A stretch of DNA of 64,000 bases, taken from Gavia stellata. Taxonomy: Eukaryota > Chordata > Aves > Gaviiformes > Gaviidae. The stretch spans positions 13,856,880 to 13,920,879 of the forward strand of contig NC_082603.1 in the NCBI RefSeq assembly GCF_030936135.1. Reading direction: 5' to 3'. The notes beneath the pieces were generated by a model, which saw only the letters and a program-made list of their open reading frames with translations, was not told the origin of the DNA and searched no databases. The position numbers were made by a program, and so were the translations under genes. The first letter of the stretch is position 1. The number at the start of each line of letters is the position of its first letter. Below, in pieces: positions 1 through 64,000 of this stretch.

Positions 1-3000
1 TCAAAAACTCATTCACAGAAATGAGTTTTTTACTAAAAAGCTGCTGAATCTTTAAAACAAATGGCCCTTGATTACATGCTTATCTAACGTGGGATTTTAA
101 ATTTAAACTTACTTCAGTGATTTGCTCTTTGGCCTTGCCTATTGAAATAATAGTATACTATGGAGGAAACTAGCAGAAGCAGGTATTAATAATGAATGCT
201 TTTATTATTCTAATGCAGTTTCAATTTCATTTTTAGTTGGGCAAGTACTTATAGGGGACCAAAAAGGCTCTTATATAAAGATATGCTGCATAATTTGTTT
301 TGCATGCTCATTTGGAGTTCTGAGAGAAACTTTTTGGGACCTGAGCTGAGAAAGTCTTCCTAAGCAAATAAAACTATAATAGTGATCTAACACATGCCTT
401 CAACCATCTGTGCTTTGCTGGCTTATAAAATTTCTATGAGAGTTTGTTTTGATGATGTAAGCAGGATTTTCTCATGCTTTCTATGCACAAAAATACAGAC
501 AAATGCAGGAATATTACACTGCCATTCCATAAATGAAATATTGTCAGTAACCTGTTTTCTGTAGGAAACAATGTGATACTGGCACTCCATATCCTCTGCA
601 CTACTTATAAACCAGTAGGCCCAAGTCTTAGGAAAAAAAAGAAAATAACTTTTCCTACTCTTGTGGATTGCCTTTTTTCTCACCTTTCTTCTGTAAAAGC
701 AAGTATTATCAATAAACATTTTGCAAGTCTGATGCTCATGTTTAACAAAAGCTAGAAAGAGCTTAGAGAGCTCATCTGACATAGAACAGGAACAAATTAA
801 TATTGTGATTAACGTGAATTTCTAGAACGAAAACTTTCTCCTGAAGGGAGATACCATGTTTCTTTTACAGAGAGAAGAGTAAGAGGGCTATAATATTAAA
901 TCTCTGCGATGCTTTAAACATGCTAAACAGACTTAAAGCTATTTCCCTTAGAGTAAATATGAAGTGATGAAATTTTGGTTTTATTAAACTGGGTGGTAAA
1001 ACCGTCATAGCAGATTTCTCTATTTCCATAAAGTTTCTAGCTCAGTCATTAAGACTGAGTTTAAAAGGGTCCATGCTCTCGAGAACCTTTCTGCTAAATG
1101 AAAGCTTCTATTCTTCTGGTTTAGAAATACAGCTGAATACTTATAAACACAAAAGTAGCCCCTAGAGAGCCCTGTCTGAAATGTTCTCTGGACTATGCAT
1201 TTTGCAAATGTGCATTAAACTTTTGAAGCTGGCAAATCTTTGTAGGCCTGTTCTGCATTCAAAGAGACGGGTAATCTGCTCGCTTACTCATCTGTCTTTT
1301 ACTTTTCCGGTCAGGATTTCAATAACATGTTGAGAAATTAAATTTACAGTGTCATATTTTCTTTTATAGAATTAGAATATTTCCTTACTAAATCATTTAC
1401 CATGCAAAGATGTTGAAATCATGAGACGTCTATTGACGTCTTAACAGGTATGACAAAAATCCGACAATTTCTGCCTTCATCAAGTGTGCTGACATTAGAG
1501 CTTTGGCTGAAGCCCTTTTTGCCTATTTTTAAGTCTCCTCTGTGGATTTTGAAAATTCATCTCTCTATTGTTGGCTTACTAGTTTTCTGAAAAGAAAGGC
1601 AAGAAAACCAGAGGAAGATATACAAACATAAGGGCAAATGAGAGGCAAAACTGTAGTGAAGTCCCTATAGCATCTTAATTTACCCCAAGAATAAATTTAG
1701 TTCAGGTAATGTGGGAGAAGCAGGGAGGGTGAGTGAGAGAAATAAAAACTGAGAACTGTTCTTGTGTATATGTTTTATTTTTAAAAGCTGAAGTTAGATG
1801 TGCTATCCAGAAGGTGCTGAACAATTGACCATGTCTTCCTGCTCATTATTAATTACTCTTCTTTGTAGTTCTAGCAGTTTTATATCATTCCGACTTGGGG
1901 AGGGGATGACCAAAACACTACCGTTAAAAGTTTTTAAAATACTCTGGAGTAGAAGGACATAGGCTGGGGAGATAGTCCAGATATTGCAATGTCAGCAAAT
2001 TTAAACAGAGAGTGGTTTTAACAGGGGATTGGAAAGGGATTGTTGAATTTGGAGTGGAATGGTGACCCCACACTTATGGTGAATGCATCCAGAATAGCAC
2101 ATTTGACTGGAGCCTTGTACGCAGCACTGCCTTTCTTTTGCTAGGAAAACTTTCAAAAATTCAATCATCTTTGAAAAGCAGAAAGTAGATTTGAGTACCA
2201 GGGGAAAGAGTATGAAGCCTCGCAGAGCTTTTGCAGTCTTATAGAAAAGATGAAAAAAGGGTCTACAAGAGAGATCTAGAGATGTAGATGAGATTCAGCC
2301 AGGTTTTGGTAAAATGATGGGGGTAAACAAATCTACAGAAACATGTTCAGAAGCCATCTTTTAGCAGATAATATTTCAGCTGTAAATGATTTACTATGAG
2401 CAGTTCAGGTTCTTGTTGCTGATTGTTGTCTTCAAAAGCTTTCAGTGTCTTAGCAGTATTGGTTTTGGACTGTTAGGTTTTGTCTATATAGGAGTTACTG
2501 CAAGGTAAACATACAGATATGATACTGTAGTACAGTGGGCTTTTCTGCATTAATTTCCTTTATAGGCTATCGGTGGGCAAAAAGCACGAGGTAATCAATT
2601 CCACTTTCAATACCAGCCCCCGCGGAGTAGCTGTTGCATGTTGAATGCACCTAACAGCCTTCTTCCATACCCTAATGCCCACATCTGTGTTATTTGTGTA
2701 ACTTAGACCAGTCTTGCGGCCCTAGCATTATTCTAATTTTCTGTTGGTGCTATGAGGCAGCAAATAGTGATGTAGTTTAGTAACTCAGCCCCCTCTACCA
2801 ACGTCACTACAACAGAAACCTCAATTTAGATTTTGGATGTCTTGATTCTTATTTTCTCTATGCTGCATTATCTATTCTTTACATTTGCTCATCCTGTTCA
2901 CTGTAGGGTAGTCAGAGCAGATTATGGGATATATCGTGCTTCCCAGAAGTACTCTTTGCAAAAAACAATTCTTCCCAAAACCACACTACAACATCAGGCA

Positions 3001-6000
3001 ATGGGTACATTTTGAAATCACTCCCAGATATATGCCTTGCTGGAAACCTTCTTTGGCTATTGATTTTTCAAATATGCCAAAGCTTAAAGCTTTTATCTCC
3101 TTGAGTAGCTTTGGGTTCCATGTCACCTGAAGAGTATGTACATAAAGGAAAACACACAAATACAAACACACAACCATTCGTAATTCAGCCAGTGTGTTGG
3201 GACCTCCAGAGGATGAAAGACACTCAACAGCAAAGACAATCTGACCCTTATTCTGGTCTCCCTCTACTCTGCCCTGTTTTTCTTTTCAAGGTCAAGTGTA
3301 TTCTGCCATCTCTCAAACAAACACAACTATAAAACCCATGCTTCTTGCCTCTGTGGCAGCACCGTTGCTCTTTAATAGCAAATAAAAATGGTAACAAAAA
3401 AGTTTGTTGCTGTAGTAAGGATTCTTTAACCTGAAAACATTGTGAAGGAATGATCTGGATTATATTTAAGATAGGATAAAGAAACATGAAGGCTAGAAAT
3501 CTTTGTGCTTAGAGGCATAAATCAGTTATTGTTTTACTTAACTAAACAGTTTCTCACATCTAAAGAAGATATCCCATAATTTTCCCTTACATCCTTTTCT
3601 TGCACTTTCTATGGAAGCTGGTCACTTTCAAAGACAGAATACTGGACAAGATATGTGGTGCTTCTGCTCTGGCACAGCAGATCCAGTGCTGAAATTCAAG
3701 GTGACTTACGGCACAGCTGTTGTCCTTCGGTCCTGTAGCCTGTTCCCGCTGTCATCCTCTGGTAAGGTATGGCAGAGTGACAAGTCACCTAGATGTATTT
3801 AATGTAAAATGAAATATGTTGCTTTTTGTTGCTTCTGCTTATTAATTTTTTATTTTAATGGCATGTCATCTTAAAATATATACTTGAAAATACTTTTGAA
3901 CTAGGGAGCATATTAGTCTACAGGTCACTTTATTATTTATTTATGCTTTCTTCCCACACTGTCATGCTACCAAAATTGCAGCAAAGAGATCTTGATTTTT
4001 AGGAGAGCTAGGTAATGTCGCAGTGCAGAGAGAATAAAATAATCAATAATATCAGATATGATTATCTTTTTTGGTGTGTTTCCTACTGTTTTTTGAAGAC
4101 GTATATATACACACAGTCTGGCCCACAGTGTGTTTCCATATTTGCACACGAAAATACTAAAAGTTCTGATAAATCCTTTCCTGTTCTGACCTTCTAGAAC
4201 TCCACTGATTCAGTGGACCCTTTTGCATCCTGACCTGTAGCAGATATGGCCTGTTATGATAAACCATGGAAGGTTGTTTTTCACTACCAAAACCATGCAG
4301 TTTTCCATACACTTGATAGGAAAGGCTTGATGTTCTCAGGCTGCTGCATACATAACCTTCATCCCTATTTCACTGCATACAAGCTGAGAATTTGAGTTGG
4401 AAAGTAGCTAAGACAGCTCTTCGGCTAATCACCTGTGAAGGCAGAATTCCTCACAGGATATGTAAACTTGTAACTAGGTGTGAATGTCTAATGTAAATGC
4501 TAGACATGTAGGAGAAAAGTCAATTTCTAATACTTGTGTGGGGAACTGTTACTCCTTTCTGAGGAAAACTTGAATTATGACAGAGAAGTTACATTGAGAT
4601 CAATGTGAAGTTTTTGCTTTCAAGAAGAGTAGATATTAATGGCTACTGATGATAATCATGCATAATAATCTAGGCGAAAAATCATGCCTGAGCTGTATGT
4701 CCACAATGCCTGAATGTTTAGGCGAGCAGCGAGTAGAAAAGGCGGATGCATCCACCACTTCATATCAACTCCTTGCAAAGAATTCTAGCTGCAAGAGTGA
4801 GACTGTGCAATTCAAGATATGAAACAGATGAGACCTACAGAAATAAGTAGGGTGAGATACTTGCTGTTGGTTATTTTGAAATTAGTTGTGTGTAGTACAG
4901 TATCTCATTGTCTAATAAGATTTTGGTTTTCAATAGTTTGGTTTAAAATGTATTCTTAGGAGTTGCTGTTTTCTGGAAATTCTGGAAGATTTTTCCATGA
5001 GAATTGAGCACAGTTCCAGTTCCAGTAGAAATAGGCATACTTAGGGCACTCTTATATTAATGTCAACAGCAGCTGTGCATAAGTATCCAAGGACAGACTT
5101 TTTTTCCTCAGGGTATGTTTTACTTTGATGTTCCTAGAGTCTATAACCCTTTAAAGTTAATGGGAGTTACATGTTATAGTATGCATCAAGGAAAAAGATA
5201 TACCCTACAGTTAAATATGATAACATTCCTCGTCACAGACCAGTACTGGGCACTATGTTCATGTTGCTGGAAAACATACCTTGAATGAGGCTCTGAACTA
5301 GCGATTTGTGTAGTTATTTGCATCTGTCAGTGTGAACAGAAATAGATATATTGAGTTTGTCATGGCAATCGGTAGACTAACAGCAAGTTCTTACTGCGCC
5401 ATGACAAATCTTTAGCATGGCAAATCAGCAGTTCTGCAGCCTGCAGCTGCCAGCTCCCTTGCAGAGTCCTTCTGAGACAGGGACTAAACCAGGAAGTGCT
5501 TACCTGCTGAAAGTGATTTCCCTCAGGGTTCTGGAGGCCTGTGTGTGTCTAGGCCACTCCTCTTGCCACTATACAGGGTGCAGACAAGACTAGATTTTCT
5601 ATTTTTATATCACTCTGTATGTCCCTGGAATAGAATCTCCTTATAATTTTCCATCATTCCTTTTAGCACTGCATAATCATGCATGTGTGTGTTTATGCAC
5701 ATTTCTCAATGAGTTCATATGCCTTTGATGAACCTCTTTGCCTGGCTGTGAGACCATCTAGCTCTTACTCCCATTACTTGTGAAGCTCGCCACCTGCCTT
5801 CTTCAAGCTGCTGCTGCATAAGCACTTGGTTTGGTGTGATTCTTTGTTTTGTTATAAGAGACAATATCAATAACTATTTAACAACATAACCAGGCAGTGC
5901 CCCAGAAATGGGAATACAATGTTTACCTTTGAGTATATAGTAACATTTTATCTGCTTGCTCTGAATGACACCTTTTGTATGCAACACATTTTATATTGAT

Positions 6001-9000
6001 GAAGTAATGCCACAGCAGCTTCCTGCATCTGCTCTCTCTGCTGCCTGAAAGTGGCTGTAATTATTAACATGATAGCTAATCAACAAAAATAACTGCCAGA
6101 CACTATTTAATGGCCTCAAATTTCTCTTCTCCAGAAACTGAGGACATGAAAGTGAAAATGAGTGTGCAATATGTTTACTGATTGCAATATGTTCATGCTT
6201 ATCTCTTATGCATTTTGTGTTGAAATCCAGCAGCATTGTTCCACTGAAGTATGAGCCACGATATTGAACAAGAACCTGTTCTACAGTACTTGTTAAAAGG
6301 AGAATTAAAACAAAGCCTGCGGATACTGCTAACTTGTGATGATCTTCCTTGAAAATATCCATCTTCCACTGTAGTTGTAAACAAGTGGTATGCATGCTAT
6401 CTGCTATGAATGGTCATAACACTATTGTTTTAGTTGAGTAAGCTTTATATTTTAAACAGTATTGCCATCTTGTGGTTCTGACAAGTTTTATCATTCTGTT
6501 TCTTTTTGCAACCCTTTTTTTCTTTATTGTGTGGCAAGAATTCCTGAAATGCTATGACACATACAACAGAATTGGTATTGCCCCTCTTGCAAAACATTCA
6601 AGGAAAAAAATCTAAATGTGATAAACTATTTCATCAGTCCTTCAATAAGATAATTTATCTCCTTCCACTGAAAGGAAGGGAGTAGATAGCTAAGGTTTTT
6701 ATTAGAAGGGTCATTGTGAGACACCTGATTGTAAGAGCTGCCTTATTAATTATCACCCACTTTTGAAATGGAGTTTGTTTCAGGCACATATCCTTCAGCA
6801 AGTGTCTGGACTCTTCATCTGTGGCTCCTGGACCACTGATAATCCACAAGATCATCCATAGTCCAAAAAGAGACCTGTACTACCTTAAGAGTATTTTCAT
6901 TTCAGACATTAATGATAAGGGCGCAGAAAAATGTTCCAAATTCATAGTGGCAGAAGTCTAATTTTTTTTGTTCCTCTCAAAAAATCATTGTTTTCTGTGT
7001 TTGGACAGTGCTAATATTAAGGGGCCATGCTCTGATTCACTTGTGGACAATGTTAATCAATAATAATGTACCACTGTCACTGCCCTCAGAGGATGCCCTG
7101 ACAGAGTTCAAGACATGCAGCCCATTTGGCAATGGATGGGACAGCTCAGTACTACAAAGAGTGAATGCAATTAGCCTCTTGGTCCAAAAGACTGAAGATA
7201 CGATGCCTTTGTCACCTTTGGTGACAGGAAAGGCTCAAGCCTTTTTACTGCACCAGTCGTTTGTCAGATAACTCAAGAGGTCTGCCTTGTCAGATGAGTT
7301 GCTGAGCACCTGATGTTACATGGCCCCACCAAAAGAAAGAGGCTGTGACTTCTGCGGGAGCTTAAGAGGCAGGCAGGATTTTTTCTTCTCTCTTTTCTAT
7401 GAAAAATGTCAAGCTGCTTATTGTCTGCTCAAACTTTTAGAGAAAATAGCAAGTCTTATATCAGAACTACTTATGTTCTTGGTATTAAATCTTTTGGTAA
7501 CCCTAAGAGAGTGCTACCCATCACATCCAGAGCCAGGGCTTTCGATATCTGAAGCCAAGGCCCTGTAAACAAATGATGGTTTCCCTGGGGCTTTGCTCTT
7601 TCCCACTCATCTTGGAATTGTTCTACCTGGTATAAAATCAGTAGTTTTCAATAGTCTGGATTTGAGGTCCTGTAGAAATCTCCTAAGTACTGAGCAGGTA
7701 CCCCTGAAAATCCCGCCTAGGTAAAACACTGTATAGTGTACATGAACTCATGAACTTGTTGTTTTTCTTTCAGGACACTGTTTCAGGCTGAGCCTATGAA
7801 CAAGGATTTCCTGTTTTGCAGGTAAATTCTAGGGACACCACATTGTCAGGGAGGGAAGTTTACTGACAAAGAACTTTTCTTGATAAACCAAGGATTCCTG
7901 ACAAACTTTCTCCATATTAAAGTTTATCAAAGCTGTACATGTCTGTGAAGTATTTTGCTTTTGATGAATCAATATCTTCTCATGAAAAAACCCTGTAGCC
8001 TCAGAAATTATGCAATCCTTGATTTACAGTATGATATGTGAAGAGATATGCATATTTGGCATCTTGGCACTTGGCACTTTACAAGATCACGGTCTAAAAA
8101 CCTATTTGGAATATTTTGTATTGCTAGTAAAAGACAACACACACCCCCCATCTCCCCACAAAGCACCACGAGTCTACGACAGGTGCTGCCATATAGTGGT
8201 ACTGTACTAAATCCTACACTATACACCTACACCATACACTTTACTCTCACCATGTTGATTTTTGGTCAAGCTGGTCCAAGTTGAAGTATTCTGTTTTAAC
8301 TTTCCTGGCGACAAATCTAAAAAGATGAGTTTGTGGAAGTAGTATCTTCAGACTGTAACGTCCCAAGATGAGTAGTCTTCTAATGGAAGTAAGCTAAACA
8401 CAAACAATAGGATCTGTATTTATGCTTGAGTTTCAGGGCTGAGTTATAATACTTATTGACATCCATTTCTTGTGCTTGAGCAGTGAGCACTGCTAGAAGA
8501 CTTGTGCTACATAGTTCCTATTTACTCCTAAAATGAGCAGCCAATCTTGAAAATACCATTTTGATTGGCAAGAAACTTTCTCTTTGTAATAAACCACAAA
8601 GCAAATATATGAAAATAAATTGAGATTTTAACAATATTTATGTCTTCTGATGGATAAAAACAGAAGACACCATTCTTTCACTGTAGCGATACTAGAAAAT
8701 GAAGAGTTATCATGGTTCGGGTTTCAGAACACACTACACATGATGTACCGCACATCCTTTACAGCTAGAATCCAGATTGGGGAGATAAAGGATGAGGATT
8801 ATGTTTATTTATGCATGAATGTAGTGAACATCTGCCAAAATCTATCTAGTTATTTTAATTCTCCATTTCAACAAAGTTGACCATCTGCTCTGTCATCAGC
8901 AAAGATCTTGTTCTAAAAGCTAAATCAAAAGATCACCTGTCTTGTGAACATTGTTCTCTCTTAACACAAACAAAATTTTAATGGTATCCATCTGTTGGTA

Positions 9001-10454
9001 TGATGGTGACCTGAAGCAGGTACATGCTCATTGAGTCAAAATTAGCAGCTGGAGCTGTAGTAAGCAGAATGACAATTAAAATATTTAGACTTTATCAATA
9101 ACTAAAAGGCATGAAATTAGGTGTACTGCTTAAAACAGTATAATTGTAATGAAGAATCTTCAGACACCAATAAATGCCAGGAAATTAAAATATATACATT
9201 TTCCTTAAGATGATGCTAAAGTCTGCTATGAAACTGTTGAACTTGTATTCTCTTTCTATTTCAGGATACACATTTAATAACAAAAAGATTCTATCACTGC
9301 ATATATATAAAATATAATACAATAATACAACAAATTGCCAATTAGTGTTTAACTGAGTTTTGTAATGTTCTGATTTTTAATATAATTCTCAAACTACAAA
9401 ATAGTACGGTCCATTTTTTACTTTTTTTCTTGTTTCCCTCCCTGCCAAAATGAGGGAAAATAAGAGGTAGGTGTTAGAACCTTTACATGACTTCAGTGCT
9501 CACTAACAGAAAATAAAAATGTTAGAGAAGAGGATATTATCATATCATTTGAGTTAGTTAATGGGCTTTTATATTGCTTGTACAGCCATCACTGGCTTTG
9601 CAGAATTTTATTGTGTTAGTTTTAACAAGAAGAAGGTGGAAGTTTTGCAGGACCATGAAGACTTCAATAAAGTGTTAGTTTCTCATAGGAGGAAATCTGC
9701 CAGAGTCAGTAATCATTAGGGACTGACCCCCCTGGCTCAGGCTGCCTGAGGAGCTGTGCTAGCAGGAAACTCCATGTGTCATTGCAGCCCAGGCCAGCTC
9801 AACCTGGGCCTCCAGACTGCTGCCAACACTTACTATGTTTTGTTACTGTTGTAAAAACTGGAAGTTTTCTCTAATTGAGGCTGCAGATAAGAGTACATAG
9901 TTGATACTTAGCACTTAGCAAAAAGGCAGCATTTATGTTATGTGCTTATTTGCAATTCACTAGAACTGTTTCATCTAGCATTGGAGTGAACTTGTTTCTG
10001 TGTGCTAAGTATAGTACTATCAGCAAAAATTACATGACTTCATCAATATCTCTCAATAGCAATTAGTGGTTATTTTCCAGAACAGTCCAATTTAGATTAA
10101 GCTAAACTACTACATTATTAGTACTTACATTATCCTGATGATCATGATCCAGCTTTTTTAATTAGGCACATCAGCATGTCTATGTAAGATTGCTCTTTTG
10201 TAGACAGTCTTTTCAAATTTTTTTTGTTGGAGACTCATTAGCCTTACTGACACATCATGTTGTGGTCCAAGACACACCTAGCAATCGGGCCTTATCTCTG
10301 AATTACATGTAATCTTTTTGAAATATTTTTTAATTGAACAATCATATGATTGTATTCAAGGAGTAGAGATGATTTGAAATAAAAAAAAAATTCTAGTTAT
10401 GCTTTACTACATGCAAACTTAGGCTGTAGATTAGTAGAGGTAACAGGCTAAAGC
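1..10454. other. AT-rich stretch with no supported gene
   Basis: I see no exon chain, no recognisable protein family and no structured RNA here on either strand. The longest open frame is 134 codons at 5,991-6,395 (minus); it resembles no family I know and has no splice or promoter context. A somewhat GC-richer patch lies at about 9,720-9,835 and I cannot assign it. By synteny with other vertebrates this side of the amylase cluster is a gene-poor interval, which fits. Confidence 0.6.
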
Positions 10455-10840
10455 ATGATATTTACTTGTGATGTAAGCAAATTTCTTTTCTCTCATATGA
10501 ATTTACCATGTCTCTTTCAAAATACTCACCACAGCACATTCAGCAGGTCCACCTGCAGGACAGCATGTCAGGGCAAAGCCACTTGGGGCACATCCCGCAG
10601 TACCTGCACAAAGCAGGCAGGGCAGGGCTGGCCAGGGAAGCAGCCACAGCCACCAGCACAGCCCAGTATGGCCAGGCAGGTCATTGGTGAGGTGGCCAGG
10701 TGCAGCCAAGGCAGGCAACTGAGCTGGCTGGTTGGGGTGAGGCTCACTGAGGTGCGGGGCCAGCCAGGGGTGTGGCTGGGACGCAGCTCAGGCAGGGAGT
10801 GAGCTTCAGGGCATCTCCACCTGCTCCTGCGTGGAGGTCC
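10455..10840. other. GC-rich unassigned segment 5' of the CR1 copy
   Basis: From about 10,530 the base composition changes abruptly from AT-rich to GC-rich, with many CAGG/GGCAGG-like words, and stays so up to the CR1 body. Open frames run through it on both strands, but the peptides are low-complexity and match nothing I recognise. It may be another old repeat into which, or beside which, the CR1 landed, or a 5' extension of the CR1 that is too diverged to read. I cannot decide. Confidence 0.35.
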
Positions 10841-12238
10841 TCCTGCAAGGATGAGGAAAAGGCTGAGGTACTTAATGCCTTCTTTGCCTCAGTCTTTAAC
10901 AGCCAGACCAGGTATCCTCAGGCTATTCAACTCCCTGAGCTGGAAGACAAGGTTGAAGAGCAAAATAAACTCCCCGTGATCCAGGAGGAAGCAGTTAATG
11001 ACCTGCTCTGCCACCTGGACACTCAGAAGTCCATGGGGCCTGATGGCATCCACCCAAGGGTGCTGAGGGAGCTGGCGGAGGAGCTTGCCAAGCTGCTGTC
11101 CATCATTTGTCAACAGTCCTGGTTAACAGGGGAGGTCCCAGACGACTGGAGGCTTTCCAACGTGACGCCTATCTACATAAAGGGCCGGAAGGAGGATCCG
11201 GGGAACTACAGGCCTGTCAGCCTGACCTCGGTGGCAGGGAAGATCATGGAGAGGCTCATCTTGAGGGTGCTCACAGGGCACGTGCAGGACAACCAAGGGA
11301 TCAGGCCCAGCCAGCACGGGTTCATGAAGGGCAGGTCCTGCTTGACCAACCTGATCTCCTTCTACGACCAGGTGACCTGCCTAATGGATGAGAGAAAGGC
11401 TGTGGATGTTGTCTGCCTGGACTTTAGTAAAGCCTTCGACACTGTCTCCCACAGTATTCTCCTGGAGAAGCTGCCGAATCGTGGCTTAGACAGGTGCACT
11501 CTTCGCTGGGTAGAAAACCGAGCCCAGAGAGTCGTGGTGAATGGAGTCAAATCCAGTTGGCAGCCGGTCACAAGTGGAGTCCCCCAGGGCTCAGTTTTGG
11601 GGACGGTCTTGTTTAATATATTTATCAATGATCTGGATGAGGGGATGGAGTGCACCCTCAGCAAGTTTGCAGACGACACCAAGTTGGGCGGGAGTGTTGA
11701 TCTGCTCAAGGGTAGGAAGGCTCTGCAGAGGGATCTGGGCAGGCTGGATCGATGGGCTGAGGCCAATTGTACGCAGTTCAACAAGGCCAAGTACTCTGCA
11801 TTGAGGTGCTGGAGAGTGTCCAGAGAAGGGCAATGAAGCTGGTGAGGTGCAGCTGAGGGAACTGGGGTTGTTCAGTCTGGAGAAGAGGAGGCTGAGGGGA
11901 GACCTCATCGCTCTCTACAATTACCTGAAAGGGGGTTGCAGAGAGGTGGGTGTTGGCCTCTTCTCCCAAGTGACTAGCGACAGGACAAGAAGAAACGGCC
12001 TCAAGTTGCGCCAGGGGAGGTTTAGGCTGGATATTAGGAAAAATCTCTTTACTAAGAGAGTGGTGAAACACTGGAACAGGCTATCCATGGAAGCGGTGGA
12101 GTCACCCTCACTGGAGGTGTTCAAGGAACGTGTGGATGTGGCATTGTGGGACATGGTTTAATGGGCATGGTGGTGTTGGGTTGATGGTTGGACTTGATGA
12201 TCTTACAGGTCCTTTCCAACCGTAGTGATTCTCTGTGT
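10840..12238 (+). mobile_element. CR1 LINE, 5'-truncated and internally deleted, with ORF2 reverse transcriptase remnant
   Basis: CR1 is the dominant non-LTR retrotransposon of birds; its ORF2 carries endonuclease and reverse transcriptase. Here the frame ending at 11,836 keeps RT motifs: [13 protein letters not shown] near its start, [46 protein letters not shown] and the catalytic box SKFADDTKL (about 11,661-11,690). The endonuclease part is missing, so the copy is 5'-truncated, as most are. After [14 protein letters not shown] the frame breaks: a stretch of the ORF2 C-terminal part is deleted and the text resumes at about 11,847 in another frame with [19 protein letters not shown] and ends near 12,161. 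The element ends with the usual CR1 tail, GGTTGGACTTGATGATCTTA, then CCTTTCCAACC and a degenerate ATTCTCTG terminal repeat near 12,230. It cannot encode an active protein. The 5' edge is approximate. Confidence 0.93.
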
Positions 12239-12595
12239 GAGTCCTCCATGAGCTGTGGTGTGGATGTCTGCTCCGCCATGGTCCTCTCCACGAGATGCAG
12301 AGGAATCTCTGCCCTGGCCCCTGGACCACCGCCTCCTCCCTTTCCTTCTCTGACCTTGGTGGTCGCAGGGCTGTTCCTCACACTTTTTTACTCACTCCTC
12401 TGCCTGTACAACATTTTTGTCTTTCTTAAATGTGCTCTCACAGAGGCACCACCAGTTTTCACTGAGGGACTCAGCTGTCCCCTGCGTTGCGCTGTTGTGG
12501 AGCCGGCTGGAACCGGCTGTGCCCGGCAGGGGGCAGCCTCGCGCCTTGTCTCCCAGAGGCCGCCCACCTCAGCACAGACACTCGATAGAGCCCTT
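12239..12595 (+). mobile_element. Possible old avian ERV/LTR-derived fragment beside the CR1 tail
   Basis: Directly after the CR1 end the sequence stays GC-rich and includes a run around CCATGGTCCTCTCCACGAG, GGAATCTCTGCCCTGGCCCC and GACCTTGGTGGTCGCAGGGC. This reads like a repeat family I associate with avian endogenous retroviral LTR or adjacent sequence. There is no coding potential I would trust and no TG...CA boundaries that I can place. Treat the family name as a guess; a RepeatMasker run against an avian library would settle it. Confidence 0.4.
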
Positions 12596-15149
12596 TTAAG
12601 TGATATATATACCCTAAAATACACACTCGAAGGCATTGCTTTCCTGCCCATGGTAACAACACCTATGTTTTAATATTTAGGTTTGGCAGGTCACGGTACT
12701 GCCTGGCTTCAGAGGCCAAAGGATAGCAGATCCAGTCTTTAGCTTTAAAGAGTTTCAGCCCTCCCACATTTTCAAACGCAGAACAGGGATGACTACTTAA
12801 TAACGCATGTGAAATAAATATAGATGTTGACTGACTGACATCAGCAGCTGTTGCAGGGGCAGTTACTCACGTAAGGTTAAGCTGGTAAGGCCCAATGCAC
12901 AGGACCGGTGGAGCTGTTTCCGACCGGAGTGCGCGGTGGGCAGCAGACGGTGAAAGACCAGCCACCACATCCAAAGCAGGGGGAGGCAGAAATCATAGAT
13001 TTTTTTTTTTCAGGTAATGCTTTAATAGTCAGTTTTCCTCTTAAGTTTTCTAGAGACTGGAGCCACGGCCAAGTGACAAAGAGGAGGTAGTTCCTGGTGT
13101 GCGAGGTCCACGCGTACTCAAGGTCTGTCACGGCAGCAGGGGTTTCCCCAGGGCTCAGCCTGTCCTCAGCCTCTTGCCAAGTCAGTGTAGTTAACTGCTC
13201 AGCCGGATAATACTGGGGAAAAAAGGCCTATGATATTTAATATATACTTGATGCAATTTTTTCTCCATACGGAATGGCTTGTTTGAATATATCAGGTATT
13301 CAAATAGATGACATTAGCATACTACCTCTGAACAAAGCACTTTCCTCTGCACCAAGGTTGTCCAGGTAATGGTAAAAAGTAATTTTGAAAGTTGATATTA
13401 AGTATAATTGAAAGCATTCAGGGCACAACTGCAAAGCTCTTGAAGCTGTTGTAAACCATGCAAAACCACTTCCTTGGTGACAGTTTGTTGAGCATAAAAA
13501 TGGAATTTGAAAGGCCTAAGCTATTTATTTCAATTCAGTGAGATACTCAGCAAAGCTTACAATTCTGTTACATTCCGCAGAAATGCAGTGTCTCCTGAAC
13601 ATACAGATGATGCCATCTACGTTATAAATTTAGATACAACTCTGCCTTTGTGTATATGTGTGTGTATATACAATATATACACATCAGTAGCTAGAGTAAG
13701 AATATATCTATGTTGCATAATTTAAATACTTTCAAAATTAGAGAGCAGCAGAACTGTGGTTTTATACACTCTCTATCTCTGGTTTAGTGCATATTGTTTC
13801 TAAAGTAAATAGCAGCATGGCTTAAAATAGCAAAATTGTGACCATGACCTCAGTGGCAGTATGGATGGCTTCTCTAGAATCTCTGGATATTTGTTTTAGA
13901 AAATTTGTTCATTCCCACATATTAAAAGTTTGGGAATTCCTCAGGTTTGCTGATACAAGCATTTGTGGAGCTGTGTGGTATGGCTCCAAGCTAAAAACAA
14001 GCAAAAGATGTCATGAATATAAAGAGTATATTTTTTTCTCTTTTTATATATTGTAGCACTGAGAAAAATCAGTTCACATTTGAGATACTTTAGATTGGAA
14101 ATCCTATGCAGATTTAATTTCATGTAATCACTGTCATTATAGCAATAATTAAACATAATTGTGAACAAAAGAGTTTTCTATGACACAAGGAATTTTTTTT
14201 TTTTGATGGCTTGTTTTTTTGAGAGCAGAATGCCTATTATTTTTCAAGAATGATAGAAAAATGCATGGAACCATAGACTGAAGAGGTGTTGCCAAGACGT
14301 TCTACAGCAGTATGTTCCTAAAACTCCAAAGTAATTTTGATTAGTAACAGCACAAATGTTTTTTGAACAGCTGAACAATATTATTGTGAGTCTGCAAATA
14401 CTAGTTAGCTGCCACTTTGCTCACTAAATGAGTAGTGTTTCCTAGGAATTTCTTAGGGTCAAAATTCTTCACCTAGCTCATTTATAAAACATAATTGTAA
14501 AATAATAGATTTATTAAATATCCATTTTCTGGTGGGCGAAGATGCCAATAAAATATCTTTATTTTCAATCAGAAGGCAGCTTTTCAATAACAGAAGAATT
14601 GAGCTGTAGATTTACTTGAAATTTTTTCATTAGATCTGCTCTAAATCTGGCTTGAAAATACACACTTTATTGCACAACAGTTAAAGCATAAAAAGGTATG
14701 TTTGAAGCATTGTTAAGAACGTGGGAACAAGAACATGAGGTTATATATATAGTTAACCAACTAGTCAAAAAGCAATAAAGTCATGAGAACAGACCATTGT
14801 GACAAGATAACTGTCTCATTCTCATAAGATTAATTTCTTGACATTGAGTTGATGTTTATTTCTTATTGCTGTCGTTGGCGTTTAGATTGCAGCTTTATCC
14901 ATCACTGTGATCAACTTACTGAACATTTATTCCCTAAAAATAAATCACATTTTGTTGAAATGGATATGGCTAACAACTTGTCATTGAGGATGTAGACTAT
15001 TCTGCGTTATTTATCATTCCATTTTAAAATAGGGTACACACACAGTTGAAAACCTTTCTAACAAATATCTTCTCTTCCACATATTCCATGAGAGCAGTGG
15101 ATTCCGTATAAGGAAAAGTAATACAATAACATTAATGTTATCTTACACT

Positions 15150-15189
15150 CCTGATTCTCAACAATTTTCAAAAGGAAATGAGAATCAGG
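15150..15189. repeat. Inverted repeat, 11-bp perfect arms
   Basis: CCTGATTCTCA at 15,150-15,160 is the exact reverse complement of TGAGAATCAGG at 15,179-15,189, with an 18-nt loop. A hairpin of this size is expected about once in a window of this length by chance, so I attach no function to it. Confidence 0.6.
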
Positions 15190-16924
15190 CCTCCAACATT
15201 GTTCTCAGGTATACAGTCTAGGCATGACTCAGACTGTCTATTTTAAGTGCCCCTAACAGATGTCACAGCACCTAAACAAACAGTAGATGACATTCGACAA
15301 AAAGGCTTAGGTGGTCCAGAAAGCCACAGACTGAGCATAGCTACAACTTAGCCACCAAGATGGACCGAAAACAGACTGGTTTGTGTTCCTGTCTTCTATC
15401 TTGAGCTTAGATTCATTCAATCTGAGGTCCTCTTCTGAATGCAGGATATACCAGCAGAGTTGCTATGTGCCTTTGGTACTTGAGATGAGTGATTAGAGGA
15501 CCCATCAAGGAAGTTTCTGTGTGTGTGTGTATGTGTGTATCTGTTGGGGTGTGGGGGGTTAGCCCTGTCTAAGTCTTATTTCAGACTTGGAGGGGTGTCA
15601 GTGCTCTGCTCTTGTATTTTAAGACATTGCTCTACTAGGCTACAGGTTATTTGGGAGGGGCAGGAAATGTGTCCTTTATCTCTTGTTGAAACTGTGCCGC
15701 TGACTGTCCGAAGTTCAGCGGCAGAGAAGAGAGACTAAGCAAGAGTAAGACTGTCTGCCTAAATGAGCTAAAGAGCAGTTTCCTTTAAGAGGAGGAATGC
15801 CAGGACTCTGGCTTCCCATGGGGCATTCCCTTGTAAATACTTTTTGGCCTAGTGTTTCCTTCTGGGAAGAGATGTGTGGCTCTCACTTTCACGTTCAGGA
15901 GCAGGTAATAATTTTCTGGGCCTTAGTGAGCTGTTCTAAGGCTTTCATGACACTGCCCTAATTCCTTCCTGAGTCTGTCCTGACCAAGTCTTTAATTTGG
16001 CAGGCTGAAGACCAGGCAGGTCCAGGCTGTTTATGCTTCAGTTACCCTTCTGTAACACAAAACCTTCCCAAACACAAGTTGCTGTGATGATACATTCGTT
16101 CAAATTTTTCAGATATTTATGTATTAGGAGGAGAAGGAAGGGATGAGACATAAATACAAAAATAAATAGAATTGGTCTCATTCCACTCTCAGCCTTAAAC
16201 TGAACTCAGTTTAGGACAAGTATTACTTTAATTGAAGTAGTTATTTCATTCCGTATGTGACTGCCTTGTAATCAGACACCAAACAGACCTGTCAGCTCTC
16301 ATGCTTTCTTTATGAGACTCTTCCACATGGGCTCCATCTGCTATTCCCCAACCACAGCACCAGCATTATAAGCACTTGCAAAGTAACTCCCTGGCTCCAG
16401 GCTGCACACCAGAATGAGCCATGATGCTGCGTAGTGCTACAGTAGTGGTGTTGCTCCTGCTGCGAGACCTGAACTCAAAAGCATCCTGCAGTATAGTCTA
16501 TGGCTCCTGACTCTAGTCTCATGATACCATAGCTTCATCATCAGATCCTTAAGAAGTGTCCACCATCAGAGTATACAGAAGGCGAGAAAAATCATTCTTA
16601 TTTCCAACATTTGAAGGGAAATATGCATAAACCAAAAAGATTACGATATCTGATCATTCTGGTCTTAGTGCTGTTTTTTGGTGTGGGTTTTTTTTTCCAT
16701 ACTGATATCTACTTGATCTCAATGAAAATTCTGGATGCACAAGAAGTATGAGACTGGGCCATTGATTATCCCAGAAATAAAACCTTATTTGCTAATTTGT
16801 ATCCCTAAACAGTTATGGCAGAAATTGGACATAATGGGATCTATAAATATTTCAGATAATTTCCAGCTAAGTGCCTAAGGGATGTCCTGCAGGCATAAGG
16901 AATGAAAAAATATATGTATATGTA

Positions 16925-16961
16925 GATGTGTGTGTGTGTGTAGGTCTGTGTATGGATAGAG

Positions 16962-16992
<31 letters not shown>
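16925..16992. repeat. TG microsatellite followed by a complementary CA microsatellite
   Basis: A (TG)7 run at about 16,928-16,941 is followed after about 20 nt by a longer run of CA units at about 16,961-16,988. The two are reverse complements, so a single strand can fold back. Both runs also have Z-DNA-forming alternation. Confidence 0.85.
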
Positions 16993-16993
<1 letters not shown>

Positions 16994-19900
16994 TTATGTG
17001 CTACTTGATTTTACATTAGTCAGACCACTTGCTTCCTAATTTTTTCAGGGCAGACAAATACATTGAAAGGAGGTTATACCTGCAATGATTGTAGGTTAAC
17101 TAACAAAATTCGTAAGTGTATGAGTATCAGATCATGTGAGGCCAAAAATCTACTGAATCATGCATGATCAGAAAAATTCTATTACTAGATTTTTGTGTCT
17201 ACCTACATAAAAGTGAGGAAGGGGAAAATGAAAGTGGCTTTCATTTTGTGACAATGGACTTAATTCTAATTAATCTACACACCATTGATATACACTGACA
17301 TTCAGCATACACAGTTTCTTGGCTACTAGTAGGAAATACTATCAGGGTAAAGACAAGGCATTATTTAAAGTGATTAAAGAGTAATGAACTATAATATAAA
17401 AATGTAAATTTTAGCTTATTGATAAAAAGAAATCTGCCCATAAAGTCCATTAGGCAATAGAGTAGCTTTTCAAAAGAAGTCACTGATGCATCAGCAAAGC
17501 TAGGTTCAAAGTAGACCAGATAAAACACTTAAGAGATAAGTGGAGAGGATCATCTTGTAATTATAGTGCAACTGAAATGGCCCCAATGGTCTTATCCAAC
17601 TTTCTGATCTCTAAGTGTGGGATAAACAGAACACGGCATTTGAGTGTGAAGATTGAATGAACAGAAAGCCACCTGTGCCATTAGAAGATGAATACTTTTC
17701 AAAAGTCAGCAGACATGGAAAGAGCACTTGTATTGCATTCACAACAAATGGGAAGATAGTAGTAGTAATTCAGGGCTGGATTACATGATGTTTCCTTCTT
17801 TTAGAAAAACACAGCCCTCCACAATGAAGTTACGTCACTTCTTCAGTTTGTCAGCTTTGTAAATAAGCTGCAGACTTGTTGAGACAAACATTCTCCGATC
17901 TCATGTGAGGTGAGAAAATTACTTGACTGGTTGTACAGTGAGTTTATGATACTCCCACAGTGCCACAAGGGAATAGCAGCAGAGCCAATACATGGCTTTC
18001 CTCATGAAGAGGGGTAAAAGGCATTTTCCAACAATGTAGAAAATCAGGAAAGTGATTTTTATTGCAGCTATTTTGACTTCTGTTTTTGCATATGTGGGGA
18101 CTTCCTATGCAGAACTGCCATGTTCACTTCCCTTGGCAAGCAACAGAGTACTTATCTAGAGGCCACAACTTAATTTATGATATCAAGGCTGGCGATGAAT
18201 GTGGCAGCTATTATATGTAAAAGATGGCTAATTTAAAAAAAAAATCTGTAGAAGCAGATACTGAAATGGATTCCAAAGAAAAGGAGAAAACTAGATCTAA
18301 ATCCACTGCTCAAATTTTTCTGCCATATTTCCTTCTGTCTTGTATTATCTGAGATCGCCTATCAAGAGGTTTTAACATCCCATTCACCTTACACAGCATA
18401 CAATCCTGACACCAAAATGTGGCAGGCTGTTTGTCAACACAAGGTCATTACTTTTATTTTCATAGAGTAAATAGAGAATTTTCTACAGGTTACAGCATGT
18501 TAAAGTTCTATCTATCACAGCTGTTCTAAGATATAATTTCCTAGTTAAAGTATGAAAATCCTATCTACAATACATAAACACGGTGCTTGCTGATCCACTT
18601 GCTTTAGTCCTATCTTTTGGTTGTTTCAATCATCTGCAATTCCTACCCATGGATACACAGTGTGGTGCTCTAGACAAGTCATCCAGAAAGAGTTTGCCTA
18701 TTCTCTGTGTTCTATCTTGTTATCTATCATTTGTGTTTATTCATTTTGTCAATATCATATTGGTCAACATTGGTATTCTTTCTAGCTTGGCACCTATCTA
18801 ATTGTTCTGCCATGCTGCCTGTCCACCACTGACTACTCGGTCCTGTCTCTGTCATCACTGTGCGTATCAGCTGTCCATCATTAACTGCACTGTCTAGTAA
18901 AGGGTAGATTCAAGTATTATTTGTACGAAGGCAGAAATGTGCACAGAACCAGGATGGAGAAAGCTAATTTTTTTCCCTTATGTGTTATTAGCCTTTATTG
19001 CCTTAGTTACTGCTATACTCCAGTATCTGTCCTGATAGGGTTCAGAGGAACTTGTTTGAATTGCAGTGAGATTAGTTCATGGAAATCCACATTCACTCTA
19101 TGCCAGTTTAGCCATCCTAGGGTCTATCTCAACAGGAAGGTTCTGATGTGTTATTGATCCCGCTGTTACCTTACTGCAGCTTCAAAGTAAGATATTGTCC
19201 TGCCATTTTCTACCAGACTATGCAAATTATATATGTTTAAATACAATCAAAATGGTGGTTACAAATGCTGAAAGGCAGGAGAGTAAAAGACAAATGTAAA
19301 CATATTCAGATGTCCGTAGAGAGGTGTGGATATATGTTTGTGAAGCTACCAGAATTTCCAAGAAACTTCCATTTAGGAAAATGCTATTCTTGCAATTGTT
19401 TTGCTTTGTGGGAAACATTAGCAGGTCCACAGACCAATGCTGCTGCTGCATCTGTTGTGCTTTTAACAGTGGGCTCTGACCCCAAGACTTCTTAACAAAT
19501 GCTTTTCTTTCTAACTAAGGCTATACAAGAGGCTTTTTATGCTCACTTTGGTTTTAGTGGCAGAAAAGAAGACACAGAAAAAAACAAGAAGAAAACAACT
19601 GAAAAAAAAAGCCAAAATTACTCTTTTTGCACTGGTGTTAATCTCCCAACTCAATGTTTTTTTTCTTCTTCTTTTTGTTGTTGCTAAACATTATGACTGG
19701 TGAGATGCAACTTGACCTAAATTCAGTCAATGGATATTCTGCAAGTGAAAGTTTTTATCCTATGAGCTCAGGCAGCAATTATTTGAGCTTAGTCATGACA
19801 ATTCCCAAGACACAGATATGCTTACAAAATCTTAAAGACAGAAGACTGTGGACAATAATGGTGTAACAAACAGTTCATTTTAAATACAGACAAATTCCAA

Positions 19901-21520
19901 TACTTAAAATATACCATGAGGTCTGTAAGATAATGAATCAAAATTTTAGTGACTGCCGCCCACTCACACATTATAATAGAACAGCTCAGGAATAATACCA
20001 ATGTAAATTAGGCCAATATCTGAGTGTTCAGTATTGTAAACATAATGAGTTCCCTGTAGTCATCTTGCCCAAATTCTAAAGGTTAACTTTCTTCAAGGGT
20101 CTTCTGACTGACTTCATGCTCCACAGAGTATTCAGAACATTGCAGAAATTAGCATCCACAGTTATTACTATTTGTCAACCACAAGCACACAGAAATTGCT
20201 AAGCTTCCCTTGCAAAGGCTTTCTTCACAACTGGAATGAAAAATAAAATATGATGGTAGTGGTGTATATTTACCATGACATCACCCTTCCTTTTTTTCAG
20301 GGCGGGAGGAGGGCGAGAAAAAAAAGTCCTTGGAATAATAAGGAAGTATAATGCAGGTAGTTAAGCTGGCTACTTCTCAGTAATGAGGAAAATGAAATCT
20401 AATTCTTAGTTTAGGACCAAGGAAGACAATGGAGTTTCATTCTCTGGCAAATGTTTGGTGTTTCCATTTTCAGCTCACAAGTGCCACACAATTTCTCACG
20501 CTTCACTGCTCTCCTACAGGGTGTAAGTCGTTTTCTTAACCGTACATTAAATGCTCTGGTTATTTATCCCAGAGTACTTGGTGTGCCAACTGGGTGAAAA
20601 CCCAAGCACTTTCACTTTGACTCTAGTAACTGGAGTTAATTCACCACTATCATCTCAGTGTCACTGGAATATTTATGACCAAGACCTTTGTACTAAATGT
20701 CATCTGAAAGGCAAAATATTTAGTAGCATTACTTCTACTAGCATTCTTTCTTACCACCATTCTGTTTTAACATTAAGGCTAAGTGAAAATTGCCATGGCA
20801 TGAAAACATATCTGTATATTGTTCAGAGTACATTGTGCACTGAGACAAATAAACTAAGACTGTTAAAAACACAGATTGCAGATAAAGGAACCAAACACAC
20901 GATCAGCGATTAAAAAGTTAGTGTTATATGTGTTGCGTTTTTCATTTGTTTCCCTTTAAAACAAAATGAAAACTTGAATAAAATTGTCACAGACAATAGA
21001 CTGCTAGCTTCCCTTTAAAAAATTCTTTCTTCTGCTAGAAAAATAACAGTGATTCAGGGAAATAATAAGCTGACACAGAGGCATGCAGAGCTGAATAAAA
21101 ATTTCCAATTTTGCTGTTGCATTGAGCTGGGAAAATAAATTTCCATGAGTAATTCAGTAAACTTAACCTTTTGGTCCATTCATAGACAATCCACTAGAAG
21201 TTCATGATTTTTCTAAATACACTGTTTATTTCACCTTATCTGACAAATACATAATTTTAACTCTGTGGATTAAAACCACTAAAAGGACAAATCATCTTGT
21301 GATGCATCAGACCCATCATTTCTCTTTTCTGATCAGGTAACTGTGAAAGTGTTTACTGCCTGAATGTGTCTATATATATAAAAAACTAACTTAAGTATTC
21401 ATGAGCAGTTGCACATACAACATAGCCATTCACTTCGCTTTATTGTGCATCACTTCTATTAAATTCTGACCATTATTATGCTGAAAGCTACATATAGAGG
21501 CAGAACTACAGTGAGAAATG

Positions 21521-21677
21521 AAAAAAGAAAAAGAAAAAGAAAAAGAAGAAGAAAAAGAAAAAGAAAAAGAAAAAAGAAAAAGAAAAAAAGAAAAAGAAAG
21601 AAAAAGAAAAAGAAAAAGAAAAAGAAAAAGAAAAAGAAAAAGAAAAAGAAAAAGAAAAAGAACAAAGAAGAAAAAAG
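21521..21677 (+). repeat. AAAAAG-type purine microsatellite, about 157 bp
   Basis: Imperfect tandem units of AAAAAG with a few AAG and AAAAAAG interruptions. The strand is pure A/G over about 140 bases, a mirror-like homopurine tract able to form triplex DNA. The lysine/arginine-only and phenylalanine/leucine-only frames across it are artefacts of the repeat. Confidence 0.97.
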
Positions 21678-24600
21678 TATGAACAAATTTATAAACTTAC
21701 TATGCATTTATAGAATCAGAGATTAATTTAGACTGAGACAACTATTTCTCCAGTTTATCAACTTACTTCCTTAGCTTCTTTAATCTCTTCTCAGTGACTG
21801 CTACTTATGGGCCATAACAGTTATGCTCTGAGAAGGCATCCTCATATGTTGCATAGCAAATCAGCTCCAAATATCTTTCTTTTAAAACTTAGAAGTTGGA
21901 GCAAAATAAATTCAGCTACAAAGCTAATGATTTTATTGTGACTTACAGAAGATAAAAGACATCATCAGAAAACTCTTATTGCCTGGAGTCAGTCCCTTAA
22001 AGAAGACTGAGCTTTCACCCTACCAGTATGTTCTGTGATTACAACGATGATTTTTGTGTGCAGAATTCTACTAGATATGGTTAAACCAGCAATAAAAAGT
22101 TTTCCAAGAAATAACTATGTTCAGTGCACAGGGTAACAAATGGAGCCATGAAATATATATTATTTGAAAGGAATAATGTTTGTGTATTTGTATTTTATGG
22201 TATTACTTGCAATATATTTTTGAATGAACAAACAAACTGGCCATCTCCATCTCTGAGATTCTGCCATGGTCAAATGGCTACTTAAACTGAAGACCTCTTG
22301 GTTAAATATAGCAAGTGGCATTTTTTCACTGACTTTTTCTTCAAGAATGCAACATTTCACTTAGTTCGAAGTAGGTGAAACTTTTGACAGGATATATTTT
22401 TCCAAGAGTTATTAATTGTCTTGCTTTCGGGTGAATAGATATGGAGAAGGTTAATAAAATGCCACACCATGCTTTTAACAGGCCTTTTAGTCAGTCTCAT
22501 TTTGACAGGTAGTTAAGGCTACTAAGATGCTGTCTGCTGGTTTTATTCGTTTTGCATTTCTCAGTTACAAAAAAAGAATAGGAAACATGCTTTTAAGTTT
22601 TTTTAAGTACATGGGTATAAACATGCCATAGTAGTCAAATAGAGCAAGGTGAAATATTATACCACATTTTCTTTGAGCTACATCATTGTCTTTGAGCCAC
22701 TTGGAATACTCAGCTTTGCTTTCCTTTGTCATCAGGTAAAATATTGGATTTGACGCTGGTTAATTAAAACTGACCTTATTGAGAACATATTTAGACAATA
22801 TTCACAGAAAGCTACACAGGTAGTTCAGAAAAGCTGCACAGCTCAGTAGTGAATTATTTTTCCCTGTTCTAAAGGAAATGCTTGCAGATGCTGATGTCTT
22901 CAATTTGATTACTGTTGTTTTAGTCTGCATAAGTAAAAAAGCATTATATCATAAATATTCACTGAAAATATAACACTGCTGTGACCAGATCAGGCAACGC
23001 AATAGCTGACAATTTATAACATAATAGGTCATATAGCTCTAGGCTCAACATTTCATGTTAGGTTCTAAGCTGACTGAGGAACTTTTCTTCTGTGAGAACA
23101 TTTCTATACTTTACTTTCCTCACATAATCTATTGATAACATTAAAGATGTCCAATTTATAACTTTTACCCAGATAGCTTATCCACTAGTAAAACACCGTG
23201 TTCTGCTTAATTCAGCACAGTGTGCTTTGTTTACACATATTCGGAGAATACATGGCCTAAACTAATGGACAGGACAAGAAAATGACATTTATTGCTATGC
23301 TTCATTTTTTTGTTCTTTTTCTGTGTTTGTTTTAATTGTCAGAAGTTTAAGTGAACAATAAGCGTTCTATACTTCCAAAACTGACAACATTCCATTGCCT
23401 TTCCCACCCCACTACAATTAAAACACCTCATCACAATATTTATTTAGAATACAAAGGACATTTCTTTCTTTATCACCCAATTAATCACAGGTACAATCAA
23501 TTAAATGAGAAAAATAAATTATTCCCCATTGATTTTGCTAGTGTTAACTATTCAGGATCTAACACCAGACCCAAAACTTCCTTAGTGTAGAAATGACAGA
23601 AGTTAAGATGGTCAACTAGAGGACCGTAATAAAGTTTACAACAAGAATTGGTAAAGTCTTAAACTTCCTCTGTAAAACCATTTAACAACTGTCCCTAAAA
23701 TGTTCTCTAAGGGATATCATTGCCAATAATGGATATTTATAGACCATCTGGGTGAAATAAGTCAAGGAATTTTTCTCATACCCACACTGCAAATTAATTA
23801 TCTCTTCATTGATCTTCCTTCTGTTCCAGTCTACTTCCCTTAAATGCCTCCATATGTTGTATGGCATAAACCAAACCATGCTTAAACAACACGTTGATAT
23901 ATACAAAGTTCTACTTAGTTTGAATTATGGTACCTGTGAAATGTATTTATTCCAAATCATACCGTTATAGGCTTAATATTGCTTTAAGAAGGTAGTTACA
24001 GGACAGCAGTTAGAGTCTCATTCCACTCTTGCTCCAGCATAGTATAAAGAAGATATCCATCTTGTTCTTTATTTAAAGGTTTTTCTTAACGCTCACCATT
24101 GGTAGCTAAGTTACTTTAACATTTGGTACACCATAAATGCAAAAGCTTCCATAAAATCATTATTGCTTTAGGGGATTGTTTTCTACATTATCCAAGAGGA
24201 CAGAATATTTCTATAAAAAATCAAATTTTTCAAACAGTGGAGATGATGAAAATGCCCCTCATATGAGCTGCAACATTTTATATGGGTTTCCTATCTCTCA
24301 AACTAAACAAATATGAAGAGCATTCCTTCCTCATGGCTGCCTGAATCGAACACAGTTCCTCTGAGCTTTCCAAAGAAGAGAGTGTACCTGGAAAACTTAA
24401 AACTTGGAGTGAAAATAAAAACCAACTGTAATTCAAACCATTATGTTCTTTTAAATCTCAGAATTTCTAGGGTTTGAGACATTATTTCGGAAGGCTTGAC
24501 AGTGGCAATATTGCAACAAAAATTTAGAATATTAGCTTACAACAGGTTTTGACATTACTCAATTAAACTCACTGATTGGCCAATGAAAGTGAGCTCTACT

Positions 24601-24926
24601 TTGCAACAGAAAATGAAATATTGAATAATGCCCACAAAATTCTAAAATCTTACACTTCAGCAAATCTGTTAGACATCCTGTTGTGCACCAGCAAATAGCT
24701 TACTTTAAACTTGATAAATTTCATAACAGGATTTCAAATTTTAATTCATTACTGGAGTACAAAATTAAGGCCTTAGTGACATCACTTTAAACATAGAACA
24801 GTAGCAATAGAAATCATAAAAATAATAATAAAAATTTCCTAGTGCTAATAACTCTTGGAAAAACTTAAAGATCAGCGGTAAAGTTGACTGCAACTCTGGG
24901 TTTCATGACTCCTCTGAAAGACAAGG
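21678..24926. other. AT-rich stretch with no supported gene
   Basis: No exon chain, transposable element or RNA gene is visible. The stretch ends abruptly at 24,927, where sequence shared with the 3' flank of the other amylase gene begins. Confidence 0.6.
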
Positions 24927-25509
24927 GAGCAAGGGTGACAGACGGTCGGTCCAGCCTCTGGGCCAGAGACACCACCTGGCCCCTTCCTCCCCACCGTGAC
25001 TGCCTGGCCAGACACTCCAAGCCCTTGGGCACACCGAGAGCCAATATCCGCCCCCAACACCCATGCGCTCACTCTCTCCTGCCACAAAAGGGAAACAGCC
25101 CTTAAAAGTACACCTGGACCTCAAAAATAATAAATCCCAACGTTCCTCTTCCATTTGCCCCTCCAGACTGGGTCACAATGAGTATTTTTGGCCAAGTAGA
25201 CATTCTGACTTAAAGCAAAGGCTGCACTCTCACATTTACCGCTGCATTTTCTCACAACTGACAATGAAATTGGGAGAGACACCAAGTCTGTACTCCATCT
25301 GCGTAATTCTCTGAGATAGGACAGAATAAGCAAGCCTAATGCATCACAGAGACAAGAATATGCTGTGCTTCAGCCACTCTCACGAGGTCTAAGTGATGCT
25401 TGGATATACAGCTCACTTCTCAGACACCTTTGGAACAGCCACAGTGAACATTCATTTGAAGCGAGCCATTGGGACTAACGATGGAAGATCTGTTTTTTGA
25501 TTCGTACAG

Positions 25510-26123
25510 TGTGTTGGTTTTGGCTGGGATAGAGTTAATTTTCTTCATAGCAGCTAGTATGGGGCTGTGTTTTGGATTTGTGCTGGAAACAGGGTTGACA
25601 ATATATGAATATTTTATTTATTGCTGAGCAGTGCTTACTGCTACTCCTTAGTCAAGGCCTTTTCTGCTTCTCACACCACCCCATGACTGAGTAGGCTGGG
25701 GGTGCACAAGAAGTTGGGAGGGGACACAGTCGGGACAGCTGAGCCCAATTGACCAAAGGGATATTCCACACCATATGATGTCATGCTCAGCAATAAAACT
25801 AGGGGGGAGGTTGGCACGGGGGGCTGCGGCTTGGGGACTGGCTGGGCATCAGTCTGTTGGTGGTAAGCGATTGCTTTCATACGGATCACTTGTCTTTCTT
25901 GGGTTTTATTTATCTCTCTTTGTTATTTTTCTTTTCATTACAATTCATTAGTCTTATTAAAATTATTATTTGATGTTATTTCAATTATTAAACTGTTCTT
26001 ATCTCAACCCACAAGTTTTCTCACTTTTACCCTTCCAATTCTCTTCCCCCCATTCTGCTGAGGGGGGGCAGTAAGGGAGTGGCTGTTTGGTGCTTAGTTG
26101 CCGGCTGGCGTTAAACCATGACA
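25510..26123 (+). mobile_element. Solo LTR of an avian ERVL-type endogenous retrovirus, 614 bp
   Basis: The element begins TGTTGG-like (TGTGTTGGTTTTGGCTGGGA) and ends CCATGACA, so it has TG...CA termini. It is flanked by the 5-bp direct repeat TACAG at 25,505-25,509 and 26,124-26,128, the target duplication size usual for ERVL elements. Inside are stretches familiar from a common avian LTR family, such as GTGCTTACTGCTACTCC, AAGAAGTTGGGAGGGGACAC and ATTAAACTGTTCTTATCTCA; the ATTAAA may be its poly(A) signal. No internal retroviral genes are present, so it is a recombined solo LTR. It lies about 0.5 kb past the stop codon of amylase copy A. The matching flank of copy B, near 35,465, has a single TACAG and no insert. 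Confidence 0.92.
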
Positions 26124-26532
26124 TACAGACACAAACTGACTGTGAACCAGGCAACCCACTGACTTGACTGATGTCATAGGCTGGAATAATTGATTAGTAT
26201 AGCTCCGCTTCCTCTAATGACCCAGACCTCGGGTCTGGTTTGTTGCAAGACACAGATGAAATGTCTGTGCATGTAGGCACCACCCGTAGCTGACTACCCA
26301 CAATGCGGCTGCTCTGGGATACAGATGTGTGTGTATGCATCGGCCGTGGAAATACTGCATTTTTACTTACCCAGGTGTTGGTTTGGGGATTTTCTCCCGT
26401 ATTTCTGTGATGTGGGAAATGGAGTGCTGCATTGCCTTAAAATCCACCACTGCATTGCCACTGCTTATGACGTGATAAAGTTGCAATCCAATTCATTAAG
26501 AGAAAAAGCATTACTCTTCCATTAGATTGCCA

Positions 26533-26538
26533 TTTATT
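26533..26538 (-). terminator. Poly(A) signal AATAAA of amylase copy A
   Basis: TTTATT on the plus strand is AATAAA on the gene strand, about 100 nt past the stop codon at 26,641-26,643. This gives a short 3' UTR like those of other vertebrate amylases. The same signal is kept in the duplicated flank at 35,888-35,893. Confidence 0.75.
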
Positions 26539-26640
26539 ATTCACTGGATACAGAGAATCACTTATGCTCGAATACCAGGGAATCACATATGGGGGAAACA
26601 GTAATGCACAGACCAAATGGAGAAGGACATTTTTCCCGAG

Positions 26641-31672
<5,032 letters not shown>

Positions 31673-31710
31673 GATGCCTTCAGTATAGGGCTGTAGTCTC
31701 TCCATTGGCA

Positions 31711-31717
31711 ATTTATA
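31711..31717 (-). promoter_or_regulatory. TATA box of amylase copy A
   Basis: TATAAAT on the gene strand, 39 bp upstream of the initiating ATG. Transcription would start some 25-30 bp downstream, leaving a very short leader of about 10-15 nt. Copy B has a matching box at the same distance. Confidence 0.75.
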
Positions 31718-31731
31718 CTCCTCCAAGATGA

Positions 31732-31761
31732 CAAAGTTCCTATTGCAGCTGTCAAAGTTCA
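31732..31761. promoter_or_regulatory. Pair of HNF4-like sites around an E-box, amylase copy A promoter
   Basis: CAAAGTTCC (31,732-31,740) and CAAAGTTCA (31,753-31,761) lie on the plus strand with starts 21 bp apart, two helical turns, and a CAGCTG E-box (31,746-31,751) between them. CAAAGTTCA is a known type of HNF4 site (liver, gut, pancreas), and E-boxes of this kind are bound by the pancreatic PTF1 complex. Copy B shows no such pair at the same place. Binding is inference only. Confidence 0.4.
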
Positions 31762-34700
31762 CACGGATCAATGCTACCAGTTATTATTTGGCTAGCTAGC
31801 TCGATAGAATTTTTCTGGTTTGTTTTTTCCTGGATTGCCCAACAGCTGAAGATAAAATACCTTTTCACAGTGATTATACATTATCAAAAACCAAGCAGTC
31901 TGTGAGCAATGCACCTAAATTCAGAATCGTACTCTTTCTAATCATGTAAACAAAGATACTTTATCAAAAGTATTGCAAAACATAACACACAGACCCTCAA
32001 ACGGGGCTCTGGAAAGTAAAAGGAAAGGGAGGTGATTAAAGGACAACTGGAAGTCTAACAGCTCTAGGAGAATGAACGTGTTTGCCAGCATTCAGAGGCA
32101 TCTAGCTTTCAGGATTAGTCCGAGCTCAAACCAGGGTATCTGATCAGCCACTCTCAGTCAATAACAGACGCATCACACAACACATCGTGGGTCTTCACCA
32201 GGTGAATCACACTGGTAACTGGAAACTGACCCTTTTTCATGTCTGAAGTTTTTCTAGTGTCGTTGCCCAGTCCCTTCTAGGAACTGCTACCATTTTTTTT
32301 CACACAGTCGTGCGGAGAAACTGTTGCTCTACCTGACTGAAAGTGATCAGAGCTGCGTTTTCCTCTCCAACAAAGACTCTGCATAAGGTTTCATCTCATT
32401 TTAAATGACCAATGATTCATCTGAGTCAAGGAAGGAAACCCAAAATCAGATGCAAACTGATACTGCAGATGAGTTTTAGCTGCTTGACATAAAACTGAAT
32501 TTGAAAGCCAGAGTTGTTGCCCAAGTGCCTTCTGGCTTTTCCTACAATTTCTTCCTTCAAAAAACCTTCTGACTTTTGTTCATGATGTAATTTCAGGTCT
32601 TCATTTGGAACTGACTTATAAGATCAAGGTCTCAGCAACAACGCTTCATGAATAAGCTCAAGTCATGCCAATGATAAAACAACACTCTGAGAGAGTACAA
32701 AGTCCAGAAAATCCCTGACATTTGACGAATAGCTGTGAGAAAAACAAAAAGTCCACAAAATGGCACATTCACTCCATGAGAAAGGAAACCTCAGTGCACT
32801 TTGTACCTGAACTGCCTCTAGTATGTTCCTTCTGAAACTAGCCATGCCGTTGAATATGTCACGTGTATCCTTCTCTTTCCCAGAATTTGTCTTTAAGGAC
32901 AAAACGCAGAAGCAGGTCCCATTTGCCCACCTGTTCATTTTCATGTCACAGACCTTATCGAAGTATAACCCCAAGTAGAAAGTATTTAATGTGGTTTCAA
33001 ACATAGCATCTCTTTTGGTATGGTAAAAACGTCAGGTACCTAACAAATTGGCTCTGATTTTCAGGGGAGTTTTAGGGCAGTTGAAGCTTTGGGCAGATGA
33101 GACATTGGAGGGGTTTGGCTTTGTTTTGAAATCCCGTGTTTTAATCCATTTGATCTCCCAGTATGTTTGGAAACCTGGTTGTGAAGTACTGGAGGATGTG
33201 GGTTCTAGACATTGAAACAAGACTCTATTATTTGCAAGCTTTTACACTGCAAACCTAAAAAAGCAGGCCTGCTCTTAGATGTCTGTCAATCGAATATACA
33301 ATCGATACCATGCTGCAACAGCAGCATTTTCCCAATACAATGCTGCAGCATCAATGTGTACACAAGACCTACCAGCATGTGACTGACCAATAAATCCGTC
33401 CAAAGGAAGAAGGCTCAGAGGAGACAGGCAAGAGTGACTTGCCCATGAAGCTCAGGGAATAATGCAGGCTGTAACTGTTCACAGGTGTTGCAAAGAACGC
33501 TGACTTTATCTCAACACAAAGAGGGCTGGAGGGTGGCCCTTATTTTAGATAAACAGCTGTGTCAGTTGAGTGCATCAGCTGGTAGTGTAACTGTTTATTC
33601 CTGAGGTAATTAAAAGAGTGTGAATGTCTCCCTGGTTTAGCCAGACCAGCATGGGGAGGAGTGTACACATGACTCAGCACAACAGAGATTATAAAAACTA
33701 AACAACTAACAAAAGATTTTCGAAGATAGCAATGGGCTTTAGCTGGTTTCAACCCACATATTCCTTTCCAGTGATTAGGGATGCCCAGCATCCTGATGGT
33801 GAGTGTATTATGGACACCAGTAATGGAGATGACATCGATACTGTGATTGAACTGTATATTGCAATTGTTATATTTTGCTAAAAGTGTAACTTACATTTGT
33901 ATTGTGATTTCAGTATATTTTGTATCACTCTGGTAAGTCAGAAAAAGTATCTACCACCAATTATCTTCAAATAAGTAAATTTGATAGTAAACATTACACC
34001 CTCCGCACATGGAATACCTAAAAGAAGCTGGTTAGAGAGTATTGGACTCTGACACAGTCAGAGCAATCTCAATGCAACCATCTGCCCCACTGCTATTTAG
34101 CTTGACCAAATGAATAATCAGTATTGTTGTGCTCCATCATAAGAACGGCTTGAAGGGTATGAAAAGACAGGTAAGTGTGCTTGTGCACACGTAAAAGACT
34201 AAGGGAGATGACAGTCTTAAAGATGCTCAGTTAGAGATACTAGACTTGAATTATCACCTTTAAAAAAAATAAGATGGCTACATTTATTGCTACTCACCAG
34301 ACAGGTGAGTATCATAACATGCTACAAAGTTGAGATTGTCCTCCTCTCAGGAAATACACAGTTCTCAAATTTCAGTGGTATCTGCCATAGCAAGGCCACT
34401 GCAAATCCCAGGAAGGGTGGCGAACAGTGGTGTCGGAGAAGCAGAGAAAGAGCCAGTACAAGAAAAGATTAAGCTGTCATAGCTGTAGGATCTAAAAAGT
34501 CATGCCAGTTTCCACAGCAGAGATGTATTTATCACCTTGATTGTAAATTTTTAGCTGCCAGGATACTGACACTATCACGCATTATATAGGATCTCATGCT
34601 TTTAAACCACCTTTCCTGAAAATTGACTTCAGGGGTGTTCTAGCAAAACATGGATGTGAACCCATGCCTTTGCCACCCCAGTTTGCACAAACAAGTGGAG

Positions 34701-34887
34701 CCAGGCTGTTTTAAAGGGGCAGGAGGACTCCCTGACCTGATCCTGGTGGCTAACAACAGGTTTGCAATGCCTATCAACATCCTGCCACATGAGTCTCTCA
34801 ATCGTTGACACCACTCCAGTGAGCAGAAAAGGGGCTGTGTTTTGCCAGCAGGTCCTCTGCCCTCAGCAAGGCAGTGCTGGCCAAAGT
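31762..34887. other. Spacer between the two amylase genes
   Basis: Five-prime flank of copy A followed by the region past the duplicated block of copy B. No exon chain is visible. From about 34,630 to 34,887 the sequence is GC-richer and runs straight into the duplicated block, so that block may be part of a longer repeat that is cut short at 24,927 in the other copy. Confidence 0.55.
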
Positions 34888-36025
34888 GAGCAAGGGCGAC
34901 AGACGGTCGGTCCAGCCTCTGGGCCAGAGACACCACCTGGCCCCTTCCTCCCCACCGTGACTGCCTGGCCAGACACTCCAAGCCCTTGGGCACACCGAGA
35001 GCCAATATCCGCCCCCAACACCCATGCGCTCACTCTCTCCTGCCACAAAAGGGAAACAGCCCTTAAAAGTACACCTGGACCTCAAAAATAATAAATCCCA
35101 ACGTTCCTCTTCCATTTGCCCCTCCAGACTGGGTCACAATGAGTATTTTTGGCCAAGTAGACATTCTGACTTAAAGCAAAGGCTGCACTCTCACATCTAC
35201 CGCTGCATTTTCTCACAACTGACAATGAAATTGGGAGAGACACCAAGTCTGTACTCCATCTGCGTAATTCTCTGAGATAGGACAGAATAAGCAAGCCTAA
35301 TGCATCACAGAGACAAGAATATGCTGTGCTTCAGCCACTCTCACGAGGTCTAAGCAATGCTTGGATATACAGCTCGCTTCTCAGACACTTTTGGACAGCC
35401 ACAGTGAACATTCGTTTGAAGCGAGCCATTGGGACTAACGATGGAAGATCTGTTTTTTGGTTTGTACAGGCACAAACTGGCCGTGAACCAGGCAACCCGC
35501 TGACTTGACTGATGTCATAGGCTGGAATAATTGATTGGTATGGCCCAGCTTCCTCTAATGACCCAGACCTTGGGTTTAGTTTGTTGCAAGAAACGAATGA
35601 ACTGTCTGTGCATGTAGGCACCACTCATAGCGGACTACCCACAATGCAGTGGCTCTGGGATACAGATGTGTGTGTATGCATTGGCCTTGGAAATACTGTG
35701 TTTTTACTTACCCAGGTGTTGATCTGGGGTTTTTCTATTTATTTTATTTTCTCCCGTATTTCTGTGATGTGGGAAATGGAGTGCTGCATTGCTTTAAAAC
35801 CCACCACTGCACTGCCACTAGTTATGACGTGATAAAGTTGCAATCCAATTCATTAAGGGAAAAAACATTGCTCTTCAGTTTGATTGCCTTTATTATTCAC
35901 TAGATACAGAGAATCACTCATACTCGAATACCAGGGAATAGCACATCAGGGAAACAGTAAATGTACAGACCAATGGAAGAAACACATTTTCAACTGAGTT
36001 ATAACTTGGCATTAACTTGAATTGC
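34888..36025. repeat. Duplicated amylase 3' flank, copy 2 (LTR-free)
   Basis: Counterpart of 24,927-26,667 without the LTR. It holds the empty insertion site (TTGTACAGGCACAAACT near 35,462-35,478), a 17-bp T-rich insertion in the middle, the AATAAA at 35,888-35,893 (gene strand), and ends inside coding sequence at 36,025. The downstream edge is where A-type exon 10 stops aligning. Confidence 0.93.
35999..36025 (-). pseudogene. Remnant of a further amylase exon 10: last nine codons and stop
   Basis: On the gene strand these 27 bases read A-I-Q-V-N-A-K-L-stop, matching the end of copy A (26,641-26,667) with one base change. Upstream on the gene strand the similarity stops at once and 402 bases of unrelated DNA separate it from the real exon 10 of copy B. 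The remnant plus its A-type 3' flank look like the tail of a deleted or rearranged amylase copy. It is too short to be functional and lies in the region that copy B would use as 3' UTR or flank. Confidence 0.8.
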
Positions 36026-36175
36026 GTCATGTTTCAGCCCAAAGGTGTCTTCTCTTGATTTTTGGACATGCTGTTAATTCCCAGTCCAGCTTCACCATAA
36101 GGAGAACTACATTTCCACTTACGCACGGAGCAGCACAATTTAAAATTAAGTAATTTCAATTTTCTCCTTTCATTT

Positions 36176-36181
36176 TTTATT
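36176..36181 (-). terminator. Candidate poly(A) signal of amylase copy B
   Basis: AATAAA on the gene strand, 247 nt past the stop codon at 36,428-36,430. A second AATAAA, inherited with the A-type flank, lies at 35,888-35,893. I cannot tell which is used. Confidence 0.45.
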
Positions 36182-36427
36182 AGTACTTCAACTGAATAAA
36201 GTGCAATTACAAAGGTAAACAGGCATATACCGCCTCTTCCAGATCTGCACTAGCACCACTACTCTTGTCTCTGTAGAGCAGCTACTCGGTATTTCATTAA
36301 TATAAGCTAATACACTTTGCTCTGTCACAGTGCATTCAGTGCTGGAGTGCTGACACCATCAGAACACTTTGTATGCTATTAGCAAAAATACAGAAGAGAA
36401 GAAACAACACGTGCACAACAGATCTGG

Positions 36428-43756
<7,329 letters not shown>

Positions 43757-43793
43757 CCTGTGCTCTGTGATCAGTTGCGCTCTTCTTACTGCC

Positions 43794-43800
43794 TATTTAT
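43794..43800 (-). promoter_or_regulatory. TATA-like box of amylase copy B
   Basis: ATAAATA on the gene strand, 38 bp upstream of the ATG, the same spacing as in copy A. Beyond the box the two upstream regions do not align, so the promoters have diverged. Confidence 0.65.
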
Positions 43801-46270
43801 GTTCCTGCAAGAGGGTAAAGTACACATTACAAAATACATATTTAATAAAAAATAAATATGATGGCAGAGATGGGCATTTAATTTTACTTGATTGTCGTTT
43901 TGTTTGAGAATTGGATTCTATCTAAGCTATATCAATCCCCCATACTAACGGTAACTTTGTTTTTCTGAAGTTAAAATTCAGACACTATCTAATACCAGCT
44001 GTGTCTAGTGTGCAAAAGTTATATTTTTATTAGTATAAAGACAAAAACAACCCCAAAAAGTAAAGGAGTACTTATACAGACTGACTGAAATGAACATTTC
44101 ATTTCTCATTTTAATGTATAATACTTTACATTCCTATTTATCCTTGTGAGGCATCTTGTTTTCAAAAATCTGTGTTACTATGACTTATGCACATTTAGAC
44201 AAGGCCTTGGAGAAACAGCATGTTTCTTACCGTGAGTTGCCACGAAACCCCAGATATTTTGGAGGCCTAACATATGTGAGTCTGTCATTCGTGATATGCA
44301 TGATATCTATCATTCAACGAACAGCCCTAATCTTGGAAGATCTCTCAGATACAGAAGTGACTATACCAACTCAAAACCAGAAACGCTAAATGTTTCATCT
44401 GAGTACACCTGTACAATTTGCATGGAGATACTCTTCTCCCAGAGAACACAGCGCAATGGCATGCAGAGGTTAGAAGTGCTGTGGAGCTCCATAACCAACA
44501 AGCCTCCTTCTCAGTGCCCTGGTACAGAGTTCTGCAAATGCACTGAAGGAGCTTTCCAGAGGAGGAAAACCAGCTGCTAGGTTAAGAGCTATACTTCCCA
44601 ATACATATCATATTTGTATTTACTTATAAAACACAGATGACAAGCCTATTAAAATTGTCTCTCCTTTTTCTTATCTAAAGAGAAATACAACTTACAAACA
44701 AACCAGAAGTTAAACAACTATCAAGGTTTACATTATGCTATTTAGGATCTCATTTTGCACTCTTCATGTTTAGAAGTTGATTTAGAAGTTGATTTAGAAA
44801 GTCTGAGATACAAAGAAGTCCTACAAGGAGATCTTTTGCAAACAAAAGGCTGAACTACTACTTCCCTTAAATAACAAAACACAGAATCTTGTTACTTTCC
44901 TCTAAGTATCTATTCTTTGTAAAAAGCTGTCTTAACACAGAAACAACAGGGCAATAAGGTGATTCCTGGGTGCTGTCCTAGAGGACACCAAACACTTCAG
45001 TGAAGGTTTAAACATGAATACAAGGGCCTTCAGGTTTGCTACATGAAAGAAACCTGCACCCTTTCCTGATTTAATACACATTTAGGAATGCACTGCTGAA
45101 AACTCCAACCTGCTATGATACAGATAAAAAAAAGTTTATATAAAAATCTATGATTTCTACAAAATGACCCTCATTTTTATTTCAAGGAAAGGATGATCAA
45201 TATGTCTCAGTCAGTGAAGCTGCACTCTTTGGAGCAAATTCAAGCACAAAATATGCTAAAGTGTAGAACGTGCCTTCCAGAGCCTGTTGCTATCACCTGT
45301 CACCATACATCACAGGCAGCCAGATTTATTTAGAATGAATAATTTGGTAAATTTAGCTTGTTTTTCTGCTTGTGAACGAAGTAATTTTAATGAAATTATC
45401 TACTTGAAGATCTTTGGTAGAGTATACAAATAAATTTCAGCCGTAAGCAGTTGCTCTGTGCTTCCATTTTCATGAAAGAATGCTTCTTTGCCCTGATAGG
45501 AAGAACATACATTAACAGAAAAGGAGCTAAGAAAGTTCAATCTTCTCTGATGAGAGAAGCCATTTATCAAACTGGCAATTTTACTTACAGCAGTAAGCAC
45601 ACAAAGCAGTAAATTACACAAAGCAGTAAGAATAATATGTTTTGACCCAACCAGCTCCAAGGCCCAGTGCTTGAAGAGAAGACTCAGTGTAGATTTTCAT
45701 TTCTTTGAAATAGGTTTACAGCTGCTCCGGCTTTAGTACAAGCAATGATAAGAGAATGGAGACGTTGGAATCCCCAACACTCTGAAGGATCTAGCTTCAA
45801 AATGCTTTTGAAGCTTTGAAAAAAGTTAGAGGCCTGTATTCCTCTATGGAAGAAAAGAGAGCACACCTGATTGCAATTCAAAGAAGATGGGAAAGAATTG
45901 TTTCTGAAGAACGCTACTGCTGTCTTGGACAACCTGAGAACTCAGGGCAGCTTGTCCTCCGGTGGGTTAAAGTCTGTGGCATGAAACTCAGCTGCTATCT
46001 CCAAAATACCAGCAACAATATTCAAATTTGCGGGCCTGATGAAGCTTCAGATGTTAAAGGCTGTTACAGGAAAGTAGTTTCCATGTGAACTGCTAGTCAC
46101 TCCCCACAGAACTTCCCTCAGCAGCCGCACGTTTCATACAGACGAAGCAACTCGGCTTCGGCAGCTCCTCTAGAGACAGAGCACTGCCCCTTACACAGCT
46201 CTCGTCCGGAGCAGCTCTACCGACCACAAATCCTGCCGGGCCTCTTCAGCACATACCGCAAGCAAGAAGC
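43801..46270. other. Five-prime flank of amylase copy B, no supported gene
   Basis: Open frames on the plus strand at 44,296-44,580 and 45,816-46,088 match no family and lack splice or promoter context. A short tandem repeat of AGAAGTTGATTT lies near 44,770-44,800. The stretch leads into the CpG island. Confidence 0.5.
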
Positions 46271-46515
46271 AGAACGTAATACGTACACTTCGGGGCTAGC
46301 CTGTGCCATTTCCAGCGGACCCCAGCCGCACCGCCCCGCCCGCCGCCAGCCGCGCGCAGCCGGGCCAGCAGGGCCGGGCCGGAGGCCAGCCCCTTCCGCT
46401 GGGGCGGGGCGGGGCGGGGCGGGGCGGGGCGGGGCGGCGCGGAGGGCCCCCAGCGCTGCCCTGCGGCGCCCCCGCCGGCAGCGCCGAGCGCGGCCCCGCG
46501 CCCGCCCTGCCAGGC
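46271..46515. promoter_or_regulatory. CpG island, candidate promoter
   Basis: This is the only strongly GC-rich, CpG-dense interval of the window, with many CCGCC/GCGC words and seven tandem GGGGC units (46,401-46,435) that make overlapping Sp1/KLF sites. It lies about 2.6 kb upstream of the amylase copy B start and past the end of RNPC3. Such islands normally mark promoters. Candidate transcripts are an upstream non-coding first exon of amylase (a GCG|GTATGTG donor lies at 46,267 on the minus strand) or an unannotated RNA on either strand. The direction cannot be read from the sequence. Confidence 0.6.
46401..46435 (+). repeat. (GGGGC)7 tandem repeat
   Basis: Seven exact GGGGC units, followed by GGCGC. 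Seven runs of four G spaced by a single C can form a G-quadruplex and also create repeated GC-box sites. Confidence 0.97.
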
Positions 46516-49500
46516 AGCTGCCTTACTTTAAGAGAAAGTGGTGTGTGGCAAAATAAGCTGGCTTAGCTGAAAGCGTTATATTACACGGGATTATGCCGAT
46601 TTAAGATAAAACTACATTCCGGAACACGTTTGTTCTCGAGATTTGAGAAAAGCGTATATGCAGAGATGTTTCCTCACTTCTTTTTTTTTCCTTTTGAAGT
46701 ATTTTTGTCTTTGAGTATAGCACCACCTGGCTGTTACCCTACTTCACTGCTTCGAAAATTTACCGAGTTGGCCTTTTATGCAATGTTGAAGTAGTTTGGT
46801 TCTGTACTTGTTAACTCAACATGGGTGTAAGGACATATCGCATATTTCCTCTATTATATTCCTTTTTATGTGCAATAAACTGAGTCACAAAACTTTGTAA
46901 AGTAGCTCCATCCAGATACAGACTGAAAATTTGGTAGCATAAGGAAGGGTTCCGCACCTTTGAAGGCTACAGTGGATTAGCAACATTAAAGTAGAAAATT
47001 CTAGTTACAGTGGCTTTGCCATACGAAGTAACAAATGCAATTCATCACTATCAGAATAATGTTTCTTTCCCTGGGAATGGTCAAAACCACAACTAGGGTA
47101 AATATTTGTCTGTATATAACAAAAGGATCTCATGCCAGAAGCTGCTCGCTAGGCTGGAGTAAGAGACTCGGGTAGGAGTTGCAGGACTCAAGTGTTTGTC
47201 CTACAACAAGAACAGTAGCAACGTAAGCTACTTAAGGAAACCAAGGTATTTACGATGGCAAATGTGTTCTCTTCAGTTTGTATCAAGTTAGGAAGATACA
47301 TTTAAGGAATAAACGGGAAGCAGTTGGAAACGTCCTAGAAAATAATAAAGGAAAAGTGATTCTCAGTTTGCATTAGGTCCTCTCTTAGCTGTCAGATTCC
47401 AAAGATATGAAGGGATAACAAAGATGCAAATGATCTAACATGACATGTCTTAGTGAATTTTCCAAGTTACTATTGTCGTAAGGATAATCGAGCTAGAAAC
47501 CGTTCATTTCTGAATGCATGTTAACTCCACTTTGCAGATTATATTATTTTTACCTTCTCAAACCAAAGTTTCTTTTCACTACCACATAGTGAAGTCCCCA
47601 AAATTCAAAGTTTTTGAGGAAAAAAACGCTCAAAATACAGGAACTGAAGATGAGCCTTATATATCAAACTCACACTGAGGACACTGGAGAAACATGCACA
47701 CTTTTTAAAAATCCATCTCTTTAGAATTAAAAGCACATTAGAATGACCTTCTGAATTTGGCTTTCAAAGAAAATTCTGACAAGGCACACAACTCACATTT
47801 ATATATAGAAAATAAATCTAATTTAGTTTCTGCTATCACAGGATCTTTGCTATATCAGGGAGTCAATTTATGCAAAAGCACTAGAGTAAAATTCATGATT
47901 GTTAGATTACCTGAGTCAGCCTCACCTTGAAAATTATAGCGATACAAGTATATTCAAAAGTTTAATTAAATAAGAAATGTTGCTGTGTATACGTACCATT
48001 AGCTAATGAAGAAAAATTGTGAAGTAAGCCTGCATTCACTGCTTATGTGCAATCTTGGAAGTCAGCCCTAATGACTTGTTAAAAAAAAATAGAGGTCATT
48101 TGACCTGAAATATCAGATCAAACATTCTGAGGGAAAGGAAAAAAAACCAAAAACTAACAAGCAGAAATGGGTGTACAAAAACCCGGTCGATTCAAGGGAA
48201 TTAAAGCTTTGCCTTCTGACTTTAAAAAAGTTCTCTCAACTGGACTGCAAAAGTTTCTGTGACAGATTATCAGTATAGGATGTTGGGGAGTATGTTTTAT
48301 TTGTTCTTTAATAATATAACCCCACCAAGAACACAGCTTCGCTTTATTCATAATGGAATGGCCACACAACACTCAAAAATTTCTTTTAAGTCACTTTCTC
48401 TCTTCTAAGCATCATAAACCCTTCAAAAGTTCTCACAAAACTTCCTCTTTCAGTGTATTTTTCCTGGCCTATTACTCCAAATACAGGTAAGAAACTAACC
48501 AACAACTACACAGTCCACATGGGAATGCAGCAAATAAGCTAAGAAGAATTCCAGTAAAAGCATTTTAAAGTAATCTGCTAAGCCAGTGCATATTGAAAAA
48601 ACAGCAGATACACTTATTTTGGTCCAGCAATCAATACTAGTGATTTAGGCTGTTTGCAGGTGGAATGCTGGCAAAACAAAAAAGTTTTTACACCAGCCTG
48701 TTACCACACCATCAACTATGAATTAATATTTTAGGGAATAATTTTCTCCTTAAATCCACTGGACTCTCTTGCCAAGTAAATGTCATTGCACCATTTGCCA
48801 CGTGGTTTTAGAAAGTTACTCTAATCTTCCTAGTATGTAACAAATCTTACTATGTGACCTCCACAGCATTGGTTTTTATTAAACAGAGTTCAACAGAGCA
48901 AGGGCCACACCTATGCTGGTTTAACACTGTTTTAACTGCTACTCTTGTTTTAATGACTTCAGTCTCAACAGTGATATTTTTCAAGATATGGATGAACAAT
49001 GAAAGTTAATTACTGAGGAAAAAACAGTGCCTAATTTCACAGCACAATTTCATGCCAGTGCACTACTCGTCCTGCTTAGTCTCCAAGACAAAAAAAAAGA
49101 TTTACATTAAAATGAGATTATCCTTAGATTTTCTTATCTTTTTACCCTGAAACACTAACAGCTAAACATCACACTCAAGGAGGTGCATATGAATATATAC
49201 TCTGAATCATCTAGAACATGCTGCACAGTTACAGTTGGACTGTTCACTTTTTCAAAACAAAGAAAGTGTCTTCCTCCTCCTTCCCACTCCCAAACCCCAC
49301 AACAAAAGTCGAAATGAAGAGAGAACGGCAAGAGAGAAAGGGAATAATTTATTAGATTTCACAGGCAAACCAACATATATTTATCATATAAGTCTTGTGA
49401 CAGTTTAAAGATATTTGGAATCTTTAAGATGAGAAAATTTATACTCTGCCTTAAATACTTTAGAAACACTACTACGCACAGTTCAAGAGTTGCGATGATT

Positions 49501-50430
49501 ACACTGCTTCTTCCCCCAGCTTGATAATACTTGAAAGAGATGGAACACAAAAGGGACCTGGAACATCACAAAGGCATGTTAAAAGTAAGAACAACTAGAA
49601 AATAGTAGTGTTATGCTTTCTTTTGACAACTAAATTGAAAGATGCTTAGTATTTAGAAAAGAGCTGAATGTCTGAAAAAATGTGACTTAATAGATACTGT
49701 AATATAAAATTAATACAGCCTGTAAGTTAAACAATAATGTAATGTGAAACCCAGAAGAAAAATACAAGCCACTAGCAACAACACTACCTCAGTGCAGAGA
49801 ACAATCTAAAAAAAACCAACAAAAAGGTACCAATGATTAATAGTTGATTAATAGTTCAATTCCAAGTACTTCATTGTGAAATACTGTTAGATTTTCTTCT
49901 CTACTCAAAAAAAGAAAAAAGTAAGGAATGTACAAACTAAGTCAACTACAGATTGTTTCTCATACAGCAGGACAACAATAATCATCAAATGAACTAAAAT
50001 ACTGGTCAACCCTTTAATATTATTAAGAATTGCACTGCAACATATTTTAACCAACATATTATTATTATTATTATTATTATTATATTTAAAGAAAACCAAG
50101 ATGACATCCTCAGTGTGAGCTCAGCACAACTCCACGCACATCAGTGGAACACTTCTAGCTCATACAAGCTAAGGAATTGGACTACAAATTAGCAAGTTAT
50201 ATGACCTTTGAGGAAGAAGATGGAGGCCACCTTTTAGGACTGGGAACCTTCGTTGTGTCTATTCACGCAACACAGACAACTCACCAATTTATTTTTTTCC
50301 CCTGAAAAAGTGCCCTTGGCTTTTAAAATTACCAGATTAGTTCAAGCTCTAAAACATGTAAACTCCTCCCCACACCTACTCTATACAAAAACGTAGATGT
50401 AGTTCACTGCTACGGGAAACATTGCACAAA
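46516..50430. other. No coding gene; possible extended 3' UTR of RNPC3
   Basis: No exon chain is seen. If the 3' splice site at 50,499 is used, RNPC3's alternative last exon would run into this interval from its high end; an AATAAA on the minus strand near 49,347-49,352 is one possible end about 1.15 kb on. That assignment is inference. Confidence 0.4.
50058..50083 (+). repeat. ATT microsatellite
   Basis: About eight uninterrupted ATT units. It lies within the possible long 3' UTR of RNPC3. Confidence 0.95.
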
Positions 50431-50455
50431 AAAAGGATACAACAAGAAAGGATAC
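50431..50455 (-). promoter_or_regulatory. USSE-like element: two tandem U12-type 5' splice-site motifs, RNPC3 3' region
   Basis: On the gene strand GTATCCTTTC (50,455-50,446) is followed 15 nt later by GTATCCTTTT (50,440-50,431). Both carry the full U12-type 5' splice-site core (R)TATCCTTT. A tandem pair of such motifs is the U11-snRNP-binding splicing enhancer (USSE) known from the genes for the U11-48K and U11/U12-65K proteins, where bound U11 activates an upstream 3' splice site and lowers productive mRNA. Here a strong 3' splice site lies 44 nt upstream, as the model needs. The element lies 2.9 kb past the RNPC3 stop codon, with no other gene between. Confidence 0.82.
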
Positions 50456-50499
50456 ACTCTGCATGACAGTATTACTGCAGTATTTACGCAGGAATGTTT

Positions 50500-50520
50500 C
50501 TAAAGAAGAACAGCAGAATG
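50500..50520 (-). promoter_or_regulatory. Candidate alternative 3' splice site of RNPC3 upstream of the USSE
   Basis: On the gene strand CATTCTGCTGTTCTTCTTTAG is a pyrimidine-rich acceptor ending in TAG at 50,500; an exon would begin at 50,499. It is the natural target of the USSE and the natural partner of the donor at 53,381. Confidence 0.65.
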
Positions 50521-53346
50521 TGGTTTAATTTTACTTGATTCTCAGTATTACATACACATAACTTTATGCTACCTATCAAAAGCAAATGTGCCTCTCTGAT
50601 AAAACAGTTTTGACCTCTTATGAGATTTAATGAGGGCCGATGAGTCCACCAACACTAAACTCTATTAAAAAGTAAACACATTTTTTGATAACTTGAACTA
50701 CTAGGACACCATCAGATTTTTCTGTCTCATTAATTCCCCTTCAAGTCTTTGCCATTTTACAGACTCACTTTTTCCATCAGGTCCAAAACCCAATCATGTT
50801 TCCATTCAATGCAGGCTTTCAAGTCACTTCTTCCCTATGAAGAAGCTGGAGACCTCTCAACACCAGTTTCTTCTACATAACCTTTCTCCCAAAAAGTTGT
50901 GGTTTAGCTACAGAAAAAATAGTCACCCCAAATACTAACTGAAATTTTTGCCAGTCCATCAAGGAAAAGACATTTCAGCCAGCAAGGAGTTACATAGTAT
51001 TTTTTATAAACCTTATGTATTATTTTCTCTACAAAGGGTAAAACCTTTGGAGAGAAAATACTAAAAAATAATAAAAATACTTGCAATAACATTCATGGAT
51101 TTAACAGCTTCTTCCTGGTTAGAAATAACCAAAAGTTTAACTTACATCAATTTAGTTGTTAAAAAAACAAACTACATTGAGAAACAGGATACAGATTAAT
51201 ATGAAGTCCCTCAAATGTTTGCATAAACTTGTTTATATGCATACTTGTTTCAAATGACATTCTGACACGGTTCTTCCTTACAGACTCAGATTTCTATCAT
51301 GGGATTTTGCATCATAAATCAGCATCCATCAGGATATTCCAGTAGGAACAGGAAAACATAGTCATGCAGAAATAGGGTTCAGTTTCATCATTAGTTGGGA
51401 AGTGAAATAAATATTTTTAATTAAACCTCATGAATCCCTAGAAATCCGTATTAGTCTATGGCACATTCTGTGATCTTTACATACAAATGGTCAAGGTAAG
51501 GAAGAAGTTCTGCCCATGATACATTAAACCATCGACACCAAGGTAGCTCATGTAAGACTTCCAGGTACGCAAATAAGCCTTTCATAAGTACATGCTTGCT
51601 CTCTCTATAAAAAAGCTTCTGAGTTGACCATCAACATGATTAATAACCAAATAAGCACCTCATTATTTTCTTTATGTATTAGCAAAGTGAGAATTAGATT
51701 TAATGTACAAAATTAGTTGGGAAGACATGGAATTCCTAAAAGAATAAGCGTTCAGACTTCATTTATAAGGCTTTCCAATAGCTAAAATACTTCGTTTCCT
51801 TTTTGCATTTAAAGAAGCCTTAGTAATTTCTTCTTATTAGACACTGGATAAAACAATATAAATACAAGGTTTTTTCTAACAAGGAAGGAGTAAGAAACAA
51901 GACTGAAACATTCCCATAAACCCTTGTTCCTAATAGAATACTTTAGCCAAGGCTTAATTTGTCTCTCAATGACCAATACAGAAGAATACCTGTAAAAAAG
52001 GTGATCTTTAATTTGATAAAATAAAATACAGATTTTGCAAACTGCAAATTGATAACTCAAAATAGGAACCAGTAAGACCAAACAGCATCTCAGAAATGAG
52101 GGAAACAAGCTCAAATACAATCTGATGAAAAAATCCTTAGACAACTGACAGAACAGGAAACCTACAATTGAAGTAACTGTTATAAATAGAAATACTACCC
52201 TCACAATAACCATACTGCGGGGTCTCCAACCAATTTTTAAAAATCTAAAACAGCTGCTCACATCCTTTATTTCAAACTTTGGGGCTTTTCCCAAAGTAAC
52301 AATGATCAAAATATCCAGATTAAAAACACATCAAGGATTAAGTAGAATGTTTCAGAAGTATTCAGTCTTTGAGCTTTGAGTTCATTTGGTCTTAGGTGGA
52401 GGCATAACCAGAGTGATGCCCAACTAATCTGTAATTAAGTTAAATGCCCTTTAAATTTGAGCTAGCTGATCTATCAGAGGGTGCAGATTGAGAAATAAGT
52501 GCTTCTAATTCTTGCACTAGTTGCTTCACATGCTAATTTGAGACAGTTCCCTACTCAAGCATTTTTAGTCCATGAAACCCCTCAGTTAAATTTAGAACTG
52601 ATTTTGCTTGAATTACTCTCATATAAAGCAAATAATTAAGAGTAAGCAGTAGTGAACTAAAGCTGTATGACAGGAAATAAAGTTAAATAGTGATTACTTT
52701 CTGCTAAAAGTTACTTTCCCATCAAGTTTAGACAATAATGCCAAAAATCAACACCTATGCATTCCACAACAACGGAAGCCTTGATCAATGCACTTTCTGA
52801 CACAACATCCTTTCCTAAATCAGACAAGTTTAAGGATGCTGCGCAGCACTAAGATCTGATTTTCCAAAGTTAGCAAAGCCAAAGGTCCTTTACAGAGCCA
52901 GCAGAAGTGAGTTTATTGCTGGAAACAGTTCTTCAGGATCGCTTTACAATGGCAGGGACAGAAGGGAAGGAGAAGAGAGGCAACTCTTTTCAAAGTCCAA
53001 ACCCCAGAAGATTACTAAAAGTTAAGTGGTCTGCTTCCACAGAATTATTCTCTTTAGCTCCCCAGATTAAGGATTAGAGAAACTGACAACTATCCTAGGG
53101 TATCAGGACTAGTGGAACAGCAGTCTCCAAGTTTTTAAACAGAGGAAGAAGCAACATTTTAAACTTACACCAACTATATACCTTGCATTCTGGTTTTCTG
53201 ATATAAGTGCACATTTAAGAAAAGAAAATTGTATGGAACATTTCACCTCCACCATCACTACTCCTAAAGAAGCCATTAAAAAGACAATATATAAAAACAA
53301 ACAAAAAACCCCCAACAAAACAAATTAACAAAAAAACCCAGACTAT

Positions 53347-53361
53347 TTTATTATTTTTATT
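53347..53361 (-). terminator. Two poly(A) signals close to the RNPC3 stop codon
   Basis: AATAAA occurs on the gene strand at 53,361-53,356 and 53,352-53,347, 34-48 nt past the stop codon and within the first 35 nt of the potential 3' UTR intron. Use of these would give a short-3'-UTR mRNA in competition with splicing from 53,381. Confidence 0.65.
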
Positions 53362-53375
53362 TTCAGGCACAGAAT

Positions 53376-53388
53376 CCATACCTTGTGC
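53376..53388 (-). promoter_or_regulatory. 5' splice site in the RNPC3 3' UTR
   Basis: GCACAAG|GTATGG on the gene strand, cut between 53,382 and 53,381, 13 nt after the stop codon. It is a good U2-type donor. Joined to the acceptor at 50,499 it defines a 2,882-nt 3' UTR intron and a long-3'-UTR isoform. Confidence 0.65.
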
Positions 53389-53394
53389 TGTGTT

Positions 53395-56300
53395 CTACTT
53401 TTTTCTTTTCCCTTCATTGGCATCCTGTTTTGGTCTAGCTGAACGAGCAAATTGCTGAGATTCTGTTAAGGACTACAAGTGTCAATGATAAACAGAAGCC
53501 AATCAAGAAGCAAAAAAGTATTATTTCAGCAAAAGATAGTTTAAAAAGTGGCCTTTATCGGTGAATCAGTTCTTCTACAGTATTAAACATTATAACAATA
53601 GTGTCTTAGACAAAGATTAGGACCTCACTGATCTGCAGTACTAAAAATTTTAAGAGAGCATGTCCTAGAGTTTACAATGCTAAGTAAATAAGGAGGACAA
53701 GCTGGGAATGGGTTAGGTGCAAACACATTAACTACAGCAGGATAAATGCTTCATATTTACAATCCTCCACTCCAGCATGTTAATTCTAGAACTTTGATGT
53801 CTCAGTAGGTATTTAGGAAGAGAAAAGCTAAATGGAACAGAGGTTGGAGTGAACGAAGAGTACAAAGAAAAAGTATGAAACATTTAAGTGAAAAATAAGA
53901 AAGGACTTCTAGACAAAAAACAGGGCAATGCAATCAAAAAGTGTAGAAATCCCAACGTGTTACACAGGCCCAAAAAGTAACTGACAGTTCCAGCTGGAGA
54001 AGCAGTCTAAATATAGACCACTGACCCTGACAGGAACATTCCTTTGCGTTCTTAATTCTGTAAACATGGGCTTAACCAAGTCAAAAAGCCTACTTAAATA
54101 CAATGGTCATACAAGCTAAATTATCGTTTGTATTGTGTTTGCAGGATCACAGAGATAAGACCAGAAAAGACAGTATCATTGTCTTAAATAAAGCACATTT
54201 ACTTTCCTATTTCAGAAGAGGTGCCTCTATATATTTTTTAGTTATCCTAAAATTAACAATAGTACATTATGCTATGCTGCCTGGTTTTCTTAAGGTATTT
54301 CCTCTTTCCACAGATTTCTAGTAAGTAGAACACCATGACAGCAAAACTAGAGATTGACAGGTTACAAAGAATATAATGTAAATGTTTGAAGAAAAAAAAG
54401 ATACAACCACCATGGGTTTTTCAAATAAGACGTATCCATTTGCTTCTTTTAAAGCTTTAGCAGCTGCTTTTTCATTAGGAAGTCCAATGAAAGCCTGTCC
54501 CTTCATACGGCCTTCTTTCATCAAACGTATATCAAACCTAGAGGCAAAATTGAGAACTGGGAATTATTCATGTTTAACCACACTTTCGTATTTCACAGTA
54601 CAAATACAATTCTCATGCTTCAAGTTGGAGAAATAGCAGAAATGGGAGCAGAGTCTACAAGCAAGAATTATGTCATTGGAGACGATTTTGCCTGGGGGAA
54701 CCATTTAGTAAATAGCGGCGTTAGACTGCAGGATGGCAAACTGGTGTGCAACTGTAGTAAATATGACATATGCAAAATGATCAGATACACACAATCATCT
54801 ACATTGTTCGTTCTGTGTCACTCAGCCAATAAACAGTAAATTTTGTAATGAAAATATAAGGGCAGAATAGTAGGGTCTTCAAGGCACTGTTCAAAAAAAT
54901 TCTATTTCTGCACTTGTGATAAATGAAGATTTTCAGATTAAATATTTTTTCTTTATGCAGAAGCATAAAGAAAAAAGTAAAGATGACTAGTTTTTAAATC
55001 ACAATTTTACCAGTATTAGAGAAGTTAACATAAAATGCTTAATTTTAACCAAATACCAAGTTAACTTACATATTTCGTTCTACTTCTGACTGGAAGTCAA
55101 CATATCTTCCAAAAATGAACTTGAGATCCTGAAATTAAAGGGTAGGTATAAGAAGAAAGCCGATAAAAAGCCCTTTTGATAAATATTTACTTTGCTTGTT
55201 TACCTACCTTTTCTTGAACTTGTTTAGCTAAATTCTTCACATATATCCTGCAATTTGGATCACCTGGCTCATAGTTTTTGAAAACAGAAAATTTTTCCAT
55301 TTCTTGATGACAGAAAAAGAGACAATATTTTAGCTCGTTTACTTACTTTGTGGTTTTTCTCAGTATAAATTAACTAAATTCAATATATGAACAATTAATA
55401 AAGAAAATACTTAAACTATTTGTTGCAACAAATCAAAGAACTATTATTAGATAGTTTATTCTCACAGTTATACCTTCTCTAGAAAGTCTGTTTTTTTCTA
55501 GATCCCTTCTAGAAATAAATTCTGATGGTATTTCATCATCCTCCTCTTCAGTTTCCATTTTATCATTCGAGCTAGGAGCTGGGAAAATCCTTCCAAAGCC
55601 TGTATTATTGATTTCTTCTGTGGCTACATAAAGGTCAACACATTATAATAAAGTGGTTTGTATGTTTATTCACAAGAGGAACAACAGCAAGCAAAAAAGT
55701 ATACTCCTTTCAGTAATGTTTTAATATAGTAGACTTTGTAAAGCCATTTGAACACATCCTTAAAGAAATGTGTCTTAATCCCTGGTTTGACAAACACACC
55801 TGCTCTATATGGTCCTATAAAATCAACTGTACTACAAATAAAAGCCATGGCACATGCCAGTTAAGGTAAAACTAGCCTTGTTGTTCAAGCCTGTATCCAT
55901 TTAAATGGTTTATCTAATTTTCATTCAAAGAAACTGTATATTATTGTAAAGTACCAAGAAACACGGACTGACCATAACCCTATAAGAAACCACCACACCT
56001 CATTGCTATTATCGCCCAGCATTTTTATAGCAGATAATCAGTGCATCACAGAGAAGGAGTTGGCAATCACTTGAATGCTGCTCTCTAAGAGCTGGAAAAG
56101 GAAAATCTGAAATTAGCCTGTTATATTCAATTACACTATGTAATACTGAGAATGCACTTGTAACATATTTGCCAAAAACACCGTAACATTTAAAAGGGAG
56201 TGCAATTCACCATAAACCCACAGATCACATAGAAGAGGAAGAGACCTTTAGATCCTTTACGTACCAAAGCACAGAGTTCTGTGCTTTAACATGGGAAAAG

Positions 56301-59300
56301 CAGCAAATGCAAACAAGATGCAAGTTGATGTTCTTAAACCCTGATGTATACTATTTATGAAAGCTCCAATACAAAAGAAAAGAAAAGAATTCCCTGGCCT
56401 AAATTTCAGCAGCCTTCTACACAGTGAAACCACATGAATTTAATATTAACTATATTTGAAGTACAAATTCTCTTACCATTTTTTTCTTCTTTTTCTGAGT
56501 TTATCTGAAGAACAGCTGGGATGTCAGTAGTAATATGGAACTCAATTTTTTTATGACCTACGTGCTGTGGCTGCTCAAAGACATCTGAAGGTGACAGTGT
56601 AGGGTGCAAATTACTGTTTAAAACAACAACATGTTAATTAGAGATTCAGACACTGATGAACGCATAGTCAAATACAAGATTTCTTCCAGATAGATTTTAT
56701 GCTGTTGTTTACCACAAATACATGAGTTCTCCATTTCATAAATTTCATCCAGTACAGTTCAAGTTGATTAAAACACTGCAAATACAGTAGATATGGCTGG
56801 CAGTGAAAGCAAAAACAAGAATTACATACCACATTACAGTATAGACAGGCACTTATGAAAAACTTTATCAGTAACTTAAATACGAAAAATAAATGGCCTT
56901 GCTGCTGCTCTCACATAGCGTATAAAATATACCAAATTTTCAAAAAATATAGCAAATCACTTGGAGGAAGAAGAATGCTATTAGTAAAGATGCATTCACA
57001 ATTGATCATCACTACATAGAAATACTACGCTGGTTATCTACTGTGCCATAGTACTGCAGTTTCAAAAACCAAACTTATTTTAAACCAAATCAGTTTTTAG
57101 TCTTTCAATATCATCCTTTTTTTTTATTTTAAATTTTTATTGTAACAAGTATCCCAAACAATAAATCCAGATTGCTTCTGTCAGAGCTGTGATACAAAAT
57201 CGTTTCTCTTTTTTATGAAAAAGGGATTTTTATTAGTTTTATAGCAAGAGAAACACAGAGCTTGAACCAGGCACACTTTACAGATTAAGGTTGTTGAGCA
57301 GACTTGAGTTCAAATTATATGAAAATTTGGATCTTTAGAGCAATAAAACCAAGCATGAGGATAAGGAAGACCAACTCCACTACCAAATTTACATATCAGT
57401 GAAGAATGCTTGTTTTAGAACAGCAACACTAAAGCAAACGTGATACAGAGAACGTAATTTAATAAAAGGAATTTCTGAGAAAGTGCAAAAACCACAGAAA
57501 TAATACAAACCTGTGGGGAGTACACACGGGAACATTCAATAAGTCTTTAATTCTTTGCTTTTTTCTAACACCACGCTTCTTTGTGTTTATTGGTCTTTTA
57601 GGCTGAAGGGTTGCTAATTCCATCAACTTGGTCATTCTATTTTAAACAAAATTTAAAAAAGAACCAAAGTGGTTTATCATTTATTTGAAAATACTCATTT
57701 GGAAAACCCTTCCCCCTTCCTCAAAGCCCCTGAAATACAACTTTTCAGCATACGGTTGTAAATCTAGCTACCTTAAGACAGAAACTACATTAATAAACTA
57801 TTAACACATAGAAAATCGATATACACAGAGCACTTAAGTGACCGATCAAAATCATAATGAGTTCAGTGACGCCCCTTCCTTCCCAAACCATGCACCTAAT
57901 TAGGACACTGAAGCTGTAGAAATGCTAAGAAGCCCCAAGCTGAACCTTTTTTTTATAATACTATTTCCACGCAACAGGAGTGCCTTTTTCCAAATGCATG
58001 TATTTTTCCGAATATAGCACAGGGACTTTCTGATTTACTTTTCAGTTTAAATAGCAAATAAAGAAAATTGCTTCTTCGTTTAGTATTAGTTTAAAGGTTA
58101 AAAAAACCCCAGCTATGATGTAATTCAGTCCCAAAACTGCAAGAGAATCCTCAGCACACACAACCTCCATTATTATTACTCCTAGCAATACACACTGATG
58201 TACAAAGAACATTTTGGAAGTCAGAGTGTACATATGATTCAGGCTGAGTAGTTTACTCAGTAAAGATGTGGAAAAATGAAGACTCCAGAAAACAAACTAA
58301 TTATTGCTTCCTTATATCTGCACTCTCTCTTCATTCTGAGTTTTTATTTTTTGGACATGAGAACACATGATAATTTGCATACCATTTGGCCATTTTCCCT
58401 TTTACCGTGATTCAAAACAGCACTGTCCTTCAGTTTTTAAGTCACTCTGGAGTTTCCTTAAGCATCTGGAAAGATTATCTATATACTACAAACATTAACA
58501 GATTCCACCATTTGCTGAACAAAAAAGCTAGAAAAGTAAAACCACCACTCTAAAAGAGCCCAAAAGCTTGCACACGACTGTAAAATGTATACCTCTCCTT
58601 TTCCTCCTCATTATCACTTTCATATTCTGATTCATCTCCACTAGATAGTGGCTCTTCTTCCTCTTCAGGCAAAGGAGGCTCTTCAGGAGGCAGAGGTGGG
58701 ATTGGGGGAGGTGGCACAGGCACTGGTAAATACTCTTCATACTAATTATAGGAAAAAGTTTAAAAAAGTAACTAAATGTTTTAAGAAAAAAAAAAATCGC
58801 AAATCTTGTTTTCCTTTACATAACAAAAACAGTCAAAGCAGTAAACTAGAAGATGACAAGCATTTTATTAAAGTATGTTTATAGGGATCTAGATGCTAGT
58901 TCACTAAACTACTTTACTAAAGAAAACTTTCCACAAGAAAAAAAAAATTGCTGCCTTCTGAAGGGTAACAATGAATGGTTTCATTCTTTTAATTTGAGGA
59001 GTTAAAAAATAGCAACCATGGCCCTGTTGTTGTGGTGTTTTAGGTTCCCTCAACCCTGTCTTTTTCAAAAAACACCCTGGAGACAGAGCAAGTTAAATCC
59101 AAACGCACTGTACAATCTCATTAACAATCTGAATCAAAACTCCAAAGAAACACACGGATCAAAGAACTTAACACATCTTTGTAAGGCAATTGGTTAATGG
59201 TATTCTTTATTTCCTGTACCTGTAACATGATGCTATAACCTCCTTTTTTTATACTGAACAGTTTGAAATATTCCAGTGCTACTGTCATACATGTATATTT

Positions 59301-62300
59301 CTTTGTTCTAAACATAGTTAAAAAGATTTCTTCAGAAGACTAACATGCATATCTTACCCAATGAAATGCAGCAGTATTTGCTCTCCTCTAGAGATTTCTC
59401 CAACTTTTAGAAATTTGAACTTAGATCTCCTACCATGTTGCTAACATTTTAAATTGTGAATTCATTTTACAGTACTTAAAACATATATTAAAAAAGTTAC
59501 CATGGGAGGGCGAGCAGTAATTGGTCCAAAAGGTGGAGGAAGATTCATTTTATTCATCAGATGAAGTACCTGAAATGATTCAAGATAAGATTTCCTTTAA
59601 ATAAATAAATAAAAAACTAAATTAAAATAGTTCCTTGCTAGGTATCATAGTCAATAACTTCTGGCAGGTGTAAATCAGCATAGTTTTAGTGAAGACACGA
59701 CTACCTCAGTTATTAAACGATGTGAAAGCCTGCACTTGAGATCCAACATTAATGGTAAATATAAGCAACACCATAAAAAGGCTAATCAAAAAAAGCAAAG
59801 CAAGTCACATCTAATTAGGACGATCGTGTCCAGTTAAGTTTTCAGTGTCAATGAAGTAAGTAACTTCTGGTCAATGAAATCTTACTATCTCAATATAGTA
59901 AAAAATTAACATTGGTTAACACTGTCACAGGAAAACTAACTTAATATTTACTATGACAAAAATTATTTCTGTGGCTAATTAAAAGAGGAAAAAAGAGATG
60001 TTTTTATTTTTGTACTTTCTTTTTTTGCCATTTTTTACTTACCTGGACATAAAATTTGGGCACGCTTGCCAAGGCATTTGCTATATTTGCTAGAATTGTA
60101 CTTGAAGGTGGTGGATACAAATATTTGAGGCAAGAATTGATGGGAAAGGTGAGGCTGAGGAACAAAGATTAAAAACAAGACATCTTAGTACTATTGCCAC
60201 ATGACTGATAAAAATTAATGATCACTTGAGGTTTAACTATTCATTACATGTGAAGTATCACTGAAATATTATTATTTCCCCTAGAACAGTTTTGGGCCAC
60301 TTACATTATGTCTGTAACATCAGGAAACCGTCCCCTAATGCATGACAGACTTACTGGGCTTGAGCACAATGAAAGTACCAACACATCCAGAAAGCCTAAA
60401 AGCGCACAGAAACAATCAAGATGTCCAAAACCAAAAGCAGAGTAGAGGATGCTGTACAAACATCATAAACTCAATGCTGGATTTATTAGCTCAAAAAGAA
60501 ATTTATTCTTCATGTATGCAAAAATGCAAATGGGGGGAAAAAGAACAAGAAACCTCTGGAAAAACAAAAGTCAACAGTATTCTGCTATTAACACTGGGAC
60601 AACCTATCCAGTCCTCAAACTCTTCCTGAGAAAGCAATGCATAGTGCTAGGCTATTATGCAATCCACAGATCCATGGTTCACAGCACCAGTCACTACTCA
60701 ACTGTGAGGGTTCTAAACTTAAAGAACTAAAATTTCATCTTTATGACAATTCCTACAGCTATGCATGTAGGACAGTAGCATACTATAAAACAAAACAATG
60801 CAGTATGCTGCATTCCCTCTTGTTCAACAGTGCATAACACTTATTCTAAAATAAACAGTAACAGAATAAAATAATTAAGACAAAAAAACCACTAACCCAT
60901 GGTTGGGTGCAATTCCATTCTCTATTTTAACACAGCTTGGTTCTTTCTTCTCTTCTTCTTTCACTGCTTCTTCTGAACTGAAAATTAATTTAGCATTAAT
61001 TAAAACAGGGCAAAATTTAAGTGCCTTACATAATATATGAACTATGTTTAATCTCATCTATTAAAAAAATATAAGAACTAGATTAGTATAGCATTTTTAA
61101 TCTTTTATCAATGGCATTACTACAGCCATTATTAATACTTAATAATTAATACATGTGGATAATTATAGTAGCCAGACTTCTAAAATAAATATTTATGCAG
61201 ATTTAAGTAAGTCTCCCTATATTCAAACACTTCTGACTTAAATCTAGTCACAGGAAAAGAACTAAAATTATTTCATGTTACTCTCTGTTCAGAGACTGTA
61301 TAAAAGCAAAGGTGTTAAATTATTTATTTGTTCATATTCAGAGAGTGGAATAAATAACTTAAAACCTCTATAGTTGATTTTAATTAAGCGCTATCACATT
61401 GCTTCTATCACTTAGTTACATATGACACAAGTAAACTTGAAAGCTTAACTATGCGGTTTATTTTTTTAATTAAGTACTTGACAGACAATTGAAACCCAAA
61501 CCATCACAGTTCTTGATCACACTAGCATTAGGATTCATTGATTTTTTTTTTTTACTTTTAAATATTACATATTCTTTAATTATATGAAGAGAGACTCGGA
61601 CAGTTTTATGTTTGTTCTGCTCGTGCAGGCTAGATACCTGCAAATGCTGAAGTCAGTGGCTGTAATAGTCTTACACAGTTACGCAGCTCTCAATTCTGCC
61701 TGACTCTTGACTAAATTAGAAAGAAACATCAGGAAAGCACTGCATGCTCTGTTTAACAGCAAAAGAAAATTATAATCCTGACACAAGGAAAAGTAGAAGA
61801 GTGTTTTTTAAACACAGGGAACCTGTGCAACACAGAGGTCAGCTTACACAGACTGAAGTCATGCTCTGTAAATGAGAACAAACAGGACCATCTGCTGATT
61901 AAAGATACTTATAGCTATAGGAATAAGGATAGGAATTATTTCATGATGATACTGAATGAAACAATACTAATGGGAGGAATGCAGTCACTTATCTATAGAT
62001 CTGAATCTGCCTGTTAACACTTCTAAATGGTTACAATTTATCCTTTGACTTAATAGTACTACAAAAGTATTGTGAATACAAAATTTCCTTTCCTTGACCA
62101 CAAACACAGAAACTAAATTATTACACACATACCTTTTACACTTCTCTGAGACAGAAGGCTGGCTAAGTACCTGCACACTATCTTGCTCCTTTGCAAATTC
62201 AACCACTAAGGTGTGACCTAAAAGTTTCAGCTGATGAAGTCTTGACAAAGCCTTCAAAAAATTATAATGGAGAAAAGAAAGAAAGGGAAGAGGAAAAGCA

Positions 62301-63355
62301 TCAGAATTATATCAAAGTATAACAGTTTTTCTTTGGTTGGTAAACTAGCCATAGGATACCATCCCAACTGCTTTAAGCTAAGTCTGTGGCACTACAGACT
62401 CAGGTAGTTCCGCACGGTTCCTGCCTTCACAGCCCTGCTTTTAGCGAGACTGCTCCCTTAACAATGATACTTACTACGCAGCCTAGTAAAGCTCTGATTT
62501 CAAGTAACCAACCTCTTGCTCATGAACTAAAAACATGCTGAAGTCCACTAGTAATAGCTGGGAATTTTAAAATCAAGGTTCTTAACAGCAACACAAGGAA
62601 GCTCCAGCATTCTGCAAGTCCAGACCCTGACAGGCTGCTAACAATTGACACAAAGTAACCTAAGTTCACCACTGTTCACCTCACATAGCCTTTGTAACTT
62701 TTTTGAGTAGTACTTTAGAACATGGCCTAAAAAAAATAAAAGCCACGCCAAAAAAACACAACAGGGCATAAGAAGGAAATTCAGGACACAGGCTTTTTAC
62801 CAGATCCATATTTAAAAAGCGTTATTAGTATTACCTTTTTGGCATCCACGTCCCCCATTAACATGGTAGTTTTCTTTTTCTTATCAAAGTTGGGCATTCA
62901 AGACAGTCTTGAATTGTATACATCACTATATCTGAATTTTATGGCAAATACGCAATTATGCAGGAGACAAGTAGATTATGTTTGGTTTAGTTTATATATA
63001 AATGCACACACCGCCTAGACAAGGCCCTGAACAGTCTCGACTCATGTAAGTTTGCCGTACTCTAAGTGCCAGGTTGGATCAGATGACTTCCACAAGCCCT
63101 TTCCAACCCACCTTTCTTATGACTCTACAGAAGTGTTTGTTTTATCAAATCCTTCAAGCAGCCCCTGAAACAGAATTCTAATATTACATTGTTCTGTATT
63201 TTTTCCCCAACACTGAGTACTAGACAATGTGTAAAACATTTTCGAGCACAACTGGCAATTCAGAAAAGTACTTTGCTAAAACATTCGATAAGAAACTCAA
63301 TACAAACCTTCACAGCTGCATTTTCACTGGGAAAGGTAGCAAAAGCAGTATGTTT
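53395..63355 (-). CDS. RNPC3: RNA-binding region-containing protein 3 (U11/U12 snRNP 65K), partial: 13 coding exons, N-terminus beyond the window
   Basis: Component of the U11/U12 di-snRNP of the minor spliceosome; the C-terminal RRM binds U12 snRNA and the N-terminal part binds the U11-59K protein. Exons in transcript order: 63308-63355, 62133-62251, 60897-60977, 60043-60154, 59501-59569, 58593-58741, 57511-57636, 56477-56613, 55474-55623, 55208-55302, 55070-55128, 54405-54537, 53395-53454. Phases join throughout: 1,338 nt, 445 residues plus stop. The human protein is about 517 aa, so some 70 residues are missing before 64,000. Visible: RNP1 of RRM1 (KHTAFATF), LGHTLVVEFAKEQD, the conserved linker NGIAPNHGLTFP, a proline run then an acidic run (PPPPIPPLPPEEPP, EEEEE), a basic segment (KKRGVRKKQRIKDLL), and the second RRM with RNP2 RIYVKNL and RNP1 GRMKGQAFIGL. 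The last exon encodes QFARSARPK and a lysine-rich end. The last intron looks U12-type. Confidence 0.96.
53455..54404 (-). other. RNPC3 last coding intron, U12-type by its signals
   Basis: The donor is GTT|GTATCTTTTT, one base off the U12-type consensus GTATCCTTT. The acceptor end reads GTCCTTAACAGAATCTCAG: it carries the U12 branch-site core TCCTTAAC about 11 nt before the AG and no pyrimidine tract between them, as minor-class introns do. The other RNPC3 donors I read are ordinary U2-type. Failure to remove this intron would replace the last 19 residues by a 28-residue hydrophobic tail ending at 54,318. Confidence 0.8.
54945..54976. repeat. AT-rich hairpin, 14-bp perfect arms and 4-nt loop, RNPC3 intron
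   Basis: TTTTTTCTTTATGC (54,945-54,958) and GCATAAAGAAAAAA (54,963-54,976) are exact reverse complements around AGAA. It lies in the intron between the exons at 55,070 and 54,537. The arms are low in complexity. Confidence 0.8.
62835..62897 (-). other. Exon-like segment in RNPC3 intron, 21 codons in phase with the next exon
   Basis: On the gene strand an ATG at 62,897 opens 21 codons (MPNFDKKKKTTMLMGD then VDAKK) ending AAAAAG|GTAATA, a fair donor. Its phase 0 end joins in frame to the exon at 62,133-62,251. A stop lies just before the ATG and no matching acceptor stands out, so if real it would be an alternative first exon that omits the start of RRM1. The peptide matches no part of human RNPC3 that I know; chance or a degenerate repeat are likely alternatives. 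Confidence 0.25.
63014..63129 (+). mobile_element. CR1 LINE 3'-end fragment
   Basis: CTAGACAAGGCCCTGAACAG followed by GGTTGGATCAGATGACTTCC and CCCTTTCCAACCC is the typical 3' end of CR1 elements. Only about 115 bases are left. It lies antisense within an RNPC3 intron and is older than the copy at 10.8 kb, judging by its changes. Confidence 0.85.
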
Positions 63356-64000
63356 CTAGAAAACAAACAAAAAAAATTGTCATACTGAATTCAAATCAAA
63401 AAAGGTAAGAAATTGCATGTAAAACATACACCCACAAGTAATTCCTAAGTTTAAGTTTACGTATTTGAAAGCTTCCAGTTGGTAGCCATCAAACTCCCAT
63501 GTGGGGCAAAGGTGAAGGACTAGAGAACATTTTTCTTAAGAATTTAGGACAAGCACCTCCTGCAGTCAAAAAGATAGGAAATCAGCAGTTTGAGGAATAC
63601 AGAAAAACAGTATTTTTTTTTCTAGTGAGGAAAAGCCATCCTAAACTGCAAGAAAGTACGTATGGATAAAAAGTTCAATTCCCTTTTCAAAAAAGGGAAT
63701 TTATTTCAGCATCTCTCATCAGAACATTTTCATCAAAGCAACTCCTAGAAGTAATACTTTTCCTGCGACAAAACTCATAACTATCATTGTGCTCTGAAAG
63801 TTTGAATGGTTTCTAACTAACATTTTCCCTTATTTTTGAAGTTTAAAAAAAACCTTAAGCTTTCCAAATTAGATCAAATCCTCACAGAAGACACAGTTCC
63901 AGTTAAACTTAAATTTGTTTTAACAAACTTTATTATTTCATCTTGCCACTACGTGATTCGGTATTAAAAAACCAAAACGTTAATACTGTTATAAGAGCAG
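63356..64000 (-). other. RNPC3 intron up to the window end, no further exon seen
   Basis: The first visible RNPC3 exon starts at phase 0 with KHTAF, so the exon for the first half of RRM1 must lie past 64,000. I find no sequence encoding it here. Confidence 0.6.

What the first reader, a model, noticed from the sequence alone, without database searches (positions are those of the whole stretch)
50431..50520. USSE-like tandem U12 5' splice-site motifs behind RNPC3, with a 3' splice site 44 nt upstream
Two exact GTATCCTTT cores 15 nt apart on the RNPC3 strand, preceded by the acceptor CATTCTGCTGTTCTTCTTTAG. Known biology: U11 snRNP binds such tandem motifs in RNPC3 and SNRNP48 transcripts and activates an upstream 3' splice site, so that minor-spliceosome proteins limit their own supply. 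Seen: the motifs, spacing and strand. Inferred: that this bird copy works the same way. It is non-coding, distant from the stop codon, and easily missed by annotation.
Basis: partly seen in the sequence, partly recalled or inferred. Interest (0 to 1): 0.82.

Follow-up and report, generated by a model that had tools for sequence, protein, structure and literature searches.

The report
RNPC3 self-limiting splicing switch (USSE)
Behind the gene for a protein of the rare "minor" splicing machine lies a paired docking site for that machine which, by analogy with the published human and mouse case, lets the cell cut back that protein's supply; it is a good copy of a known switch, with a minor-type intron directly in front of it.

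Summary
Observation confirmed. Two exact GTATCCTTT motifs (15-nt register) lie on the RNPC3 strand at 50455-50447 and 50440-50432; an acceptor opens an exon at 50499, 44 nt before the first. The donor at 53381 lies 13 nt behind the RNPC3 stop codon, so the isoform would be a long-3'UTR mRNA as published for human and mouse (Verbeeren 2017). Of 99 tandem sites examined in the 1.32-Gb genome, this alone combines two perfect motifs with a good acceptor 20-55 nt upstream. The genome's U11 gene begins AAAAAGGGC, complementary to the motifs, but pairing energy alone is not exceptional. Best reading: the RNPC3 USSE, a known element in another species. Splicing, nuclear retention and conservation could not be tested.

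The parts
50447..50455 (-). USSE motif 1, GTATCCTTT (U12-type 5' splice-site consensus)
50432..50440 (-). USSE motif 2, GTATCCTTT, 15 nt downstream in register
50500..50520 (-). [quoted passage not shown] first exon base 50499; ranks 9th of 516 AGs in the 8-kb 3' region (tied with one other)
   Evidence: weights improvised
53376..53384 (-). U2-type 5' splice site AAG|GTATGG; first intron base 53381
53382..53454 (-). last coding exon of RNPC3 (73 nt): 19 codons QFARSARPKQDANEGKRKK, stop TAG 53397-53395, then 13 nt of 3'UTR
53455..54404 (-). U12-type intron 12 (950 nt): donor GTATCTTTT, branch site GTCCTTAAC with adenosine 12 nt before the exon, poor U2 donor
53382..63355 (-). RNPC3 (U11/U12-65K) coding exons located, from an exon inside RRM1 (63355-63308) to the stop; the 12 exons from 62251 on were joined to 429 aa. 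Exons before 63355 were not located
48127..48151 (-). candidate default distal acceptor for the short-3'UTR isoform (TTTGGTTTTTTTTCCTTTCCCTCAG, first exon base 48126); best score of 516 AGs
   Evidence: assignment inferred
47990..47996 (-). candidate conserved suboptimal U1 site, GTACGTA, 130 nt behind the 48126 acceptor
   Evidence: inferred from the compensatory U1 mutation named in PMC5473595
36431..43756 (-). amylase gene copy nearest to RNPC3, same strand (possible target of read-through)
26644..31672 (-). second amylase gene copy, same strand

Best explanation
[quoted passage not shown] SHOWN (sequence): two perfect U12-type 5' splice-site motifs 44 nt behind a moderate U2-type acceptor, in the 3' non-coding end of RNPC3, with the donor 13 nt behind the stop codon; one copy of the region found in the genome; U11 5' end complementary. 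INFERRED from the human and mouse work: U11/U12 di-snRNPs dock on the motifs and, across the 44-nt space, recruit the major spliceosome to the 50500 acceptor without the motifs being used as donors. Transcripts spliced 53381-50499 then carry the USSE in a long 3'UTR, are held in the nucleus or run on towards the amylase genes, and make little protein. When U11/U12 is scarce, a strong distal acceptor (candidate 48126) is used and exportable mRNA is made. Additional proposal: because the intron just upstream is itself U12-type, finishing the coding sequence also needs minor splicing, so the 3' end may read minor-spliceosome activity twice in opposite directions (too little: intron 12 retained; too much: USSE isoform).
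For: Motifs, strand and spacing. RNPC3 identity: exon-by-exon tblastn, best PDB sequence matches 3egn and 5obn, RNA-binding protein 40, at 9.6e-73 and 5.4e-72, RRM_1. Genome-wide specificity: of 99 tandem sites, 6 have two perfect motifs, and of these only RNPC3 has an acceptor score of 5 or more 20-55 nt upstream; the other 5 score 2.2 or less or have no AG. One match of the region in the genome. U11 gene with AAAAAGGGC 5' end. The 50500 acceptor is weaker (5.15) than the distal 48126 (10.9, first of 516), as an enhancer-dependent choice would need. The published element has the same make-up and gene. Intron 12 U12-type: U12 donor 10.2 against at most 2.6 in the 12 other introns scored, branch score 12.9 against at most 5.7, U2 donor score -1.0, the lowest of 13.
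Against: No RNA reads and no other vertebrate sequence could be examined. U11 pairing energy of the motifs (-4.9 and -6.1 kcal/mol in 12-nt windows) is reached by 18% and 10% of all such windows on that strand, so pairing alone does not single them out. Tandem sites are not enriched in the genome (44 against 97 control; 101 against 160), so motif pairs alone mean little. Three tandem sites with imperfect motifs have better acceptor scores than RNPC3. SNRNP48 in this genome shows no comparable element. Behind the candidate U1 site down to 45500 the only listed poly(A) signal is ATTAAA at 47966, 30 nt away and not the roughly 100 bp published. Splice-site weights were recalled or improvised.
Confidence: 0.9

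Rival explanations
1. The motifs are a real U12-type donor: 50499-50456 is a short exon spliced by the minor spliceosome to a U12-type acceptor downstream.
For: Perfect U12 5' splice sites; two moderate U12-type branch sites with acceptors downstream, first exon bases about 50158 (score 9.9) and 48067 (10.0).
Against: Such combinations are near background: 31 of 8882 AGs in the window reach 9.9, so about 1.5 are expected among the 430 AGs examined, and 4 AGs sharing 2 branch sites were seen. In human the tandem sites are stated not to be used for splicing. A donor does not need a tandem copy.
Confidence: 0.06
2. Chance motif pair in an AT-rich non-coding stretch, without function.
For: Tandem pairs occur tens of times in the genome and are not enriched over control.
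Against: Expected number in the sense strand of this intron about 5e-5 (arithmetic); it lies in one of the two genes known to carry such an element, on the right strand and at a short distance behind an acceptor.
Confidence: 0.02
3. The element is a relic: the motifs persist, but regulation in this lineage works through the U12-type intron 12 or has been lost, as SNRNP48 shows no USSE here.
For: No comparable tandem motif in SNRNP48; intron 12 is U12-type.
Against: Both RNPC3 motifs are letter-perfect and the acceptor is intact, unlikely for a relic.
Confidence: 0.04

Closest known systems
USSE of human and mouse RNPC3 (U11/U12-65K); Verbeeren 2017, PMC5473595 (abstract, sections 4, 6, 8, 13, 16, 25 and passages seen)
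   Same: Gene, 3' non-coding place, tandem U12-type 5' splice sites, upstream U2-type 3' splice site, amylase genes downstream on the same strand.
   Different: Different species. Amylase is closer (first located amylase exon about 4.2 kb behind the candidate U1 site; the paper gives about 15 kb to human AMY2B) and present twice. Isoforms, retention and the U1 and poly(A) sites are not shown here.
USSE of SNRNP48 (U11-48K); known to me from PMC5473595 and PMC8329584 passages
   Same: Same enhancer type and protein complex.
   Different: There the published effect is mainly a poison exon with NMD; in this genome SNRNP48 shows no comparable tandem motif.
Minor intron-containing genes; RNPC3 is called one in PMC6865273 (passage seen)
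   Same: Intron 12 has U12-type donor, branch site and spacing here.
   Different: The passage does not say which intron, and does not link it to the USSE next door.
SRSF10 autoregulated minor intron (PMC7244321, start of abstract and passages seen)
   Same: Minor-spliceosome activity read out by choice of splicing in a splicing-factor gene.
   Different: There competing major and minor donors in one exon; here a minor intron and a USSE in consecutive introns.

Membership tests
USSE | Tandem copies of the U12-type 5' splice-site consensus | tested here: met
   Two exact GTATCCTTT, 15-nt register
USSE | Lies in non-coding sequence of RNPC3 or SNRNP48, sense strand | tested here: met
   Behind the RNPC3 stop, RNPC3 strand
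USSE | U2-type 3' splice site a short, constrained distance upstream | tested here: met
   44 nt. That the distance is constrained: PMC8329584 passage; the range 25-50 nt is recalled from the Niemela 2015 abstract, which is not held
USSE | Bound by U11 snRNP through base pairing | tested here: inconclusive
   Own U11 5' end AAAAAGGGC is complementary, but the energy is not exceptional; binding not testable
USSE | Motifs themselves not used as donors | tested here: inconclusive
   Downstream U12-type acceptors only near background level; needs RNA
USSE | Activates the upstream 3' splice site; long-3'UTR isoform kept in the nucleus | not testable with these tools
   No RNA data
USSE | Conserved between species | not testable with these tools
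   No other vertebrate genome held; exact 23-mer absent from viral and prokaryote contigs, which says nothing about vertebrates
RNPC3 read-through module (conserved suboptimal U1 site before the poly(A) signal, amylase downstream) | Non-consensus U1 site in the shared terminal exon, about 100 bp before the poly(A) signal | tested here: inconclusive
   GTACGTA at 47996, 130 nt behind the best acceptor; one further sense-strand copy at 46286; only ATTAAA 30 nt behind it
RNPC3 read-through module (conserved suboptimal U1 site before the poly(A) signal, amylase downstream) | Amylase gene downstream, same strand | tested here: met
   Two copies, 43756-36431 and 31672-26644
U12-type intron (intron 12) | U12 5' splice site, U12 branch site, short branch-to-acceptor distance | tested here: met
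   GTATCTTTT (one letter off GTATCCTTT), GTCCTTAAC, 12 nt; stands out from the 12 other introns scored
U12-type intron (intron 12) | Removed by the minor spliceosome | not testable with these tools
   Needs RNA after minor-spliceosome inhibition

The most novel reading that the evidence does not exclude
The RNPC3 3' end is a two-way sensor built from consecutive introns: the U12-type intron 12 makes the last coding exon (the 19-residue C-terminal tail behind RRM2) depend on minor splicing, while the USSE 2.9 kb further on diverts the transcript when U11/U12 is plentiful. The 73-nt exon between them is defined by a minor 3' splice site and a major 5' splice site, so the two choices may compete or couple directly. 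In this lineage RNPC3 may carry the loop alone, since SNRNP48 shows no comparable USSE.
Probability: 0.25. Interest if true: 0.55.

Novelty: new member of a known kind. Interest (0 to 1): 0.33.

Why it matters
It places a known feedback switch of the minor spliceosome precisely in a further genome, in non-coding sequence where gene prediction can easily miss it. It also sharpens two testable questions: does RNPC3 read minor-splicing activity twice, through its own U12-type intron and through the USSE, and can a vertebrate keep the RNPC3 arm while the SNRNP48 arm is gone?

Tried and rejected
Tried without result: tandem pair in viral and prokaryote contigs and the region in phages, which cannot be expected to hold vertebrate relatives; Rfam over the window, no match; Pfam alpha-amylase in the own genome listed five stretches on C2 and missed both amylase genes that tblastn found in the window, so that search can miss short exons. 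The C9 tandem site (L015) lies near a stretch that I read by eye as attractin-like (recalled, not searched), not SNRNP48. Single-strand folding of the 89-nt stretch gave z -2.06 (6 of 200 shuffles fold as well), not pursued. Other USSE candidates (e.g. L043: motif score 27.5, acceptor 6.85) were not tied to a gene. Rejected as evidence: motif enrichment (fewer than control) and U11 pairing energy. The paper search on RNPC3, AMY2A, chicken and birds: the 20 papers listed of 34 held no RNPC3.

Limits of method: splice-site and branch weights were recalled or improvised by me, not trained; they rank sites but are not MaxEnt scores. The 99 sites are the distinct ones left after dropping duplicates and sites too near a locus end, from the loci then held except L024-L027; one search counts 101 for its pattern and its printed list is marked as cut. 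Intron scoring covers 13 introns of RNPC3; its first exons were not located. The SNRNP48 scan asks for two motifs each above 2 bits in a 9-30 nt register; its first 53 residues were not located. The single match rests on a search that skips simple repeats.

Full report
OBSERVATION. On the minus strand the window reads ...CATTCTGCTGTTCTTCTTTAG|AAACATTCC...CAGAGT GTATCCTTT CTTGTT GTATCCTTT TTTTGTG... The motifs are 50455-50447 and 50440-50432, the exon would begin at 50499. They are the only two exact GTATCCTTT in the window. Two such 9-mers somewhere in 64 kb is not striking (14 of 100 shuffles); two GTATCCTT within 30 nt is (0 of 100 shuffles). The genome holds 44 such pairs in 1.32 Gb, fewer than the reversed control's 97. 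So tandem pairs are not a favoured class, but one falling on the sense strand of this 2.9-kb intron by chance has an expectation of about 5e-5 (my arithmetic).

GENE. The last coding exon is 53454-53382, codes 19 residues ending ...GKRKK, has its TAG at 53397-53395, and its donor AAG|GTATGG opens at 53381. The stop is 13 nt before the junction, so by the usual 50-nt rule (recalled) the long isoform would not be an NMD target, in line with the published nuclear retention. In the spliced long isoform the first motif is only 57 nt behind the stop.

SPECIFICITY. I scored 99 distinct tandem TATCCTTT(4-10)TATCCTT sites of this genome for motif quality and for an acceptor 20-55 nt upstream (loci held then except L024-L027, chiefly). 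Six have two perfect GTATCCTTT; RNPC3 is the only one of these six with an acceptor score of 5 or more (the others 2.2, -2.05, -2.2, -2.95, none). Three sites with weaker motifs have better acceptors (6.85, 5.8, 5.6). The 201-bp region around the element has one match in the genome, itself. The own U11 gene (Rfam RF00548, 110.7 bits, the one match listed) begins AAAAAGGGCTTCTG, complementary to CCUUU. Against: pairing energy is ordinary.

CHOICE OF ACCEPTORS. Among 516 AGs of the 8-kb 3' region the 50499 acceptor ranks ninth, tied with one other (5.15); the strongest is at 48126 (10.9) (weights improvised). A weaker proximal acceptor that needs help and a strong distal default is what the published model needs. 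130 nt behind 48126, at 47996, stands GTACGTA. The paper's compensatory U1 (T4G,CT8/9AG; section 8) would, if numbered from the second U1 nucleotide (my assumption; the U1 5' end is recalled), pair with CCT|GTACGTA; so 47996 may be the U1 site that the paper reports as conserved in all Tetrapoda examined, birds included. The lead is weak: the three letters before the GT differ (ATG here), a second sense-strand GTACGTA is at 46286, and the only AATAAA or ATTAAA listed behind it down to 45500 is ATTAAA at 47966, nearer than the roughly 100 bp reported. Two amylase genes follow on the same strand, as amylase genes do in human and mouse.

BEYOND THE FINDING: A U12-TYPE INTRON NEXT DOOR. Scoring 13 introns of the gene, intron 12 (54404-53455) stands apart: U12 donor GTATCTTTT 10.2 (next 2.6), branch GTCCTTAAC 12.9 (next 5.7) with its adenosine 12 nt before the exon, and the worst U2 donor (-1.0). 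In the whole window 4 of 8882 AGs, its own among them, have a branch score that high, and 10 positions on that strand a donor score that high. Retention would replace the last 19 residues with 28 others before a stop. RNPC3 is called a minor-intron gene in PMC6865273 (passage, citing Olthof 2019); the passages I saw do not say which intron. In my searches and in the passages opened I saw no statement that joins this intron with the USSE; supplements could not be opened, and Verbeeren 2010, Niemela 2015 and Turunen 2013 were not seen (the latter two not held; the first not looked up, known from citations).

SNRNP48. The U11-48K gene was found at C3:79738038-79729073, minus strand. Its best tandem pair on the gene strand scores 13.0, against 33.6 for RNPC3, with an acceptor-like AG only 3 nt upstream. 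Either this lineage has lost or reshaped that USSE, or my motif is too narrow for it; one genome cannot tell.

LITERATURE. PMC5473595: abstract, sections 4, 6, 8, 13, 16, 25 and passages. PMC3584512, PMC6865273, PMC8329584, PMC8034651, PMC6717393, PMC10639083, PMC12332006, PMC7244321, PMC8199999, PMC8871696, PMC11039992: passages and the start of the abstract in listings. Key statements: tandem repeat of U12-type 5' splice sites not used for splicing but activating an upstream U2-type 3' splice site; long-3'UTR isoform retained in the nucleus; distance under evolutionary pressure; USSE most conserved in vertebrates; RNPC3 expression negatively correlated with minor splicing in 12 of 14 tumour cohorts, which the authors tie to this feedback as a possible explanation.

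VERDICT. It is a further copy of a known element, of modest interest; the adjacent U12-type intron and the missing SNRNP48 element are the parts worth a follow-up.

Noticed in passing
54404-53455 (minus strand): Intron 12 of RNPC3 is U12-type by donor, branch site and branch-to-acceptor distance.
   Followed up: yes
C3:79738038-79729073 of the own genome (L024-L026): SNRNP48 of the same genome shows no tandem U12 5' splice-site element comparable to the RNPC3 one (best pair 13.0 against 33.6).
   Followed up: partly
43756-36431 and 31672-26644: Two amylase genes in tandem downstream of RNPC3, same strand; a 1.8-kb block (27136-28975 and 37101-38943) is 99.6% identical, suggesting recent duplication or gene conversion.
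   Followed up: partly
about 46100-46560: G+C-rich stretch with GCCCC repeats between RNPC3 and the first amylase gene; looks like a CpG island or promoter, no gene assigned.
   Followed up: no
10751-12161 (plus strand): Reverse-transcriptase-like open frames, recalled as a CR1-type LINE.
   Followed up: no
L043 (C2:39220777-39220796) and L109 (C20:3400291-3400314): Other tandem U12 5' splice-site pairs with a good acceptor 28 and 33 nt upstream; gene context unknown, L109 looks like a short tandem repeat.
   Followed up: no
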